From assembly GCA_025210515.1 (NCBI GenBank), contig JAOARM010000003.1, positions 1 to 64,000 of the forward strand: 64,000 nucleotides of DNA. The letters are read 5' to 3'. The stretch comes from Vallitalea sp. (GTDB taxonomy: Bacteria; Bacillota; Clostridia; Lachnospirales; Vallitaleaceae). The translations under genes and the position numbers were made by a program. Positions within the stretch are counted from its first letter, which is position 1, and every line of letters begins with the position of its first letter. Under the pieces are notes generated by a model. That model did no database searches and was not told the DNA's origin. It worked only from the letters and a program-made list of their open reading frames with translations. Below are positions 1 through 64,000 of the stretch, piece after piece.

Positions 1-41
1 GATAAAACTAATAAAGTTTATCCTGTTTAATAATTAAATTT

Positions 42-78
42 AAAGTCGATGTCAATATTATATTGATATCGGCTTTTT
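42..78 (+). terminator. Rho-independent terminator of a gene left of the window
   Basis: An inverted repeat (AAAGTCGATGTCAAT paired with ATTGATATCGGCTTT) has a three-base loop and is followed by a run of T. It has no gene in the window to terminate, so it should close a transcription unit ending before position 1. Confidence 0.75.
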
Positions 79-236
79 ACATATAGAGTGTTAGCCAAAA
101 TTACTTTTTCTTATTAATCATATTGTAAAATCAATTTTATTAATATATAATGATAATGAAGGATTATAAATGAAATCATTCATTATTTCTATATAATAGT
201 TAAATTTAATTAAGATGATTGCATAAAATCATTAAT

Positions 237-266
237 TTGACTTCGCTTTTTTGGAATATATATTAA
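237..266 (+). promoter_or_regulatory. Possible sigma-A promoter for the RpiR-type regulator
   Basis: TTGACT at 237-242 and TATTAA at 261-266 are separated by 18 bp, about 50 bp before the start codon at 318. The rest of positions 79-317 is AT-rich with no recognisable gene. The -10 is imperfect. Confidence 0.4.
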
Positions 267-317
267 TAGATTATGCAATTGTCTCAAGTTGATAATAATT
301 AGTAGAGAGGGTTAAAT

Positions 318-1232
318 ATGCATAGACAAAATGATTTGATAAAAAGAATTAACGATACATATCCTAAGCTAAGTAAGGGACAGAAACTATTAGCTAATTA
401 TATAATAGAGCACTATGAAAAAGCTGTTTTTTTAACTGCTGCAAAATTAGGTAAAATTGTAGGGGTTAGTGAATCAACAGTTGTTAGATTTGCTAACGAA
501 CTAGGTTATGATGGATATCCTAAACTTCAAAGAGCATTAGAAGAATTAGTTAAAACAAAGTTAACATCTTTTCAGAGAGTTGAGGTTACATCAGATAGAA
601 TTGATAAAAATCATGTGCTAAAATCAGTTTTGCAGTCAGATGCAGAGAAGATAAAACACACATTAGAAGAAGTAGACGAAGAAACATTTAATCAAGCTGT
701 TGAAATGATTCTAGGAGCTAGAAAAATATATATTCTAGGTGTTCGTAGTTGTGCTTCTTTAGCAGGCTTTTTAGGATTTTATTTTAATCTAATATTTGAT
801 AATACAAAATTAATTCACACAAATAGTGTGAGTGAAATGTTTGAACAAATATATAGAATTGGGGAAGAAGATGTTGTTATTGGAATTAGTTTTCCTAGAT
901 ATTCAAAACGTACTATAAAAGCTATGGAATTTGCAAGAAACAGAAATGCTAAAATTATTGCTATAACAGATAGCTTATTAGCACCATTAATACAATTTTC
1001 AGATTGTAATTTGATTGCAAGAAGTGATATGGCATCATTTGTTGACTCGTTAGTAGCACCTATGAGTTTAATTAACGCTTTAATAGTAGCTTTATGTATT
1101 AAGAAGCAAGATGAAGTATTAGATACTCTTGAAAACTTGGAAAAGGTATGGAATGAATATCAAGTATATGATAACAACGATGAACTCAATCTAGGTTATA
1201 ATTCACAAACTAAAGATATAAAAGAGCTATAA
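318..1232 (+). CDS. MurR/RpiR family transcriptional regulator
   Basis: This 304-residue protein has the two-part build of RpiR regulators. An N-terminal helix-turn-helix domain covers about residues 1-77, including the segment KLGKIVGVSESTVVRFANEL. A SIS (sugar isomerase) fold covers about residues 120-270, starting with KIYILGVRSCASLAG. Family members sense phosphosugars and control sugar or amino-sugar catabolism genes. No transport or catabolic operon adjoins it, so its target cannot be inferred here. It starts with ATG after GAGAGGG and lies 54 bp before the flavoprotein gene, with which it may be co-transcribed. Family assignment is firm; the ligand is unknown. Confidence 0.9.
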   Translation: MHRQNDLIKRINDTYPKLSKGQKLLANYIIEHYEKAVFLTAAKLGKIVGVSESTVVRFANELGYDGYPKLQRALEELVKTKLTSFQRVEVTSDRIDKNHVLKSVLQSDAEKIKHTLEEVDEETFNQAVEMILGARKIYILGVRSCASLAGFLGFYFNLIFDNTKLIHTNSVSEMFEQIYRIGEEDVVIGISFPRYSKRTIKAMEFARNRNAKIIAITDSLLAPLIQFSDCNLIARSDMASFVDSLVAPMSLINALIVALCIKKQDEVLDTLENLEKVWNEYQVYDNNDELNLGYNSQTKDIKEL

Positions 1233-1286
1233 TAATTATCCTTTAAGAAATGCAATTATTTGAAAAGGGAAAGGAAATGAACATAT

Positions 1287-2522
1287 TTGGAAAAAGTATT
1301 AATAGTTGGAGGCGGACCTGCTGGTATGATGGCTGCAATTATAGCAGCACGAAATGGTTGCAAAGTCCACCTTTTTGAGAGAAATGAAAAATGTGGTAAA
1401 AAACTCTATATAACTGGTAAAGGAAGATGTAATCTTACTAATGCAACAAGTGTAGAAGGGTTACTAGATAAAGTAATAACAAATAATAAATTTTTATACA
1501 GTGCTTTTTATACTCTTGATAGTTATTTGCTTATTGATTTTTTTGAGAATATTGGATTAAGAACTAAGATAGAAAGAGGAAACAGAGTTTTTCCTATATC
1601 AGATAAATCATCAGATGTAATAAAAGTATTAGTTAAGGAAATGGAAAAATTAGGTGTTATAATACATTATAACTCAAGAGTTAAAAGTGTAAAAGAAGTT
1701 AATAAAGAGATAAAAGGTATTATTCTTGAAAATAACACTCAATTTGATGGAGATAAAGTTATTATAGCTACAGGTGGATTATCTTATGCATCAACAGGTT
1801 CTACAGGCGATGGATATAAATTTGCAAAGAATCTAAATCACACAATTGAAGAAACACATCCCTCATTAGTTCCATTAGAAATAAAAGAACAGTGGGTAAA
1901 AGAACTTCAAGGATTATCTTTGAAAAATGTTGAGATAAAGATTAAATCTGGAGATAAGACCGTATATAGCGATTTTGGGGAAATGTTATTTACTCATTTT
2001 GGTGTATCTGGACCATTAATAATATCAGCCAGTAGGTTTATGATACCGTACAAAAAAGATAAGCTTGTACTAAGTATTGACTTAAAACCATCATTAAGTA
2101 TTGATAAGTTAGACAGCAGAATATTAATAGATTTTGAGAAATATAATAGAAAACAATTTAAAAATGCATTAGACGATTTATTACCTAGGAAATTAATACC
2201 TATTATTATTAAGTTATCTGGTATTAATGAAGATAAAAAAGTAGATCAAATATCAAAACAAGAGAGATTAAAATTAGTTAACTTGATGAAAAATCTTACA
2301 TGTCATATTACTAAGACAAGAGATTATAAAGAAGCCATTATTACATATGGTGGAATTAACACAAAAGAGATTAATCCAGTAACAATGGAATCAAAAAAAA
2401 TTAATGGATTATATTTTGTTGGAGAAGTACTTGACCTTGATGCGTTAACTGGAGGTTATAATTTGCAAATAGCTTTTTCAACAGGATATCTAGCAGGACT
2501 TGCTGTCGGTGAGGCTAATTAA
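1287..2522 (+). CDS. NAD(P)/FAD-dependent oxidoreductase, HI0933/BaiN-like
   Basis: A 411-residue flavoprotein with an N-terminal FAD-binding Rossmann motif (VLIVGGGPAGMMAA), a GKGRCNLTN segment and a C-terminal GGYNLQIAFSTGYLAG flavin-contact motif. All three are typical of the HI0933/YhiN group. Some relatives reduce enoyl or bile-acid substrates (BaiN), but the substrate of most members is unknown. The reading frame opens with TTG at 1287. The nearby ATG at 1277 is out of frame. It follows the RpiR-type gene and precedes aroH at 69 bp. In Clostridia this gene often sits upstream of cmk and ispH, as here. Confidence 0.88.
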   Translation: MEKVLIVGGGPAGMMAAIIAARNGCKVHLFERNEKCGKKLYITGKGRCNLTNATSVEGLLDKVITNNKFLYSAFYTLDSYLLIDFFENIGLRTKIERGNRVFPISDKSSDVIKVLVKEMEKLGVIIHYNSRVKSVKEVNKEIKGIILENNTQFDGDKVIIATGGLSYASTGSTGDGYKFAKNLNHTIEETHPSLVPLEIKEQWVKELQGLSLKNVEIKIKSGDKTVYSDFGEMLFTHFGVSGPLIISASRFMIPYKKDKLVLSIDLKPSLSIDKLDSRILIDFEKYNRKQFKNALDDLLPRKLIPIIIKLSGINEDKKVDQISKQERLKLVNLMKNLTCHITKTRDYKEAIITYGGINTKEINPVTMESKKINGLYFVGEVLDLDALTGGYNLQIAFSTGYLAGLAVGEAN

Positions 2523-2591
2523 CAATCAATATATTGTTAATTAGTATTTCTATGTGTAATTATAAAATAGAATAAAGCTTGGAGGAGAATT

Positions 2592-2951
2592 ATGGTATCT
2601 ATAAGAGGAGCAATAACAGTAGATAATAATACAAAAGAAGATATTTTAAAAGAAACAAAAATATTACTAAAAGATATTATAAATAGAAATAATATAGATA
2701 AAGAACATATAATATCAATTATATTTACTGCAACAAAAGATTTGACAGCTGCATATCCTGCTATTTCTGCTAGAGAACTTGACATAGTACAAGCATCATT
2801 ACTATGTGTTCAAGAAATGAATGTAGATAATAGCTTACAAAAATGCATAAGAGTAATGATATATGTTGAAGGAGATTTATTACAGAAAAATGTTACGCAT
2901 GTTTATCTAAAAGATGCAAAGGCATTAAGACCTGATTTGTCACTAAAATAG
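2592..2951 (+). CDS. aroH: Chorismate mutase, AroH type
   Basis: A 119-residue protein matching the length of the monofunctional trimeric AroH class. It converts chorismate to prephenate, the branch point to phenylalanine and tyrosine. The N-terminal RGAITVDNNTKEDI, the central FTATKDLTAAYPA and the C-terminal CIRVMIYVE (with the active-site Arg near the end) are characteristic. It starts with ATG after GGAGGAG. No other aromatic amino acid gene is adjacent, but aroH beside cmk is common in Clostridia. An 82-residue frame on the opposite strand is a shadow. Confidence 0.92.
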   Translation: MVSIRGAITVDNNTKEDILKETKILLKDIINRNNIDKEHIISIIFTATKDLTAAYPAISARELDIVQASLLCVQEMNVDNSLQKCIRVMIYVEGDLLQKNVTHVYLKDAKALRPDLSLK

Positions 2952-3005
2952 ATAATTTATTCTAAGACTTATGAGCTACTTATTGAACTTTAATAAAACT
3001 TAGTA

Positions 3006-3034
3006 TTGACAGTTTGATAAATACAGTTTATAGT
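3006..3034 (+). promoter_or_regulatory. Sigma-A promoter upstream of cmk
   Basis: TTGACA at 3006-3011 is a perfect -35. After 17 bp comes TATAGT at 3029-3034. It lies in the 121-bp gap before cmk and should drive cmk, ispH and the S1-domain gene. Confidence 0.78.
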
Positions 3035-3072
3035 TTATTATTGGTGACAATATTATTATGGAGGGTAATGTT

Positions 3073-3732
3073 GTGGAAATAATTAATATAGCAATTGATG
3101 GGCCTGCTGGTGCAGGAAAAAGCACAATAGCCAAAAAAATTGCCAAAAAGCTTAAAATAATTTATGTAGATACAGGTGCAATGTATAGAGCATTTGGTTT
3201 ATATTGTAAAAGACATAATATTAAATGTAGTAGTGATGAAGTAAATAGTGTCCTAGATAAAATTGATATAAGCATTGATTATGTAGATGGTGAGCAACAA
3301 GTGCTACTTAATAATGAAAATGTTAATGAATTTATTCGTAATGAAGAAATAGGAAATATGGCTTCAGAAGTTTCAGCAAATAAAAATGTCAGAATTAAGT
3401 TAGTAGAACTCCAAAGAAAACTTGCAAAAAAACAATCAGTTGTTATGGATGGAAGAGATATAGGCACATATGTACTTCCAGAAGCCACAACTAAAATATA
3501 TTTAACAGCAAGTGTTGATACTAGAGCAAAAAGAAGACATATGGAACTTCAAAAGAAAGGTATTATTACAGATTTACAATCTACTAAAGATGAAATAACT
3601 AATAGAGATAATAGGGATATGAATAGAGAATTTGCTCCTCTCAAAAAAGCAGATGATGCTATTGAAATAGATACCTCTCATTTGTCAATTGATGAGGTTA
3701 TTAACAAAGTCATTAGTATTATAGGAAAATAA
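3073..3732 (+). CDS. cmk: Cytidylate kinase
   Basis: A 219-residue CMP/dCMP kinase that transfers the gamma-phosphate of ATP to CMP in pyrimidine nucleotide supply. The P-loop IAIDGPAGAGKST is at the N-terminus, the CMP-site segment YVDTGAMYRA follows, then MDGRDIGTYVLP and the LID-region arginines (ASVDTRAKRR). The GTG at 3073 is preferred over the ATG at 3058, because the best ribosome binding site (GGAGGG at 3060-3065) overlaps the ATG and sits 7 bp before the GTG. It is first in the cmk-ispH-S1 operon, 34 bp before ispH. Confidence 0.95.
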   Translation: MEIINIAIDGPAGAGKSTIAKKIAKKLKIIYVDTGAMYRAFGLYCKRHNIKCSSDEVNSVLDKIDISIDYVDGEQQVLLNNENVNEFIRNEEIGNMASEVSANKNVRIKLVELQRKLAKKQSVVMDGRDIGTYVLPEATTKIYLTASVDTRAKRRHMELQKKGIITDLQSTKDEITNRDNRDMNREFAPLKKADDAIEIDTSHLSIDEVINKVISIIGK

Positions 3733-3766
3733 TTATTGAATTAATATTTTTGAAAGGAAAATACTT

Positions 3767-4618
3767 ATGGAAATAATTGTTGCAAAATCAGCAGGATTTT
3801 GCTTTGGAGTTGATAGAGCAGTTAAATATGTATATGATAATATTGACCAAAAGCCATTATATACATACGGACCAATAATCCACAATCCTCATGTTGTTAA
3901 CGATATAAAAGATAAAGGTGTTATAGCCATTAATGATACAGAAGAATTTGATCATGTACCAAAGGGAACTGTGATAATAAGATCTCATGGAGTAGGAGAA
4001 AAAGTATATGATTCAATTACAGAAAAAGGTTTTTCTATTATTGATGCTACGTGCCCTTATGTTAAGAAAATTCACCATATCGTAAATGATTACAGTAAAA
4101 AAGGTGATACTATAGTTATAGTGGGTGATTCTAATCATCCAGAGGTTATTGGTATAAAAGGATGGAGTAATTTAGACACAATCATTATACAAAATATAGA
4201 AGACGCAAAAAAATTTAATGTTAGTAAGAAAAAAACTATTTGTGTTGTGGCGCAAACTACATTTAATTATATAAAATTTCAAGAAATAATTGAAATTTTA
4301 CGCTCAAAAGGTTATGATGTAGTTATAAAAGAAACAATATGTAGTGCAACGCAGAAAAGACAAAAAGAAGCTATTGAGTTATCAAGTGAAGTTGATACAA
4401 TGATAGTAATAGGTGGTAGACATAGTTCTAATACACAAAAGCTTTACCAATTATGCAAGAATCAATGTGATAATACATATCATGTTGAGACTATAGAAGA
4501 TTTGGAGTTGCTTGTTTTGAGAAGTGATGAGAAGATAGGAATTACAGCAGGAGCTTCAACTCCAAAGAACATTATTCAGGAGGTTATTACACATGTCAGA
4601 AGTACAGAACGAAATTAG
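3767..4618 (+). CDS. ispH: 4-hydroxy-3-methylbut-2-enyl diphosphate reductase
   Basis: A 283-residue iron-sulfur enzyme for the last step of the MEP isoprenoid pathway, reducing HMBPP to IPP and DMAPP. The three cluster-binding cysteines lie in AGFCFGVDRA (N-terminus), DATCPYVKK (middle) and ETICSATQKRQ. The HNPHVV, RSHGVG and GSSNTQ-type segments are also present (here GGRHSSNTQKL). Its last 26 bp overlap the start of the S1-domain gene in another frame. In many Clostridia IspH and a ribosomal S1-like protein are fused in one polypeptide; here they remain separate but overlapping. Confidence 0.95.
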   Translation: MEIIVAKSAGFCFGVDRAVKYVYDNIDQKPLYTYGPIIHNPHVVNDIKDKGVIAINDTEEFDHVPKGTVIIRSHGVGEKVYDSITEKGFSIIDATCPYVKKIHHIVNDYSKKGDTIVIVGDSNHPEVIGIKGWSNLDTIIIQNIEDAKKFNVSKKKTICVVAQTTFNYIKFQEIIEILRSKGYDVVIKETICSATQKRQKEAIELSSEVDTMIVIGGRHSSNTQKLYQLCKNQCDNTYHVETIEDLELLVLRSDEKIGITAGASTPKNIIQEVITHVRSTERN

Positions 4619-5699
4619 TTTTGCAGAATTATTAGAACAAAATTTTAAATCAATTCACAGAGGAGAAATAGTTGAAGGGACAGTTATAGATGTTAATGAT
4701 GATGAAGTATTTGTTAATATTGGATATAAGTCTGATGGTATAATACCAAAAAGCGAATATTCAAACTACCCTGGAGTTAACTTAAAAGAAGTTGTTAAAG
4801 CTGGAGATAAAATAAGTGCAAAAGTTCTTCGTGTTAACGACGGTGAAGGACAAGTATTATTAACATACAAAAGAATACTTGCAGAACAAGGTATTAGCAA
4901 AATCGAAGAATACTATAAAAGTAAGCAAGAACTTACTTCAAAAGTATCTCTTGTTCTTGAAGGTGGATTAGTTGTTATTGTTGATGAAGTAAGAATATTT
5001 ATTCCTGCATCATTAGTATCAGATCAATATGTTGATAATCTAAGAGATTTCTTAGGTCAAGAAATAACTTTTGTAATTAGTGAATTCAACTTAAGAAAAA
5101 ATAGAATTATTGGAAACAGAAAAACATTATTAATAGCTGAGAGACAAACTAAAGTTAAAGAAACAATGAGCAAATTAGAAGTAGGTATGGTAGTTGAAGG
5201 AAACATCAAAAATGTTACAGACTACGGTGCATTTGCTAATATAGATGGAGTAGATGGATTAATTCATATTTCTCAATTATCTTGGGGAAGAGTTAAGAAG
5301 CCAAGTGATGTAGTTAAAGTTGGAGAAAAAGTTAGAGTAAGAATCATTGGAATTGATAAAGAAAAGAATAAAATTTCATTATCAATGAAATTCGATGAAG
5401 AAAATCCTTGGAACGATGCTACAACTAAATATGCTGTTGGTAATGTTGTAGAAGGTGTAGTTGCAAGAATGACTGATTTTGGAGCTTTTGTTGAACTAGA
5501 GCCAGGTGTAGATGCTTTACTTCATGTTTCTCAAATTTCTAAGAAACACGTTGAAAAACCATCAGACGCTTTAACAATTGGTGAAAAAGTTACAGCTAAA
5601 GTATTAGACTTTAATGAAGAAAGCAAGAAAATTAGTTTAAGTATAAAAGCACTTGAAGAAAAAGAAGAAAAGGCTGAAGAAGTTAGTACAGAAGAATAG
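4593..5699 (+). CDS. rpsA: 30S ribosomal protein S1-like, four S1 RNA-binding domains
   Basis: A 368-residue protein with four S1 (OB-fold) domains at about residues 15-85, 100-180, 190-262 and 275-350. The third and fourth are the most typical (VTDYGAFANIDGVDGLIHIS and MTDFGAFVELEPGVDALLHV). The second is diverged. Gram-positive homologues are shorter than E. coli S1 (six domains), and their role in translation initiation is less certain. The ATG at 4593 has GGAGG 8 bp upstream, inside the 3' end of ispH, so translation of the two is probably coupled. A strong terminator follows. Confidence 0.9.
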   Translation: MSEVQNEISFAELLEQNFKSIHRGEIVEGTVIDVNDDEVFVNIGYKSDGIIPKSEYSNYPGVNLKEVVKAGDKISAKVLRVNDGEGQVLLTYKRILAEQGISKIEEYYKSKQELTSKVSLVLEGGLVVIVDEVRIFIPASLVSDQYVDNLRDFLGQEITFVISEFNLRKNRIIGNRKTLLIAERQTKVKETMSKLEVGMVVEGNIKNVTDYGAFANIDGVDGLIHISQLSWGRVKKPSDVVKVGEKVRVRIIGIDKEKNKISLSMKFDEENPWNDATTKYAVGNVVEGVVARMTDFGAFVELEPGVDALLHVSQISKKHVEKPSDALTIGEKVTAKVLDFNEESKKISLSIKALEEKEEKAEEVSTEE

Positions 5700-5720
5700 A
5701 ATAAGTAAATAAAGTTATAT

Positions 5721-5762
5721 AAAACTACAAAGAGTATTAATTAATATTTTTTGTAGTTTTTT
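5721..5762 (+). terminator. Rho-independent terminator after the cmk-ispH-S1 operon
   Basis: AAAACTACAAA pairs with TTTGTAGTTTT and is followed by T residues, 22 bp after the stop codon of the S1-domain gene. Confidence 0.8.
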
Positions 5763-5851
5763 ACTTTATAAGTAAACTTAATTATATAATACTGTAGAAT
5801 GTATTATATAATAACGAACAAAAATCATACATTATAGGAGAAGGATGAATA

Positions 5852-6637
5852 GTGATAAAAGATTATGAAGATTTTAAAGAAGCTATTTTAAAGCTATCTA
5901 GTGTTGATTTGAATGCATATAAAGAAAGACAAATGAAAAGACGTATTGATTCGTTGATTAGAAAAAATAATGCAAAAGATTATGAAGCTTTTGTAGCATT
6001 GCTTAAAAATGATAAAAAAATATACGAAGAATTTATTAATTACTTAACAATAAACGTATCAGAATTCTATAGAAATCCTGCTCAATGGAAAGTTCTTGAA
6101 GAAAATATATTGCCCTACTTATTTGATACTTTTTCAAATAACTTAAAAATATGGAGTGCGGCATGTTCTACTGGCGATGAACCATATTCATTAGCTATGG
6201 TACTTAGTAAGTTTATTCCATTAAGCAAAATTAAAATTATAGCAACTGACATTGATAAACAAGTTCTAGATAAAGCTAGAGTTGGATTATATAATGAAAA
6301 AAGTATTGCAGGATTACCTTCTGAATTTAAAGACAAGTTTTTTAAGAAGAACGGTAATTCATATCAGATTGTTGATGAAATTAAAAAATGTATTGAGTTT
6401 AAGCATATGAATTTATTAAAAGATCAATATCCAACTAACTGCGATTTAATAGTTTGTAGAAATGTATTAATTTACTTTACAGACGAAGCAAAAAATAATA
6501 TATACAAGAAATTTAATAAATCATTAAAAAAAGGTGGTATCCTATTTGTGGGAAGCACTGAACAAATCATTCAATCATCTCAATATCAGATAACACCTGT
6601 CAAATCGTTTTTTTATAAAAAAGATGGCGAATTATAA
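5852..6637 (+). CDS. cheR: CheR-type protein-glutamate O-methyltransferase
   Basis: A 261-residue SAM-dependent methyltransferase of the CheR family, which methylates glutamates of chemoreceptors. An all-alpha N-terminal domain (about residues 1-75, with YKERQMKRRIDSLI) precedes the catalytic domain. SAM motif I reads WSAACSTGDEPYSLAM at residues 101-116, and DLIVCRNVLIYF lies near residue 205. The start is GTG at 5852 after GGAGAAGG. No chemotaxis gene is nearby. The final 6 bp overlap the convergent exonuclease gene. Confidence 0.9.
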   Translation: MIKDYEDFKEAILKLSSVDLNAYKERQMKRRIDSLIRKNNAKDYEAFVALLKNDKKIYEEFINYLTINVSEFYRNPAQWKVLEENILPYLFDTFSNNLKIWSAACSTGDEPYSLAMVLSKFIPLSKIKIIATDIDKQVLDKARVGLYNEKSIAGLPSEFKDKFFKKNGNSYQIVDEIKKCIEFKHMNLLKDQYPTNCDLIVCRNVLIYFTDEAKNNIYKKFNKSLKKGGILFVGSTEQIIQSSQYQITPVKSFFYKKDGEL

Positions 6638-7720
6638 TAAACTTAATATATGATTACATATTTTTGTTAATAAATTAGTATTACAAGTAATATTTTCTGT
6701 AACAAGCATATACTTAATAGTATCTTTTTTATTAACATAAAAAAACTTTTCAGTTGTGTCAGTATATGAAGTATAAAGAGGTATGAAAATACCTCTTTTT
6801 CTTAAATAACAATTTTCGCTAGATGCTTTTATTTTATTAGACTTATCAATGTATTTCGCAATCTGCTTATGTACTGCTTCATCTTCCGATAAAATATAAT
6901 AATAATCTTTATAATTATCAAAAAAGTATTTTAACTCACCTTCATATAGCTTTAATTTTATTGTAATAGAGTTTTTTTCAATATTAGCAAAGTGATAACT
7001 AGAACGGTAACTATAAGTAATTGGCGAACAGTTACTAAGCAATATATTAATAGTCATTTCAGTATCGTTAATATTAGTATCTTTAATAGAAAAAGATAAA
7101 TTATTATTTTTCATTTCGTTATAGAAATTAATAGATTGTAAAATACTGATTATATTGTATAAACCAATTATATCATCTTCATTATGTTGTAGAAGGTTGT
7201 TTTTAATTGTATCACTATTAGTTTTTTGAAAGTCAATATATTGCTTGATTAATTCACCGCCTGTATATATATCTTTTCTATGAATATTCATATATTTTTC
7301 TACCGTCTTTAATTTACAATTCTGTAAGCCCAAAATATGTTTACATGGTTTTATTAATCTATAAATATCTATACTTTCATAACTAAATGAATCAAACTTT
7401 ATATTATATAATTTGGCTTTTCTAGTTATAAAAGGTATGTCAAATGCTAGCCCGTTATAATGAATAAGACAGCTATAATTATTACAGAACTTAATAAACT
7501 CATATAATAAAGCATATTCGTCATTCTCATTTTCAGCTAACCATTGTATAATTGTAGGTTGATTATTAGTAAAATGTATACAACCTATTAAATATATCAT
7601 GTTTTTTCTATAAGAAAATCCAGTAGTTTCTATATCAAAAATTAATTTATCATGAATATCTCCTAATTGCACTTTTAATATATTAATGTCAATATCAATA
7701 TTTTTTTGTATTATAATCAT
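6632..7720 (-). CDS. Ribonuclease H-like exonuclease, YprB type
   Basis: A 362-residue protein whose N-terminal half is a DEDD-type RNase H-like exonuclease. LIFDIETTGFSYRKNMIYLI gives the first acidic pair, LIHYNGLAFDIPF the second motif, and HNEDDIIGLYNI the third. This matches the B. subtilis YprB / RNase_H_2 family. The C-terminal half has no motif I recognise. It starts at ATG 7720 and runs convergent to cheR, overlapping its tail by 6 bp. Its nucleic acid substrate is not known. Confidence 0.8.
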   Translation of the reverse strand: MIIIQKNIDIDINILKVQLGDIHDKLIFDIETTGFSYRKNMIYLIGCIHFTNNQPTIIQWLAENENDEYALLYEFIKFCNNYSCLIHYNGLAFDIPFITRKAKLYNIKFDSFSYESIDIYRLIKPCKHILGLQNCKLKTVEKYMNIHRKDIYTGGELIKQYIDFQKTNSDTIKNNLLQHNEDDIIGLYNIISILQSINFYNEMKNNNLSFSIKDTNINDTEMTINILLSNCSPITYSYRSSYHFANIEKNSITIKLKLYEGELKYFFDNYKDYYYILSEDEAVHKQIAKYIDKSNKIKASSENCYLRKRGIFIPLYTSYTDTTEKFFYVNKKDTIKYMLVTENITCNTNLLTKICNHILSLL

Positions 7721-7823
7721 GAAAATATCTCACTTTCTATGTACAGATTTATTAATAGTATAATTTAATTTATTAAGTAAATCAATTAATAACGTATTCT
7801 TTTAAACAAGAATATATTTATGT

Positions 7824-7899
7824 TATAATAAGTAAGATTAAGTAGAGCTTGTACACTCTTATAGTTATTAGTTCATATAATGTACCAAAGAACTATAAG
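7824..7899 (+). promoter_or_regulatory. Leader of the holin-like gene: -10 box and overlapping inverted repeats
   Basis: TATAAT at 7824-7829 is a good -10; the -35 (TTTAAA near 7801) is poor. In the leader, CTTATAGTT (7858-7866) is complementary to AACTATAAG (7891-7899), which abuts the ribosome binding site GGGAGGG. GTACA (7851-7855) is complementary to TGTAC (7881-7885). The two pairings cross, so they would exclude one another or form a pseudoknot. Confidence 0.4.
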
Positions 7900-7913
7900 G
7901 GAGGGACAAGTTT

Positions 7914-8258
7914 ATGAAATATTCATATTTAGTTTTAATATCTGTAATTGCAGGAATAGGAGAAGCTATTAGAAAAGCTGGTGTTAATAGTAAATATATT
8001 CCTTTTATTAATTTAATAATGGGGTTAATACTTGGCGTAGTATTATGTTATACTAATCCTAAAGCATGTATTTTAGATGGTTTATATATTGGGCTTAGTG
8101 CTTCAGGTTTAGTAAGCTCTACAAATACTGCATATTGTGTTTATCAAGATAGACATAAAAGTACTATACGTCAAATGAAACAAAGAAAAAAAGGCAATAT
8201 AGACTGTTGTAATGAACACGACGACAGTTGCTGTGAAAAAGTACTAGATGACGAATAA
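7914..8258 (+). CDS. Holin-like small membrane protein
   Basis: A 114-residue protein. Two hydrophobic segments at about residues 4-20 and 29-48 flank the basic turn EAIRKAGVNSKYIP. A glycine-rich segment follows (DGLYIGLSASGLVS, about residues 60-75), then a charged Cys-rich tail with CCNEHDDSCCEK. The arrangement resembles phage holins of the Hol44 type. No lysin or other phage gene is near, so a chromosomal holin-like protein is more likely than a prophage remnant. A strong GGGAGGG ribosome binding site precedes the ATG. The Cys-rich tail is unusual and could bind metal. Function is unknown. Confidence 0.6.
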   Translation: MKYSYLVLISVIAGIGEAIRKAGVNSKYIPFINLIMGLILGVVLCYTNPKACILDGLYIGLSASGLVSSTNTAYCVYQDRHKSTIRQMKQRKKGNIDCCNEHDDSCCEKVLDDE

Positions 8259-8361
8259 TATCAGATGTTGAAAAAAACATATTAATTATGTAAAATACTA
8301 ATTGAGATAATTGTAATTTAGATTAATTAATATTATCATATATGATTACGGAGGAACAATA

Positions 8362-9771
8362 ATGAAGAAAACAATAGATATTTCTCATGAAGAAAGTTTG
8401 CATCAAAAACAAATAATGGAAAAACTATCTCATAGCATAAAAGACAAAAAATTAAAATATCATGTGTCTACTTTTGGATGTCAAATGAATGCACATGATT
8501 CAGAAAAATTAAAAGGTATTCTAGAACAGATAGGTTATATACCTACAGAAGTAGAAAAAGAAGCAGATTTTGTTATATATAATACTTGTTGTGTAAGAGA
8601 AAATGCAGAACAAAAAGTATATGGACGACTTGGTTCACTTAAAAACAATAAGAAAAGAAATCCTAATATGTTAATTGCTTTATGCGGGTGTATGATGCAA
8701 CAAGATACTGTAATAAGTGAGATTAGAAAAACTTATAAGCACGTAGATATTTTATTTGGAACTCATAATCTATATAAACTAGCAGAACTTATTCAGACAC
8801 GACTGGATACAGGAAAAATGGTAATTGATATTTGGGAAAATCACAAAGAGATTGTAGAAGATCTACCTAGTATTAGAAAGTTCTCATTTAAGTCAAGTGT
8901 CAATATTATGTTTGGATGTAATAATTTCTGTACTTATTGTATTGTACCTTACGTTAGAGGTAGAGAAAGAAGTAGAAAACCAGAAGATATAATATCAGAA
9001 ATAAAAGAATTAGTAGCAGATGGCGTAGTTGAAATAACATTACTGGGGCAAAATGTTAATTCATATGGAAAGAACTTGGACAACCCTATTACATTTGCAA
9101 AACTAATTCAAGAAATAGAACAGATAGAAGGATTGGAACGAATAAGGTTTATGACTTCTCATCCAAAAGATTTATCTGATGAGCTTATAGAAGTTATTAG
9201 AACTTCTAAGAAATTATGTAATCATATACATTTACCATTCCAATCTGGAAGTACTAACCTTCTTAATAAAATGAATAGAAAATATACTAAGGAGCAGTAT
9301 CTTGAATTAGTAAGGAAAATTAAAGAAGCAAGACCAGATGTAGCACTTACTACAGATATTATTGTTGGTTTTCCAGGTGAAACAGAAGAAGATTTCTTAG
9401 ATACTGTAGATGTAGTTAAGCAAGTAGAATTTGATAATGCGTTTACATTTATATATTCTATAAGAACAGGAACTCCAGCCGCTACTATGGAAGAACAAGT
9501 TCCAGAAGAGGTAACAAAAGATAGATTTAATAGATTGTTAGAAGTTCTTAATGAAATAGCATACAAAAAAAGTGTTGAAAAAGTATCAGGAACTTACGAT
9601 GTTCTAGTTGAACACGTTAATCGTCAAAATGATAATCTAGTGTCAGGAAGACTTGGAAGTAATAACTTAGTTCATTTTGAAGGAAGTAAAGATTTAATTG
9701 GAAAAATAGTGCCAGTAAAAATTACAAGTGCAAAATCATATTATTTATTGGGAGAACATGTTACAAAATAA
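8362..9771 (+). CDS. miaB: tRNA-2-methylthio-N6-dimethylallyladenosine synthase
   Basis: A 469-residue radical-SAM methylthiotransferase that adds a methylthio group to i6A37 in tRNAs reading UNN codons. The UPF0004 domain carries the first cluster cysteines (STFGCQMNAHDSE, NTCCVRENAE, ALCGCMMQQ). The radical SAM motif FGCNNFCTYC places cysteines at 186, 190 and 193, and a C-terminal TRAM domain begins near residue 405. Its partner miaA, which makes the i6A substrate, lies downstream in the same block. Start is ATG after GGAGG; mutS follows at 12 bp. Confidence 0.96.
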   Translation: MKKTIDISHEESLHQKQIMEKLSHSIKDKKLKYHVSTFGCQMNAHDSEKLKGILEQIGYIPTEVEKEADFVIYNTCCVRENAEQKVYGRLGSLKNNKKRNPNMLIALCGCMMQQDTVISEIRKTYKHVDILFGTHNLYKLAELIQTRLDTGKMVIDIWENHKEIVEDLPSIRKFSFKSSVNIMFGCNNFCTYCIVPYVRGRERSRKPEDIISEIKELVADGVVEITLLGQNVNSYGKNLDNPITFAKLIQEIEQIEGLERIRFMTSHPKDLSDELIEVIRTSKKLCNHIHLPFQSGSTNLLNKMNRKYTKEQYLELVRKIKEARPDVALTTDIIVGFPGETEEDFLDTVDVVKQVEFDNAFTFIYSIRTGTPAATMEEQVPEEVTKDRFNRLLEVLNEIAYKKSVEKVSGTYDVLVEHVNRQNDNLVSGRLGSNNLVHFEGSKDLIGKIVPVKITSAKSYYLLGEHVTK

Positions 9772-9783
9772 CGGAGGATACTA

Positions 9784-12477
9784 ATGAAGAAAAAACTATC
9801 GCCTATGATGCAACAATATGTAGAGTTAAAACAACAATATGAAGATTGTATATTATTTTTCAGACTAGGTGATTTCTATGAAATGTTTTTTGATGATGCT
9901 ATTACTGCATCAAAAGAATTAGGAATTACATTAACAGGTAGAGATTGTGGACAAACTGAACGTGCACCTATGTGTGGCGTTCCTCACCATTCATCTGAGA
10001 ATTATATTAATAAGCTTATTAAAAAAGGTTACAAAGTTGCCATCTGTGAACAAGTTGAAGATGCAAAAGTAGCAAAAGGAATAGTAAAACGTGATGTTGT
10101 AAGAATAGCTACTCCTGGAACTAATCTTAATATGCAATCTCTTGATGAAACGAAAAATAATTATTTAATGAGTATATTTAATAGTAAAGAGAACTATGGA
10201 TTAGCATTTGTTGATATTACTACTGGAGATTTTTTAGTAACAGAAGTAAGTGACAAAAGAAAACTGGTTGATGAGATAGGTAAGTTTATACCTACAGAAA
10301 TTATTTGTAATGATAGTGTAATTACAGATACTGAACTTACTAATGAGCTACAAAATAGATTTCATAGTTATATTAGTGAGGAAGAAGAATGGTATTTTTC
10401 CTATGATAGAAGTATTAAGAGAATACAAGAGCAATTTGGAGTAAGCACTATTGATGGGTTAGGGATAAAAGATTATAGCGTTGGTATATGTGCTGTTGGT
10501 TCTTTACTTGAGTATCTTCTAAAAACTCAAAAAAGTAATATAGCACATATAACTAAAGTATTACCATATGGAACTGATTCATATATGATGATTGATTTAT
10601 CATCAAGAAGAAATCTAGAGCTAGTAGAGACGTTAAGAGAAAAAGAGAGAAAAGGTTCATTGCTATGGGTGCTTGACAAAACAAAAACTGCTATGGGTTC
10701 AAGATTACTTAGAAAATGGATTGAACAACCTCTATTATCAAAATCACATATAGAAGGAAGACTTAATGCCATAGAAGAACTTAATAATAATCCAATAGTT
10801 AGAGAGGAATTAAAAGAGTTTTTAACACCTGTATATGATTTGGAAAGACTAATGAGTAAAATAAGTCTGAAAACAGCTAACTGTCGTGATCTTATTGCAT
10901 TTAAAACATCGCTTGAAATGTTACCACATATTAAAGCGCTTCTAAATGAATGTAAGACAGATTATATTAAAGATATTAATAATACTTTTGATGAGTTAAA
11001 AGATATATTTAGTTTAATAGAAAAGGGTATAATAGAAGACCCGCCTATTTCGATAAAAGATGGTAATATTATTAATACTGGTTATCATCCACAAGTAGAT
11101 AAACTACGTGAGGCTTGTACAAAAGGAAAACAGTGGATAGCTGAATTAGAGGCAAAAGAGAAAGAAAAAACAGGTATTAAAACTCTCAAAATTAAGTTTA
11201 ATAAAGTTTTTGGTTATTATATTGATGTAACTAAATCTAATCTAAGTTTAGTTCCAGAAAGATATATTAGAAAACAAACGTTAGCTAATTCAGAAAGGTA
11301 CATAACACCAGAATTAAAAGAAATGGAGAATACAATTCTAGGTGCAGAAGAAAAAGTAGTTGCTCTTGAATATGAGTTATTTGTAGAGTTAAGAAATAAA
11401 ATAGGTATGGAAGTAGATAGAATTAAAGATTCTGCTAATAAGATAGCTATTCTTGATGTAATTGCATCTTTATCAGAGGTTGCTACTAAGCATAATTATG
11501 TACGACCTAAACTTAATGAAGAAGGAATAATTGATATACAAGATGGTAGACATCCAGTTGTTGAAAAAATGATGAATAATGAAATGTTTATTCCTAATGA
11601 AACGTATCTTAATAAAGATGATAGCAGATTTTCTATTATAACAGGTCCAAATATGGCAGGTAAGTCTACATATATGAGACAGGTTGCGCTTATTGTATTA
11701 ATGGCTCAGATTGGAAGTTATGTTCCAGCTAGTAAGGCAGATATTTCAATTGTAGATAGAATATTTACAAGAGTAGGGGCTTCTGATGATTTGGCATCTG
11801 GGCAAAGTACGTTTATGGTGGAGATGACAGAGGTTGCTAATATTCTTCGTAATGCAACAAGTAATAGTCTTCTAATATTAGATGAGATTGGTAGAGGAAC
11901 AAGTACTTTTGATGGGCTTAGTATTGCTTGGTCGGTAGTTGAGTATATTGTAAATGAGAATAAAATAGGTGCTAAGACATTATTTGCTACTCATTATCAT
12001 GAACTTACTGAATTAGAGGGGAAAGTAAAAGGTGTACAGAATTACTGTATTTCTGTGAAAGAAAAAGGTGACGATATTATTTTCCTTAGAAAAATTATTA
12101 AAGGTAGTGCGGATAATAGTTATGGAATTCAAGTGGCTAAGCTTGCAGGAGTTCCTCTTGAAGTTATAAGTAGAGCTAAGGTTTTGTTAACTCAGTTAAG
12201 TGAGGCTGATATTACTAAAAATACGGAGGCTATTATAAGTTGTGATAATGATGAGGTAGCTGTTGCTATAGAGGATATAGATACAAGTGTTATAGAAAAT
12301 AAGAGTGTACAGACGTCTTTAGTTAAAGAAGATGCACCTATACAATTAGGATTATTTGATATTATGGATGGTAAGCAAGATATAATTGATGAACTTAAAA
12401 GTTTGAATATAGTGGAAATGACACCGATGGATGCGCTTAATAAGTTGTATGATTTGCATAAGAAGAGTATGGGGTAG
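9784..12477 (+). CDS. mutS: DNA mismatch repair protein MutS
   Basis: An 897-residue mismatch-recognition ATPase. The N-terminal mismatch-binding domain has the Phe-x-Glu wedge motif in FRLGDFYEMFFDDA. The lever and clamp domains follow, and the ABC-type ATPase has Walker A TGPNMAGKS at 620-628, then LLILDEIGRGTSTFDGLS and FATHYHELTEL. The C-terminal tail is variable. It lies 12 bp after miaB and is probably co-transcribed. A structured repeat array starts directly after its stop codon and separates it from mutL, which is usually immediately adjacent. Confidence 0.97.
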   Translation: MKKKLSPMMQQYVELKQQYEDCILFFRLGDFYEMFFDDAITASKELGITLTGRDCGQTERAPMCGVPHHSSENYINKLIKKGYKVAICEQVEDAKVAKGIVKRDVVRIATPGTNLNMQSLDETKNNYLMSIFNSKENYGLAFVDITTGDFLVTEVSDKRKLVDEIGKFIPTEIICNDSVITDTELTNELQNRFHSYISEEEEWYFSYDRSIKRIQEQFGVSTIDGLGIKDYSVGICAVGSLLEYLLKTQKSNIAHITKVLPYGTDSYMMIDLSSRRNLELVETLREKERKGSLLWVLDKTKTAMGSRLLRKWIEQPLLSKSHIEGRLNAIEELNNNPIVREELKEFLTPVYDLERLMSKISLKTANCRDLIAFKTSLEMLPHIKALLNECKTDYIKDINNTFDELKDIFSLIEKGIIEDPPISIKDGNIINTGYHPQVDKLREACTKGKQWIAELEAKEKEKTGIKTLKIKFNKVFGYYIDVTKSNLSLVPERYIRKQTLANSERYITPELKEMENTILGAEEKVVALEYELFVELRNKIGMEVDRIKDSANKIAILDVIASLSEVATKHNYVRPKLNEEGIIDIQDGRHPVVEKMMNNEMFIPNETYLNKDDSRFSIITGPNMAGKSTYMRQVALIVLMAQIGSYVPASKADISIVDRIFTRVGASDDLASGQSTFMVEMTEVANILRNATSNSLLILDEIGRGTSTFDGLSIAWSVVEYIVNENKIGAKTLFATHYHELTELEGKVKGVQNYCISVKEKGDDIIFLRKIIKGSADNSYGIQVAKLAGVPLEVISRAKVLLTQLSEADITKNTEAIISCDNDEVAVAIEDIDTSVIENKSVQTSLVKEDAPIQLGLFDIMDGKQDIIDELKSLNIVEMTPMDALNKLYDLHKKSMG

Positions 12478-12479
12478 AG

Positions 12480-12617
12480 GTGGAGTAAACTTCCGCTCCG
12501 AATGTATAGGGTAATATTCCGTCAGCTAGTTAAACGTCCGTGTTTAAAATAGCTGACCTCGCCGTCCTGGCTCGTGCTTCATATTACCCTATACATTCTC
12601 CGCTAGGCTAGTGGAGA
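12480..12617 (+). repeat. Structured intergenic repeat, class I, copy A1
   Basis: This copy begins 3 bp after the mutS stop codon. A perfect 18-bp closing stem (12500-12517 with 12581-12598; left arm GAATGTATAGGGTAATAT) encloses two hairpins. Hairpin 1 (12521-12557) pairs GTCAGCTA with TAGCTGAC and TTAAAC with GTTTAA around GTCCGT. Hairpin 2 (12561-12571) is GCC-GTCCT-GGC. A short hairpin GGAG-TAAA-CTTC flanks the 5' side and CTCCGCTA-GGC-TAGTGGAG flanks the 3' side. It is clearly GC-richer than the genes around it. No reading frame or known RNA family is recognised. Confidence 0.88.
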
Positions 12618-12649
12618 TTTATATAATGCTTTGCGTGAATTTTGTGATT

Positions 12650-12790
12650 GTGAAGTGAACTTCTGCTCGGAACGTATAAGGTAATATTCCGTCAGCTAGT
12701 TGAACGTCCGTGTTTAAAATAGCTGACCTCGCCGTCCGTGGCTCGTGCTCCATATTACCCTATACATTCTCCGCTAGGCTGGTGAAGAAT
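12650..12790 (+). repeat. Structured intergenic repeat, class I, copy A2
   Basis: Second tandem copy, about 170 bp after A1. The copies are joined by a shared spacer of about 32 bp containing TATATAATGCTTTGCG. Differences from A1 are few. In hairpin 1 TTGAAC faces GTTTAA, giving a G-T wobble instead of an A-T pair. The outer left arm has one A opposite C. The second hairpin loop gains one base (GCC-GTCCGT-GGC). The 5' side hairpin is a perfect GAAG-TGAA-CTTC. Confidence 0.88.
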
Positions 12791-12822
12791 TATATAATGC
12801 TTTGCGTATGAATTTTGTGAAT

Positions 12823-12958
12823 GTGAAGTGAACTTCGCTCCGAACGTATAGGGTAATATTCCGTTAGCTAGTTAAACGTCCGTGTTTAAAATAGCTGACC
12901 TCGCCGTCCTGGCTCGTGCTCCATATTACCCTATACATTCTCCGCTGGGCTAGTGGAT
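12823..12958 (+). repeat. Structured intergenic repeat, class I, copy A3
   Basis: Third tandem copy, 173 bp after A2, ending about 80 bp before mutL. Hairpin 1 has GTTAGCTA facing TAGCTGAC, again a G-T wobble in place of a pair. The core tips TTAAAC/GTTTAA and GCC-GTCCT-GGC are unchanged. The 3' hairpin keeps pairing through further wobble changes. The spacer seen after A1 and A2 is absent, so the array ends here. Confidence 0.88.
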
Positions 12959-13038
12959 GTATTAGTAATATTTGTGTAGAATATATGATTTTTCATAAAA
13001 TAAATAATTGGTGTAATATATTTGAAAGGATGTGTAAT

Positions 13039-15039
13039 ATGCCTGAGATAAAATTGCTTGATCAGAGTACAATTAATAAGATTGCAGCAGGAGAGGTAGT
13101 TGAAAGACCTGCTTCTGTTGTGAAGGAATTAGTAGAGAATTCTATTGATGCGTCAGCAAGTGCTATAACAGTAGAGATAAAAGAGGGAGGTATTTCTTTT
13201 ATTCGTATTACTGATAATGGAATAGGTATTTCAAAAGAGGATATTAATACGGCTTTTATACGTCATTCAACAAGTAAAATTAAGTCTATAGAAGATTTGT
13301 TTACAGTGTCTTCTCTTGGATTTAGAGGAGAAGCTCTTGCAAGTATTGCGGCGGTATCGCAAGTGGAGGTAATAACTAAGACTTATGATGATATAACAGG
13401 GATACGTTATGTTATAGAAGGTGGAAAAGAGATTAGTATAGAAGAGATAGGGTGTCCGGAAGGAACTACTATTATAATAAGGAATATATTTTATAATACA
13501 CCTGCTAGACGAAAGTTTTTGAAAAAACCTGCTACTGAAGGGTCTTATATAAGTGAGTTAATTAATAAGTTGGCTCTTGGTAATATGGGAATATCATTTA
13601 AGTTCATATATAATAATGCAATAAAACTACATACTTCTGGTAATAATGTTTTAAAAGACTGTGTATTTAATGTATATGGAAAAGATATTGTTAAAAACAT
13701 TGTTCCTATTAAGATTAATAATAGTGAGTTTACTATTGATGGTTATATAGGAAAACCACAAATATGTAGGGCGAATAGAAATTATGAGAATTATTATATT
13801 AATGGTAGGTATATTAAAAGTAAATTAATTATGAAAGCTATTGAAGACGGATATAAGACTAGATTAACAGTACACAAGTATCCTTTTGCAGTATTTAATA
13901 TAAATATTAATCAAGATTTAATAGATGTTAACGTACATCCTACTAAAATGGAAGTTAGGTTTAATAATGAAAAGTTAATATATGATTGTATAAGTGAAGG
14001 GATTAATGATGCATTAAATAAGATTGATTTAATACCAGAAGTAGGTTTTAATAAGACTAAGGCATCAGATAAAAGGAAAGATATAATAAGTAAGAGTATA
14101 CCAGAGCCTTTTGAGAAAAATAGAATTGAAGCTAACAAAGTTAGTAATGTAAGAGAAGTGGATAATAATTATAATGCGAAAGTAATATCACCAACATATG
14201 AAATTAATAAAACATTTAGAAGTAACAATAAGTTTAATTCATCTACTATTGATAATAATATAAGTAAAGGTTATATTGATGAAAATAATAGAGATGGTAT
14301 TAATAGTAATGAAGAAAAAAATATTATTGAGTCTAAAGAAGAAATTAAAAAGTCATTAGTTAATAAGCTCTCTGATACATTAGTGTCAGATAAGAAAATA
14401 CTAAAAGGTGAACAGATTGAGATACTAGATAATAAATTTATTGATAGAAAAACGGTTAAAAATCATAAAATAATTGGACAACTTTTTAATACTTATTGGA
14501 TTATTGAACTTGAAAATAAGTTTTATATGATTGACCAACATGCGGCTCATGAGAGAGTATTATATGAAAGAATTCTTAATAAACTTAATAATTCTGATAG
14601 TGAAGCTATGTCTCAAGGTCTACTACAACCTATTATTGTTCATGTATCTATTAAAGAGAAACAGCTTATAACAGAATATAAACAAGTTTTTAATGATATT
14701 GGGTTTGAAATAGAAGAGTTTGGTAAAGATGCATATGCTATTAGAAGTGTGCCATATATATTTGCAAAATCTATGAGTGCTGAACAATTTATTGAGATGC
14801 TTGATAAGTTAGATGATAAATACGATAATAAAAAATATGATATTATACTTAATGATATTGCCACTATGGCATGTAAGGCAGCTGTAAAAGCACATGATAA
14901 AATGTCTATAAAAGAATATGAAAAGTTATTAGATGAATTATTAGAACTTGAGAATCCATATACTTGTCCTCATGGGAGACCAACAATCATCTCAATGACA
15001 AGATATGAATTAGAAAAGAAATTTAAAAGAATACAGTAG
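13039..15039 (+). CDS. mutL: DNA mismatch repair protein MutL
   Basis: A 666-residue GHKL ATPase and matchmaker that couples MutS to strand incision. N-terminal motifs are IAAGEVVERPASVVKELVEN, ITDNGIGI and STSKI...TLGFRGEAL-type (here SSLGFRGEALASIAAVS). A long low-complexity linker rich in Asn, Lys and Ser spans about residues 335-470. The C-terminal domain carries the endonuclease motif DQHAAHERVLYE at about residue 499 plus ACKAAVKAHD and CPHGRPT, as in MutL proteins that nick DNA themselves. ATG 13039 follows GAAAGGATG and matches the conserved N-terminus. An in-frame extension upstream runs through repeat copy A3 and is not credible. Confidence 0.96.
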   Translation: MPEIKLLDQSTINKIAAGEVVERPASVVKELVENSIDASASAITVEIKEGGISFIRITDNGIGISKEDINTAFIRHSTSKIKSIEDLFTVSSLGFRGEALASIAAVSQVEVITKTYDDITGIRYVIEGGKEISIEEIGCPEGTTIIIRNIFYNTPARRKFLKKPATEGSYISELINKLALGNMGISFKFIYNNAIKLHTSGNNVLKDCVFNVYGKDIVKNIVPIKINNSEFTIDGYIGKPQICRANRNYENYYINGRYIKSKLIMKAIEDGYKTRLTVHKYPFAVFNININQDLIDVNVHPTKMEVRFNNEKLIYDCISEGINDALNKIDLIPEVGFNKTKASDKRKDIISKSIPEPFEKNRIEANKVSNVREVDNNYNAKVISPTYEINKTFRSNNKFNSSTIDNNISKGYIDENNRDGINSNEEKNIIESKEEIKKSLVNKLSDTLVSDKKILKGEQIEILDNKFIDRKTVKNHKIIGQLFNTYWIIELENKFYMIDQHAAHERVLYERILNKLNNSDSEAMSQGLLQPIIVHVSIKEKQLITEYKQVFNDIGFEIEEFGKDAYAIRSVPYIFAKSMSAEQFIEMLDKLDDKYDNKKYDIILNDIATMACKAAVKAHDKMSIKEYEKLLDELLELENPYTCPHGRPTIISMTRYELEKKFKRIQ

Positions 15040-15065
15040 TTAGAATTTTTTAGGAGTGATAATAT

Positions 15066-16013
15066 TTGAAAAAACAACCGTTAATTGTTATTGCAGGGCC
15101 TACAGCAGTTGGAAAAACCAGTTTATCAGTGAATTTGGCTAAAAGCATTTGTGGCGAAATAATATCAGCAGACTCAATGCAAGTATATAAATATATGGAT
15201 ATAGGAACAGCGAAAGTAACAGAGGAAGAAACACAAGGTATTAAACACTATCTTATAGATGCTTTGTACCCTGATGAAGAGTTCAATGTTAATATATTTC
15301 AACAAATGGCTAAGGGTAGTATGACTCATATTTATAATAATAATAAAGTGCCTATAATGGTAGGTGGTACGGGTTTTTATATTCAATCAGTAATATATGA
15401 TATTAATTTTAATGAGACTAATAAAGATAATGCATATAGATTAGAACTTCAATCCATAGCTAATGAAAAGGGTAATGAATATATTCATAAGATGCTTAGA
15501 GATATTGATAATGAATCATATAATAAAATTCATCCTAATAATGTTAAGAGAGTTATTAGGGCATTAGAATATTATAGAGAAACAGGTGAACCTATATCTA
15601 TTCATAATGAAATAGAAAGTAGTAAAGAATCTCCTTATAATCTAGCATTTTATGTATTGACAATGGATAGAAAACTATTGTATGAACGAATAGATAGAAG
15701 AGTTGATATAATGGTTGAAGAAGGACTTGTAGAAGAAGTAAGGAAACTAAAAGATATGGGTTATTCAAAAGATTTAGTTTCTATGAAGGGACTTGGATAC
15801 AAAGAGATATATGGATATTTAGATGGAGAATATGATTTAGATAGAGCCATATATATATTAAAACGTGATACAAGACATTTTGCCAAACGCCAATTAACTT
15901 GGTTCAAAAGAGAAAAAAATGTAAGATGGATAAAAGTTGATGATTATAACTTAGATATTCCATTAATTTCAAATAATATATTAAAAGATATTGAAGAATT
16001 AGAGATAATATAA
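15066..16013 (+). CDS. miaA: tRNA dimethylallyltransferase
   Basis: A 315-residue enzyme that transfers dimethylallyl from DMAPP to A37 of tRNAs. Its product is the substrate of MiaB, encoded upstream. Visible motifs are the P-loop IAGPTAVGKTSLS, SADSMQVYKYMDIGTAKVT, VGGTGFYIQSVIYD and DTRHFAKRQLTWF near the C-terminus. The start is TTG at 15066 after TAGGAG. It lies 26 bp after mutL. The mutL-miaA-hfq order is conserved across Firmicutes. Confidence 0.95.
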   Translation: MKKQPLIVIAGPTAVGKTSLSVNLAKSICGEIISADSMQVYKYMDIGTAKVTEEETQGIKHYLIDALYPDEEFNVNIFQQMAKGSMTHIYNNNKVPIMVGGTGFYIQSVIYDINFNETNKDNAYRLELQSIANEKGNEYIHKMLRDIDNESYNKIHPNNVKRVIRALEYYRETGEPISIHNEIESSKESPYNLAFYVLTMDRKLLYERIDRRVDIMVEEGLVEEVRKLKDMGYSKDLVSMKGLGYKEIYGYLDGEYDLDRAIYILKRDTRHFAKRQLTWFKREKNVRWIKVDDYNLDIPLISNNILKDIEELEII

Positions 16014-16113
16014 TACAATAGTAATATATTAAATTTTCTAACTAAGGAAATTTCAGCAAACTACATGAGAAAAATTATATACTCATATAGTAAAACTAAT
16101 GGGGGGCGATATA

Positions 16114-16341
16114 ATGGGTAAACCAATTAATTTGCAAGATTTATTTTTAAATCAAGTGAGAAAAGACAAAACAACAGTAGTTATATATTTGACTAACGGA
16201 TTTCAATTAAAAGGATATGTAAAAGGATTTGATAATTTTATAGTAATCCTTGAATCAGAAGGTAAACAACAAATGATATATAAACATGCAATATCAACAG
16301 TTATACCTTCAAGAGAAGTATCTTTAACTGTTGAAGAGTAA
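16114..16341 (+). CDS. hfq: RNA-binding protein Hfq
   Basis: A 75-residue Sm-like RNA chaperone that forms hexamers and promotes sRNA-mRNA pairing. [20 protein letters not shown] covers the N-terminal helix and Sm1. [19 protein letters not shown] and the KHAISTV segment (the KH of Sm2) complete the fold. ATG 16114 has GGGGGG 6-11 bp upstream. An upstream in-frame ATG at 16099 overlaps that ribosome binding site and is less likely. It lies between miaA and the PLP enzyme gene, as in Bacillus. Confidence 0.94.
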
Positions 16342-16358
16342 AAAAGAGGAATGAGTTA

Positions 16359-17648
16359 ATGACTAATTTTACACAAAAGATGTACGAGAAATTAAGTATT
16401 CAAGAAAATGTTTACAATTACTGCAACAATATTGAATTAAAATTAAAAGATAGATTTGAACAGGTTGATGAAATTGCAGAATATAATCAGTTAAAAGTTC
16501 TTACAGCGATGAGAGACAATAAAGTTAGCGATATACATTTTGCAGCTACAACTGGATATGGTTATAATGACTTAGGAAGAGATGTATTAGAAAGTGTATA
16601 TGCTTCTGTATTTAATGCAGAAGCATCTTTAGTGCGTCCTCAATTAATATCTGGAACTCATGCATTAACTATTGCATTATCTGGTAATCTACGACCTGGA
16701 GATGAGATATTATCCCCAGTAGGTAAACCATATGATACTCTTGAAGAAGTAATAGGTATAAGAGAAACAAAAGGCTCACTAAAAGAGTTTGGAATTACTT
16801 ATAGTCAAGTAGATATGCTTCAAGATGGTTCTATCGATTACGAAGGAATAAAAAATGCAATTAATGAAAGAACTAAGCTAATAACAATTCAGAGATCAAA
16901 AGGTTACGATACAAGACCAACTTTATCTGTTAAGCAAATAGAAGATATTATTTCTTATGTTAAGAGCATTAATGAAAATCTTATATGTATGGTAGATAAT
17001 TGTTATGGTGAATTTGTTGAGATAATTGAGCCAACAGATGTTGGAGCTGATATGGTTGTAGGTTCTTTGATTAAAAATCCTGGTGGAGGATTAGCACCTA
17101 TAGGAGGCTATATAGTTGGTAAAGAACAATATATAGAAAATGCAGCTTATAGATTAACAGCACCAGGTCTTGGAAAAGAAGTTGGGGCGACACTTGGGCT
17201 TAATCAATCATTTTTCCAAGGGTTGTTTATGGCTCCACAAATAGTAGCAGGAGCATTAAAAGGTGCTATATTTGCAGCTAATATTTTTGAAAGCTTAGGT
17301 TATGAATCAATACCAAACTCAACAGAAAGTAGACATGATATTATACAAGCCATTAATATGGGTTCAGAAGATGGGGTTGTTGCATTTTGTAGGGGGATAC
17401 AAGCAGCGGCACCAGTTGATAGTTTTGTTGTACCTGAACCTTGGGCTATGCCGGGTTATGATAGTGACGTTATTATGGCAGCGGGTACATTCGTTCAAGG
17501 GTCATCTATAGAACTGAGTGCAGATGCACCTATAAAACCGCCTTATACTGTATTTTTCCAAGGTGGATTATCTTGGCATCATGCTAAATTTGGTATTATA
17601 ACAGCATTACAGAAAATGGTTGATAATAACAGTATTATATTGAATTAA
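16359..17648 (+). CDS. ynbB: PLP-dependent enzyme of the methionine gamma-lyase / YnbB family
   Basis: A 429-residue fold-type I PLP enzyme of the family often labelled aluminium resistance protein or methionine gamma-lyase family. The PLP lysine is probably in VGSLIKNPGGGLAPIGGYI, preceded by a cofactor-contact segment MVDNCYGEFVE. TTGYGYNDLGRDVLE and LVRPQLISGTHALTIALSGN are family hallmarks. The gene sits 17 bp after hfq, matching the hfq-ynbA-ynbB neighbourhood of B. subtilis with ynbA absent. The true substrate of the family is not settled. It ends just before a MITE-like element. Confidence 0.85.
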   Translation: MTNFTQKMYEKLSIQENVYNYCNNIELKLKDRFEQVDEIAEYNQLKVLTAMRDNKVSDIHFAATTGYGYNDLGRDVLESVYASVFNAEASLVRPQLISGTHALTIALSGNLRPGDEILSPVGKPYDTLEEVIGIRETKGSLKEFGITYSQVDMLQDGSIDYEGIKNAINERTKLITIQRSKGYDTRPTLSVKQIEDIISYVKSINENLICMVDNCYGEFVEIIEPTDVGADMVVGSLIKNPGGGLAPIGGYIVGKEQYIENAAYRLTAPGLGKEVGATLGLNQSFFQGLFMAPQIVAGALKGAIFAANIFESLGYESIPNSTESRHDIIQAINMGSEDGVVAFCRGIQAAAPVDSFVVPEPWAMPGYDSDVIMAAGTFVQGSSIELSADAPIKPPYTVFFQGGLSWHHAKFGIITALQKMVDNNSIILN

Positions 17649-17660
17649 CATAACTATCAT

Positions 17661-17847
17661 AAAGGGCTATCTCATAATATATTTTTTTGAGGTTTTCAGC
17701 TTTTATAAGATAGACTAGATTTAGCTAATGATATCCTTAAACGTCATGTTTAAAGGATACCACTATGCCGTCATGGCTTATTTACAGCTAAAACTAGTCT
17801 ATCTTTCTATATATTGACATACAATAATTATGAGAAGTCCCCCTTTG
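17661..17847 (+). repeat. MITE-like element, class II, copy B
   Basis: A 187-bp non-coding element between ynbB and the MBL-fold gene. The ends are imperfect inverted repeats: GGCTATCTCATAAT at 17665-17678 against ATTATGAGAAGTCC at 17827-17840 (11 of 14 match), both bordered by AAAGGG or its complement. Inside, a 19-bp stem (17708-17726 with 17786-17804, one mismatch) encloses hairpin 1 (17730-17761, loop GTCAT between TAAAC and GTTTA) and hairpin 2 (GCC-GTCAT-GGC, 17767-17777). The tips match the class I repeat at 12.5 kb. No transposase gene is present and I see no clear target duplication. Confidence 0.75.
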
Positions 17848-17884
17848 TTTTTTGTATAATGTAATATAAGAAGGAAGGAATATT

Positions 17885-18715
17885 ATGTTAAAAATAACAA
17901 CGCTAATAGAAAATGAAAAAGGACAAGATTTAGACTTAATTAATGAACATGGATTATCAATACTTATAGAAATAGATAATAATAAAATATTGTTTGATAC
18001 TGGAAGTAGCCATGCTTTCATTAAAAATGCTGAAAAACTACAATTAGATTTAAGCAAAATTAATTATCTTATTCTTAGTCATGGGCATTATGATCATACG
18101 GGAGGAATGAAACATCTAGTTAATAAGTATGAGGTCAAATATAATTTATATGCACATGAAGATATTTTTATAAAAAAATATAGAGAAGATAATGGATTGT
18201 ATAAGTATCTAGGAATGGATTTCGATAAGCAATGGATAATAGATAATAATATTAATATTAATTATGTTAATGAAGATATTGTAAATATATCAAAAAATGC
18301 ATATATCATTTCTAATTTTGTTAGAATATCACAATATGAAAATAATAATGAAGTGTATAAAGTAAAGAGTAGAAATGAGTATATTATTGATGATTTTCAC
18401 GATGAAATATGTTTGGTACTTAGAACTTCAAAAGGATTAGTTGTAGTACTGGGATGTTCACATCCAGGGATAGAAAATATATTAGAAACTATTATAAGTA
18501 GATTTCATGAAACTATATATATGGTTATTGGAGGTACTCATCTAGTGAGAGCTTCTAAAGATAGAATAAAACATACAATTAATTTTATGAAAAATAAAAA
18601 TATTAATTATATAGGGGTATCTCATTGTACAGGAAAAATAGCTGTATTAGAGCTTGAAAAAGTTTTCGGAGATAAGTATTTTTATAACTGTACAGGCAAT
18701 GTTATAAGCATATAA
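17885..18715 (+). CDS. MBL-fold metallohydrolase
   Basis: A 276-residue metallo-beta-lactamase fold protein. The metal-binding signature LSHGHYDHTGG lies near residue 67. Further ligand motifs are VVLGCSHPGIENI (middle) and VIGGTHLV, with GVSHCTG near the C-terminus. This pattern matches the group annotated as 7,8-dihydropterin-6-methyl-4-(beta-D-ribofuranosyl)-aminobenzene-5'-phosphate synthase-like, although that activity is proven mainly in archaea. It starts with ATG after AAGGAAGGA. No neighbouring gene hints at the substrate. Confidence 0.85.
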   Translation: MLKITTLIENEKGQDLDLINEHGLSILIEIDNNKILFDTGSSHAFIKNAEKLQLDLSKINYLILSHGHYDHTGGMKHLVNKYEVKYNLYAHEDIFIKKYREDNGLYKYLGMDFDKQWIIDNNININYVNEDIVNISKNAYIISNFVRISQYENNNEVYKVKSRNEYIIDDFHDEICLVLRTSKGLVVVLGCSHPGIENILETIISRFHETIYMVIGGTHLVRASKDRIKHTINFMKNKNINYIGVSHCTGKIAVLELEKVFGDKYFYNCTGNVISI

Positions 18716-18822
18716 CAATATACTGGCATATTATATTATGATATATATAATGGTTAATAGATACAAGTAATCATTAGAATATTTATAAGTAATGCAATAT
18801 TGATGAGGAGGATAAGTATAAT

Positions 18823-19248
18823 ATGAAAGAGAAATGCACCAAAGTATTAATAAGTATAGTGAAATTGTGTATATATATGATATATACATTGATAATTGTT
18901 TTTATTATTGATAAAGTCATTGAAGATAGTTTCTATAATTGCTTTTTTGTTTTTGGAGTCATCTATATTATCATTGGATACATAAAACTTACAAAAAACA
19001 GTAAACGTATTTTACCTATAATTATAACTCCAATAGGAACAAGAAATAGTTCAATTAATTTAGAATCAAATATGAGAATTAATATAGAAGTTGATAAAGC
19101 TGAAAGAGATTTAGATCTAGAACGCATAAACAATAATATAAAGCCTACTAATAAGTTTGTAGATTTATTTTTTAGAAGAAGTGGAATAGAATTAATTGTA
19201 TATGGAGTTTTGTTAATAGCCACATTATTTATTAAATATCAAGTATAG
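18823..19248 (+). CDS. Small membrane protein of unknown function
   Basis: A 141-residue protein that I do not recognise. Hydrophobic segments lie at about residues 12-30 and 36-54 near the N-terminus and 118-137 at the C-terminus. The middle (about 60-115) is hydrophilic and charged, with KAERDLDLERINNNIK. It would be a three-segment integral membrane protein. The ATG follows GAGGAGGATAAG at a normal distance, which supports translation. It stands alone between the MBL-fold gene and uvsE. Confidence 0.6.
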   Translation: MKEKCTKVLISIVKLCIYMIYTLIIVFIIDKVIEDSFYNCFFVFGVIYIIIGYIKLTKNSKRILPIIITPIGTRNSSINLESNMRINIEVDKAERDLDLERINNNIKPTNKFVDLFFRRSGIELIVYGVLLIATLFIKYQV

Positions 19249-19260
19249 TAATAATTAATA

Positions 19261-19282
19261 TGGGTGTCGCATAATACATTTT
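19261..19282 (+). repeat. Solitary end of a class II MITE-like element
   Basis: GGGTGTCGCATAATACATTTT matches the left end of the 20.5-kb element (GGCTGTCGGATAATATATTTT) at 18 of 21 positions. No hairpin core or second end follows, so this appears to be a remnant or an isolated end. Confidence 0.45.
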
Positions 19283-19399
19283 AACCACTAATAAATATTA
19301 GTTGATAACTCTTAGAATTTACTAATAATATATTTATAAAATATGCAGTAAAGACAATACTATAGATAAATATATACTCAGCTTTAGGAGGTAGTACAC

Positions 19400-20359
19400 A
19401 TGAGAATTCATATAGGATACGTTGCTCTTGCATTAGGATTAAAAAAAGTTACTTCATCAAGCACAGTAACTTATAAGTACTATAGCGGTTTATCTAATAA
19501 TGAGAAGTTAAATAAATTAAAAAAAGTAACATTATCTAATATCCAAGATTTAGAAAAAATATTAGATTATAATGTGCAAAATGATGTCCATTTCTATCGT
19601 TTAACATCGGCATTAGTACCACTTGCAACTCATCCTAATGTAACTGATTGGAATTATAGAGAAATGTTTAAAGTTGATTTTGAATATATTGGTAAGATTA
19701 TAAGAAAGCATAATATGAGAGTTGATTTTCATGCAGATCAATTTAATGTTATTAATAGTATTAATAGTCAAGTAGTAGAAAATACAATTACTAATTTATT
19801 ACTTTTAGCTAATTTATTTGAAGATATGAATTATAATGAAGGTAAGATTATTATTCATGTTGGTAGTTCTCAAGGTGGAAAACAAGAAGCAATTAATCGC
19901 TTTATAACTAATTTTAAATATTTTCCAGAAGAAATTACAAAAAGAATTATTATAGAAAATGACGATAAAGTTTTTAATGTTATAGATGTTCTTGAATTAT
20001 GTAATAAACTTGATTTGCCAATGGTGCTAGATGCCCACCATCATTTGTGTAATAATGAAGGTGAAGATATGTATAACTATATTGATGATATATTTAACAC
20101 ATGGAATAATGATGTCTTTATACCGAAAGTGCATTATTCTAGTCCAAAAGAAACAGAGTTTGATAGAAGGCATGCAGACTATATTAATGCAAAAGAATTT
20201 AATAAATTTATATATAATATGAGTAATGTAGTAGATAGAGATTTTGATATAATGCTAGAGTCTAAGAAAAAAGAAATGGCATTATTTAAACTAATGGATG
20301 ATTTGAAAGAAGTAAATAATCAACTAAAATTAGTTGATAAGACCACAATTAAAATATAG
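19400..20359 (+). CDS. uvsE: UV DNA damage endonuclease UvsE
   Basis: A 319-residue TIM-barrel endonuclease that nicks DNA 5' of UV photoproducts and starts alternative excision repair. Family motifs are HIGYVALALGL at the N-terminus, HFYRLTSALVPLATHP, RVDFHADQFNVIN, KIIIHVGSSQGGK, IIIENDDKVFNV, PMVLDAHHHLC and KVHYSSPK. The His, Glu and Asp residues in these motifs are the metal ligands. ATG follows TTTAGGAGG. A MITE-like element lies about 100 bp downstream. UvsE is patchily distributed and common in spore formers. Confidence 0.93.
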   Translation: MRIHIGYVALALGLKKVTSSSTVTYKYYSGLSNNEKLNKLKKVTLSNIQDLEKILDYNVQNDVHFYRLTSALVPLATHPNVTDWNYREMFKVDFEYIGKIIRKHNMRVDFHADQFNVINSINSQVVENTITNLLLLANLFEDMNYNEGKIIIHVGSSQGGKQEAINRFITNFKYFPEEITKRIIIENDDKVFNVIDVLELCNKLDLPMVLDAHHHLCNNEGEDMYNYIDDIFNTWNNDVFIPKVHYSSPKETEFDRRHADYINAKEFNKFIYNMSNVVDRDFDIMLESKKKEMALFKLMDDLKEVNNQLKLVDKTTIKI

Positions 20360-20454
20360 AATAAGTATTTTTAATTAAATTTTTCATTAGTTCTATATGG
20401 TATGTATTGACAAACTTAGTCCATTTATTTATAATTTTATAAAGAGAATTGTAT
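20360..20454 (+). other. AT-rich spacer after uvsE
   Basis: No gene, terminator or promoter is evident in the 95 bp between uvsE and the MITE-like element. Confidence 0.6.
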
Positions 20455-20636
20455 GGGGGCTGTCGGATAATATATTTTTTTGATGGCTAAAAGTTTTGAA
20501 GATATACTAGTTTTAGCTATCATACCCTTAAACGTCCTGTTTAGTGGGTATGTGCTACGCCTTCAGTGGCTTGGCTTAATGCTATACTAGTATATCTTCC
20601 TCTATATTATTATGGAAAATGTATTATCCCACAGCT
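20455..20636 (+). repeat. MITE-like element, class II, copy C
   Basis: A 182-bp non-coding element. Its ends form a terminal inverted repeat: GCTGTCGGATAATATATTTT at 20459-20478 against the complement of 20616-20635 (18 of 20 match). A perfect 14-bp inner stem (GAAGATATACTAGT at 20498-20511 with 20586-20599) encloses hairpin 1 (20521-20552; CATACCC and TTAAAC arms around GTCCT) and hairpin 2 (GCC-TTCAGT-GGC at 20459+100 to 20470+100, that is 20559-20570). It has the same layout as copy B, with most stem bases changed in pairs. No reading frame of note. Confidence 0.78.
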
Positions 20637-20796
20637 CTACTTTTTCTTTTTTTAATAGATTTACAGTAAATATATTAGATTATCTTTATTATGTAGGTAA
20701 TTAGATTTTTAATGGAAATAAACAATATTAAGGTCAAATAAATAATAGATAAAGATAATTAATTATAATAAAGCATCGAATGGAGGAATTAATATA
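20637..20796 (+). other. Leader region of alaS
   Basis: An AT-rich stretch with a possible -10 (TATAAT at 20764-20769) but no convincing -35. I looked for a T-box leader and found neither its specifier domain nor the conserved T-box antiterminator sequence. Confidence 0.5.
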
Positions 20797-23436
20797 ATGA
20801 AAAAGTACGGATTAAACGAATTAAGAAAGATGTATGTTGAATTTTTTGAGAGCAAAAATCATCTAAAAATGAATAGCTTTCCATTAGTACCTAAAAATGA
20901 TAATAGTTTATTATTAATAAATGCAGGTATGACACCTCTCAAGCCTTATTTCACTGGACAAGAAGTACCACCAAGTAAAAGAGTAACTACATGTCAAAAG
21001 TGTATTAGAACTGGTGATATCGAAAATGTTGGTAAAACTCAAAGACACGGTACATTTTTTGAAATGCTTGGAAACTTTTCTTTTGGAGATTATTTTAAAG
21101 AAGAAGCAATTAAATGGGGTTGGGAATTTGTAACAGAAGTTTTAGGATTGCCAGAAGATAAATTATATGTATCTGTTTATCTTGAAGATGATGAAGCAGA
21201 GAAAATATGGCATGAACAAATTGGATTACCTCTTGAAAGAATTGTAAGACTAGGAAAAGAAGATAATTTCTGGGAACATGGAACAGGTCCTTGTGGTCCA
21301 TGTTCAGAGATTCACTTTGATAGAGGAGAAAAATATGGTTGTGGTTCACCAGATTGTAAAGTTGGTTGTGATTGTGACCGTTATATGGAGTTTTGGAATC
21401 TTGTATTTACTCAGTTTGAAAAAACAGAAGAAGGAGAATATATTCCACTTGATTTCCCTAACATAGATACAGGTATGGGACTTGAAAGACTTGCATTAAT
21501 GATGCAAGAAGTAGATTCTATTTTTGATGTTGATACAATTAAAGCCCTAAGAGATAAAGTATGTGAAATTGCTAATGTAACATATAATGAAGATCCTAAG
21601 AAGGATATTTCTATAAGACTTATAACTGATCATATTCGTTCTGTATGCTTTATGACATCTGATGGTATATTGCCATCTAACGAAGGAAGAGGATATGTCC
21701 TTAGAAGATTACTTAGAAGAGCTGCAAGACATGGAAAACTACTAGGTATTAATGATAAATTCTTGGCAAAACTTAGTGAAACTGTAATAGAAGTTTCAAA
21801 AGATGCTTATGAAGAATTAGAAGAAAAGAAAGATTATATTTGTAAAATTATTTCTGTAGAAGAAGATAGATTTAATGAAACTATTGACCAAGGATTAGGT
21901 ATTCTAAAAACATATATTGAAGAATTAAATAAAGAAGGTAAAAAACAACTTTCTGGAGAAAGAACATTCAAATTATACGATACTTATGGATTCCCTATTG
22001 ACCTTACAAAAGAAATACTTGAAGAGAATGAACTTGAAGTAGATGAAGAAGGATTCAATAAAGAAATGGAAAAACAAAGAACAAGAGCTCGTGAAGCAAG
22101 AGCTGAAAGTAATTATATGGGAGCAAAAGAAACAGTATATAATAGATTAGATACTACAATAGAATCAAAATTTGTAGGATATGATCATCTAGAATATGCA
22201 TCTAATATAAATGCCCTTACTACAGAAGAAGAGATTGTAGATAGCTTATCAGAAGGTAATAAAGGTACTATTTTTGTAAATGAAACACCTTTCTATGCAA
22301 CAAGTGGAGGACAAGAAGCTGACACAGGAATTATAACAACTGAAACTGGTAAATTCCAAGTTGAAGATGTAGTTAAAGTCATAGGTAATAAAATTGGACA
22401 TGTTGGATTTGTCATAGAAGGTAATATTAAAATAAATCAAGAAGCTAACTTATTAGTTGAAGCTAATAATAGAAAAGCTACAGCTAAAAATCACAGTACA
22501 ACTCATTTATTACAAAAAGCTCTTAGAAATGTACTTGGAACACATATTGAACAAGCGGGTTCTAATGTAACTAACGATAAACTACGTTTTGACTTTACTC
22601 ATTTTGAAGCTTTAACTAATGAAGAAATTAAGAAAGTTGAAGATGAAGTTAATAGTAAAATTATGGAAGGGCTAGATATAATTACACAAGAAATGACTAT
22701 AGATGAAGCCAAAAAAGTAGGTGCTATGGCATTATTCGGTGAAAAATATGGTGAAAAAGTAAGAGTTGTTAATATGGGTGACTATAGTATTGAATTATGT
22801 GGAGGAACACATCTTTCAAATACATCAGAAGCAGGAACATTTAAAATTGTATCAGAAACAGGAGTAGCTGCTGGCGTTAGAAGAATTGAGGCATTAACTT
22901 CTGAAAATGCTATTAATTATTATAAAGAATTAGAGGAACTAGTTAAAAATGTTTCTAAATTATTAAAATCTGATCCTTCTATGATACTTAAAAAAGCAGA
23001 ACAATTAATACAAGAAAATAAACAGTTAAAACAAGAATCTCAGAAGTTAAAAGCTAAGCTTTCAAAAGGTGCTGCTGATGACTTATTAAATAACATTGTG
23101 GAAGTAAGTGGAGTGAAATTACTTGCTGCCAAAATAGAAGATACAGATATGAATAGTCTTAGAAATCTTGGAGATAGTTTGAAACAGAAGATTAACGAAG
23201 GAGTTATAGTATTAATCACTTCTAATCAAGGTAAAGTTAGCTTAGTTGTTATGGCTACTGACGAAGCTATTAAGAAAGGTGCTCATGCTGGAAACTTAAT
23301 TAGAGAAGTTGCATCTGTAGTAGGTGGAGGTGGCGGAGGTCGTCCAAATATGGCTCAAGCAGGTGGTAAAAATCCAGAGAAAATATCACAAGCTCTAGAA
23401 AAAGCAAAAGAAGTATTAGAAAAACAAGTTGGTTAG
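20797..23436 (+). CDS. alaS: Alanyl-tRNA synthetase
   Basis: An 879-residue class II synthetase that charges tRNA-Ala. The catalytic core includes FPLVPKNDNSLLLINAGM, the class II motif-2 region QRHGTFFEMLGNFSFGDYF and ADTGMGLERLALMMQ-type motif 3 (here IDTGMGLERLALMMQ). The editing domain has the zinc ligands HSTTHLLQKALR and ELCGGTHLSNT. The C-Ala domain ends with the glycine-rich VVGGGGGGRPNMAQAGG. Length is typical. Start is ATG after GGAGG. Unlike many Clostridia, it is not followed by an ireB-ruvX (yrzL-yrrK) pair; a CapA-like gene follows instead. Confidence 0.97.
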   Translation: MKKYGLNELRKMYVEFFESKNHLKMNSFPLVPKNDNSLLLINAGMTPLKPYFTGQEVPPSKRVTTCQKCIRTGDIENVGKTQRHGTFFEMLGNFSFGDYFKEEAIKWGWEFVTEVLGLPEDKLYVSVYLEDDEAEKIWHEQIGLPLERIVRLGKEDNFWEHGTGPCGPCSEIHFDRGEKYGCGSPDCKVGCDCDRYMEFWNLVFTQFEKTEEGEYIPLDFPNIDTGMGLERLALMMQEVDSIFDVDTIKALRDKVCEIANVTYNEDPKKDISIRLITDHIRSVCFMTSDGILPSNEGRGYVLRRLLRRAARHGKLLGINDKFLAKLSETVIEVSKDAYEELEEKKDYICKIISVEEDRFNETIDQGLGILKTYIEELNKEGKKQLSGERTFKLYDTYGFPIDLTKEILEENELEVDEEGFNKEMEKQRTRAREARAESNYMGAKETVYNRLDTTIESKFVGYDHLEYASNINALTTEEEIVDSLSEGNKGTIFVNETPFYATSGGQEADTGIITTETGKFQVEDVVKVIGNKIGHVGFVIEGNIKINQEANLLVEANNRKATAKNHSTTHLLQKALRNVLGTHIEQAGSNVTNDKLRFDFTHFEALTNEEIKKVEDEVNSKIMEGLDIITQEMTIDEAKKVGAMALFGEKYGEKVRVVNMGDYSIELCGGTHLSNTSEAGTFKIVSETGVAAGVRRIEALTSENAINYYKELEELVKNVSKLLKSDPSMILKKAEQLIQENKQLKQESQKLKAKLSKGAADDLLNNIVEVSGVKLLAAKIEDTDMNSLRNLGDSLKQKINEGVIVLITSNQGKVSLVVMATDEAIKKGAHAGNLIREVASVVGGGGGGRPNMAQAGGKNPEKISQALEKAKEVLEKQVG

Positions 23437-23491
23437 ATACAATTAGATTTAGAATTATGGGTTACTAATTAGTTAGATAAATCATAAGAAC

Positions 23492-23526
23492 AGCCTAGCG
23501 TTATATTAAGATAGTAATGCTAGGCT
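23492..23526 (+). terminator. Hairpin after alaS, probable terminator
   Basis: AGCCTAGCGTTA pairs with TAATGCTAGGCT across a short AT loop, 56 bp after alaS. The T tract after it is weak, so the termination role is likely but not certain. Confidence 0.5.
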
Positions 23527-23556
23527 TAATTAACATATGATAAGGAAGGTATAATA

Positions 23557-24894
23557 ATGAAATTAAAAAAAATAAGTGTTATTTTAATAATTGTACTATT
23601 ATTAAATGGGTGTACTGATAATTCTTATATATTAACCCCTAATTATGATAGCATTGAAACACTTAGTAGTATTAACGTGATAAATAATATATCAGAGAAA
23701 TTAGTAGAGCATGAGATTAATGAGGTTTCTATAACCGCGGTTGGAGATATTATGTTTCATAAATGGCAACTACAAAGAGCGTATGATGAACACAACGATA
23801 GTTTTGATTTTTTACCTTCGTTTACGTATGTAAGGGATTTCTTGAGTGAATCTGATTTTACTGTAGGTAATCTAGAAACTACATTGGCTGGTAGACATAA
23901 AGGTAGAAATTATCGTATGGATAATGCATTTCAAGGTTATCATGGTTATCCGTGTTTTAACACACCTGAAATACTTGCAAAAAACTTGAAAGACATTGGA
24001 TTTGACCTGGTATCCACATGTAACAACCATTCATTAGATAGTAAATCAGCAGGAGTAAAATCAACTTTAGATAGACTAGATGAGCAAGGAATTAGCCATG
24101 TTGGAACATATAGAAATGAAGAAGAAGCCAGCGAAATTCTTATTAAAAATATTAATGATATTAATTTTGCTTTTGTAAGTTATACATATGGAACTAATGG
24201 ATATGTTATACCAGAAGATGAACCGTATTTAATAAATACTTTAGAAACTTATGATGAAAATAGAAAATCTAATATTTATGATGAGAATAAAATCAATGAA
24301 ATGATAGAAGATGTTAAAAAAGCAGATGAAACAAAAGCTGATATGGTTGTTGTAATTATACATTTTGGAAATGAGTATTTTGATTTTCCAAATTCACATC
24401 AAAGAAAAATAGTTGATAGACTATTTGATGCAGGAGCAGATATTATATTAGGAAGTCACCCACATGTATTACAACCTATAGAAATTAGAGATATTGAAGA
24501 TGAAGATGGAACAATAAGAAAAGGTGTAGTAATTTACTCACTTGGTAACTTTATATCGTCTCAGAGGTATTCTAAAGAAAGACCAGTTAATACTGATATA
24601 GGAGCTATTATGGATATTAATATTAGGAAAATTGATAATCACAAACCAGAAATAGTTAGTCTATCACTTATTCCTACATGTGTATATAGAAATAATACAG
24701 AACTTGGAGTGTTACCAGTAGATAAAATATTAGATAACATGGATAAACTAGATATTGAGTTTGATAAATATGATTATACTATGAATAGACTACAGTATAC
24801 TAAGAATAAGACAATCAAGCATTTATTATCATATGTAGATACTCCCTATGAGTATAAAAATTATAAATACACAATTAGTATAAAGGACAAATGA
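23557..24894 (+). CDS. CapA-family (PgsA-like) lipoprotein
   Basis: A 445-residue predicted lipoprotein. The signal peptide ends in a lipobox, with Cys at residue 19 (IIVLLLNGCTDN). The rest is a CapA/PgsA metallophosphatase-like domain with AVGDIMFHKWQ, VGNLETTLAG, STCNNHSLDSKS, IHFGNEYFDF, LGSHPHVLQPI and YSLGNFISSQ. Members take part in capsule or poly-gamma-glutamate export, but many solitary copies in Clostridia have no known role. No pgsBC or capsule genes are nearby, so polymer synthesis should not be assumed. Confidence 0.88.
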   Translation: MKLKKISVILIIVLLLNGCTDNSYILTPNYDSIETLSSINVINNISEKLVEHEINEVSITAVGDIMFHKWQLQRAYDEHNDSFDFLPSFTYVRDFLSESDFTVGNLETTLAGRHKGRNYRMDNAFQGYHGYPCFNTPEILAKNLKDIGFDLVSTCNNHSLDSKSAGVKSTLDRLDEQGISHVGTYRNEEEASEILIKNINDINFAFVSYTYGTNGYVIPEDEPYLINTLETYDENRKSNIYDENKINEMIEDVKKADETKADMVVVIIHFGNEYFDFPNSHQRKIVDRLFDAGADIILGSHPHVLQPIEIRDIEDEDGTIRKGVVIYSLGNFISSQRYSKERPVNTDIGAIMDINIRKIDNHKPEIVSLSLIPTCVYRNNTELGVLPVDKILDNMDKLDIEFDKYDYTMNRLQYTKNKTIKHLLSYVDTPYEYKNYKYTISIKDK

Positions 24895-25008
24895 TAATAT
24901 GAATAGTAGATTTTCTTGCTTATATCAAATTAAATATAAAATGTTTCTGAAAAATTATTGAAGGACATTGCAAGATGAATGTCAAATGAAAGTCACAAAT
25001 AAATAACT

Positions 25009-25049
25009 TGCAATGATTTGATACCTATGGTATTATTTAAGGGTATAAT
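25009..25049 (+). promoter_or_regulatory. Possible promoter region of the DUF2294 gene
   Basis: Two overlapping readings are possible: TTGCAA (25009-25014) with TATTAT 16 bp later (25031-25036), or TTGATA (25018-25023) with TATAAT 20 bp later (25044-25049). Either would leave a leader of about 70-80 nt before the start at 25124. Confidence 0.4.
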
Positions 25050-25123
25050 ATTAAGGAAGGGTTTCGGATGGATTAACCAGCTTGAGCCAAGCCTATATAG
25101 TAGACAATTATTGGAGAGTGCTT

Positions 25124-25480
25124 ATGACAAAAGGACAAACGGAAGCTAGAATATGTGAGAGGATTACCCAATTTGAGGCTGAGTATATGGGAAGAGGTCC
25201 CAAAAGAATTAATGTGAAAATCATTGACGATGTTCTTTTTATAAGACAATGGGGATTTTTGACGCCTGCGGAGGAAATACTTGCAGAAACTAACGACGGA
25301 ACAGAACTTATTAAAAAAGTTAGAACGCGTCTTTTTGAAAAAGTTAATGATAAATTTAGGGTTGTTATCAATGAGTTAATTAATTCTAATATTATTAGTA
25401 TTCACTCAGATGTAAGTACAATTACAGGAGAAAAGATTATTGTTGTTACATTTGATGAAAATATAGAATCAATGTTTTAG
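25124..25480 (+). CDS. DUF2294 family protein
   Basis: A 118-residue soluble protein starting MTKGQTEARICERI, then FEAEYMGRGPKRINVKIIDD and a C-terminal part with VRTRLFEKVNDKFRV and DVSTITGEKIIVVTFDENI. The MTKGQ start and EYMGRGP segment are the hallmarks of DUF2294. The ATG at 25124 has GGAGAG 7 bp upstream and fits the family's N-terminus. An upstream in-frame TTG at 25082 would add a tail not seen in the family. No biochemical role is established as far as I know. It is a single-gene unit with a terminator after it. Confidence 0.75.
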   Translation: MTKGQTEARICERITQFEAEYMGRGPKRINVKIIDDVLFIRQWGFLTPAEEILAETNDGTELIKKVRTRLFEKVNDKFRVVINELINSNIISIHSDVSTITGEKIIVVTFDENIESMF

Positions 25481-25544
25481 AAGTAAAAACAAAAATGTAT
25501 AACATTGGAAGACAATTAAATGGTTTTTATAACCAGTTATAAGT

Positions 25545-25584
25545 AAGCCAATATTCACAAATTAATTTAGTGGATATTGGCTTT
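25545..25584 (+). terminator. Rho-independent terminator after the DUF2294 gene
   Basis: AAGCCAATATTCAC pairs with GTGGATATTGGCTTTT around a 12-base AT loop and ends in T residues. Confidence 0.82.
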
Positions 25585-25620
25585 TATTATTGTTAAAACT
25601 ATATTATAAGGAGGATTATT

Positions 25621-27492
25621 ATGAGTTCATTTGATGTAAGTAGATTTAAAGTTAATAAAGATGTACAAAATATATTAAATTCAGCTTCAAAAGTCATAAT
25701 ACCAAAAAGTAGAAAGCATTTACTTGACTTAGCTACCGGTGGAGGAGAATCGGTTTTTAAAGTTAACTATAATGTTGATGGAGTTGGTTTGGTTGAAGAA
25801 GCTACAGTAACTAAATGTAAAAATGGAGTATCAGTTAATTATCTTGAAGAATATATGAGAAGACGTGATCCAGATTGTATGGTTATTGGAGATAATAAAG
25901 ACACTGATAAAACAACATACAAACAAAGATTTAATGAAGATTTTGATGGTGTAAGAGAAGAAACATATCAATGGCTTAAAAATCAAGAATTAATTGTGAT
26001 GCCACTTATTTCAGGAGATAATGAGTTTGGTTATGAAACACTTCTTATTTGTCCTGTTAATGCAGCTTTTTTTGCGGCAGGTTTAGCTGATTTACAAGGA
26101 TTTATACCTGAGGAAGAAATAAGTGAAACATTTCAGCCGAAAGCAATTGTTTATCTAGCCCCACCTTTTAGACATACTCATTATAATGGAAAACAAGTTG
26201 TTGTGCATAATAGACTTAGCGATGTCCACGAAGTATTTTCATTTAATCTATATCCAGGCCCAAGTGCTAAAAAAGGTATATATGGTGTTCTTCTAAACAT
26301 GGGTGAATTAGAGAGCTGGACAACAGTTCATGCATCAACAGTAAAAGTAACAACGCCATATGACAATACTCTAATTGTTATGCATGAAGGAGCAAGTGGT
26401 GGCGGTAAAAGTGAAATGATAGAAGAAGTTCATAGAGAAGTGGATGGAAGCATATTATTTGGGGAAAATACAGTGACAAAAGAACGTATTTATCTTGAAA
26501 TAGCTGATACATGTGATTTGAGCCCTGTAACTGATGATATGGCTATGTGCCATCCAGAGTTACAAAATAATAGAAAATTAGTTGTCAAAGATGCAGAAGC
26601 AGGTTGGTTTTTGAGATTTAACCACATTACAGAGTATGGAACTTCTCCACAGCACGAAAAACTTTGTATACATCCAAAAGAACCTTTAATATTTTTTAAT
26701 ATGGATGCTTCTCCAGATTCAACAATATTAATATGGGATCATATTGAAGATGCTCCAGGCAAGCCATGCCCTAATCCAAGAGTAATAATGCCAAGAAATT
26801 TCGTTCCAGGTGTTATATCAAAACCAGTTGAGATAGATGTACGTAGTTTTGGAGTTAGAACACCAGCATGTACCAAAGCTAATCCATCTTATGGAATTAT
26901 TGGATGTTTACATGTATTGCCTCCTGCTTTAGCTTGGATATGGAGATTAGTAGCTCCAAGAGGTCATGCTAATCCTAGTATTACAGATTCAGAAGGTATG
27001 ACAAGTGAAGGTGTAGGTTCTTATTGGCCATTTGCTACTGGAAAAATGGTTGATCAAGCTAACTTATTGTTAAATCAAATAATTAATACACCAAGTACAA
27101 GATATGTGCTTATTCCAAACCAACATATTGGTTCATATGAAGTTGGATTTAATCCACAATGGATAGCAAGAGAATACTTGGCTAGAAAAGGAAGTGCCAA
27201 GTTTAAAGAAGAACAAATTGAAGAATCTCGTTGTCCACTTCTTGGTTATACTCTAAGAAGATTAAGAGTTGATGGTCATACTATTCCAAAAGGACTTCTT
27301 GAGACAAATCATCAATTAAGTGTTGGCGAAGAAGCATATGATGAAGGTGCTAAAATGTTATCAGATTTCTTTAAACAAGAGCTTGCCAAGTTCAATACTG
27401 ATGAATTATTACCTCTTGGAAGAGAAATTATCAATATAGCTATGAATGATGGTACAGTTGAAGATTATGTAAAATTAATACCTATGACATAA
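25621..27492 (+). CDS. DUF4914 family protein with a P-loop
   Basis: A 623-residue cytosolic protein that I assign to DUF4914. A nucleotide-binding loop HEGASGGGKSEMIEEVHREV lies at about residues 258-277. It is followed by DLSPVTDDMAMCHPE and a C-terminal half with ACTKANPSYGIIGC and VAPRGHANPS. The P-loop placed between two large beta-rich segments recalls phosphoenolpyruvate carboxykinase and HprK kinases, but I see no clear PEPCK substrate-binding motif, so that link is inference. Start is ATG after GGAGG. An OFA-type transporter follows 12 bp later, and the two are almost certainly co-transcribed. Confidence 0.75.
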   Translation: MSSFDVSRFKVNKDVQNILNSASKVIIPKSRKHLLDLATGGGESVFKVNYNVDGVGLVEEATVTKCKNGVSVNYLEEYMRRRDPDCMVIGDNKDTDKTTYKQRFNEDFDGVREETYQWLKNQELIVMPLISGDNEFGYETLLICPVNAAFFAAGLADLQGFIPEEEISETFQPKAIVYLAPPFRHTHYNGKQVVVHNRLSDVHEVFSFNLYPGPSAKKGIYGVLLNMGELESWTTVHASTVKVTTPYDNTLIVMHEGASGGGKSEMIEEVHREVDGSILFGENTVTKERIYLEIADTCDLSPVTDDMAMCHPELQNNRKLVVKDAEAGWFLRFNHITEYGTSPQHEKLCIHPKEPLIFFNMDASPDSTILIWDHIEDAPGKPCPNPRVIMPRNFVPGVISKPVEIDVRSFGVRTPACTKANPSYGIIGCLHVLPPALAWIWRLVAPRGHANPSITDSEGMTSEGVGSYWPFATGKMVDQANLLLNQIINTPSTRYVLIPNQHIGSYEVGFNPQWIAREYLARKGSAKFKEEQIEESRCPLLGYTLRRLRVDGHTIPKGLLETNHQLSVGEEAYDEGAKMLSDFFKQELAKFNTDELLPLGREIINIAMNDGTVEDYVKLIPMT

Positions 27493-27503
27493 GGAGAGTA
27501 TAT

Positions 27504-28742
27504 ATGAGTTCCACTAATGATAAGAGTAGTATAAATAGTTCAACTAACCATTATAAACATAAGAAATGGATGTTTGTTATTCTAGGTATGATTATGTTTA
27601 TGTGTTTAGGAACTGTATACTCATGGAGTGTATTTAAAACGCCCATTGAACAACAGTATGAGATAGATGCAACTTTAAGTGGGTTACCCTATTTAGCATT
27701 TTTATTATCATATACAATATCTATGGTTATGACTGGTAAAATAGTAGATAAAATTAATCCTAAAATAATGATTTCAATAGGTGGTTTTTTAGTAGGATTA
27801 GGTTGGATTCTATCAGGTGTTGCAGTATCATTTACAATGATTATACTATCCTATGGTGTAATAGCAGGTGCAGGTGTTGGGATTGCATATGGACCCCCAA
27901 TAAAAGTTATATCAAGTTGGTTTGAAGAAAAACGCGGTATTGCACTAGGATTATTACTTGCAGGGTTTGGTATGTCACCTTTAATAACGGCTCCTATAAC
28001 AAAAATATTAATTAACAAAATGGACGTAAATACTACTTTTATAGTTGTTGGTACCGTTTTTTTAATAGTAATTCCCTTATTAGGATTATATTTTGAAAAA
28101 CCAAATAAAATATCAGACGGTAAGAAAAATAAAGTTAAAGATAATAAGATAAAAGATGAAACTATATTTCAAGTGTTAAAAAGCAGGAAATTTCAAGGAT
28201 TGTGGCTATGTTTTGTAATCGGCACTTCAATTGGTCTTATGATTATAGGTATTTCTAGTCAAATTGGTGAGGAGTTATTTAAAATTGATTCCAATACAAC
28301 AGCATTTTTATTATCTATATTTGCAATATTTAATGCTTTTGGTCGTCCACTTTTTGGTTGGATTGCAGATAAATATAGTCCATATATAGCTGCTATAATT
28401 TCCTTCATTCTTATCTTTGTTGTGGCTTTATTACTGTATATTACAGATGATTATACAATAGGTCTATATATGATAGCACTATCTATATTCTGGATGAATT
28501 TAGGTGCTTGGCTTTCAATTGCTCCTACTACAATAGCCATGTATTTTGGTGAAGCAAACTATAGTAGGAATTATGGTGTGTTATTTACTGCGTATGGAAT
28601 TGGAGCAGTAATAGGAACTCCATTAGCAGGTTTTGTTAGAACTGAAATTGGTAGTTATCAATATATCTTTTTACCTATAATGATTTTAGCGATTATTGGT
28701 ATGTTGGTAGCATTATTAACATTAAAACCTAATAAAGAATAA
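27504..28742 (+). CDS. MFS transporter of the oxalate/formate antiporter (OFA) type
   Basis: A 412-residue major facilitator with 12 predicted membrane segments. The first carries FMCLGTVYSWSVFKTPIEQQ, a hallmark of OFA transporters. GVGIAYGPPIKVISSWF and the RGIALGLLLAGFGMSPL segment also fit. The conserved loop with acidic and basic residues appears as GRPLFGWIADKYS. OFA members exchange small carboxylates across the membrane; the substrate here is not readable. It follows the DUF4914 gene by 12 bp with its own GGAGAG ribosome binding site, so the pair probably acts on one metabolite. Confidence 0.88.
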   Translation: MSSTNDKSSINSSTNHYKHKKWMFVILGMIMFMCLGTVYSWSVFKTPIEQQYEIDATLSGLPYLAFLLSYTISMVMTGKIVDKINPKIMISIGGFLVGLGWILSGVAVSFTMIILSYGVIAGAGVGIAYGPPIKVISSWFEEKRGIALGLLLAGFGMSPLITAPITKILINKMDVNTTFIVVGTVFLIVIPLLGLYFEKPNKISDGKKNKVKDNKIKDETIFQVLKSRKFQGLWLCFVIGTSIGLMIIGISSQIGEELFKIDSNTTAFLLSIFAIFNAFGRPLFGWIADKYSPYIAAIISFILIFVVALLLYITDDYTIGLYMIALSIFWMNLGAWLSIAPTTIAMYFGEANYSRNYGVLFTAYGIGAVIGTPLAGFVRTEIGSYQYIFLPIMILAIIGMLVALLTLKPNKE

Positions 28743-28879
28743 AATATAATGATATGACTTTCATGAAAATAAATTGTAATTATCAAGATAATTGAAAATC
28801 TTACACTATATATGTTGGGGATTAATTACAATTATGTCTAAAGCCTTATAAAAAATATAGAAAGTGTATCAAAAATATA

Positions 28880-28907
28880 TTGACGTATTCGTAGAATATG
28901 TTATAAT
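28880..28907 (+). promoter_or_regulatory. Sigma-A promoter of the rpsU operon
   Basis: TTGACG at 28880-28885 and TATAAT at 28902-28907 are 16 bp apart, about 85 bp before rpsU. The remaining leader (28914-28975) shows no obvious structure. Confidence 0.75.
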
Positions 28908-28992
28908 CTAATATAGTGCTAGTAAATTATTAGACCCCAATAGTTGTGAGGTTAAGCACAAAATTGCAACTGGAGGGAGGTAGGAGTTGGCT

Positions 28993-29169
28993 ATGTCAAA
29001 CGTTGTTATTAAAGATAACGAAACCCTTGATAGTGCACTCAGAAGATTCAAAAGAAGCTGCGCAAAAGCAGGGATTATGCAAGAGATTCGTAAAAGAGAG
29101 CATTTTGAAAAACCTAGTGTTAGACGTAAAAAGAAATCTGAAGCTGCAAGAAAACGTAAATTTAATTAA
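28993..29169 (+). CDS. rpsU: 30S ribosomal protein S21
   Basis: A 58-residue basic ribosomal protein of the small subunit platform. [38 protein letters not shown] and RKRKF are nearly invariant in the family. ATG 28993 is chosen because AGGAG lies 6 bp before it and the family usually starts at this point. A TTG two codons upstream (28987) is possible. First gene of a block conserved with B. subtilis (rpsU-yqeY-yqf genes). Confidence 0.95.
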
Positions 29170-29193
29170 TTAAGTTTTTGAGGATGATTTAAT

Positions 29194-29637
29194 ATGTCAT
29201 TAAAGGTTAAATTATTGCAAGATATGAAGACTGCAATGAAAGAAAAGGATATTTTACGTAAAAACACTGTTCAATTAGTCAGAGCAGCCATTCTTCAAGA
29301 AGAAAAAGACAATCAAATTGAATTATCTGATGATGATATTATTAAAGTAATAGCTAGTCAGGTAAAGAAAAGAAGGTCAAGTATTCCTGATTATGAAAAA
29401 AGTGGTAGAGCTGATATGGTTGAAGAACTTAATAACGAGATTAAAATATTAATGTCGTATTTACCTGAACAATTAAGTGACGATGAATTAATTTCTATAA
29501 TTAATGAAGTGATTACTGAAGTTTCTGCTTCGTCAATGAAAGATATGGGTAAAGTTATGTCTGCTATATTGCCAAAAGTTCAAGGAAGAGCAGATAATAA
29601 AAAAGTAAGTGAAATTATAAGAAATACCTTGAAATAA
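29194..29637 (+). CDS. yqeY: GatB/YqeY domain protein
   Basis: A 147-residue YqeY protein, related to the tRNA-binding tail of the GatB amidotransferase subunit. SLKVKLLQDMKTAMKEKD, DYEKSGRADMVEELNNEI, MSYLPEQLSDDEL and KDMGKVMSAILPKVQGRADN are family hallmarks. Its function is not firmly known; a role with tRNA is inferred from the domain. It lies 24 bp after rpsU, as in most Firmicutes, and is followed at once by a terminator. Confidence 0.93.
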   Translation: MSLKVKLLQDMKTAMKEKDILRKNTVQLVRAAILQEEKDNQIELSDDDIIKVIASQVKKRRSSIPDYEKSGRADMVEELNNEIKILMSYLPEQLSDDELISIINEVITEVSASSMKDMGKVMSAILPKVQGRADNKKVSEIIRNTLK

Positions 29638-29667
29638 AAGCTGTTGATTTATCAACAGCTTTTTTAT
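29636..29667 (+). terminator. Rho-independent terminator after yqeY
   Basis: AAAAGCTGTTGA pairs perfectly with TCAACAGCTTTT across a TTTA loop and ends in a T run. It overlaps the yqeY stop codon and separates rpsU-yqeY from the yqfC genes. Confidence 0.9.
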
Positions 29668-29770
29668 ATTGCCTATATATATTTTGGCAAAATCTTCATT
29701 ATTAGAATATAATTATATATGAAGAATAATAGATATATATAATTCATAGTTATGTATAGAGGAGGGCAAT

Positions 29771-30052
29771 ATGAAACGAAAAAAAGAGAAAAACAATGAC
29801 AAAAAATTTCATATAGCAGAAATATTAGAGGTTCCAAGAGATGTAGCACTAGGCGAATCAATTATTACCCTTACTGGTAAACGTGAAATGCTCATTGAGA
29901 ACTATAAAGGTATTGTAGAGTATGATGAAAAACTATTAAAAGTTAAAACGAAAAATGGACTAATAGAATTAGAAGGCAATAATTTCTTAATTACATATCT
30001 TACCGATGAAGAAATAAAAATTACAGGTCAAATCAAAAAAATCAATTATTAA
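29771..30052 (+). CDS. yqfC: Sporulation protein YqfC
   Basis: A 93-residue YabP/YqfC-family protein. EILEVPRDVALGESIITLTG and MLIENYKGIVEYDEKLLKV are typical. In Bacillus the family is made in the mother cell under SigE. It forms a pair with YqfD, encoded 32 bp downstream. ATG follows GAGGAGGG. The SigE promoter expected before it was not identified with confidence. Confidence 0.88.
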   Translation: MKRKKEKNNDKKFHIAEILEVPRDVALGESIITLTGKREMLIENYKGIVEYDEKLLKVKTKNGLIELEGNNFLITYLTDEEIKITGQIKKINY

Positions 30053-30084
30053 TAATAAAAATTAAAAAGGAAGAAGGGTGACAT

Positions 30085-31332
30085 TTGCTTCTTGAATTAT
30101 GGAAATATATTAGAGGCTATGTTATTATAAATGTAAGTGGTTTTTCACCAGAAAGATTTATTAATCTATGTGCTAATAAGGGAATATACATATGGAATGT
30201 AACGCGAGTTAATAATGGTTTTAACTTATGTATTAGTGCAAAAGGATTTAAAACTATTCGTCCAATTGTTAAAAAAACAGGATGTAAGGTGAAAATTACC
30301 AATAAAATAGGATTACCATTCAGATTTTTCTTGTTTAGAAGAAGGAGAATATTCCTATTTAGTTTTATCATTTGTATGGCAATAGTCTTTTTGTTATCTT
30401 TATTTATATGGAAGATTGATATAGAAGGAAATTCTATGTATACTGATGAACAACTTATTAAATTTCTACAGAATAATTCACATTATGTTGGAATGTGGAA
30501 AAAAGATTCTAAATGTAATGAACTAGAAAAAATATTATTGAAAAACTTTACTAATATTAATTGGGTTACATGTGAGCTAAAAGGAACAAGATTAATAATA
30601 TATATAGAAGAAGGTAGAAATAATGTCCAGATAGAAGATATAGATAAGCCGTGTGATATAATATGTGACAAAAAAGGTGTAATAGTATCTATAGTAACAA
30701 GAACAGGTTCACCAAAAGTGGTTAAAGGTGATGTTGTAGAAGAAGATGATTTGTTAGTGTCTGGTACACTTGAAATTAAAGAACTAGAAGAAGTTAAAGC
30801 TATTGAATTTACCCACTCAGATGCAGATATACTTATAAGAACTGTTTATGAATATAATGATGAATTAGAATATAGATATTTAGACAAGTTATATACTGAT
30901 AGAAATAAGAAAGATTATACTTTTAATATCTTTGGCAAGAAAATAAATTTATTTAAGCCTAGAATTAAATATAGAAATTATGATAAAATATATACATATG
31001 ATGAAATTTGTCTTTTTGAAAATTTTTATCTGCCTATTAGTATAGGAACTACTTCTTATGAAGAATATAAAACAATAGAGAGAAATTATACAAATGAAGA
31101 AGCATCTAATATTGTTAATGAAAGGATTAATAGATATATAGCTGAATTAGAAGATAGTAATAAGCAAATAATTAACAAAGAAATTGAAATTAAAGAGTTA
31201 GAGGATAGAGTAACGGCTAACGGAATAATAGTACTAATTGAAAAAGTTGGTGTTAAAAAATACTTTAACGATAACGAGCGGAGGCATGAATATGAAGAAT
31301 ACTTTAGAGAAGACGATACAGATACCCCATGA
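30085..31332 (+). CDS. yqfD: Sporulation protein YqfD
   Basis: A 415-residue protein with one membrane segment near residues 88-108, just after the arginine-rich stretch LFRRRRIFLF. The N-terminal cytoplasmic part has GFSPERFINLC and IYIWNVTRVNNG. The extracytoplasmic part follows DIEGNSMYTDEQLIKFL. It is a SigE-type sporulation protein related to stage IV protein A-like membrane partners; its role in spore assembly is not known in detail. The start is TTG at 30085 after GAAGGGTG. The last 41 bp overlap phoH in another frame. Confidence 0.9.
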   Translation: MLLELWKYIRGYVIINVSGFSPERFINLCANKGIYIWNVTRVNNGFNLCISAKGFKTIRPIVKKTGCKVKITNKIGLPFRFFLFRRRRIFLFSFIICMAIVFLLSLFIWKIDIEGNSMYTDEQLIKFLQNNSHYVGMWKKDSKCNELEKILLKNFTNINWVTCELKGTRLIIYIEEGRNNVQIEDIDKPCDIICDKKGVIVSIVTRTGSPKVVKGDVVEEDDLLVSGTLEIKELEEVKAIEFTHSDADILIRTVYEYNDELEYRYLDKLYTDRNKKDYTFNIFGKKINLFKPRIKYRNYDKIYTYDEICLFENFYLPISIGTTSYEEYKTIERNYTNEEASNIVNERINRYIAELEDSNKQIINKEIEIKELEDRVTANGIIVLIEKVGVKKYFNDNERRHEYEEYFREDDTDTP

Positions 31333-32263
31333 TATTATAGTAAATGTATTTGGTCAATATGATAATAATGTGAAGCTTATAGAAAGTAAGTTGAACATTA
31401 ATATTATTAATAGAGATAATGATGTTAAGATAATAGGAGAAAAATCAAACGTTGAAACAGGAGAAAGAGTACTAAAGCAATTAGTAGATTCAGCTAATAA
31501 AAACATTGAAATAACTGAGCAAAGTGTAGATTATACAGTGTCATTATGCATTCAGCAGAAAGAAAATGAAATAGATAAGTTACATGATGATTTAATTTGC
31601 ATAACTCCCTCTGGAAAACATATTAGACCTAAGACATTAGGACAAAAGAAATATATTGACTTAATTAGAAATAAGATGATTGTATTTGGAATAGGTCCTG
31701 CAGGAACAGGTAAAACTTATTTGGCAATGGCTAATGCAATTAAAGCTTTTAAAAACAATGAAGTAAATAGAATAATATTAACTCGTCCAGCAATTGAAGC
31801 AGGAGAAAAACTTGGATTTTTACCTGGTGATTTACAAAGTAAAGTTGATCCATATTTGAGACCATTATATGATGCACTATATGAAATAATGGGGGCAGAT
31901 GCATTTGTAAAGAACATGGAAAAAGGACTTATTGAGGTTGCTCCTCTTGCTTATATGAGAGGTAGAACTCTTGATAATTCATTTATTGTTTTAGATGAAG
32001 CGCAGAATACAACACCTGCTCAGATGAAGATGTTTTTAACAAGAATAGGATTTGGTTCAAAGGCAGTTATAACAGGAGATATAACACAAAAAGATTTACC
32101 AAGTGGGCACAAATCTGGTCTTGAAGTAGCAACAAAAGTTCTAAAGAATATTGATGATATTGGTATAGCTAATTTAACTAATAAAGATGTTGTACGACAT
32201 CCATTAGTTCAGAAAATAGTAACTGCATATGAAAAATATGAAAATAAAAAGAACAAAAGATGA
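31292..32263 (+). CDS. phoH: PhoH-like ATPase
   Basis: A 323-residue PhoH ATPase. Its N-terminal KH-like segment (VFGQYDNNVKLIESKLNINI) precedes the P-loop GIGPAGTGKTYLAMANAIKA, then the Walker B-like FIVLDEAQNTTPAQMKMFLT and the TGDITQKDLP motif. Homologues are tied to RNA metabolism and ribosome maturation together with YbeY, encoded two genes on. ATG 31292 has GGAGG 7 bp upstream inside the yqfD tail. Longer in-frame starts at 31238 and 31286 lack proper spacing. Confidence 0.92.
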   Translation: MKNTLEKTIQIPHDIIVNVFGQYDNNVKLIESKLNINIINRDNDVKIIGEKSNVETGERVLKQLVDSANKNIEITEQSVDYTVSLCIQQKENEIDKLHDDLICITPSGKHIRPKTLGQKKYIDLIRNKMIVFGIGPAGTGKTYLAMANAIKAFKNNEVNRIILTRPAIEAGEKLGFLPGDLQSKVDPYLRPLYDALYEIMGADAFVKNMEKGLIEVAPLAYMRGRTLDNSFIVLDEAQNTTPAQMKMFLTRIGFGSKAVITGDITQKDLPSGHKSGLEVATKVLKNIDDIGIANLTNKDVVRHPLVQKIVTAYEKYENKKNKR

Positions 32264-32277
32264 TAGGGGGGATATAA

Positions 32278-33666
32278 GTGCAGTCATCCAAAAGAAAAAA
32301 CAAGCTTGAAATTAATATATTATCCGCTATTGTTGGAATAATAACTATTCTAATTACAATAGGAGCTATACTTATAGCTTTATCTACAAGAGAACTGTTT
32401 TTTAAAATTAGCGTAACAGGATATGTACTATTATTATTTGTAGTATTATATATATATATTTACTATTATAACAAAGATATACTAAAGTACAAAAATAGAT
32501 CTTTGCTTTATATGTGTATATATGTTATTTCAATGATTGCGGTAGTTTCCATGTGTAGATTGCCGTATCTAGTAATACCAATACCCATAGCTGGAATGTT
32601 AGTTGCAATAATGTTTGATAATCGTTTAGGAATTGTTACTAATATTTCATTAACTATTATAGGATTATTAGTAAGCGGATATGGACTTAGCTTATTTTTA
32701 TTTTATATTATATCTGGAACTTTTGCATGTATAATAATTTCACAAGCAAAAAAGAGAAATAATATTGTTTTTATTTCAGCATATTTAGTTATACTTAACG
32801 TAATATTAGTATTACTTATTAACTTATATCAATTCGGTAATTTATCAAGATTAAATATAATGGATATTTTATATGCAGGTATCAATTCAACTTTTTCAGT
32901 TATAATTACAATTGGAAGCTTGCCATTATGGGAAACATTATTTGATGTTGCTACACCATTAAAGCTATTGGAACTAACTAATTCAGATCAGAAGTTAATT
33001 CAGAGATTATTATTAGAAGCTCCTGGTACATATCATCATAGCCAAATGGTGTCAAATTTAGCTCAAACGGCTGCTAACGATATTGGTGCCAATGCTTTAT
33101 TAGCTAAGACAGGAGCTATTTATCATGATATAGGTAAACTAAAAAATCCAATATATTTTACAGAAAATCAGAATGATACTAATCCTCATGATGAACTTGA
33201 TCCTGTTTCAAGTGCAAAAATTATTATTAATCATGTTACCTATGGAGTTAAACTTGCTACAGAAAACCATTTGCCAAAAGCAGTAAGAAATATAATAAAA
33301 CAGCATCAAGGAGATACAATCGTTAAATATTTCTATAACAAAGCAATAGAAACTAGTGATGGATTTGAAGTGGATGAAAATGATTTTCGCTATGACGGAC
33401 CAAAACCCCAGACAAACGAAGCTGCAATAATTATGTTGGCAGACTGTGTAGAAGCATATGTAAGAGCCTTACCAGAGGCTAATAGAACATTAGACAATAT
33501 AGAAAAATGCATTCGTGAAATAATTAATAATAAATTTAATGAAGGTCAACTTAATGAATGCAACTTAAAAATAAAAGAGTTACCTATTATTGGTAATTCA
33601 TTTATGAAAGTATATAATGGTCTGTACCATGAAAGAGTTAAGTATCCAGATAATGAAGTTGAATAG
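32278..33666 (+). CDS. pgpH: 7TM-HD phosphohydrolase, PgpH/YqfF type, lacking the extracytoplasmic domain
   Basis: A 462-residue membrane protein. About eight hydrophobic segments span residues 14-235, followed by a cytosolic HD domain with APGTYHHSQMVSNLA, TGAIYHDIGKLKNP and IIKQHQGDT (metal ligands). This is the PgpH/YqfF group of c-di-AMP phosphodiesterases. Typical members have about 700 residues, with a 7TMR-HDED domain outside the membrane between the first two segments. Here only a few residues separate these segments, so that domain is absent. Start is GTG at 32278 after AGGGGGG, 14 bp after phoH, leaving no room for a longer N-terminus. Confidence 0.87.
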   Translation: MQSSKRKNKLEINILSAIVGIITILITIGAILIALSTRELFFKISVTGYVLLLFVVLYIYIYYYNKDILKYKNRSLLYMCIYVISMIAVVSMCRLPYLVIPIPIAGMLVAIMFDNRLGIVTNISLTIIGLLVSGYGLSLFLFYIISGTFACIIISQAKKRNNIVFISAYLVILNVILVLLINLYQFGNLSRLNIMDILYAGINSTFSVIITIGSLPLWETLFDVATPLKLLELTNSDQKLIQRLLLEAPGTYHHSQMVSNLAQTAANDIGANALLAKTGAIYHDIGKLKNPIYFTENQNDTNPHDELDPVSSAKIIINHVTYGVKLATENHLPKAVRNIIKQHQGDTIVKYFYNKAIETSDGFEVDENDFRYDGPKPQTNEAAIIMLADCVEAYVRALPEANRTLDNIEKCIREIINNKFNEGQLNECNLKIKELPIIGNSFMKVYNGLYHERVKYPDNEVE

Positions 33667-33732
33667 ATTATATATTAACCATATATAGACTAAATTATAA
33701 TACATATAGAGAGTTAATTAGGAGGAAAAAAG

Positions 33733-34227
33733 TTGTCAGTTGTAATAAATAATAACTTAGAAGAATTCAATAAAAAGCATGAACATATAATTAATGAAGT
33801 TATAGCAGTTTCATTAGAAACAGAAGAGTGTCCTTATGAGGTAGAAGTAAGTGTTACTATAACAGATAATGAAGAAATAAGAAAAATTAACAATGAATTT
33901 AGAAATCTGGACAAGCCAACTGATGTGTTATCCTTTCCGTTAATTGATTATTATAAACCTGGCGATTTTTCTGTTGTTGAAGAAGATGATGATGAATTAT
34001 TTGACCTAGATACAGGTGAGTTAATGTTAGGAGATATTATAATATCTATGGAAAAAGCAGAAGATCAAGCTAAAGAATATGGTCATTCTATAGAAAGAGA
34101 AATAGGATTCTTAACGGCTCATAGTATGTTACACTTAATGGGTTATGACCATATGGAAGTTGATGAAGAAAAATTAATGAAACAAAAGCAAGAACAAATA
34201 TTGAGCAAAGTAGGTCTTGTAAGATGA
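33733..34227 (+). CDS. ybeY: Endoribonuclease YbeY
   Basis: A 164-residue zinc-dependent endoribonuclease for 16S rRNA maturation and ribosome quality control. It carries ITDNEEIRKINNEFRNLDKP, TDVLSFPL, LGDIIISMEKAEDQAKEYGH and the metal motif AHSMLHLMGYDH (three histidines). The start is TTG at 33733 after GGAGG. It overlaps dgkA by 4 bp (ATGA), a sign of translational coupling. Confidence 0.94.
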   Translation: MSVVINNNLEEFNKKHEHIINEVIAVSLETEECPYEVEVSVTITDNEEIRKINNEFRNLDKPTDVLSFPLIDYYKPGDFSVVEEDDDELFDLDTGELMLGDIIISMEKAEDQAKEYGHSIEREIGFLTAHSMLHLMGYDHMEVDEEKLMKQKQEQILSKVGLVR

Positions 34228-34589
34228 AAAATAGGCATTTAATAGATAGTTTTAAATGTGCTTTTAGAGGAGTTATACAAACTTTTAAATCAGAAAGAAA
34301 TTTTAAGATTCATATACTTGCTACTATAATTGTTATGATATTAGCATGGTATATGGAGATTAATTCAACTGAATATATAACACTTGTCATTACTATTAGT
34401 ATTGTATTAATCAGTGAATTGTTTAATACAGCTATAGAATATACAGTTGATTTAGTATGTGGCAATAACTATAGTGAATTAGGAAAATACGCTAAAGACA
34501 TTGCAGCTGGTGCAACTTTAGTAGCGGCACTGGGAGCAGTAGTTGTTGGATGTATTATATTCTTACCAAAAATAACAGATATATTTTAA
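34224..34589 (+). CDS. dgkA: Diacylglycerol/undecaprenol kinase
   Basis: A 121-residue integral membrane kinase with three membrane segments (about residues 30-48, 50-70 and 94-116). The conserved motif ELFNTAIEYTVDL contains the catalytic Glu and Asn-Thr-Ala-Ile-Glu. KSERNFKIHILAT is the N-terminal family signature. Gram-positive members phosphorylate undecaprenol, feeding the lipid carrier pool for cell walls. The start codon overlaps the end of ybeY. Confidence 0.93.
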   Translation: MKNRHLIDSFKCAFRGVIQTFKSERNFKIHILATIIVMILAWYMEINSTEYITLVITISIVLISELFNTAIEYTVDLVCGNNYSELGKYAKDIAAGATLVAALGAVVVGCIIFLPKITDIF

Positions 34590-34644
34590 AACACGTAATA
34601 ATACGGTAACATAAATGACTGGGCTAAAGAAGGGATTAGATAAG

Positions 34645-35838
34645 ATGAACAATAAGATAAAAGCAATAGCTATAATAACTATTTTGATAACAACTATAAT
34701 AACTGGTTGTAGTAAAGATAAGATAACACCTACTAATACAGATATCAGTATAGACTCTAATACAAATGAGCATACTACTGATATAGATAATAAAGAAGAA
34801 GATAATGCTAACGCAGATAAAGAAGAGATAAATGAAGAAGATGATGAAAAAACACCTCCCACTGAACCAGTAGAAGAGGAAGTAGTAGAAGAAGAAAATC
34901 ATGATAACGAAGCTATTAATAATCTTACTGGTTTATGGATTAGTAAAGAAGCAGCAGAAAGAAGACCTGTAGGTGTAATGATTAATAATCTCAAAAAAGC
35001 AATACCACAGAGTGGAATTGTTCAAGCTGATATTATATATGAGACTTTAGTTGAAGGTGGCATTACAAGGCTGTTTGCAATTTTTAGAGATTTTGATGCA
35101 GAAAAAATAGGGCCTGTTAGAAGCGCTCGTCACTACTATTTAGATTTTGCATTTGATCATGATTCTATCTATAGTCATTATGGACGAAGCGTGTATGCAA
35201 AGGAGAAATTTAGAACTTGGAATTCACCTAATTTAGAAGGTTTATTGACTAACTATGAAACTATAATGACATTTCAAGACTCTACTAGAAGACGTCCTCA
35301 TAGCACATACACTAGTTTTGATAGGCTAATAAAGGCATGGAAATTTGTTGGTTATAGAGAGACACCAAAAGAAGGTTTTGAATCAAAACTTAAATTTGCT
35401 GATGAAGAAGTTAACTTAGATACAGAGCTTGAAGCTACATTAGTTAAATTACCATACTCCGATGCATATAAACAATTAAACGCATATCTTGAATATAATG
35501 ATGAAGATAAACAATACTATAGATTTCAGTATGGAAGCAAACATATAGATAGAGAAACAGGAGAGCAATTAAAGTTCAATAATATCATTATTCAGTTTAC
35601 AAGCATATGGAATATAAAAGGTGATCCAAATGGTTGTTTGGATATGTCACTTGTATCTTCTGGTAACGGGTATTATATCACTAATGGAAAAGCTGAGAAA
35701 ATTACATGGAAAAAAACATCACACTATAAACCAACATTGTATTATAATGAGAATGGTGAAGAGATAAAACTAAACAAAGGAAAGACTTTTATATCTGTTT
35801 TCCCAAAACATAGAAAGAGTAAAATAACTTTTGAGTAA
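34645..35838 (+). CDS. DUF3048 (YerB-like) lipoprotein
   Basis: A 397-residue lipoprotein. The signal peptide MNNKIKAIAIITILITTI ends in ITGCSKD, with the lipidated Cys near residue 21. A long acidic Glu/Asp/Asn linker (about 25-95) leads to a DUF3048 domain with RPVGVMINNLKKAIPQSGI, YETLVEGGITRLFAIF and IGPVRSARHYYLDFAFDHD. ATG 34645 gives a proper signal peptide; the ATG at 34615 would add a charged leader. YerB-like proteins are common in Firmicutes and their function is not known. It interrupts the usual dgkA-cdd neighbourhood. Confidence 0.88.
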   Translation: MNNKIKAIAIITILITTIITGCSKDKITPTNTDISIDSNTNEHTTDIDNKEEDNANADKEEINEEDDEKTPPTEPVEEEVVEEENHDNEAINNLTGLWISKEAAERRPVGVMINNLKKAIPQSGIVQADIIYETLVEGGITRLFAIFRDFDAEKIGPVRSARHYYLDFAFDHDSIYSHYGRSVYAKEKFRTWNSPNLEGLLTNYETIMTFQDSTRRRPHSTYTSFDRLIKAWKFVGYRETPKEGFESKLKFADEEVNLDTELEATLVKLPYSDAYKQLNAYLEYNDEDKQYYRFQYGSKHIDRETGEQLKFNNIIIQFTSIWNIKGDPNGCLDMSLVSSGNGYYITNGKAEKITWKKTSHYKPTLYYNENGEEIKLNKGKTFISVFPKHRKSKITFE

Positions 35839-35895
35839 ATACATAATGTAAATTTAATTAAGTAATATAGTTATTAATAAGGAGGAACATATAGT

Positions 35896-36276
35896 ATGAA
35901 GTATAGTGATTTAGTTAAAGAAGCAATGAAGGCTAAAGAACTTGCTTATGTACCTTACTCTCATTTTCAAGTAGGTGCAGCAGTTCTAACAAAAGCTGGT
36001 AAAGTATATAGAGGATGTAATATTGAAAATGCTTCATATGGTGCAACTAACTGTGCCGAAAGAACGGCTTTATATAAAGCTGTTTCAGAAGGTGATAGAG
36101 ATTTTGAAGCTATTGCAATAGTAAGTTCTTCTAATGATTTCACGCCACCTTGTGGTATATGCAGACAGGTACTTGCTGAACTTATGCCTAATGGAATAAT
36201 TATTCTAGCTAATGATAAAGGTGAAACAAGAGAGTATTCTCTTGATGATTTACTTCCTGTGAGATTTGAATTATAG
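35896..36276 (+). CDS. cdd: Cytidine deaminase
   Basis: A 126-residue homotetrameric cytidine deaminase of the pyrimidine salvage pathway. The zinc site is in NCAERTALYKAVSEG (Cys-Ala-Glu, with the catalytic Glu) and PPCGICRQVLAE (Pro-Cys-Gly-Ile-Cys). YVPYSHFQVGAAV and GCNIENASYG bind the nucleoside. ATG follows GGAGGAAC. In many Firmicutes era follows cdd; here it does not. Confidence 0.95.
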   Translation: MKYSDLVKEAMKAKELAYVPYSHFQVGAAVLTKAGKVYRGCNIENASYGATNCAERTALYKAVSEGDRDFEAIAIVSSSNDFTPPCGICRQVLAELMPNGIIILANDKGETREYSLDDLLPVRFEL

Positions 36277-36298
36277 TACATTTTATATAAGATAATAT

Positions 36299-36343
36299 AA
36301 AAGCTATAGTATTTTGCAATTATAAAGCTAATGCTATAGCTTT
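36299..36343 (+). terminator. Probable terminator after cdd
   Basis: AAAGCTATAG pairs with CTATAGCTTT around a 24-base AT loop, 23 bp after the cdd stop codon. The T run is short, so efficiency is uncertain. Confidence 0.55.
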
Positions 36344-36456
36344 GTATATATGTAATATTAATTTGAAAAATGTAAAAATATAGTATAAAATATAGGAAGT
36401 GATTCTGAGAATTATGTTAAACTACTTAATACATATATTATTTTTGAGGTGTAATA

Positions 36457-38082
36457 ATGGAGAATAAGATTCAAAAGAAAAAACGTGGTAGTAATTTAGC
36501 TGTACAAGGAGCAATACTTGCAACAGCAGGTATAATAGTTAAGTTAATAGGGGTTGCTTATAGAATACCATTAATTAATACAATTGGAGAAGAAGGAATT
36601 GGGTGTTATAGCAAGGCTTTTGTAATATATGCATTTGCTCTTATGATTTCTTCCTATGGATTACCTACAGCTGTATCTAAATTAGTCTCTGCAAGAATAG
36701 CAGAAAAAAAGTATAAAGAAGCTCATAAAGTATTTCTTACGGCATTAAGTATTGCATTTATTATTGGAATTATATCTGCTGGAATTATGTTTTTCTTTTC
36801 AAAAGGATTGGCGAATCTAATATATAGTGAGAATTCAGAATATGCCATTAAAGCATTATCACCAACTTTGTTTATATTTTCCATAATGGCTGTTTTTAGA
36901 GGGTATTTTCAAGGCATGAATACTATGATCCCAACAGCCTTATCACAAATAGTAGAGCAGGTGTTTAACGCAATATTTAGTATTGTTATGGCATCTATAT
37001 TAGTTGTGCAGGGATATGAATATGGTGCAGCAGGAGGAACTCTCGGAACTGGAATTGGTGCACTGGCTGGATTAATTACATTAATAGGAATATATTTAAT
37101 GTCTCGTAAATTAATTAAAAATAGAGTGAAAAAGGATATACATTATAATAAAGATATTACATCACTGTCTTTGGGAAAAGTTATTATATTAACATCTGTA
37201 CCAATTATTATGGGAAGTGCAGTATTTCACTTTACCAACTTTGTTGATATGTTTATGTTTAGTGATGCTATGCGTTTTCATGGATATACTCAAGATGTTT
37301 CTGATGCTATGTATGGGATGCTAGATGGTAAATATAAGACTATTGTAACTCTACCAATTTCAATAGCTTCAGCTTTAGCTGCCGCCTCAATACCAAGTAT
37401 AACTACATCAATAGTACAAAATGATCGAAAACAGATTAAGAGGAAAATTAATATTGCAATTAGATTTACTATGCTAATAGCTATACCATCTGGAGTTGGA
37501 ATATTTGTTTTGTCAAGACCTATTATTTTAATGCTTTTTGGAAGTAGTAATATACAGTTACTATCAAATATGCTAAAAGTTGGTTCGTTATCAGTAATAT
37601 TTTTTGCACTATCAACTATATCTATAGGAATCTTACAAGGTATGGATAAGCTTAGAATCCCAGTAATTAGTGCAGCAAAATCGTTGTTTATTAAAGTTTT
37701 ATTTAATATATTATTATTATATATATTTGATACTAATCTATATGGAGCAGTAATTACAAATATAATATTTGCATTTGCATCATCATCTTTTAATTTAAGA
37801 GCTATTAAAAAATATGCACATATCAAATTTGATATAAAGAAGACGTATATAATTCCTTTATTATCTGCTACCATTATGGGCGGTATATGCTATCTAACAT
37901 ATTATATATTTAACTTAATTACAAAAAGTAATATTATAGCTACTTTTGTTTCAATTATAGCTGCAGTTATTGTATATATTATTGTATTGATACAACTTAA
38001 AGGTATTGATAAAGATGAATTATTATCAATGCCAAAAGGAAATAAAATAGTAAGTCTTTTAACTAAGTTGAAATTATTGTAA
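36457..38082 (+). CDS. spoVB: SpoVB-like flippase (MVF/oligosaccharide exporter family)
   Basis: A 541-residue membrane protein with about 14 predicted segments. AILATAGIIVKLIGVAYRIP, GLPTAVSKLVSARI and FRGYFQGMNTMIPTALSQ are typical of the SpoVB/YtgP/MurJ-related flippases. These export lipid-linked oligosaccharides such as lipid II or spore cortex precursors. SpoVB is the best match by length and context in a spore former, but separating it from YtgP-like paralogues needs a tree. Start is ATG after TTGAGGTG. Confidence 0.8.
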   Translation: MENKIQKKKRGSNLAVQGAILATAGIIVKLIGVAYRIPLINTIGEEGIGCYSKAFVIYAFALMISSYGLPTAVSKLVSARIAEKKYKEAHKVFLTALSIAFIIGIISAGIMFFFSKGLANLIYSENSEYAIKALSPTLFIFSIMAVFRGYFQGMNTMIPTALSQIVEQVFNAIFSIVMASILVVQGYEYGAAGGTLGTGIGALAGLITLIGIYLMSRKLIKNRVKKDIHYNKDITSLSLGKVIILTSVPIIMGSAVFHFTNFVDMFMFSDAMRFHGYTQDVSDAMYGMLDGKYKTIVTLPISIASALAAASIPSITTSIVQNDRKQIKRKINIAIRFTMLIAIPSGVGIFVLSRPIILMLFGSSNIQLLSNMLKVGSLSVIFFALSTISIGILQGMDKLRIPVISAAKSLFIKVLFNILLLYIFDTNLYGAVITNIIFAFASSSFNLRAIKKYAHIKFDIKKTYIIPLLSATIMGGICYLTYYIFNLITKSNIIATFVSIIAAVIVYIIVLIQLKGIDKDELLSMPKGNKIVSLLTKLKLL

Positions 38083-38161
38083 AAAAATATTTTACATTTA
38101 TGTATAAAATAACCTTCTAATGTAAATACTTTTACCAAAAATACTCTAAGGAGTGATTTTG

Positions 38162-39121
38162 GTGAGAAGAAGAAGAAGGAAAACTGCATTATACTTATCA
38201 ACTTTATGTATTGTTTGTGTTTGCTGTATTGGAATCTATAAGATATATGATGATTTTGTAAAAAATGATACGGTAATTAAAAATAATAAAGAAGTTGATA
38301 ATAATTATGAAGACAATGAAAAAGTAATAAATGAAGATAGTGAGGATAACGTATTTAACAATGCTGAGTTATCTAATATTGAACCAATTGCAAGTAGTAA
38401 TAATAGCGAAGATATTGTATCAGTAGATACTATAGATGAACCAAAAATATTGTCTTCAACAAGAATTGAATATCAAAACTACTATACACTAGATGATAAA
38501 CTTGAAGTACAGAATGATGTGGAACCGCCATATTATATGTTGAATTTGACTAGAGAACAAGTTGAAGAATTTTATCCTGATCAACAACTAATGGCATTTT
38601 CCAGTGATAAAGTAATACTTAGAAAGATAATCGAAGATTATTCTCCTAACTATAAGATAATTAAATCTTATAAAGGTAGTGTTTGTTTATTTCATGATTA
38701 TACGAAAAAAGACAATGCTAATTTAGATGAATATTTAATCGAAACTACAAAAATACCTGTAGATGAATTGGTTCAAGAAGAACAAGAAAAATTGTATGAT
38801 GGAATAGTTGTACATGGTGATCAAGTACAAGATATACTTGATCGAATTGGAGAAGTATATTATCTTAATAAAAGCGGAAATTATATACTTAGAGAGTATA
38901 GAGGTATGCTAGGAATATTTTATGATTATAGGCAAGTACAAGATTATAAAGAAGAATTAGAAAAGGATATGCTAGATGAATTTCTAACTAAGTATTTAAG
39001 ACGAGTTATTGAAACTCCTGTTATTGGACTTGAAGAGGAGTTAAAAGATAAGTTAAAAGAAGGTATTGTTGTTAATGGAGAAGAAGATCTAATAAGACTA
39101 TTAGAAAATTATACGAGTTAA
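38162..39121 (+). CDS. Membrane-anchored protein with two BofC C-terminal-like repeats
   Basis: A 319-residue protein. It has a basic start (MRRRRRKTALYL), one membrane segment at about residues 9-26 and an acidic Asn/Asp/Glu linker to about 95. Two repeats resemble the C-terminal domain of the sporulation checkpoint protein BofC. Repeat 1 (about 164-231) has YKIIKSYKGSVCLFHDY, IPVDELVQEEQEKLYDGIVV. Repeat 2 (about 241-317) has YILREYRGMLGIFYDYR, TPVIGLEEELKDKLKEGIVV. GTG 38162 is used because AGGAG lies 8 bp before it. It would face the outside or the forespore intermembrane space. A strong terminator follows. Confidence 0.7.
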   Translation: MRRRRRKTALYLSTLCIVCVCCIGIYKIYDDFVKNDTVIKNNKEVDNNYEDNEKVINEDSEDNVFNNAELSNIEPIASSNNSEDIVSVDTIDEPKILSSTRIEYQNYYTLDDKLEVQNDVEPPYYMLNLTREQVEEFYPDQQLMAFSSDKVILRKIIEDYSPNYKIIKSYKGSVCLFHDYTKKDNANLDEYLIETTKIPVDELVQEEQEKLYDGIVVHGDQVQDILDRIGEVYYLNKSGNYILREYRGMLGIFYDYRQVQDYKEELEKDMLDEFLTKYLRRVIETPVIGLEEELKDKLKEGIVVNGEEDLIRLLENYTS

Positions 39122-39128
39122 TAATGAC

Positions 39129-39162
39129 AAAAGACCAGTTGAGATATATTGGTCTTTTTTTA
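39129..39162 (+). terminator. Rho-independent terminator after the BofC-domain gene
   Basis: AAAAGACCA pairs with TGGTCTTTT and runs into seven T residues. Confidence 0.85.
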
Positions 39163-39265
39163 GTACAAAGATAGATGATTGTGATATAATGTTACGGATA
39201 GTGTTATTATTTAATGAAATAAGAAAGTTAATAACATAATTTATCATTTGAAAGGAATGGATGGG

Positions 39266-39730
39266 ATGGCTGATTATATTACTGAACTAAGAAAATTGGT
39301 AGGTAATAAACCATTGACATTGAGTACATCGGGAGCAATAATATTAGATAAAGATAATAAAGTTCTATTACATCATAGATCTGATAACGATTTATGGGGG
39401 GTGCCTGGAGGGATTATTGAATTAGGAGAAAGTGTTGAGGATGCAGCAAAAAGAGAAGTATATGAAGAAACAGGACTTATTGCACATAATCTGAATTTAT
39501 TCAATATATATTCTGGAGAGAATCAACACTACATATATCCCAATGGTGATGAAGTTTATTATGTTAGCGTAGTATATTATACTAAAGATTATACAGGAGA
39601 GATACAAGTTGATGGAATTGAGTCAAAAGATGTTAAGTTTTTTGATGTGAATAACTTACCACAATTAAGTCCGCCGATAATATGTATACTCGAAGAGTTA
39701 AAAAATAAGATAAATAATAACTTATTATAA
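39266..39730 (+). CDS. NUDIX hydrolase
   Basis: A 154-residue NUDIX protein. The box spans about residues 49-71, from GGIIELGESV to REVYEETGL, with all consensus Gly and Glu residues present. SGAIILDKDNKVLLHHRSDN and LWGVPGG precede it. Family members hydrolyse nucleoside diphosphate-linked compounds; the substrate is not evident. ATG 39266 is chosen since AAAGGA lies about 9 bp upstream; the ATG at 39257 sits too close to it. It stands alone between two spaced units. Confidence 0.88.
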   Translation: MADYITELRKLVGNKPLTLSTSGAIILDKDNKVLLHHRSDNDLWGVPGGIIELGESVEDAAKREVYEETGLIAHNLNLFNIYSGENQHYIYPNGDEVYYVSVVYYTKDYTGEIQVDGIESKDVKFFDVNNLPQLSPPIICILEELKNKINNNLL

Positions 39731-39788
39731 TACAGATTCTAAATTATTATATATATTAACAAATATATAAATAAATCAACAAAAAACA

Positions 39789-39817
39789 TTGGTGTAATAT
39801 GTATAATATGTTATAAT
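39789..39817 (+). promoter_or_regulatory. Possible sigma-A promoter of the coiled-coil protein gene
   Basis: TTGGTG at 39789-39794 and TATAAT at 39812-39817 are 17 bp apart. Transcription from here would leave a leader of about 130 nt. A short inverted repeat AACTTA/TAAGTT lies inside it. I see no known riboswitch. Confidence 0.45.
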
Positions 39818-39952
39818 GAATTATTGAAAGAGTTTATAAAAAATATAACTTACGTAAAAGGCTGCCATAAGTTGATAAGTTTATTAAACGGTTATAAAAA
39901 AATTATTATTAATGTATGCAATTTAGTAATATAAACAGATAGGGGAGATATA

Positions 39953-41065
39953 ATGCAAATTCAAAATAATTATCATTCTATTAATAACATCCAAAATAAT
40001 TTATTTAAGAATGCACATATTGTTAATACAAATTCTAATCAAAATGATAATAACCATAGTAGTGCTACTTTGGAATTATCTCAACATTCAATGGATAAAT
40101 ATTTTGAGAAAGGTATATTTGGTAACAATCGTTCAAAGGATTTTATATTAAATGTATCTGCTGATAATACATATAGTTCTGATTTAGTTAAGGAATATGG
40201 ACAGAAATATGCTGAAGTATATGAAAAAATTATGGCAAATGTAGATGACAATAAAAAAGGCGAGTATATAGAAAAACTAGATGCTGCTTTTGAAGAAGCT
40301 ATATCAAAAGAAAGTCAAGATATGTTAAGCAAGATTAATAAATTATCAGATAGCAATAATAAAGAATTGGCATTTGATAAAGATGCTTTTAATAAACTTT
40401 TTAAAGATGTAGCTCATGCTGTAAAAGACTATTATGTAGATAATGCAAGGGAACCTATTAGTAATTATATTGATACTAAAGTAGGTTTTAGTAATAGATC
40501 AGACTTTAAAACTTATAATGCATTTAGTACTGTTATGGATATTGTAGATATTACAGATGATTTAATGAACAAAATGAATACCCAAAAATATATGCTAACA
40601 AAGTATTCACCAGATGAAATCATTAATTCAAAAGATATATATAAGAGTATTATGTCTCGCTCAGAAGTTGCTAGTAATGCCATGGAAAAACTAGGCAAAC
40701 TATATGATAGCATTTCAGAGGATGAGTTAGGTGACACAATAAAAAATGGATTGATGAAAGCACTTAAACAAAAAGAACATAAGTTGAATGATATGAATGG
40801 TAAGATGCAACGTTATACAGAATATCTTGAGGAATACAAAAAAATACAAGAAAAAATCCAGAAAGCCACTGCTAAAAGAGATAAACTAAGTGTAAAATTA
40901 GATAAAGCCAATGAAGCCAAAAATCAAGATTTAATTAAAATGTATCTTAAGAGTGTTGCTACACAAGATAATGAAATTGCTAATCTAAAAGCAAAATCAG
41001 CTGAAATTGAAGCAAAAATGGCAGGGTTATTAAAAGATATAAATGATATGGATGTTTCAGAATAA
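39953..41065 (+). CDS. Coiled-coil protein of unknown function
   Basis: A 370-residue protein I cannot assign to a family. It has no signal peptide or membrane segment. The N-terminal 45 residues are rich in Asn and Gln and end in SATLELSQHSMDKYFEKGIF. A mostly helical centre (45-260) follows. The last 100 residues form a strong coiled coil (EEYKKIQEKIQKATAKRDKL and onward to residue 365). Several Clostridia surface or flagellum-associated proteins share the LELS segment, but that link is weak. It has a good ribosome binding site (TAGGGGAG) and its own terminator. Confidence 0.65.
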   Translation: MQIQNNYHSINNIQNNLFKNAHIVNTNSNQNDNNHSSATLELSQHSMDKYFEKGIFGNNRSKDFILNVSADNTYSSDLVKEYGQKYAEVYEKIMANVDDNKKGEYIEKLDAAFEEAISKESQDMLSKINKLSDSNNKELAFDKDAFNKLFKDVAHAVKDYYVDNAREPISNYIDTKVGFSNRSDFKTYNAFSTVMDIVDITDDLMNKMNTQKYMLTKYSPDEIINSKDIYKSIMSRSEVASNAMEKLGKLYDSISEDELGDTIKNGLMKALKQKEHKLNDMNGKMQRYTEYLEEYKKIQEKIQKATAKRDKLSVKLDKANEAKNQDLIKMYLKSVATQDNEIANLKAKSAEIEAKMAGLLKDINDMDVSE

Positions 41066-41072
41066 GTCAATT

Positions 41073-41114
41073 AGCAAAACCCTTTTTGGAAAACTAAACA
41101 AAAAGGGTTTTGCT
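41073..41114. terminator. Bidirectional terminator between convergent genes
   Basis: A perfect 16-bp inverted repeat (AGCAAAACCCTTTTTG with its complement) with a 10-base loop lies 7 bp after the coiled-coil gene and 25 bp from the end of the convergent phosphoesterase gene. Confidence 0.75.
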
Positions 41115-41139
41115 GAATAAAGTTTTTATAAAAAATATA

Positions 41140-42084
41140 TTATTTTTTTGTGGTTTTGATAGGTTGCCAACTTTTTATAGCCTTAGACCAAATATTATTA
41201 TCTATTGGCCACTTAGTATTATTGTTTTTCTTAGCTATTTTCCATACATGTTGAAAGAAAAATGAAATTTGGTCTCTTGCAAGAGTTAGTTGTGGAATAA
41301 TAATATTACACCAATCTTCTGCATTCTTATATAAAGCTGACTTTTTGATTTCACTAACAAGAGTATTTATATTATATTCAACTCTATGTTCATAAACAGA
41401 TACTTCATCTAATTCTATATCTAAGATTGTATAGGGTGCTGTAGTAGTTAAATCTAGAGGTAATCCACATGATCCAGCATTTATCAAAGTTTTTCCATTA
41501 ATATTAACATACCACTGTAAATGAGTATGTCCAAATATTATGATTTCTGAGTCAATAGCGTCTAATTCTTTAAGGAATTTTTCATCGTTTAGAAGTAAAT
41601 CTTTAATATATTCTAAAAACTCATTATGGGTGAGATGCTTTTCATCTATTAATTGCGCATACTTGGAACTACTTAATATATCTAAACTCGTTTCTTTGAA
41701 TAAATCTGTAATACTATGTAGTAGTAATGCTTTTTTGCCATTATTACAGTTTATTTCTTTTCTAGTAGGTAATTGCATTAGATAATCTAAATTATCTTTT
41801 CTTAATTCGTTATAACTCCAATATATTGCATTAAATTGATTATGAACCCAGTCATCTTGACTAGTATTATGCAAATCTATTAAATATCCTTCTTTATTTC
41901 CTGATATAACATGATTATTATGTATGTTTTTTATTGTATCTACAACTTCATTAGGATATGGAAAATCTCCAAAATAATCTCCTACAAAAATATAACCGTC
42001 TATATTCTGCGTTGTTGTATGGTTTAAAACAGATTGTAATGCATTAATATTGCCATGCACATCTGATACTATAGCATATCTCAT
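41140..42084 (-). CDS. Calcineurin-type metallophosphoesterase
   Basis: A 314-residue phosphoesterase of the YfcE/MJ0936-like type. Metal-binding motifs are IVSDVHGNINALQSVL (start), FVGDYFGDFPYPNEVV, ISGNKEGY and IFGHTHLQWYV. The C-terminal 90 residues, with QISFFFQHVWKIAKKNN, extend past the core fold. ATG at 42084 on the minus strand has AAGGAG just upstream. A 35-residue upstream extension in the same frame is not supported. Substrate unknown. Confidence 0.87.
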   Translation of the reverse strand: MRYAIVSDVHGNINALQSVLNHTTTQNIDGYIFVGDYFGDFPYPNEVVDTIKNIHNNHVISGNKEGYLIDLHNTSQDDWVHNQFNAIYWSYNELRKDNLDYLMQLPTRKEINCNNGKKALLLHSITDLFKETSLDILSSSKYAQLIDEKHLTHNEFLEYIKDLLLNDEKFLKELDAIDSEIIIFGHTHLQWYVNINGKTLINAGSCGLPLDLTTTAPYTILDIELDEVSVYEHRVEYNINTLVSEIKKSALYKNAEDWCNIIIPQLTLARDQISFFFQHVWKIAKKNNNTKWPIDNNIWSKAIKSWQPIKTTKK

Positions 42085-42434
42085 ATATTTCTCCTTATAT
42101 TTATTGTGTGATGTTTGTGACTTTATTATTTTACACATAAATAAGATAATTTGCAAATCTAATGCTATCGCTATATCAGAATAACACAATGATATATAAT
42201 TAGATAAAACTCATTTCATCTTTAAACTATTTTTGTCAACTATAATTACCAACCTACAGTTGAAATTATTCCATTATCTTCAAGAAAAAAGAAGTATTTT
42301 TTTAACGCAGAAATACTATTATTAATTGTATTAGCTTTTAGCACTTTATTAATTTTGTTGAGAAATAGATGATTGTATAATATACTGTACTTATAAATAT
42401 TTTTATGGTGACTTTATTAGGGGGAGAGGTTAAG
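42085..42434. other. Divergent intergenic region
   Basis: This gap of 350 bp separates the minus-strand phosphoesterase from the plus-strand DUF91 gene. TATAAT at 42376-42381 could serve as a -10 for the latter, with a weak TTGTTG 15 bp upstream. No gene or repeat is seen. Confidence 0.45.
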
Positions 42435-43448
42435 ATGAATTTGTTAGAAAAAGATATTGAAGATATAATATATAATTCACCATGGTTACTAGATGAACGT
42501 TATGTTATTCCTAAGATTAAAGGAAGTAGAAATGAATCTGGTAGGCAAATTAATATTGGTAGAAATGGGTTGAATAGATACATTGATTTATTGTTTAAGG
42601 ACACCAGGGATAATAGACCTGTTATTGTAGAACTCAAGAAGGAGAGTCTAACAAGAGAAAACATTGCTCAAATACTTGAATATAGAGCATTGGTTGTTTC
42701 GATGGAAGAAGAAAATAAAATTGAATGGCAAAGCGAATTTGAACAGAATTATTATTGTCCTAAATTAATACTTATTGGAACAACAGCTTCAGAAGAAGTA
42801 AAAATATGCGCTAATTTGGCAGGAGTTGAAATAAGAACTTTAGGTGGAATAGAAGATTTACAAGTCAATTTTAGTGATATTAATGATATAAATGATAAAT
42901 TGAATAATTGGAATGGATTTTTAAATACTGGAAATAGGACTATTGAAGATAGAGATGAATGGATAAAGCAAATATATGATTGGATAAAAAATGCAGTAGA
43001 TGAATATGGAAATGGAGAGGTAACTACAATTAAGAAGTTATATACAACTTCTTCAAGGAATGCATGGATTACAGATAGAGTATTTCCATTTATAAATATG
43101 ACACTTTACTATAAAGACAGGTATTTATGTGGAGTATATGAATACTATGATGAAGAATTAAGTTTTTCTGACGAGTATATTTATTTTGATTTTCTAGTCC
43201 AAAGCATTTACTATAATGAGTATGAGAATGAAGAAGTACTAGAAGAAATGGAGAATAAGGCAAATGTATTATTGGTTAATAAGGGATACGAGATTTTAAA
43301 TTTTGATGATGGAATGGCAGCGGTAAAAATATCACGAAGTATTCTGAATGACTATAATGAATTTAAGGATGTTTTTATTCCATTAATTGAAGATTCTGTT
43401 TGTATAAATGATGAGGTAATTAAAATATTTGGAGATATTCAAGAATAG
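42435..43448 (+). CDS. DUF91 / NucS-like PD-(D/E)XK nuclease domain protein
   Basis: A 337-residue protein. The N-terminal 140 residues match the DUF91/NucS-type nuclease: LEKDIEDIIYNSPWLL, then the catalytic core NRYIDLLFKDTRDNRPVIVE followed by LKKES (D, E and K of PD-(D/E)XK) and IAQILEYRALV. The C-terminal 190 residues have no recognised domain. ATG 42435 follows GGGGGAGAGG. Archaeal and actinobacterial NucS act in mismatch repair. This organism has MutS and MutL, so a different role is likely, perhaps in defence. It stands alone. Confidence 0.72.
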   Translation: MNLLEKDIEDIIYNSPWLLDERYVIPKIKGSRNESGRQINIGRNGLNRYIDLLFKDTRDNRPVIVELKKESLTRENIAQILEYRALVVSMEEENKIEWQSEFEQNYYCPKLILIGTTASEEVKICANLAGVEIRTLGGIEDLQVNFSDINDINDKLNNWNGFLNTGNRTIEDRDEWIKQIYDWIKNAVDEYGNGEVTTIKKLYTTSSRNAWITDRVFPFINMTLYYKDRYLCGVYEYYDEELSFSDEYIYFDFLVQSIYYNEYENEEVLEEMENKANVLLVNKGYEILNFDDGMAAVKISRSILNDYNEFKDVFIPLIEDSVCINDEVIKIFGDIQE

Positions 43449-43546
43449 AGTTTGATATAGAGGAGTGTAATAGTTAATAAATAAGTAGAATCAGTTTTGT
43501 AAATTTTCCAGTTGCATTATTTTAAAGATTTTAATTTCAGTACAAA

Positions 43547-43597
43547 AAAATCAATCCTCAAAGCCTTTGATATAACACGGTTTTAAAGATTGATTTT
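43547..43597. terminator. Bidirectional terminator between DUF91 gene and ychF
   Basis: AAAATCAATC pairs with GATTGATTTT, with further inner pairing (AAAGCC with GGTTTT), in the gap between convergent genes. A-rich and T-rich flanks suit both directions. Confidence 0.72.
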
Positions 43598-43616
43598 AAA
43601 TTAAAATTTAACTTAT

Positions 43617-44714
43617 TTAAACGTTAAATCTAAACAACACAACATCCCCATCTTGAACTACATACTCTTTTCCTTCAACGCCAACTAATCCTTTTTCTTT
43701 AGCTTGAGTATAGCTACCTGATTCAATTAAATCTTCGTATTTAACTACTTCAGCTCTAATAAATCCTTTTTCAAAATCAGTATGGATTTTACCAGCGGCT
43801 TGAGGTGCTTTTGTTCCTTTAGTTATAGTCCATGCTCTTGTTTCCTTTGGACCAGCAGTAAGATAACTAATAAGACCAAGTAAACTATAACTTGCACTTA
43901 TTAATTTTTCAAGACCAGCATCTTTGATGCCTAAATCTTCAAGGAACATAGCTCTTTCTTCTTCGTCTAGCTCTGAAATCTCTTCTTCAATCTTAGCACA
44001 TATTACAAATGCTTCTGAACCTTCTTTTTTTGCAAAATCTCTTACAGATTGTACATAATCGTTACTAGCTCCGTCATCTGCAAGATCATCTTCTGTAACA
44101 TTAGTAGCATATATTACAGGCTTATATGTAAGAAGATCAAGAGATTCTACGAATTTAATTTCTTCTTCTGAACTAAATTCTACATTTCTTGCTGATTTCT
44201 CTTCTTCCAGATTAGCTTTTAAGTTTTTTAGTATTTCTATTTCTTTAGCTAGAGATTTATCCCCTTTGAGAGCTTTTGTTGATTTTGCTATTCTTCTTTC
44301 TAATATTTCAATATCAGAGAAAATCAACTCAAGATTAATAGTCTCAATATCTCTAAGTGGGTCAACAGATCCATCTACATGGACTACATTAGTATCGTCA
44401 AAGCATCTTACTACATGAACAATAGCATCTACTTCTCTAATATTTGACAAGAATTTATTGCCAAGACCTTCGCCTTTGCTTGCTCCTTTAACTAACCCTG
44501 CTATATCAACAAATTCAATAGCAGCAGGTAAGATTTTTTCTGAATCATATAATTTTGCTAATTCATCAAGTCTGTTATCAGGAACTGTTACTATACCCAC
44601 ATTTGGATCAATGGTACAAAAAGGGTAATTAGCAGATTCTGCTCCAGCCTTAGTTAATGAATTAAATAATGTACTTTTGCCTACATTTGGTAAGCCTACT
44701 ATTCCTAATTTCAT
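43617..44714 (-). CDS. ychF: Redox-regulated ATPase YchF
   Basis: A 365-residue Obg-family P-loop protein that prefers ATP. GIVGLPNVGKSTLFNSLTKA holds the Walker A motif, ANYPFCTIDPNVGIVTVPD is the switch region, and FVDIAGLVKGASKGEGLGN follows. A central coiled coil separates it from the C-terminal TGS domain (TAGPKETRAWTITKG). The usual G4 motif is replaced by YATNV. Members associate with ribosomes and affect oxidative stress responses. It has its own minus-strand promoter. Confidence 0.95.
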   Translation of the reverse strand: MKLGIVGLPNVGKSTLFNSLTKAGAESANYPFCTIDPNVGIVTVPDNRLDELAKLYDSEKILPAAIEFVDIAGLVKGASKGEGLGNKFLSNIREVDAIVHVVRCFDDTNVVHVDGSVDPLRDIETINLELIFSDIEILERRIAKSTKALKGDKSLAKEIEILKNLKANLEEEKSARNVEFSSEEEIKFVESLDLLTYKPVIYATNVTEDDLADDGASNDYVQSVRDFAKKEGSEAFVICAKIEEEISELDEEERAMFLEDLGIKDAGLEKLISASYSLLGLISYLTAGPKETRAWTITKGTKAPQAAGKIHTDFEKGFIRAEVVKYEDLIESGSYTQAKEKGLVGVEGKEYVVQDGDVVLFRFNV

Positions 44715-44796
44715 TAATCCTCTTCCTTCCTTAATATATATATAGTTTTGTTTTAATTATAAAATTAAAATATCTTTAAAGCTAAACACTTCTGTT

Positions 44797-44826
44797 ATTA
44801 TAATTTTTATTGGACACTATTGTCAA
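44797..44826 (-). promoter_or_regulatory. Sigma-A promoter of ychF
   Basis: On the minus strand TTGACA (44826-44821) and TATAAT (44802-44797) are 18 bp apart, about 85 bp before the ychF start. Both hexamers are perfect. Confidence 0.75.
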
Positions 44827-44903
44827 TACAAAATAATTATTAATCTATAACCAAAAAATACTAAACTGTATTTTTATCTAACATCAATATATAATAACAA
44901 TAT

Positions 44904-44931
44904 AAAAACCTAGGTAATCATACCTAGGTTT
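44904..44931 (-). terminator. Rho-independent terminator of the 57-residue gene
   Basis: Read on the minus strand, AAACCTAGGTA pairs with TACCTAGGTTT around TGAT and is followed by T residues. It lies directly after the stop codon at 44938. Confidence 0.82.
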
Positions 44932-44937
44932 AGTTAG

Positions 44938-45111
44938 CTATTTTCTTTTAAGTGCCATTCCTAATAAACATCCTTGTAAGAAACAAAATATTGCAACAAC
45001 TAAAGTTGTTTTTTTGATATCGAATTCTATTAAACTTTTTTCTTCAGATTGTTGTTTTACGTTTTTTTCTCCTACACGATGGTGTGGTCTTCTATGAGTA
45101 CCATTATTCAT
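44938..45111 (-). CDS. Small single-pass membrane protein, 57 residues
   Basis: A short frame on the minus strand encodes a 57-residue protein beginning MNNGTHRRPHHRVGEKN. A hydrophobic segment lies at about residues 35-52 (TLVVAIFCFLQGCLLGMAL), and the end is basic (KRK). A near-perfect ribosome binding site (AAGGAGG) stands 8 bp before the ATG, and a strong terminator follows the stop, so it is very probably expressed. I do not recognise it. Confidence 0.65.
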   Translation of the reverse strand: MNNGTHRRPHHRVGEKNVKQQSEEKSLIEFDIKKTTLVVAIFCFLQGCLLGMALKRK

Positions 45112-45322
45112 GAATAAATCCTCCTTATGTCAATACTAACATATTTGTTATATATTTTTATATTAGTATAACACATTAGGATTATAATAATCAATTAGTA
45201 AGTTGGATAAAAATGGTTAGAAATTAAATAACCTTATAAAAATGGCAAGATATGCACATTGTATACCATCCTGTCTATCCTTGTCACAATAAAAAATGTT
45301 ATGATAAATGTAGACGAAATGT

Positions 45323-45351
45323 TTGCAATTTGCAAGATTATGCTATATTAT
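45323..45351 (+). promoter_or_regulatory. Sigma-A promoter of lgt
   Basis: TTGCAA at 45323-45328 and TATTAT at 45346-45351 are separated by 17 bp, 33 bp before the lgt start codon. The rest of 45112-45383 holds no recognisable feature. Confidence 0.6.
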
Positions 45352-45383
45352 ATTGATAATATGATTATTTGGAGGAATGAATA

Positions 45384-46250
45384 ATGAAAGTAGCACCAGA
45401 CATAATATTTCCAAATCTAGGCATAGAAATTAGTAACATTAATCCGGTGGCATTTAGCATCTTTGGTTTAGAAGTTTATTGGTACGGATTGATTATTGGA
45501 TTTGGTATACTTGCAGGTTTGTTTATTGCTATGAACTTAGCAAAGAGAAATGGTATTGATGAAAACCTATACCCTGACTTTCTGATATATGCATTAATAG
45601 TATCGGTAGCGTTTGCAAGAATCTATTATGTAATATTCTCATGGGATAGTTACAAAGATAATTTATTAAAGATTTTTGCGTTCAGAGAAGGTGGACTTGC
45701 CATTTATGGAGCAATTATTGGAGCAGTAATTACGCTAATCATATTTTCAAAATGTAGAAATGTGGACTTCTGGAATTTTGCAGATACAGCAGCACCAGGA
45801 CTCATTCTTGGACAAAGCATTGGTAGATGGGGAAATTTCGTGAACATGGAAGCTTTTGGAGGATATACTGAAAATCCATTGGCTATGATGTTGAAGAAGA
45901 CAGATGCTAAGTATATTCCTGTTCAATTAATGGATAAGATTAAGACAGTAGGTGGTATAGAGTACATACAAGTTCATCCTACATTTTTATATGAATCATT
46001 ATGGAATCTTGCTGTTTTAATTATTTTGTTAGTATATTTCAAAAAGAGAAAATTCAAAGGCGAAATTTTTGCTTTATATTTACTAGGCTATGGTTTGGGT
46101 AGAGTATGGATTGAAGGTCTTAGAACAGATCAATTATTAATTGGAAGTTCAACTGTCCCAGTATCACAATTACTTGCAGGAATACTTATTATTGTATCAT
46201 TAATTTTTATTTGGTATAAAAGAAAGAAACAAGAGAATTATATTAATTAA
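45384..46250 (+). CDS. lgt: Prolipoprotein diacylglyceryl transferase
   Basis: A 288-residue integral membrane enzyme that attaches diacylglycerol to the lipobox cysteine of prolipoproteins. YWYGLIIGFGILAGL, REGGLAIYGAIIGA and the Lgt signature GLILGQSIGRWGNFVNMEAF contain the conserved arginines. HPTFLYESLWNL and GYGLGRVWIEGLRTDQL close the fold. About seven membrane segments are seen. Substrates in this window include the CapA-like and DUF3048 lipoproteins. Start is ATG after TGGAGG. Confidence 0.95.
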   Translation: MKVAPDIIFPNLGIEISNINPVAFSIFGLEVYWYGLIIGFGILAGLFIAMNLAKRNGIDENLYPDFLIYALIVSVAFARIYYVIFSWDSYKDNLLKIFAFREGGLAIYGAIIGAVITLIIFSKCRNVDFWNFADTAAPGLILGQSIGRWGNFVNMEAFGGYTENPLAMMLKKTDAKYIPVQLMDKIKTVGGIEYIQVHPTFLYESLWNLAVLIILLVYFKKRKFKGEIFALYLLGYGLGRVWIEGLRTDQLLIGSSTVPVSQLLAGILIIVSLIFIWYKRKKQENYIN

Positions 46251-46313
46251 TATGAATCTAGTAAATAGTGCAATAAATTATAGAAAGAAAGTTTAGCTAA
46301 GGGGTAATGAGAA

Positions 46314-46469
46314 ATGCAAAGTTACAATATTGAACAGCTAAGAAAAGAACTAGATGAATTAATTGCATGTAAGGCAGATGAAGAAGAAATCTACAGAATA
46401 AGTGTAGAGCTTGATAAACTAATAGAGAGATATTATGGTTTAACTGAAGAAGAACGAACGTTGGTTTGA
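46314..46469 (+). CDS. Spo0E-like aspartyl-phosphate phosphatase
   Basis: A 51-residue frame encodes a short helical hairpin starting MQSYNIEQLRKELDELI and ending RYYGLTEEERTLV. The segment RISVELDKLIERYY contains the SxELD signature of Spo0E phosphatases, which remove phosphate from Spo0A~P and so hold back sporulation. Length (about 50) and two-helix build fit the family. It lies 63 bp after lgt and is followed by a perfect terminator, so it is probably read with lgt. ATG has AAGGGGTAATGAG upstream. Confidence 0.78.
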   Translation: MQSYNIEQLRKELDELIACKADEEEIYRISVELDKLIERYYGLTEEERTLV

Positions 46470-46529
46470 AACGTATAACTTTTTAGTGATTTTAGGTACA
46501 ATATACAGAAAAATAGAAACAAATTATAT

Positions 46530-46569
46530 AAAATAACAGATTATCGAGTATAATCTGTTATTTTTTTTG
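46530..46569 (+). terminator. Rho-independent terminator after the Spo0E-like gene
   Basis: AATAACAGATTAT pairs with ATAATCTGTTATT around a five-base loop and runs into eight T residues. It isolates lgt and the Spo0E-like gene from mraZ. Confidence 0.92.
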
Positions 46570-46578
46570 TTAAAACAC

Positions 46579-46608
46579 TTGAAAATAATTTTCATATATA
46601 CTATTATA
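46579..46608 (+). promoter_or_regulatory. Probable promoter of the mraZ division cluster
   Basis: TTGAAA at 46579-46584 and TATTAT at 46603-46608 are 18 bp apart. The transcript would start at about 46615, right at the upstream edge of the GTGGT repeats. Confidence 0.6.
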
Positions 46609-46617
46609 ATAATATAA

Positions 46618-46657
46618 GTGGTAGATTGTGGTGGAAAGTGGTAATAAGTGGTATGAT
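46618..46657 (+). promoter_or_regulatory. Candidate MraZ operator: four direct repeats with a 10-bp period
   Basis: Four consecutive 10-bp units all begin with GTGGT: GTGGTAGATT, GTGGTGGAAA, GTGGTAATAA and GTGGTATGAT. MraZ of other bacteria binds TGG-containing direct repeats with 10-bp spacing upstream of its own gene and represses the cluster. Position between promoter and mraZ fits that. Confidence 0.8.
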
Positions 46658-46692
46658 ATTACTATAGCCACCCAAGAATTGCAGGTGTTATT

Positions 46693-47124
46693 ATGTTTAT
46701 TGGAGAGTATAGACATTCAATTGATAATAAAGGAAGAATAATTGTGCCTGCAAAATTCAGGTCTTTACTTGGTGAAAGTTTTTATCTAACTAAAGGATTT
46801 GATCAATGTTTATTTATATATACTGAGGATCAGTGGAATAAATTTATAGATAAGTTGGATAATAACTCTATGAAGAAAAAAGATGCTAGAAGGATACAAA
46901 GATTTTTTATAGCATCAGCTAATGAATGTACATTGGACAAACAGGGAAGAATATTAATTCCATCTCCTCTTAGAGACTATTCCATGTTAGAAAAAGAAGT
47001 TGTGTTTATAGGAGTATCAAACAGAGTAGAAATATGGTCTAAGAAAAAATGGGATGATTACAATATGAAAGAAGATATTGATATAAGTGATTTGGCAGAA
47101 GAAATGGAAGAATTAGACATATAA
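46693..47124 (+). CDS. mraZ: Transcriptional regulator MraZ
   Basis: A 143-residue protein with two SpoVT/AbrB-like MraZ domains. Their motifs are FIGEYRHSIDNKGRIIVPAK (residues 2-21) and NECTLDKQGRILIPSPLRDY (about 77-96). MraZ forms a ring-shaped oligomer and represses the dcw cluster through direct repeats such as those just upstream. It opens the cell division and wall cluster, as in most bacteria. The ATG has only a weak AGGTG ribosome binding site. Confidence 0.95.
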   Translation: MFIGEYRHSIDNKGRIIVPAKFRSLLGESFYLTKGFDQCLFIYTEDQWNKFIDKLDNNSMKKKDARRIQRFFIASANECTLDKQGRILIPSPLRDYSMLEKEVVFIGVSNRVEIWSKKKWDDYNMKEDIDISDLAEEMEELDI

Positions 47125-47157
47125 TATAACTGGGTTGATAAGAAAAGAGGAAGAATA

Positions 47158-48123
47158 ATGACATTTGAGCATAAATCAGTACTATTAGATGAATGTATTG
47201 AAGGACTTAACATTAAACCAGAGGGGACTTACATTGACGGCACTCTTGGAGGAGCAGGTCATTCTTATGAAATATGTAAGAAATTAAATAACAAAGGAAT
47301 TCTTATCGGAATTGATCAAGATGAAAATGCAATAAATGCAAGCAAAAAAAGACTACAAGAGTTTCAAAAAATAACTAGAATACATAGAGCTAATTTTTCT
47401 CAATTTGAAAGTGTATTACAGAAAGAAAATATTGAGAAAGTAGATGGTATTTTACTTGATTTAGGGGTATCTTCTCATCAATTAGATGAAGCAGAGAGAG
47501 GTTTTTCTTATATGAAAGATGCACCTCTTGATATGCGTATGGATAGACGACAAGAGTTAACTGCTGCAGACATAGTTAATGAATACAGTGATGAAGAACT
47601 ATATAGAATAATTAGAACTTATGGTGAAGAAAAATGGGCATCAAGAATAGTTAATAATATTGTTGCTATAAGAAAAGACAAACCAATTACAACTACTTTA
47701 GAACTTGTAGATGTCATTAGAAAATCAATACCTATGAAAGCAATGAAAAAAGGTGGACATCCTGCAAAGAGAACATTCCAAGCTATTAGAATTGAGTTGA
47801 ATGAAGAGCTAAATGTATTGAAAGATACATTAAATGATATGATTAATAGGTTAAATAATGGGGGAAGACTTTGTATAATAACATTCCATTCTCTGGAAGA
47901 TAGAATAGTTAAGAAAATATACAGAGATAATCAAAATCCATGTACTTGCCCTAGCGATTTTCCTATATGCGTATGCAATAAAAAATCAACAGGCAGAATA
48001 ATTACAAGAAAGCCAATAGTAGCCACTCAACTAGAACTTGACAATAATAGTCGCTCCAAAAGTGCTAAGCTTAGGGTGTTTGAGAAAGTAGAGGGGGATG
48101 TAAATGGGGAAAAACTATTATAA
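47158..48123 (+). CDS. rsmH: 16S rRNA (cytosine(1402)-N4)-methyltransferase
   Basis: A 321-residue SAM-dependent methyltransferase (MraW) that modifies C1402 in the decoding centre. [49 protein letters not shown] and DAPLDMRMD are family motifs. The C-terminal cysteines [12 protein letters not shown] are also typical. ATG follows GAGGAAGA. Its last 20 bp overlap ftsL. Confidence 0.96.
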
Positions 48124-48628
48124 AAAGGATGATATTTATGTAGTTGGTAGTAATGCAGCAAGATTAGAACGGTATTATGAGACAGATACTAATCATATTA
48201 ATGAAGATAATACAGCTGTTAACAGAAGACCTGTTTCTAAAAGGAGAGTAAAACGTTACAAATACAAAATGAAATTTGCACTTATTCTAGGTGTAACTAT
48301 GACAGTTTGTTTAGTAATGATAAAAACACAATTCACTGTAAAAGATAAAAGCGATAGAATTCTTAGTCTTGAAAATAAACTTCGTGCATTAAAAACTCAG
48401 AATAGATTATTAAAAGATAGTATTAATGATAATATGAGTCTAGAACAAGTATATGAGATTGCAACTACAAAACTTGGTATGGTATCACCTAACAAAGATC
48501 AAGTTAATAAATTTAATATTGAAGAAAAAAGCTATACACAGCAGTATTCTGATATTACGCAACCAATAAAACAAGATAATAATGATGTTAATGGTATTTT
48601 TGGTTTCATTTTATCAAAGGGAAGGTGA
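48104..48628 (+). CDS. ftsL: Cell division protein FtsL-like
   Basis: A 174-residue bitopic protein. A basic cytoplasmic part ([17 protein letters not shown]) precedes one membrane segment at about residues 55-72 ([16 protein letters not shown]). A coiled coil ([19 protein letters not shown]) follows, then the FtsL-like [14 protein letters not shown] segment. FtsL bridges DivIB/DivIC with the septal PBP and SEDS enzymes. Sequence identity in this family is low, and position between rsmH and a class B PBP gives much of the support. It overlaps rsmH by 20 bp and the next PBP by 4 bp (GTGA). Confidence 0.85.
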
Positions 48629-50448
48629 CTTCATTGAATCAAAAGACATATTTTACATACGCAATGAAAAGGAATTTGTTTTTCCTTTTCTTTATTTTTA
48701 TTATATCAATTGTTTTACTAGGTGGAAGAATATATTTTATTGTTAATGCAAAAGGATCTAATTACAAAATTAAAGTTCTTACACAGCAAGTAAATAATAA
48801 TGTTAGATATAATAATTTAATAAAACCCAAGAGAGGAACTATCTTTGATAGAAATGGCAGTATATTAGCAGAAAGTATAAAAGTATATAATCTTATATTC
48901 GACCCTGGAGTACTATCAACATGTGACGAAAAAGAAATCCAGAAAACAATTAATTTTTTACATAAAAATTATGGGCATAACAAAGATGAATTAAATAATC
49001 TGATTAAGAATAAGGCATATAGTAATTATGAATTGTTAGCCACTAATCTAGAGTATAGCGAGATAGAAAGAGATTTCAAAGATATTAAAAACAGAGAGTA
49101 CAAAGGTTTACATATTACAGAAGAATATAAGAGAATATATCCTAATGATAATATGTTAAGTGACGCTCTAGGATTTGTCAACAAAAATAACCAAGGAAGT
49201 TGGGGCGTAGAAGAAACTTATGAAAAATATCTAAAAGGAGAAGAAGGTCGAGAATTTGGAGTTATTAACGATGGTAATTATATAGAGAATAAATATATAG
49301 ATGCTGTTAATGGGAATGATGTAATTCTTACTATTGATCAAACTATACAATACTATGTAGAACAAGCAATTAAAGAAAATCTTGATACTAATCCGAAAAA
49401 TGTTTATGTTGTAGCAACTAATCCACAAAATGGAGAAGTTCTAGCTATGGCAAGTTATCCAAGTTATAATCTAAATAAGCCTTATGACTTATCTGCATTT
49501 TTTACAGAAGAACAGTTAGGGGAAATGACTTTAGAAGATAAATCTAATTTTCTTTATACATTATGGCGTAATTTTATTATTAGTGATACTTACGAACCAG
49601 GTTCTACATATAAGCCTTTTGTCCTTGCTGCCGCATTAGAAGAATTAAAAGTTAACTTAGCTGATAAATATTATTGTAACGGTAGTAAAGTTTTATATAA
49701 GAATACTATAACATGTTGGGAAGCTTCTGGACATGGTGATCAAACTTTAATTGAAGCACTAGAAAACTCATGCAATGTTGCTTTTATGGATATTGGGGAA
49801 AAAATGGGTAAAGAAACATATTATAAGTATCAACAATTATTCGGATTTGGTACTAAAACCAATATAGATTTAATAGGAGAAGGGGAATCTACATTACATG
49901 AACTTAATGCTATAGGACCTGTAGAACTTGCAACAAGTTCATTTGGTCAATCGTTTAACATAAGTCCCATACAATTAGTAACTTCATTTGCAGCATTAAT
50001 TAATGGTGGATATACTTATGAGCCACATATAATGAAAAAAATAGTAAATCATAGTGGGAATATAGTAGAAGTAAATAACTCAAAACAAATCAAACAAGTA
50101 ATATCAAGAAAAACTGCTGATATTACAAAAGAAGCAATGCAATCTGTAGTTGACAACGGTACAGCAAAAGGTGTCAAAATAGCTGGATACGATATAGGTG
50201 GTAAAACAGGAACAGCTGAGAAATTACCAAGATCTGCAGAGAAATACATGGTATCATTTGTTGGTTTTGCACCTGTAGATAATCCTCAGATTTTAATGTT
50301 AGTGATTGTAGATGAACCAGATGTTAAAAAACCAAGAAGTATATATGCACAGAGAATATTTAAAAGTGTTATGGAAAAAGCACTTCCATATATAAATATA
50401 TATCCAACAACTGATAATGATGACAATGATAGCGTAACCAAAGAGTAA
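48625..50448 (+). CDS. pbpB: Class B penicillin-binding protein (FtsI/PBP2-like)
   Basis: A 607-residue transpeptidase with one N-terminal membrane anchor (residues 17-37), a dimerisation domain beginning KPKRGTIFDRNGSILAE, and the transpeptidase domain. The catalytic motifs are complete: YEPGSTYKPF (Ser-x-x-Lys), ENSCNVAFM (Ser-x-Asn) and GGKTGTAEK (Lys-Thr-Gly). No PASTA domain follows. It is probably the septal PBP of vegetative division, acting with the SEDS protein of this cluster. Start GTG 48625 overlaps the ftsL stop. Confidence 0.9.
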   Translation: MTSLNQKTYFTYAMKRNLFFLFFIFIISIVLLGGRIYFIVNAKGSNYKIKVLTQQVNNNVRYNNLIKPKRGTIFDRNGSILAESIKVYNLIFDPGVLSTCDEKEIQKTINFLHKNYGHNKDELNNLIKNKAYSNYELLATNLEYSEIERDFKDIKNREYKGLHITEEYKRIYPNDNMLSDALGFVNKNNQGSWGVEETYEKYLKGEEGREFGVINDGNYIENKYIDAVNGNDVILTIDQTIQYYVEQAIKENLDTNPKNVYVVATNPQNGEVLAMASYPSYNLNKPYDLSAFFTEEQLGEMTLEDKSNFLYTLWRNFIISDTYEPGSTYKPFVLAAALEELKVNLADKYYCNGSKVLYKNTITCWEASGHGDQTLIEALENSCNVAFMDIGEKMGKETYYKYQQLFGFGTKTNIDLIGEGESTLHELNAIGPVELATSSFGQSFNISPIQLVTSFAALINGGYTYEPHIMKKIVNHSGNIVEVNNSKQIKQVISRKTADITKEAMQSVVDNGTAKGVKIAGYDIGGKTGTAEKLPRSAEKYMVSFVGFAPVDNPQILMLVIVDEPDVKKPRSIYAQRIFKSVMEKALPYINIYPTTDNDDNDSVTKE

Positions 50449-50552
50449 TTTATGTATATTAATCTATATAAATTATTAAGTTTCCTTAAATAAAGCATAT
50501 CATAAGTAAATAATCATACAATTAAATAAAGTTAATAATTATGGTGAAAATA

Positions 50553-52484
50553 ATGTTAAGAACGAGAACACATAATAGAAAACGAACATTTTTTATATGT
50601 TCAGTTTTTGTTGTATTATTAATTATACTTTGCTTTCGAGTTGGTTATATTATGATTATAAACGCTGATTTTTTACAAGAAAAGGCACAAGAGCTTCATA
50701 ATAGAGAGAGAGTTATTAAAGCAGAACGTGGAAATATAGTCGATAGAAACGGTACTCCTCTAGCTGTTAATAAGTCAGTTACTTGTGTATCTGTTATTCA
50801 TAATCAAATAACAGATAAAGAGGAAGTAATTAATGTATTGTCAGAGAAACTAGAACTAGATTATGAATATGTAAAAAAGAAAGTAAATAATAGAGTAGCA
50901 CTAGAGCGAATTAAGACTAATGTTGACAAGGAAATAGCAGACGAGATACGAGAGTATGATTTAGATGGTGTTGTTATAGACGAAGATTATAAAAGAATTT
51001 ATCCATATTCAACATTAGCATCTCATATAATTGGTTTCGTTGGAAAAGATAATCAAGGTATTATAGGACTAGAAGTGAAATATGATAAGTACCTAAAAGG
51101 TGAATTAGGGATGATTCTTACTACAACTAATGCAAAAGGTATAGAAATAGAAAATATTGCAGAAAGTAGAAAAGAGCCTGTACCAGGATATCATCTGGCA
51201 ACTAGTGTTGACATGAATATTCAAAAGTATGCTGAACAAGCCCTTGAAAAAGTTCTTATTCTAAAAAAGGCAAATAGAGGGTCTATTATTGTAATGAATC
51301 CACAAAATGGTGAAATATATGCAATGGCTAATAAACCAGATTTTGACTTAAATGACCCATTTAATCTGGGAGACTTAGAAGTAGAGTCTAGTGAAGAAAA
51401 ACAAAAAATGCTCAATCAAATATGGAGAAATTATTGTATTAATGATACATATGAACCAGGATCAACCTTTAAAGTAGTGACAGCAGCAGCAGGACTAGAA
51501 GAAAAAGTTGTTAAGCTTGATGATACTTTTTTTTGCCCTGGTTATAGTATTGTAGCGGATAGAAGAATTAGATGTCATAAGGCAGGTGGTCATGGATCAG
51601 AAGATTTTGTAAAAGGTGTACAGAATTCATGTAACCCTGTTTTTATGGAAGTAGGGGCAAGATTAGGAGTCGACAACTTTTTAAAGTATTTTAAGCAATT
51701 TGGGCTGTTAACTAAAACAGGGGTAGACCTTCCAGGAGAAGCAGTTAGTATAATGCATAAGAAAAATAAAATAGGGCCAGTTGAACTTGCAACATTATCA
51801 TTTGGTCAGACTTTTCAAATTACTCCTTTACAGCTTGTAAGAGCTGGTGCAGCGGTAGTCAATGGAGGAAGACTTGTTACTCCTCATTTTGGAGTACAGA
51901 TAATGGATGAAGACGGTGAAGTAATTAAACAAATAGAATATGATAATTCAAAAAGAGCTATAAGTGAAGAGACATCTGATACTATGAGAACTATTTTAGA
52001 AAGTGTTGTATCAGAAGGTACTGGAAGAAGATGTTATGTTCCAGGATACAAGGTTGGTGGTAAAACGGCTACTTCTGAAAAGCTTCCTAGAAGTAGTAAT
52101 AAATATATATCTTCATTTCTAGGATTTGCACCAGCAGATGATCCTCAAGTTATAGCACTTGTTCTTATAGATGAACCAGTGGGAATATATTATGGAGGTA
52201 CAGTTGCAGCACCAGTTATAAGAGAACTGTATGAAAATATACTTCCGTATATGGGAATTAGCCCCAAATATGTTCAGAGAGATTTTGATGAATATAAAGT
52301 AGGAGAAATAACAATTCCTAACATGATTGGTAAAAATAAAGAAGAAGTAAAAAAAATGTTGAAAGAATTAGAATTAGAGCTTGAAATAGTGCATCTAGGT
52401 AACGGAGAAATAATAACTGAGCAATTTCCATTACCAAATGATAAAGTAAATCGAGGAAGTAAATTAATTCTCTATGCAGATTAG
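50553..52484 (+). CDS. spoVD: Class B penicillin-binding protein with PASTA domain, SpoVD-like
   Basis: A 643-residue transpeptidase with one membrane anchor, the dimerisation motif KAERGNIVDRNGTPLAVNKS, and catalytic motifs YEPGSTFKVV (Ser-x-x-Lys) and QNSCNPVFM (Ser-x-Asn). The third motif reads GGKTATSEK, with Ala where Gly is usual. A C-terminal PASTA domain (IPNMIGKNKEEVKKMLKEL) matches SpoVD, which makes spore cortex peptidoglycan. Second of two tandem class B PBPs. ATG 50553 is preferred because GGTGA lies 5 bp before it; ATG 50541 would add four residues and has no ribosome binding site. Confidence 0.88.
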   Translation: MLRTRTHNRKRTFFICSVFVVLLIILCFRVGYIMIINADFLQEKAQELHNRERVIKAERGNIVDRNGTPLAVNKSVTCVSVIHNQITDKEEVINVLSEKLELDYEYVKKKVNNRVALERIKTNVDKEIADEIREYDLDGVVIDEDYKRIYPYSTLASHIIGFVGKDNQGIIGLEVKYDKYLKGELGMILTTTNAKGIEIENIAESRKEPVPGYHLATSVDMNIQKYAEQALEKVLILKKANRGSIIVMNPQNGEIYAMANKPDFDLNDPFNLGDLEVESSEEKQKMLNQIWRNYCINDTYEPGSTFKVVTAAAGLEEKVVKLDDTFFCPGYSIVADRRIRCHKAGGHGSEDFVKGVQNSCNPVFMEVGARLGVDNFLKYFKQFGLLTKTGVDLPGEAVSIMHKKNKIGPVELATLSFGQTFQITPLQLVRAGAAVVNGGRLVTPHFGVQIMDEDGEVIKQIEYDNSKRAISEETSDTMRTILESVVSEGTGRRCYVPGYKVGGKTATSEKLPRSSNKYISSFLGFAPADDPQVIALVLIDEPVGIYYGGTVAAPVIRELYENILPYMGISPKYVQRDFDEYKVGEITIPNMIGKNKEEVKKMLKELELELEIVHLGNGEIITEQFPLPNDKVNRGSKLILYAD

Positions 52485-52534
52485 AGAAATTGTGGTAATA
52501 TTAACATGGAAAAATTTAGTTTGGAGGAGATTGT

Positions 52535-53995
52535 GTGAAACTACGGGGATTATTAAAAAATATTAATTATGAAATATTACAAGGTAATGAAGATATAAAT
52601 ATTTCTAATATACAATATGATTCTAGAAAAGTTACAGAAGGTAATTTATTTGTATGTATTGTAGGATTTAATGTAAATGGGCACGATTATGCAAAAAGTG
52701 CTGTAGAAAAAGGTGCAAAAGCATTATTAGTTCAAGAAGATATATCAATTATTAATGATAATGTAACAGTTATTAAAGTGGATAATACGAGAGAAACTAT
52801 TGCATATGTCGCAGATAGATATTATAATCATCCATCAAATAAGTTTAGATTAGTTGGTATAACAGGAACTAATGGAAAAACATCAACAACTTACCTAACA
52901 AAAGGCATTTTTGAAGAGTATGGAAAGAAAACAGGTGTAATTGGTACAATTGAGAATAGAATAGGAAACGAAATTATTAAAGCAACTAGAACTACACCAG
53001 AATCACTAGAGTTACAGGAACTATTCTATAATATGGTACAGAAGAACGTTAATGGTGTTGTAATGGAAGTTTCTTCTCACTCTCTTGACTTACACCGTGT
53101 GGATGGATGCCAATTTGATGTAGGGGTATATACTAATCTAACACTTGATCATCTTGATTATCATAAAACTATGGAAAACTATAGAGATGCTAAGTTAAAA
53201 TTATTTAATATGTGTGAAATAGGTGTTATTAATATAGATGATGAGTATGGACAATATATGATTGATAATTCATCATGTAAAAAATATATAACTTATGGAA
53301 TAGATAATGATAAAGCTGACTTAAATGCCACTAATCTTGAAATTGATTTATCAGGTGTTAAATTTGATATTGTGTACGATAATATTAAGTATAGTATATC
53401 ACTTGTTACACCTGGGAAATTTAGTGTATATAATTCATTAGCGGCTATGGGAGCCAATATAGCTCTAAAAGTGCCAATGGATATAATTGTAAATGGACTT
53501 AAAAATAACAATGGCATTAAAGGTAGATTTCAATCTTTTACTAGTAAAGAAGGTTATAATGTTATAGTTGACTATGCACATGCACCAGATGGTTTACTTA
53601 ATGTCCTAAAATCTATTAAAGAATTTGCAAAAGGTAGAATTATAACTGTTTTTGGTTGTGGTGGAGATAGAGATACTAGCAAACGACCAATTATGGGTAA
53701 TATTGCAGGAACATATTCTGATTACTGTATTATAACTTCTGATAATCCAAGAACAGAAAATCCATTAGCTATAATAGACGAGATTCAACAAGGTATGGAC
53801 GAAACAAAGTGTGACTATGTTAATATAGTAGATAGACAAGAAGCAATTCATAATGCATTATCAATGGCAGAAAAAGAAGATATTATACTAATTGCTGGTA
53901 AAGGTCATGAAGATTATCAAATACTTCATGATAAAGTAATTCATTTTGATGATGCAGAAGTTGTTATAAACTATTTTAATAATATTGAAAAATAG
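52535..53995 (+). CDS. murE: UDP-MurNAc-tripeptide synthetase
   Basis: A 486-residue Mur ligase that adds the third amino acid to the peptidoglycan precursor. VGITGTNGKTSTTYL is the ATP-binding loop, EVSSHSLDLHRVDG and TNLTLDHLDYH follow. The motif SDNPRTENP (DNPR) marks enzymes specific for meso-diaminopimelate, so the wall is predicted to be of the mDAP type. GTG 52535 follows GGAGGAG. The Mur genes run in the order murE, murF, mraY, murD. Confidence 0.95.
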   Translation: MKLRGLLKNINYEILQGNEDINISNIQYDSRKVTEGNLFVCIVGFNVNGHDYAKSAVEKGAKALLVQEDISIINDNVTVIKVDNTRETIAYVADRYYNHPSNKFRLVGITGTNGKTSTTYLTKGIFEEYGKKTGVIGTIENRIGNEIIKATRTTPESLELQELFYNMVQKNVNGVVMEVSSHSLDLHRVDGCQFDVGVYTNLTLDHLDYHKTMENYRDAKLKLFNMCEIGVINIDDEYGQYMIDNSSCKKYITYGIDNDKADLNATNLEIDLSGVKFDIVYDNIKYSISLVTPGKFSVYNSLAAMGANIALKVPMDIIVNGLKNNNGIKGRFQSFTSKEGYNVIVDYAHAPDGLLNVLKSIKEFAKGRIITVFGCGGDRDTSKRPIMGNIAGTYSDYCIITSDNPRTENPLAIIDEIQQGMDETKCDYVNIVDRQEAIHNALSMAEKEDIILIAGKGHEDYQILHDKVIHFDDAEVVINYFNNIEK

Positions 53996-54036
53996 ATAAT
54001 ACAATGAAGTGTAAGTAGAAAGGAAATGATTTTTTA

Positions 54037-55443
54037 ATGAAACAGGTAAGTATTGAATCAATAGCGATAGCAGTTTCTGGAAGTATTATTAATAAACATC
54101 TAATAAAGTCTAGTATAGTTTATAATAATGTGTCTATTGATTCTAGAACTATAGGAGATAATGATATATTTATTCCTATAAAAGGTGATAATTTTGATGG
54201 TCATAATTTTATTTCAATGGCATACGAAAAAGGTGCAATCATTTCTTTTACACAATACGAGAATAAAATTCCTAGTGACAAAATTGGTATTCTAGTTAAT
54301 GATACAGGGCAAGCTCTGAAAGATTTTGCTAAATATTATAGATCATTATTTAACATACCTGTAGTTGCTATTACTGGTAGTGTAGGAAAAACAAGTTGTA
54401 AAGATATGATAGCTTCTATTTTGAGTGTTAAGTATAGAGTTCATAAAACTAGTGGAAATTATAATAATGAAATTGGAGTACCTCTAACTATATTTAAGTT
54501 AGATGAAACTCATGAAGTGTTAGTACTTGAAATGGGCATGAACCATTATAGAGAGCTTCATAGACTTAGTGAAATTGCTACTCCAGATATTGCTGTTATT
54601 ACTAATATAGGAGAAGCTCATATAGAATACTTTGGCTCAAAAGATGGTATATTAAAAGCCAAAAGTGAAATTCTTGATTTTCTTAAAGAAGATGGATTAG
54701 TAATTCTTAATGGTGATGATGAATATCTTAATAAGCTTAAAAATAAATTGGAATTTCAAACGAAAACTTTTGGCTTTCAGAATATTAATGATTTATATGT
54801 TAGCGAATATAATATATTAGGATGGAAAGGCATTAATGCATTAGTTAAAAGTAATTTAGAGCAGTTTAATATTCATCTAGATACTTTAGGTAAGCATATG
54901 TTATATAATGTTATGCCAGCTATTATTATTGGAAAACATCTAAATATGACTATTTCTGAGATTGAAAAAGGTGCATCTAGATACAAAGCTACTAAGATGA
55001 GAATGGATAAGATGATTTTTGATAATGGTGTAGTAGTAATTAATGATGCATATAATGCTAGTACTGACTCAATGAAATCTTCTCTTGAAACATTATCAAA
55101 CTTAGAAACTGAGGGTAGGAAAATTGCCATTTTAGGTGATATGTTTGAGATGGGGGATTATTCTGAAGTTGCTCATAGAAAAGTTGGAGAAATAGCTTCT
55201 TCTAATGAGTTTAATCTTCTAATATGTGTAGGAGCACATGCAAAACACATTTATGATAGTGCTATAGAGCATGGTGTTAATAAGACAAAAGTACAATATT
55301 ATAAAACCAAAGAAGAGCTTATAGATAAAATACATTTAATTATTAACCAAGAAGATACAATAATTGTTAAAGCATCTAGAGGAATGTTCTTAGAGAAAGT
55401 TATAGATAAAATAAAAGAATATGCAATGAATATTGATAAGTAA
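54037..55443 (+). CDS. murF: UDP-MurNAc-tripeptide D-Ala-D-Ala ligase
   Basis: A 468-residue Mur ligase that adds D-Ala-D-Ala to complete the UDP-MurNAc pentapeptide. VVAITGSVGKTSCKDM is the P-loop, then VLEMGMNHYRELHRL, ITNIGEAHIEYFGS and VINDAYNASTDSMKSSL, the last being typical of MurF. ATG follows AAAGGA. It lies 41 bp after murE. Confidence 0.95.
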   Translation: MKQVSIESIAIAVSGSIINKHLIKSSIVYNNVSIDSRTIGDNDIFIPIKGDNFDGHNFISMAYEKGAIISFTQYENKIPSDKIGILVNDTGQALKDFAKYYRSLFNIPVVAITGSVGKTSCKDMIASILSVKYRVHKTSGNYNNEIGVPLTIFKLDETHEVLVLEMGMNHYRELHRLSEIATPDIAVITNIGEAHIEYFGSKDGILKAKSEILDFLKEDGLVILNGDDEYLNKLKNKLEFQTKTFGFQNINDLYVSEYNILGWKGINALVKSNLEQFNIHLDTLGKHMLYNVMPAIIIGKHLNMTISEIEKGASRYKATKMRMDKMIFDNGVVVINDAYNASTDSMKSSLETLSNLETEGRKIAILGDMFEMGDYSEVAHRKVGEIASSNEFNLLICVGAHAKHIYDSAIEHGVNKTKVQYYKTKEELIDKIHLIINQEDTIIVKASRGMFLEKVIDKIKEYAMNIDK

Positions 55444-55480
55444 TAATGAGATAATTACAATAAACTAAGAGGTGGAACTT

Positions 55481-56449
55481 ATGATAAATACATCCTATAT
55501 TATTCCTGTTTTAATATCGTTTTTTGTTAGCGTAGTACTGTGCCCTATAGTTATACCCTTTTTGGCTAAATTGAAATTTGGGCAGTTTGTAAGAGATGAT
55601 GGCCCACAGTCACATCTAAAAAAAGCTGGAACTCCTACAATGGGTGGAGTTGTAATTCTAGCTGGAATACTTATTACTTCACTTATATATATAGGTACTA
55701 ATTCTGATATAATACCAATACTTTTTATTACCGTTGGTTTTGGTATTATTGGCTTTTTAGATGATTTTATTAAAGTGGTTATGAAAAGGTCATTAGGATT
55801 AAAACCATATCAGAAAATAATTGGTCAATTATTAATAACAGGTATATATTGTTACTATATGTTTGAGAAGATTGGACTTAGCACAGAGATATATATTCCT
55901 TTTTCTAATGGACTAGTTTGGGACTTAGGATATATATATATTCCATTAATTTTTATTATTATGATTGGTACAGTTAATAGTGTTAATTTAACAGATGGAT
56001 TAGATGGATTAGCGTCTGGAGTTACTGTATTAGTGGCAACGTTTTTTACTGTTATATGTATGGGTATAGATAGTAATATTACACCTATTACTTGTGCTGC
56101 TGTAGGTAGTTTATTAGGATTTTTACTATTTAATACTTATCCTGCTAGAGTATTTATGGGAGATACTGGTTCACTTGCACTTGGAGGTTTTGTTGCAGGT
56201 ACTGCAATATATTTAAAGATGCCACTTTTTTTATTAATTGTAGGATTAATATATGTAATTGAAGCTTTATCAGTAATGATTCAAGTAGGGTATTATAAAT
56301 TAACTAAAAAAAGAATTTTTAGAATGGCTCCTATTCATCATCATTTTGAACTTGGTGGATGGAACGAAACAAAAGTAGTAGTTGTCTTTAATATAATTAC
56401 TGCAATTTTATGCTTAATAGGACTGTTGGCATTTGACGGATTCTTTTAG
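55481..56449 (+). CDS. mraY: Phospho-MurNAc-pentapeptide transferase
   Basis: A 322-residue polytopic enzyme (about ten membrane segments) that moves phospho-MurNAc-pentapeptide to undecaprenyl phosphate, giving lipid I. Motifs: KKAGTPTMGGVVILAG, GFLDDFIKV (catalytic Asp-Asp), NLTDGLDGLASG, FMGDTGSLALGGF and the histidine cluster APIHHHFELGGWNE. ATG 55481 has AGAGGTGGA 6 bp upstream. The in-frame GTG at 55472 overlaps that site. Confidence 0.96.
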   Translation: MINTSYIIPVLISFFVSVVLCPIVIPFLAKLKFGQFVRDDGPQSHLKKAGTPTMGGVVILAGILITSLIYIGTNSDIIPILFITVGFGIIGFLDDFIKVVMKRSLGLKPYQKIIGQLLITGIYCYYMFEKIGLSTEIYIPFSNGLVWDLGYIYIPLIFIIMIGTVNSVNLTDGLDGLASGVTVLVATFFTVICMGIDSNITPITCAAVGSLLGFLLFNTYPARVFMGDTGSLALGGFVAGTAIYLKMPLFLLIVGLIYVIEALSVMIQVGYYKLTKKRIFRMAPIHHHFELGGWNETKVVVVFNIITAILCLIGLLAFDGFF

Positions 56450-56463
56450 AGTGGAGGGAAAGC

Positions 56464-57816
56464 ATGGAGTTAAAAGACAAAAATATATTAGTTATAGGCA
56501 TGGCATTAAGTGGTATTAGTGCAGCTAAGCTATGTATGAATAAACAAGGGAATGTTACAGTATACGATGGAAAAACTAGAGAACAGCTAAAGGATAGTTT
56601 GAATCTATTTCATGAACTAAAGCCTAGACTTATGTTAGGTGAATTTGATTATAGTATTCTTCAATCTACTGATTTAATTGTATTAAGCCCTGGAGTTCCG
56701 ACAGATCTTCTCTTCATTACAGAAGCAGTTAAAAATGATATACCTGTTATTAGTGAGATTGAACTAGCATATAGATTATGTAAAGCACCTATAGTTGCTA
56801 TAACTGGTACTAATGGTAAAACAACAACAACAACTTTAGTAGGCGAAATAATTAAAAAACATTGGGAAGACACTTATGTTGTTGGTAATATTGGTATACC
56901 TTTTTCTAGCGTAGTTACTAATATACCAGAAGAAGGTAAAGTAGTAGCTGAGATTAGTAGTTTTCAACTGGAAACTATTCATCACTTTCATCCAAAAGTA
57001 AGTGCCATATTAAATATTACTCCTGATCATCTTAATAGACATAAAACTTATGAGAATTATATTAATGCTAAACTTAGAATTACAGAAAATCAAACAAAAG
57101 AAGATTATTGTATTCTTAATTATGATAATGATATTTGTAGAAAATTAGAGAATGAAATTAATAGTACAATTATTTTCTTTAGTAAAAACCCTATATCAGA
57201 AAGAGGGGTTTATATAAAAGATTCAGTAGTATATTCAAGTATTAATGGCGAGGAAATAAGCATTATAGAAATTAAACAACTAGGTGAACATAATGTTGAA
57301 AACATTATGGCGGCTATTGCTATATGTATATGTATGGAGATACCAGTAAATATAATTCATGAAGTTATAAATAACTTCAAAGGTGTTGCACATAGAGTAG
57401 AGTACGTTACTACAATTAACGATGTGAAATACTTTAATGATTCAAAAGCTACTAACGAAGATGCTGCTATTAATGGTATTAATTCTATGAAATCAGATAT
57501 TATTTTGATTGGTGGAGGCATGGATAAAGGAGGAACTTTTGATGACTTCATTAAATCATTTAATGGAAAAGTTAAAGGATTAATATTGTTTGGTGAGACA
57601 GCATCTATTATAGAAAAAGTAGCTAATAAATATGGTTATAATGATGTATATAGAGTTAATAATTTAGAAGAAGCAGTTAATAAGGCATATAATCTAGCTA
57701 AGCCAGGAGAAAACGTATTATTATCACCTGCGTGTGCAAGCTGGGATATGTTTAAGAACTTTGAAGAAAGAGGAAATTTATTCAAGGAGTATGTATATAA
57801 TTTACTAAATAATTAA
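56464..57816 (+). CDS. murD: UDP-MurNAc-L-alanine:D-glutamate ligase
   Basis: A 450-residue Mur ligase that adds D-Glu to UDP-MurNAc-L-Ala. LVIGMALSGISAAKLC is the N-terminal nucleotide-fold motif, SPGVPTD follows, AITGTNGKTTTTTLVGE is the P-loop, and AEISSFQLETIH, ITPDHLNRH and FNDSKATNEDA complete the set. ATG follows GGAGGG, 14 bp after mraY. Confidence 0.96.
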   Translation: MELKDKNILVIGMALSGISAAKLCMNKQGNVTVYDGKTREQLKDSLNLFHELKPRLMLGEFDYSILQSTDLIVLSPGVPTDLLFITEAVKNDIPVISEIELAYRLCKAPIVAITGTNGKTTTTTLVGEIIKKHWEDTYVVGNIGIPFSSVVTNIPEEGKVVAEISSFQLETIHHFHPKVSAILNITPDHLNRHKTYENYINAKLRITENQTKEDYCILNYDNDICRKLENEINSTIIFFSKNPISERGVYIKDSVVYSSINGEEISIIEIKQLGEHNVENIMAAIAICICMEIPVNIIHEVINNFKGVAHRVEYVTTINDVKYFNDSKATNEDAAINGINSMKSDIILIGGGMDKGGTFDDFIKSFNGKVKGLILFGETASIIEKVANKYGYNDVYRVNNLEEAVNKAYNLAKPGENVLLSPACASWDMFKNFEERGNLFKEYVYNLLNN

Positions 57817-57838
57817 TTTTGGTGTAAGGGAGGGGGTT

Positions 57839-58993
57839 ATGTTGTATAGAAAAACAACACAAAGACAACATAAAAAAAAGCAAGGAAGACTAAGAAAAAG
57901 AGTTCAGACTGATTTTACCCTTGTTTCAATTATTACTATTCTTATTATATTTGGGATTGTAATGATATATAGTTCTAGTTATTATTATAGCATAGATATG
58001 CATAATGACAGTGCATATTATCTAAAGAAACAGATTATGTGGGGGATACTTGGGATTATTGTTATGATAATAGTATCAAGAGTTGATTATCATTTCCTTA
58101 ATAGATTTGCTGGATTAATGTACATATTAACTATTGGTTTTTTAATACTAGTTTTACTTGTTGGAAAAGAAGTAAAAGGGGCTAAACGTTGGTTAGCACT
58201 TGGACCAATTAACTTTCAACCATCTGAATTTGCAAAACTGACAATTATAATTGTTACTGCTTATCTTGCATCTAAGATGATTGACCATCTTGGTAAATAT
58301 AGAATGATTTTATTTATTTTATTTGTTATTGGCATTCCTACTGCATTAGTAGGAGCACAAAATATGAGTACAGCTATAGTTGTTTTTTCTATCGGAATGG
58401 CAGTTTTATTTGTAGCTGTTCCAAAAGTGCATAAGTTATTAATAATTGTTATGCCACCCGGGTTGCTAGGAGCTGTTTTAGGGATAATATTTGCAGGTTA
58501 TCGTGCAACTAGAGTTAGAATATGGCTAGATGGACCTTGGACTGATCCGTTAGGTGCAGGATATCAAACTATTCAATCACTATATGCAATTGGAACAGGA
58601 GGACTATTTGGAATAGGACTTGGAGAAAGTATGCAAAAAAGAGGATTCATACCAGAAGCACATAACGATATTATATTTTCTATAGTATGTGAAGAATTAG
58701 GTTTGTTTTCGGCAATGGCACTTATTTTACTGTTTGTTCTATTAATATGGAGATGTATGGTAATAGCAAGTAACTGTTCTGATATTAATGGTTTATTAAT
58801 TGTTGTCGGGGTAATGTCACAGATTGGATTACAAGTTATTATAAACATAGCCGTTGTAACTAACTCTATACCAGCTACTGGTATGCCTCTTCCTTTCATT
58901 AGTTATGGAGGTTCTTCTTTAATGTTTCTTATGGTGGAAATAGGATTAGTTCTTAATGTTGCAAGAACATCAAAGATTAACAGAGCAGGTTAG
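57839..58993 (+). CDS. SEDS glycosyltransferase, FtsW/SpoVE type
   Basis: A 384-residue membrane protein with about ten segments. MIYSSSYYY, the RVDYHFLNRFAG loop, GPINFQPSEFAKLTIIIVTA, AQNMSTAIVVFSIGMAVLF, GLGESMQKRGFIPEAHNDII and LPFISYGGSSLMFLM are SEDS hallmarks. It polymerises lipid II into glycan at the septum, or at the cortex if it is SpoVE. Only one SEDS gene is present in this cluster beside two class B PBPs, so which of them it serves cannot be decided here. ATG follows a strong GGGAGGGGG. Confidence 0.92.
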   Translation: MLYRKTTQRQHKKKQGRLRKRVQTDFTLVSIITILIIFGIVMIYSSSYYYSIDMHNDSAYYLKKQIMWGILGIIVMIIVSRVDYHFLNRFAGLMYILTIGFLILVLLVGKEVKGAKRWLALGPINFQPSEFAKLTIIIVTAYLASKMIDHLGKYRMILFILFVIGIPTALVGAQNMSTAIVVFSIGMAVLFVAVPKVHKLLIIVMPPGLLGAVLGIIFAGYRATRVRIWLDGPWTDPLGAGYQTIQSLYAIGTGGLFGIGLGESMQKRGFIPEAHNDIIFSIVCEELGLFSAMALILLFVLLIWRCMVIASNCSDINGLLIVVGVMSQIGLQVIINIAVVTNSIPATGMPLPFISYGGSSLMFLMVEIGLVLNVARTSKINRAG

Positions 58994-59222
58994 TATTTAT
59001 ATTTATATACCACTTACATTAAAACTCTACGCAAAAATGGAACTATTATATAAAAGGTATCATATTTTATAGAGGGTGTATTTTTAACCTCAAATGATTA
59101 AATTACTTTTTGTTACTAGGATATAAGTTCAAAGGTTCTATTAGCTCATATAGTAACATAAAAGAATTTAATTGAATACTATAAATTATATAGAATTGCT
59201 ATTTGTGCGGAGGTCGCAGTAC

Positions 59223-60479
59223 ATGGGTAAATATATTATAGAAGGTGGATACAGTCTAAGTGGCGAAATCAAAGTGCAAGGATCAAAAAATGCAGTTCTC
59301 CCATTGCTTGCAGCTACTGTCTTGAATAAAGGGAAAACATATTTGCATAATTGTCCTAAGATACACGATGTAGATAGCATGCTTAATATTTTAGCCTCGA
59401 TTGGATGTATCATAAAATGGGAAGATGATGTATTGATAATCGATTCATCTGTTATTAATACATATATAATCCCTGAGAAGTATGTACAGATGATGAGATC
59501 ATCTATTATACTACTGGGCTCTGTCCTTGGAAGATTAAAAAATGTAAAAATAGGTTTTCCGGGAGGGTGTTCTATCGGAACTCGCCCAATAGATTTACAT
59601 CTAAAAGCATTAAGGCAAATGAATATTAGTATAGAAGATAAGTATGGATATATTGAATGTAGTACTGATAAAATAATTGGAAATAAAGTTAGTCTAGATT
59701 ATCCAAGTGTTGGAGCTACAGAGAATATAATGTTGACGGCAGTATTATCAGAAGGAGTAACAACTATTAATAACGCGGCAAAAGAGCCTGAAATTGTAGA
59801 ACTACAAGAATTTCTTAATAAAATGGGCGCAAAAGTAAAAGGTGCAGGAACTGATACTATTACAATAGAAGGTGTTAATGAATTAGATTCTGTGGAATAT
59901 AGAATTATGCCTGACAGAATAGTTGCAGGAACATATATGTGTGCAGCTGCAATTACTGGTGGAGAAATTTTATTAAAAGATGTATGCAAGAGTCATCTTA
60001 ATGCAACAATAACTAAATCAATTGAAATGGGATGTATTGTAAAAGAGTTTGATAATCAGTTGTTGATAAAAGTCCCAGAGAAATTAAAATCAATTGATTT
60101 ATTAAGAACACAGCCTTACCCCGGTTTTCCAACTGATATGCAGGCTCAATTAATGAGTTGTTTATCAATAGCACATGGAACAAGTATTATAGCTGAAACT
60201 ATATTTGAATCTAGATATAAACACGTTGCAGAGCTTGTGAAAATGGGTGCTGATATTATAACAGATGGAAGAATAGCTGTGATTAAAGGGGTAGACAAAT
60301 TAAATGGAGCTGAAGTATTTGCAGAAGATTTAAGAGGTGGTGCTGCATTAGTATTAGCAGGACTTAACGCAGAAGGAACAACTATTGTAAATAATGCAAT
60401 CCATATTTTACGAGGATATGAAAAATTAGAAAACGATTTAAGTTTATTAGGAGCGAAAGTAAAATACTCATCAGATTAA
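59223..60479 (+). CDS. murA: UDP-GlcNAc 1-carboxyvinyltransferase
   Basis: A 418-residue EPSP synthase-fold enzyme for the first committed step of peptidoglycan synthesis; the target of fosfomycin. LSGEIKVQGSKNAVLPLLAA is the N-terminal motif. The catalytic cysteine is in GFPGGCSIGTRPIDLHLKAL. AYPGFPTDMQAQ-type (here TQPYPGFPTDMQAQLM) and DLRGGAALVLAGL follow. ATG 59223 has GGAGG 9 bp upstream. An in-frame extension to 59172 is not supported. About 230 bp before it hold no gene. Confidence 0.96.
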   Translation: MGKYIIEGGYSLSGEIKVQGSKNAVLPLLAATVLNKGKTYLHNCPKIHDVDSMLNILASIGCIIKWEDDVLIIDSSVINTYIIPEKYVQMMRSSIILLGSVLGRLKNVKIGFPGGCSIGTRPIDLHLKALRQMNISIEDKYGYIECSTDKIIGNKVSLDYPSVGATENIMLTAVLSEGVTTINNAAKEPEIVELQEFLNKMGAKVKGAGTDTITIEGVNELDSVEYRIMPDRIVAGTYMCAAAITGGEILLKDVCKSHLNATITKSIEMGCIVKEFDNQLLIKVPEKLKSIDLLRTQPYPGFPTDMQAQLMSCLSIAHGTSIIAETIFESRYKHVAELVKMGADIITDGRIAVIKGVDKLNGAEVFAEDLRGGAALVLAGLNAEGTTIVNNAIHILRGYEKLENDLSLLGAKVKYSSD

Positions 60480-60489
60480 AGGTGATTAT

Positions 60490-61245
60490 ATGTCCAATGT
60501 AATATCAATAAATCAAGTAAGAAAACAAAAGAAAAAATCAAATAAACATATTTGGTTAATAATATGTATTATATTCTTCATTGTTGTCGGTGCTTTTCAA
60601 GTTTTTAACGTAAACACAATTAATATTACAGGAAATACTATATATAATGAAGAAATTATACAAGATATTGTAGGAATTAATAAAAAAACAAACTTATTTG
60701 TATATAAATTGGCGTCAAAAAAACTTTCTATTCAAGGATATCCATATATTGAGAATATAGATATTAAATATAGTGCATTTAATAAAGTAGATATTATAGT
60801 AACAGAAAAAAATATTATATCTTATATTCCATATATGGGTAAATATCTTTGTTTAGATAAAGACGGAATTGTTATTGATTATACAAATAAATTACAACAA
60901 AATATACCTATTGTTCATGGATTAGCTTTTGATTGTTTTATAATTGGGGACAAGTTATTTGATGATAACTCTCAAATTTTCAAATCTATATTAGAAATAT
61001 CTCTTAAAATGGAGAGTTATAACATAAAAATAGATTATATTGACTTTAATTATAATGATCCTAAAAAGATTGTGTTAAAAAGTGGAAAAATATCTGTGCT
61101 TATAGGGGATATAGCTAATATTAATAGGAAATTTGAGCTTTTATCAGGATTAATAGCAAAGATTCCAAAAGACCAAGAAGGAATATTTGATTTACAAAAT
61201 CCTAAGAATAAAAATATAATATTTACTCCTCTAACTAGTAAATAA
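60490..61245 (+). CDS. divIB: Cell division protein DivIB/FtsQ-like
   Basis: A 251-residue bitopic protein. A basic cytoplasmic N-terminus (RKQKKKSNK) precedes one membrane segment (about residues 20-38). A POTRA domain begins INITGNTIYNEEIIQDIVGI, and a FtsQ-type beta domain follows with KVDIIVTEKNIISYIPYMGK. It belongs to the divisome complex with FtsL. ATG follows AAGGTGA, 10 bp after murA. Confidence 0.88.
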   Translation: MSNVISINQVRKQKKKSNKHIWLIICIIFFIVVGAFQVFNVNTINITGNTIYNEEIIQDIVGINKKTNLFVYKLASKKLSIQGYPYIENIDIKYSAFNKVDIIVTEKNIISYIPYMGKYLCLDKDGIVIDYTNKLQQNIPIVHGLAFDCFIIGDKLFDDNSQIFKSILEISLKMESYNIKIDYIDFNYNDPKKIVLKSGKISVLIGDIANINRKFELLSGLIAKIPKDQEGIFDLQNPKNKNIIFTPLTSK

Positions 61246-61541
61246 TGGAAATACATTAAAAGCTATTTTATTACACTCAAAAAGTATTTATAATTATATA
61301 GTTGATATTACTGTGAACTTAAGCTATTATTTAATTTGTATTAAAATAAATAAGAGTTTATATACAGTAAAAAAACACCGCCCAAAAAAAATATTAAATA
61401 TTTTACAAAATTATATTGATTAATTTCAAAAAAAAATATATTATTATGTGTAAGAGGTTATGTAAATATACTTAAGAGAATTGTATACCAATATTCTCGC
61501 TTATGTACATATAGATTAGAAAGTTGTTAGGAGGAACTACT
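61246..61541 (+). promoter_or_regulatory. ftsZ leader with a probable promoter
   Basis: A 296-bp very AT-rich gap. TTGATT at 61416-61421 and TATTAT at 61439-61444 are 17 bp apart and could drive ftsZ. Nothing else is recognised. Confidence 0.45.
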
Positions 61542-62666
61542 TTGCTTGAAATAAAAATGAATGAAAAGGCAAGTGTGGCAAAGATTGTTGTCATAGGAGT
61601 AGGTGGAGGCGGTAATAACGCTGTTAATAGAATGATAGAAGACAATCTTAATGGGGTTGATTTTATTGCTGTTAATACAGATGTTCAAGCTCTTCAATGC
61701 TCTAAAGCTTCAGTCAAAATACAGATTGGAGAAAAACTTACTAGAGGATTAGGTGCAGGAGCTAACCCAGAAGTTGGATTAAAAGCTGCTGAAGAAAGTA
61801 AAGAGGAGTTAGCAGAAGCAATAAAAGGCGCAGATATGGTTTTTGTTACTGCTGGTATGGGTGGTGGAACAGGTACAGGAGCTGCACCAGTAATTACGAA
61901 TATTTCAAAGGAAATGGGTATTCTTACAGTTGGAGTTGTAACAAAACCTTTTGATTTTGAAGGTAGAGTAAGAATGAAAAATGCAGAATACGGTATAGAA
62001 AGTCTAAAGAAATCTGTTGATACCCTAATAGTTATTCCTAATCAAAAGCTTTTATCAATAATTGATAGAAGAACAACAGTAAAAGATGCATTTAAAAAAG
62101 CTGATGAAATATTACAGCAAGGTGTACAAGGTATTTCTGATCTTATCTATACTCCAGGTATTATTAACCTTGACTTTGCTGATGTAGAGACAGTTATGTC
62201 AAGTAAAGGTATTGCTCATATTGGTATTGGACGAGCTACAGGAGATAATAAATCAGAAGAAGCGGCTAGAATGGCTATTTCAAGTCCATTGCTTGAAACA
62301 ACTATTGATGGAGCTAAGCATATACTTATTAATATTAGTGGTGATTCTAATATGTCTATGTTTGAAGCTAATGACGCTATCCAGTTAATTCAAGAAGCAA
62401 CTGGTAACGATTCTAATATTATATATGGTCAAATTATTGATGATTCACTAGAAGACGAATTAGTTGTAACTGTTATTGCTACAGGCTTTGAATCACTTAT
62501 TGATACAAGCATTGCACCAAGTAACAATAATGAGGTTAAAGAAGCAAATGAATTAGCAAGTGCAACAAAAGAAGTGGTAGAAGAACAAAATATCAAAAAG
62601 GATATTCATATTGAAGAAAAACCAATTGATATTCCACCATTTTTACAACGTAAAAGAAAAAGATAA
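61542..62666 (+). CDS. ftsZ: Cell division protein FtsZ
   Basis: A 374-residue tubulin-like GTPase that forms the Z ring. [17 protein letters not shown] and the GTP signature GGGTGTG (residues 107-113) are present, as are [20 protein letters not shown] and the T7 loop [14 protein letters not shown]. The C-terminal peptide [11 protein letters not shown] is the conserved partner-binding tail. TTG 61542 is chosen since AGGAGG stands 7 bp before it; ATG 61557 lacks a ribosome binding site. No ftsA precedes it. Confidence 0.96.
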
Positions 62667-62683
62667 TAACATTTTATGGTTAT

Positions 62684-62711
62684 AAAGTATCCCAATTGGG
62701 ATACTTTTTTG
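62684..62711 (+). terminator. Rho-independent terminator after ftsZ
   Basis: AAAGTATCCCAA is followed directly by its complement TTGGGATACTTT and a T run, 17 bp after the ftsZ stop codon. Confidence 0.9.
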
Positions 62712-62760
62712 TTTGCAGAAATTTATATGAATATATCAAGCATCATTAAAGTATTAGGAG

Positions 62761-62880
62761 CCTAGCGTAGAATAATATAGGGTAATATGTAGCACGAGCC
62801 AGGACGGCGAGGTCAGCTGTTTTAATCAGGACGATTAACTAGCTGACGTAATATTACCCTATATTGTTCGTAGCGGAAGT
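62761..62880 (-). repeat. Structured intergenic repeat, class I, inverted copy D
   Basis: On the minus strand this copy follows the A1-A3 pattern. The outer arms are 62770-62788 and 62851-62869, with one C-A mismatch. Hairpin 1 pairs TTAATC with GATTAA around GTCCT, and hairpin 2 is GCC-GTCCT-GGC. Compared with A1, an A-T pair in hairpin 1 has become T-A. In the outer stem a G-C pair has become A-T, and both arms have gained one base. It sits between the ftsZ terminator and the spoIIGA promoter. Confidence 0.87.
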
Positions 62881-62968
62881 TTAAATATTTCTAGAATAGT
62901 TAACGATTTAACATACCAGATATATTGTAGAAAAAAATAGTAAAAAAATGGGAATTTGCCTATCGTTT

Positions 62969-63001
62969 TTGACAAATTATTCCAATTATGCGTGCTATAA
63001 T
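62969..63001 (+). promoter_or_regulatory. spoIIGA promoter with 21-bp spacer and Spo0A-box-like -35
   Basis: TTGACA (62969-62974) and TATAAT (62996-63001) are perfect hexamers separated by 21 bp, too long for unaided sigma-A. The sequence over the -35, TTTGACAA, differs by one base from the reversed Spo0A box TTCGACAA. The B. subtilis spoIIG promoter has a similar long spacer and Spo0A boxes near the -35. Confidence 0.7.
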
Positions 63002-63070
63002 AATCATAGCTTGATTGTTAAATGAATAAAATATACTAAGGAATATTATTAGAAGAAAAGGAGGGGGGGC

Positions 63071-63982
63071 GTGTACTTAGAAGTTTATATTGATATTGTC
63101 TTTATTATTAACTTATTAATGGATTATATTATATTATTTATAGTTAAAGTAATGACAAAGAAAAATACGAAAAAAATAAGATTGCTAATTGGTGCTCTAG
63201 TTGGAGCGTTAATGATGTGTATTATCGTCATTCTTCCGTATAGTAATTACTTGTTTAATGTTATAGTTGGGTATTTATTAACAAGTTTGTTAATAGTATA
63301 CATATCATTTAAACCAAGTAGGCTAAGTGAATTAATTAAGTTAACAGTTATAATGTATTTAAGTGCTATTATGCTTGGTGGGATAATGTTTGCCTTATAT
63401 TACTATTCATTTATTGGAGTAGAAATAAGTAAAGTAATTAATGGTACATATAATATGGATTTGAAAGTGGGCTTGTTTATTCTTTTTGGAATAATTGCTC
63501 TTATTATATTTAAAGTGATTGGAAAAATTATCACTAGCACAGCTGTAATTAATAAAAATCTATTTGGAATTGAAATTAATATTAATAACCATAAAATTAA
63601 TGTAAATGGATTATTAGATACAGGAAACAATCTATACGACCCAATAACTAATAATCCTGTTATAATTGCTGAAAGCGATTTATTAAAAAAATTCATGGAA
63701 GAAGATAATTTTAATAAGTTAAACAATATATCTAACAATTTGTATAACGTAACAGATTTTGTTGAGCTTGGACAACTAAGTAAACTAAAGCTAAGATTAA
63801 TTCCTTTTTCATCTTTGGGAAATGATAACGGCATGTTACTTGGCATAGTAGCTGATAATATATGCATTAATATTGGAGATGAAAAAAAAGATTTTAATGA
63901 TGTAGTTATTGCTGTCTATAATAAAAAACTATCTAATGATAACAGCTATCAAGTTCTAATACATCCAGAATTGGTGAGTTAA
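63071..63982 (+). CDS. spoIIGA: Sporulation sigma-E factor-processing peptidase
   Basis: A 303-residue membrane aspartic protease that cleaves pro-SigE in the mother cell. Five hydrophobic segments fill residues 1-155. The cytosolic protease domain has the catalytic motif VNGLLDTGNNLYDPITNNPV with Asp at 183, and then LRLIPFSSLGNDNGMLLGI. GTG 63071 follows a very strong GGAGGGGGG. After the stop codon, TAAGGAGATATT near the window end looks like the ribosome binding site of the next gene, expected to be sigE. Confidence 0.94.
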   Translation: MYLEVYIDIVFIINLLMDYIILFIVKVMTKKNTKKIRLLIGALVGALMMCIIVILPYSNYLFNVIVGYLLTSLLIVYISFKPSRLSELIKLTVIMYLSAIMLGGIMFALYYYSFIGVEISKVINGTYNMDLKVGLFILFGIIALIIFKVIGKIITSTAVINKNLFGIEININNHKINVNGLLDTGNNLYDPITNNPVIIAESDLLKKFMEEDNFNKLNNISNNLYNVTDFVELGQLSKLKLRLIPFSSLGNDNGMLLGIVADNICINIGDEKKDFNDVVIAVYNKKLSNDNSYQVLIHPELVS

Positions 63983-64000
63983 GGAGATATTATACGTATA

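Follow-up and report, generated by a model that had tools for sequence, protein, structure and literature searches.

The TwoAYGGAY motif (Rfam RF01731) was listed in 2010 by Weinberg et al. as probably an RNA and probably not cis-regulatory (PMC2864571), and a 2014 paper reported that its loops match the motif of CsrA sites and predicted CsrA-binding sRNAs in Clostridia (PMC4333381). Among the papers listed in literature searches on RF01731, TwoAYGGAY and CsrA sponges in Clostridia, no experimental test of this CsrA prediction came up. In Rfam, RF01731 shares its clan (CL00106) with CsrB of E. coli (RF00018). Csr RNAs such as CsrB are normally encoded at few loci per genome, contain many sites each and have their own promoters. 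A second point of reference is formed by the MITEs and the REP-BIME repeats, which are short, palindromic, intergenic and high in copy number, have no coding frame and show insertion polymorphism, and in all of these respects they resemble the element described here.

The element was encountered as an array between mutS and mutL in a 64,000-nucleotide stretch of the genome of Vallitalea sp., which was analysed as a whole and is referred to below as the window. The stop codon of mutS lies at 12477 and the true ATG of mutL at 13039, and the gap is occupied by three tandem units of about 171 bp. The tandem repeat finder TRF returned a single array at 12480-12955 (period 171, 2.8 copies, 92% matches), the score of which (818) is by far the highest of the seven TRF arrays in the window, in agreement with what had been described on the basis of sequence inspection alone (hereafter the sequence-only reading). 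Every unit has an 18-bp closing stem around two inner hairpins, and the folding noted in that same reading was borne out: copy 1 with its flanks folds at -58.4 kcal/mol on the plus strand versus -30.7 for shuffles (z -8.6) and at -53.0 on the minus strand (z -6.8), and the whole array has a z-score of -8.8 that was equalled by no shuffle. The TRF result and the fold scores on both strands together imply that repeat and structure are real. As the spacer region contains a 28-nt direct repeat (12636-12663/12809-12836, 96% identical) in addition to the 171-bp period, the array was formed by duplication of the element plus its spacer. The elements in the window are given below, with the likely RNA strand and, where applicable, the score obtained with R1, a covariance model built from 42 copies of the element.

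12483-12621, minus strand: copy 1, TwoAYGGAY-like element (R1, 161.9 bits)
12500-12517 and 12581-12598: arms of the closing stem (P1) of copy 1, 18 bp, 100% complementary
12565-12567 and 12537-12539, minus strand: GGA of the two loops of copy 1 (AGGAC and ACGGAC, respectively; from the fold)
12622-12652: spacer of the 171-bp unit, recurring at about 12793-12824 (from the TRF period of 171)
12653-12792, minus strand: copy 2 (R1, 145.8 bits)
12663-12776, minus strand: match of copy 2 to RF01731 (23.7 bits)
12735-12737 and 12707-12709, minus strand: GGA of the two loops of copy 2 (each ACGGAC)
12825-12963, minus strand: copy 3 (R1, 151.3 bits)
12907-12909 and 12879-12881, minus strand: GGA of the two loops of copy 3 (AGGAC and ACGGAC, respectively; from the fold)
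17692-17827, minus strand: divergent copy (R1, 38.2 bits; fold z -7.2)
20486-20620, minus strand: divergent copy (R1, 30.2 bits; from the fold, loops AGGAC and ACUGAA)
62747-62886, plus strand: fourth strong copy (R1, 152.6 bits; from the fold, both loops AGGAC)

The last three, like the copies elsewhere in the genome, had escaped the sequence-only reading. The fourth strong copy is intergenic, between an ftsZ-like ORF (61524-62666) and an ORF at 63071. The copy at 17692-17827 has a closing stem that is wholly different yet well paired, and both its loops read AUGAC, so that the GGA is lost; with the same change from AYGGAY in both hairpins, it possibly represents a separate subfamily. The window also contains a perfect 16-bp inverted repeat with a 10-nt loop at 41073-41114 (AGCAAAACCCTTTTTG / CAAAAAGGGTTTTGCT), which is probably a bidirectional terminator.

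At the gathering threshold, no Rfam family was found in the window, and to that extent the earlier remark that the element matches no known RNA family holds. A permissive search of the array nevertheless yielded exactly one family, TwoAYGGAY, on the minus strand (the 23.7-bit match in copy 2), and in a sister species one copy (G003:C1:2049148-2049272) scores 46.1 bits, i.e. above the gathering score of 43, so that a naming match does exist, albeit below threshold in this genome. Within the own genome the 16 best RF01731 matches all coincide with copies of the element; the copies of this genome score 23 to 36 bits (best 36.3) and thus stay below the gathering score, for which reason we class the array as a divergent variant of RF01731 and not as a curated member. 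The alignments span the full length of the model (1-168), both loops and the linker being shared, and, together with the covariation of P1, they reveal the one stem enclosing both hairpins that defines the family. The two defining AYGGAY terminal loops are present in the window copies as ACGGAC and AGGAC, the latter being one base short of the consensus. The element and the described motif, both found in Clostridia, thus share two A(Y)GGAY-loop hairpins in the same order, with the same linker and on the same strand, within a single long and weakly conserved enclosing stem; they differ in that the element measures about 115-138 nt against 168 model positions, that one of its loops often lacks the Y (AGGAC) and that it forms three tandem units at mutS-mutL. 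All in all, there is good support for the view that the array is made up of divergent elements of the TwoAYGGAY type, read on the minus strand, and we hold it with high confidence.

To trace the element, the own genome (G000) and five sister genomes of the genus Vallitalea (G001-G005) were compared. In the whole own genome a DNA search (BLAST) located the element at 43 places and R1 at 45 places with at least 90 bits. Strong R1 matches were obtained in all five sisters as well, namely about 60 in G003, 21 in G001, 11-12 in both G004 and G005, and a single one in G002. These strong matches were counted from the list, and the printed totals of 70 and 79 were set aside, because they include opposite-strand mirror matches of the same places (25-33 bits) and therefore do not equal copy numbers. 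A DNA search extended to 35 further genomes from the same family and order gave no match, and neither did searches of plasmid and phage collections. At mutS-mutL the gap measures 14-17 nt and is free of the element in four sister species (G002-G005), while in G001 a single copy is located there and in G000 three, so that the empty orthologous site in relatives by which MITEs are recognised was found here. Few insertion sites are common to G000 and the sister copies sampled, which make up a partial sister sample. The array appears to result from one insertion that was later tandemly duplicated, and it seems to have nothing in particular to do with mismatch repair, to which its position alone connects it. 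A second tandem pair in the own genome (L017:1494-1782, contig C38, period about 150 bp) implies that tandem duplication is not confined to mutS-mutL.

The structure is conserved across these copies. In an alignment of 98 copies from the genus, 95.8% of the cells in the 29 consensus pairs are standard pairs, and 24 of the 29 pairs were altered on both sides, versus 11.1 after shuffling and no more than 8 when the arms were slid (double-change cells: 257 versus 57). The earlier claim of a structure-conserving element is thereby upheld; a multitude of genomic copies with changes that break the pairing, which would have argued against it, was not found, as the many copies keep their pairing. The closing stems of the subfamilies are very different (TATAGGGTAATAT, TATAGGGGAATAT, TATATGTATATG, AAAGGGGTATG), each with a matching partner arm, and the two hairpin loops are near-constant across them. 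Several G003 copies (L100, L101, L102, L108, L109, L110 and L069:2326-2526) carry the same two-hairpin insert of about 65 nt (GGACATCGAGTCC ... CTGACAGTCCAGTAGGGCTGTCAG) within the first of the inner hairpins, and this module is common to different stem subfamilies.

As for the strand, the sequence-only reading had proposed selection at the RNA level on the plus strand, citing two G-T wobbles. Across the 98 copies these are outweighed: the stem mismatches on the plus strand comprise 14 G-T and 31 A-C cells, and since an A-C mismatch on the plus strand is a G-U pair on the minus strand (where the counts become 31 G-U and 14 A-C), the balance favours the minus strand, as it does by column (12 versus 4), with the qualification that the asymmetry is modest and was counted over cells that are not mutually independent. 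The core is more stable as minus-strand RNA in 89 of the 98 copies, by 2.8 kcal/mol on average, and at least two hairpins with a GGA loop form on that strand in 89/98 copies, all three array copies among them, with loops that are mostly AGGAC, ACGGAC or ATGGAC; in some well-folded copies the GGA has been lost from one loop or from both. The wobbles, the fold energy and the A(N)GGAY loops of both hairpins thus all point away from the plus strand, and the RNA strand of the array is likely the minus strand.

In order to relate the motif to its predicted ligand, we compared the distribution of csrA with that of RF01731. All six genomes of the genus encode csrA. Among 246 genomes of the order it occurs in 20 of the 20 RF01731-positive ones versus 153 overall, and among 391 genomes of the class in 27 of 32 versus 125 overall (Fisher p 2e-10); counted by genus within the class, the figures are 21/21 and 78/223. 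Three of the assemblies of the five carriers without csrA (G417, G457, G494, G511 and G553) are less than 90% complete, and for each of the five another sampled genome of the same genus has the gene. The association may partly stem from shared ancestry, which lies outside the statistical model, and is therefore to be taken as support and not as proof. We consider it plausible, and lean slightly towards the view, that the minus-strand transcript binds CsrA. Since the AYGGAY strand is antisense at mutS-mutL, such a reading requires an antisense transcript there; a scan of the minus strand of the array for promoters returned none beyond chance. The element resembles the sponge RNAs CsrB, CsrC and RsmX/Y/Z in the GGA that its hairpin loops would offer to CsrA and in the common Rfam clan, and differs from them in that its loci number in the tens and have only two sites apiece, without a recognised promoter.

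The reading that we find best, and favour by a modest degree of confidence, is that of a mobile or formerly mobile repeat that carries an RNA with paired predicted CsrA sites. Each unit is one of the many copies of a repeat that is scattered over intergenic sites and the minus strand of which would encode a TwoAYGGAY-type RNA, and the long closing stem would present two short hairpins with A(N)GGAY loops, the signature bound by dimeric CsrA. With two sites in each unit, and up to six in the array, the minus-strand transcript could then bind a single dimer of CsrA per unit, which would titrate CsrA or mark nearby transcripts, and the copies may have spread as a non-autonomous mobile element.

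The main rival is a non-autonomous palindromic mobile repeat (MITE- or REP-like) in which the structure matters as DNA only, the hairpins being required for mobilisation or else produced and repaired through template switching, and the GGA loops being incidental or recognised by a recombinase. It agrees with the high copy number, the intergenic sites, the empty mutS-mutL site and the scarcity of shared sites, and there are 257 cells with paired double changes against a mere 31 with wobbles, an imbalance that correction of a palindrome would yield. Further points in its favour come from other carriers. The TwoAYGGAY motif is high in copy number in three other Lachnospirales genomes (53, 49 and 40 matches); in G204 it sits in the middle of a unit of about 480 bp with imperfect terminal inverted repeats. 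Such repeats were also seen in G003 units, where a recent subfamily has longer conserved ends, and none were defined for G000 units. Long flanking inverted repeats with arms unlike those of other copies were observed in G241 (L240-L252) and G204 (L220-L239); the outer palindrome is private to each copy in both genomes (own-arm score 63-77 versus 16 when swapped), and in G000, G001 and G003, where per-copy outer palindromes were also sought, they are absent or weak. The outer stems of G241 show a wobble excess and those of G204 and G183 do not, which implies that pairing in the long outer stems of the latter two may be kept at the DNA level. Against a role as DNA only, conservation at the loops ranks among the highest of all unpaired positions, as would suit the site of one protein in both hairpins, the core energetically favours one strand, and the co-occurrence with csrA would require another reason. 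Moreover, Y1 (RAYT/IS200) transposases (PF01797) gave no match in G000 and G001, both many-copy genomes, and no target-site duplication was recognised. These two points and the conserved internal loop pair also set the element apart from MITEs and REP-BIME repeats, and mobilisation by RAYT/IS200 was rejected on the lack of a Y1 transposase in the own genome. On this evidence we regard a purely DNA-level repeat as a real but rather unlikely explanation.

An element in the plus-strand mutS-mutL message, for protection of the 3' end, attenuation or regulation of mutL, is improbable. It would fit the observation that copies often begin no more than 30 nt from a stop codon, the slightly better plus-strand fold of copy 1 with its flanks, and the orientation in the own genome, where 23 of 26 copies in tandem contexts have their plus strand co-directional with both neighbours. 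This orientation bias, however, reverses between sister species: the AYGGAY strand is antisense versus sense to both tandem neighbours in the ratio 23:3 in G000, 9:1 in G001 and 3:15 in G003. There is accordingly no conserved single mRNA context, which argues against cis-regulation of the neighbours, and stability of the core and wobbles favour the other strand and four sister species have no element at mutS-mutL at all. The least probable explanation, an element that terminates transcription or marks a boundary where genes end, finds some support in the copies near stop codons and in the one terminator-like site of the array (plus strand, 12597-12617; 0.4 expected) and is contradicted by 18-bp closing stems that lack a T run, by copies in both orientations and by long conserved unpaired stretches and two looped hairpins for which termination has no need.

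Two observations are new here, namely that several genomes contain TwoAYGGAY as a dispersed repeat of high copy number and that its carriers across Clostridia nearly always have csrA. The motif, an orphan since 2010, thereby gains members, a strand and a high-copy dispersed lifestyle, and the statistical link with csrA provides independent support for the decade-old prediction of CsrA binding. More speculatively, and in our estimation doubtful as yet, TwoAYGGAY could, instead of an ordinary sRNA gene, be a family of palindromic mobile repeats by which hairpins that bind CsrA in pairs are spread over clostridial genomes, tens of such small decoys constituting a distributed and evolvable sponge of which tandem arrays like that at mutS-mutL might be local amplifications. 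If true, this would mean that a post-transcriptional regulator is titrated by a repeat family, and a whole class of clostridial palindromic repeats would have found its explanation.

Follow-up and report, generated by a model that had tools for sequence, protein, structure and literature searches.

A dispersed two-hairpin repeat of Vallitalea sp., related to TwoAYGGAY and carrying candidate CsrA-binding loops

The element between ftsZ and spoIIGA and its copies

The window is a 64,000 nt stretch of DNA from Vallitalea sp. A 118 nt element (copy D) is found in the gap between ftsZ and spoIIGA. An earlier note on this DNA placed it between the ftsZ terminator and the spoIIGA promoter, and this is right: ftsZ ends at position 62666, a terminator-like hairpin follows and spoIIGA starts at 63071. 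The ftsZ open reading frame (ORF) as called begins at TTG, and the real start is probably further in. Features of the locus, and three further copies in the window, are as follows.

61524–62666, + strand: ftsZ, ORF with PF00091 and PF12327 on 61554–62663
~62687–62711, + strand: ftsZ terminator-like hairpin and T run, read from the sequence
62762–62879, + strand: copy D, AYGGAY strand, model positions 1–116, 128.7 bits with covariance model R1
62770–62788, + strand: copy D outer stem, 5' arm, a 19 nt inverted repeat, 95% complementary, with covarying pairs
62795–62811, + strand: copy D hairpin A, C-GA-GCC-AGGAC-GGC-GA-G, loop at 62801–62805, from folding
62796–62797 with 62809–62810, + strand: tandem GA of hairpin A, from folding; present in 84 of 105 copies
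62812–62847, + strand: copy D hairpin B, GTCAGCTG...TTAATC-AGGAC-GATTAA...TAGCTGAC, loop at 62828–62832, from folding and covariation
62851–62869, + strand: copy D outer stem, 3' arm, partner of the 5' arm, from inverted repeat and covariation
62969–62974 and 62996–63001, + strand: spoIIGA promoter-like TTGACA-21 nt-TATAAT, read from the sequence
63071–63982, + strand: spoIIGA, ORF with PF03419
12490–12606, - strand: tandem copy 1, 137.6 bits (R1), in the gap between MutS- and MutL-like ORFs
12660–12777, - strand: tandem copy 2, 122.7 bits (R1), same gap
12832–12948, - strand: tandem copy 3, 127.1 bits (R1), same gap

The 21 nt spacing of the promoter-like hexamers (62969–63001) is unusually wide. 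A similar promoter-like sequence is present in relatives without the element. The location between ftsZ and spoIIGA is itself without special meaning, because the gap is element-free in the four relatives in which it was read (G001, G003, G004 and G005; G002 and G035 were left out).

A BLAST comparison of the element with its own genome gave 43 strong matches, and 42 of these were aligned (alignment A1) to build R1. Forward matches to R1 at E < 1e-6 reveal about 62 dispersed copies genome-wide, where the earlier note had counted four. They comprise about 45 copies of a main family and 17 weaker matches, mostly of a second subfamily. The count may be low because some copies are at contig ends. 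At 12490–12948 the element and its flank are triplicated in tandem with a period of ~172 bp; the MutS- and MutL-like names of the adjoining genes are taken from ORF translations. The second subfamily (AGATAGACTAGGTTTAGCGG..., loci L208–L219 and L221–L224) keeps the two-hairpin plan, with AA/GT mostly replacing the tandem GA. One element copy has a cobalamin riboswitch upstream of it (L004, positions 391–567, 120.6 bits).

Conservation of the secondary structure

The + strand of copy D folds into the structure given in the earlier note. The minimum free energy is -47.2 kcal/mol (z = -6.7), with no shuffled sequence equally good; that of the reverse strand is -37.7 kcal/mol. The paired changes previously described from a comparison of copies are present. 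In hairpin B, the tandem copies have TTAAAC-ACGGAC-GTTTAA and copy D has TTAATC-AGGAC-GATTAA, so that the T-A/A-T double change is real. The G-C to A-T change in the outer stem is also found in copy D, and the reported lengthening of both arms by one base extends to other copies: the extra base occurs in 9 of the 42 aligned copies, the same nine for both arms (Fisher p = 2e-9). The two hairpin tips, said to be kept, are nearly so, but the tip of hairpin B is one base shorter in copy D (ACGGAC to AGGAC). Such changes are present as described, but a comparison of two copy types is insufficient by itself as evidence for the fold.

The 42 copies, aligned by sequence only with MAFFT, have 97.5% of cells paired, compared with 28–48% when the partners are slid, and both-sided changes occur at 14 of the 38 pairs. 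Covariation was assessed with an R-scape-like test, which uses the G statistic with APC correction and a null in which substitutions are shuffled along a FastTree tree. Among the 42 own-genome copies 0 of 38 pairs are significant, because these copies are too alike for a phylogeny-aware test. A larger alignment (A4) consists of 105 distinct sequences from seven genomes, six of Vallitalea and one (G035) of another family of the order; it was fitted to the structure by covariance model, which favours the structure. In this alignment 11 or 10 of the 38 pairs (two random seeds) reach E < 0.05, as opposed to none outside the structure. Thus the larger alignment yields significant pairs, in agreement with the earlier proposal that the fold matters.

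An alternative is that the paired changes arose through descent, gene conversion or alignment alone, without selection on the fold. The absence of significant pairs in the own-genome copies and the use of the structure in making A4 are in keeping with this. It is rejected, however, by the phylogeny-aware null in the seven-genome alignment, where all significant pairs belong to the structure, and slid partners pair far less; we regard it as very improbable. These results support selection on the fold. The stems vary by compensation, and the loops and the tandem GA of hairpin A are mostly constant.

The types of change at paired sites also differ. Changes from Watson-Crick to G-U pairs number 51 and those from Watson-Crick to A-C pairs 20, whereas at unpaired sites these two classes of mutation are nearly balanced (103 and 99, summed). 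The excess at pairs and the balance at unpaired sites show that it is the AYGGAY strand that folds. This asymmetry alone is compatible with either RNA or single-stranded DNA and does not separate the two. G-U pairs make up only ~2% of paired cells, which is low for an RNA.

Relation to TwoAYGGAY and to CsrA

TwoAYGGAY is an orphan RNA family whose function has been unknown since 2010. The element is related to this family (Rfam RF01731, clan CL00106) but divergent, and it scores below the threshold. An Rfam search of the window at the gathering threshold gave no match, and TwoAYGGAY was absent from the matches listed in a permissive search of six loci; the link emerged only in a genome-wide search. 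RF01731 has 18 matches at E <= 10 over the whole genome of the element, and 17 of these are on the repeats. The best copy has 36.3 bits and does not reach the gathering cut-off of 43, and the element is therefore termed a divergent relative and not a formal member. In the reverse direction, R1, built from own-genome copies, matches Pseudobutyrivibrio elements that score 49–68 bits with RF01731, above the cut-off. R1 also has matches in G035 and in each of the remaining five Vallitalea genomes, and none in the 89 other genomes.

The element resembles TwoAYGGAY in having an outer stem, two hairpins with AYGGAY-type loops and tandem GA in one stem, and in its occurrence in Clostridia. Tandem GA in a stem is a reported feature of the family (PMC4333381); in the second subfamily AA/GT is found instead. 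An A(N)GGAY loop is present in hairpin A of 96 and hairpin B of 99 of the 105 copies (summed). TwoAYGGAY typically has several copies per genome in the scan of Clostridia, as here. The element differs in that many loops in this genome are without the Y (AGGAC), in its length (~118 nt, compared with a 168-position model) and in its very high copy number in this genome. A search for the loop pattern over named genomes gave further loci in Vallitalea, Pseudobutyrivibrio, HGW-Firmicutes-7 and Colwellia, and several of the Pseudobutyrivibrio and Colwellia loci score above the Rfam cut-off. Single matches to the pattern in unrelated genera may be due to chance. In the Colwellia locus L148, TwoAYGGAY matches above the threshold occur three times on the same strand in a span of 1.3 kb (positions 1364–2612). 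They adjoin a gene that resembles elongation factor G.

The loops are of interest as candidate sites for CsrA. GGA is present in both loops of 97 of the 105 copies. The loops are 27 nt apart in 70 copies and 26–28 nt apart in 104. In most relatives they are exactly the CANGGANG apical hexaloop, a high-affinity CsrA/RsmE site with an optimal spacing of 18 nt; in Campylobacter, CsrA is titrated by a flagellin mRNA that carries a pair of these loops at a distance of 21 nt (PMC4894983). Many copies in the present genome have a 5 nt AGGAC loop, one base short of the ANGGAN hexaloop. A CsrA-binding site in TwoAYGGAY was proposed in 2014 from motif resemblance (PMC4333381). The genome has one csrA, located within a fliW-csrA-flagellin locus. 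CsrA is present in all seven R1-positive genomes, yet also in 76 of 96 relatives.

Across Clostridia, RF01731 (E <= 0.01) is found in 38 of 391 genomes: 33 of the 125 with CsrA and 5 of the 266 without it (p = 2e-13, with no phylogenetic correction for the ancestry that genomes share). Hfq, the control gene, is also enriched and is present in 28 of the 38 genomes with RF01731. Among genomes with CsrA, however, RF01731 occurs in 26.3% of those with Hfq and 26.7% of those without; among genomes lacking CsrA the values are 4.3% and 1.0%. The Hfq enrichment thus arises only through CsrA, since Hfq adds nothing once CsrA is fixed. The CsrA effect persists in genomes without Hfq, where RF01731 is found in 8 of 30 with CsrA and 2 of 196 without. 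The five exceptions that lack CsrA belong to genera whose other sampled genomes carry it. RF01731 and CsrA could both follow a third property, such as motility. This dependence on CsrA, with Hfq as a control, provides new support for the motif-based idea of 2014.

Placement, spread and possible function

All Vallitalea copies are intergenic, with none inside an ORF of at least 80 aa as found by a simple ORF caller; two G035 copies are inside such ORFs. The copy sites vary between species. Between co-directional genes, the AYGGAY strand of the main family in the element's own genome is antisense in 26 of 31 cases, and copies fetched later, mostly of the second subfamily, are antisense in 12 of 12. 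The antisense to sense ratio is 10:1 in G001 and 20:4 in G035, and the sense to antisense ratio is 10:3 in G003 and 8:1 in G005. A proposal that the G003 bias is opposite to the leading strand, with the origin assumed at coordinate 0, is contradicted by GC skew. Convergent gaps with an element number 31 and divergent gaps 12.

The excess of convergent gaps, the intergenic position and the strong hairpin are what a transcript-end element would display, i.e., a terminator, stabiliser or attenuator that acts on neighbouring genes in cis. Such a role is nonetheless improbable, as a scan beyond the 3' ends on both strands shows no clear U-tract, the orientation flips by lineage (mostly antisense in the own genome, G001 and G035, mostly sense in G003 and G005), and element-free relatives keep an ordinary terminator and promoter at ftsZ-spoIIGA.

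The element may also be compared with mobile DNA repeats. It is similar to REP/RAYT repeats and MITEs as a short palindromic intergenic repeat with dozens of copies at lineage-specific sites. The differences are that the own genome is without a Y1 transposase match, unlike REP/RAYT, and that no fixed target-site duplication was found. A non-autonomous MITE- or REP-like repeat, in which the palindrome would be a transposase substrate, the loops recognition marks and any RNA incidental, would account for the ~62 dispersed intergenic copies and tandem duplicates, for sites that differ between species (with ftsZ-spoIIGA empty in four relatives), for the strand bias within most genomes, and for changes that are mostly Watson-Crick with few G-U pairs and no promoter signal. 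This explanation is judged unlikely. No match to Y1/RAYT transposase (PF01797) was found in the own genome, which is ~95% complete; no target-site duplication of at least 3 bases in a fixed register was seen, although no clean recent empty site was available to fix the exact boundary; and no longer copy that carries a gene was observed. Neither the excess of G-U over A-C changes nor the dependence on CsrA is predicted by it. The element has no match in phage, plasmid and viral collections.

Among the sites compared between G003 and G005, one is common to both but has lost an internal stretch in G005, another is shared and diverged, and for a further one a single flank was found; none of them gives a clean boundary. 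In the deletion (L226, G005:C43, compared with L072 of G003) the G005 copy has lost ~64 bases with both hairpins and has kept the outer arms. In a G005 subfamily (L127–L131) the flanks share an extra hairpin-like stretch (AGAAAAAGTGTTTTGTGATTATAAACACTTTTTCT), and the repeat unit there may be longer.

The reading that we consider reasonably probable is that the element is a dispersed, divergent TwoAYGGAY relative which, as RNA, binds a CsrA dimer with its two loops and titrates or recruits CsrA. The AYGGAY strand would be transcribed, a pair of CANGGANG-type loops separated by 27 nt would bind one CsrA dimer, and transcribed copies would titrate CsrA or bring it to the transcript that contains them. 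We infer that CsrA binding by AYGGAY-strand RNA is the best-supported mechanism, because the fold is conserved, GGA loops are at a dimer-compatible spacing, there is a link to TwoAYGGAY and CsrA co-occurs. The reading is weakened by the many 5 nt loops in this genome and the few G-U pairs. The mostly antisense copies argue against a simple action on mRNA. Their antisense position, together with a promoter scan that shows no promoter-like excess before the element, makes transcription of the AYGGAY strand hard to explain. Of the facts that CsrA binding leaves unexplained, the main one is that the copies in this genome are placed antisense.

CsrB/CsrC, RsmX/Y/Z and the Campylobacter flaA leader likewise present GGA in hairpin loops that are spaced so that a CsrA dimer could bridge them. 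The present element differs from CsrA-titrating RNAs in having two sites per element at dozens of loci, compared with one or few sRNA genes or mRNAs, and in being without a visible promoter or terminator; CsrA binding is here only predicted. A more tentative possibility, rather doubtful at present, is that the copies form a mobile, genome-wide set of CsrA decoys that would jointly set the free CsrA level, their strand bias with respect to genes differing by lineage. Given the high copy number in this genome, one may ask how an RNA that looks regulatory comes to be an interspersed repeat.

The number of csrA matches varies among the genomes with the element: there are two each in G001, G004 and G035, and one in each of the other Vallitalea genomes that carry the element.
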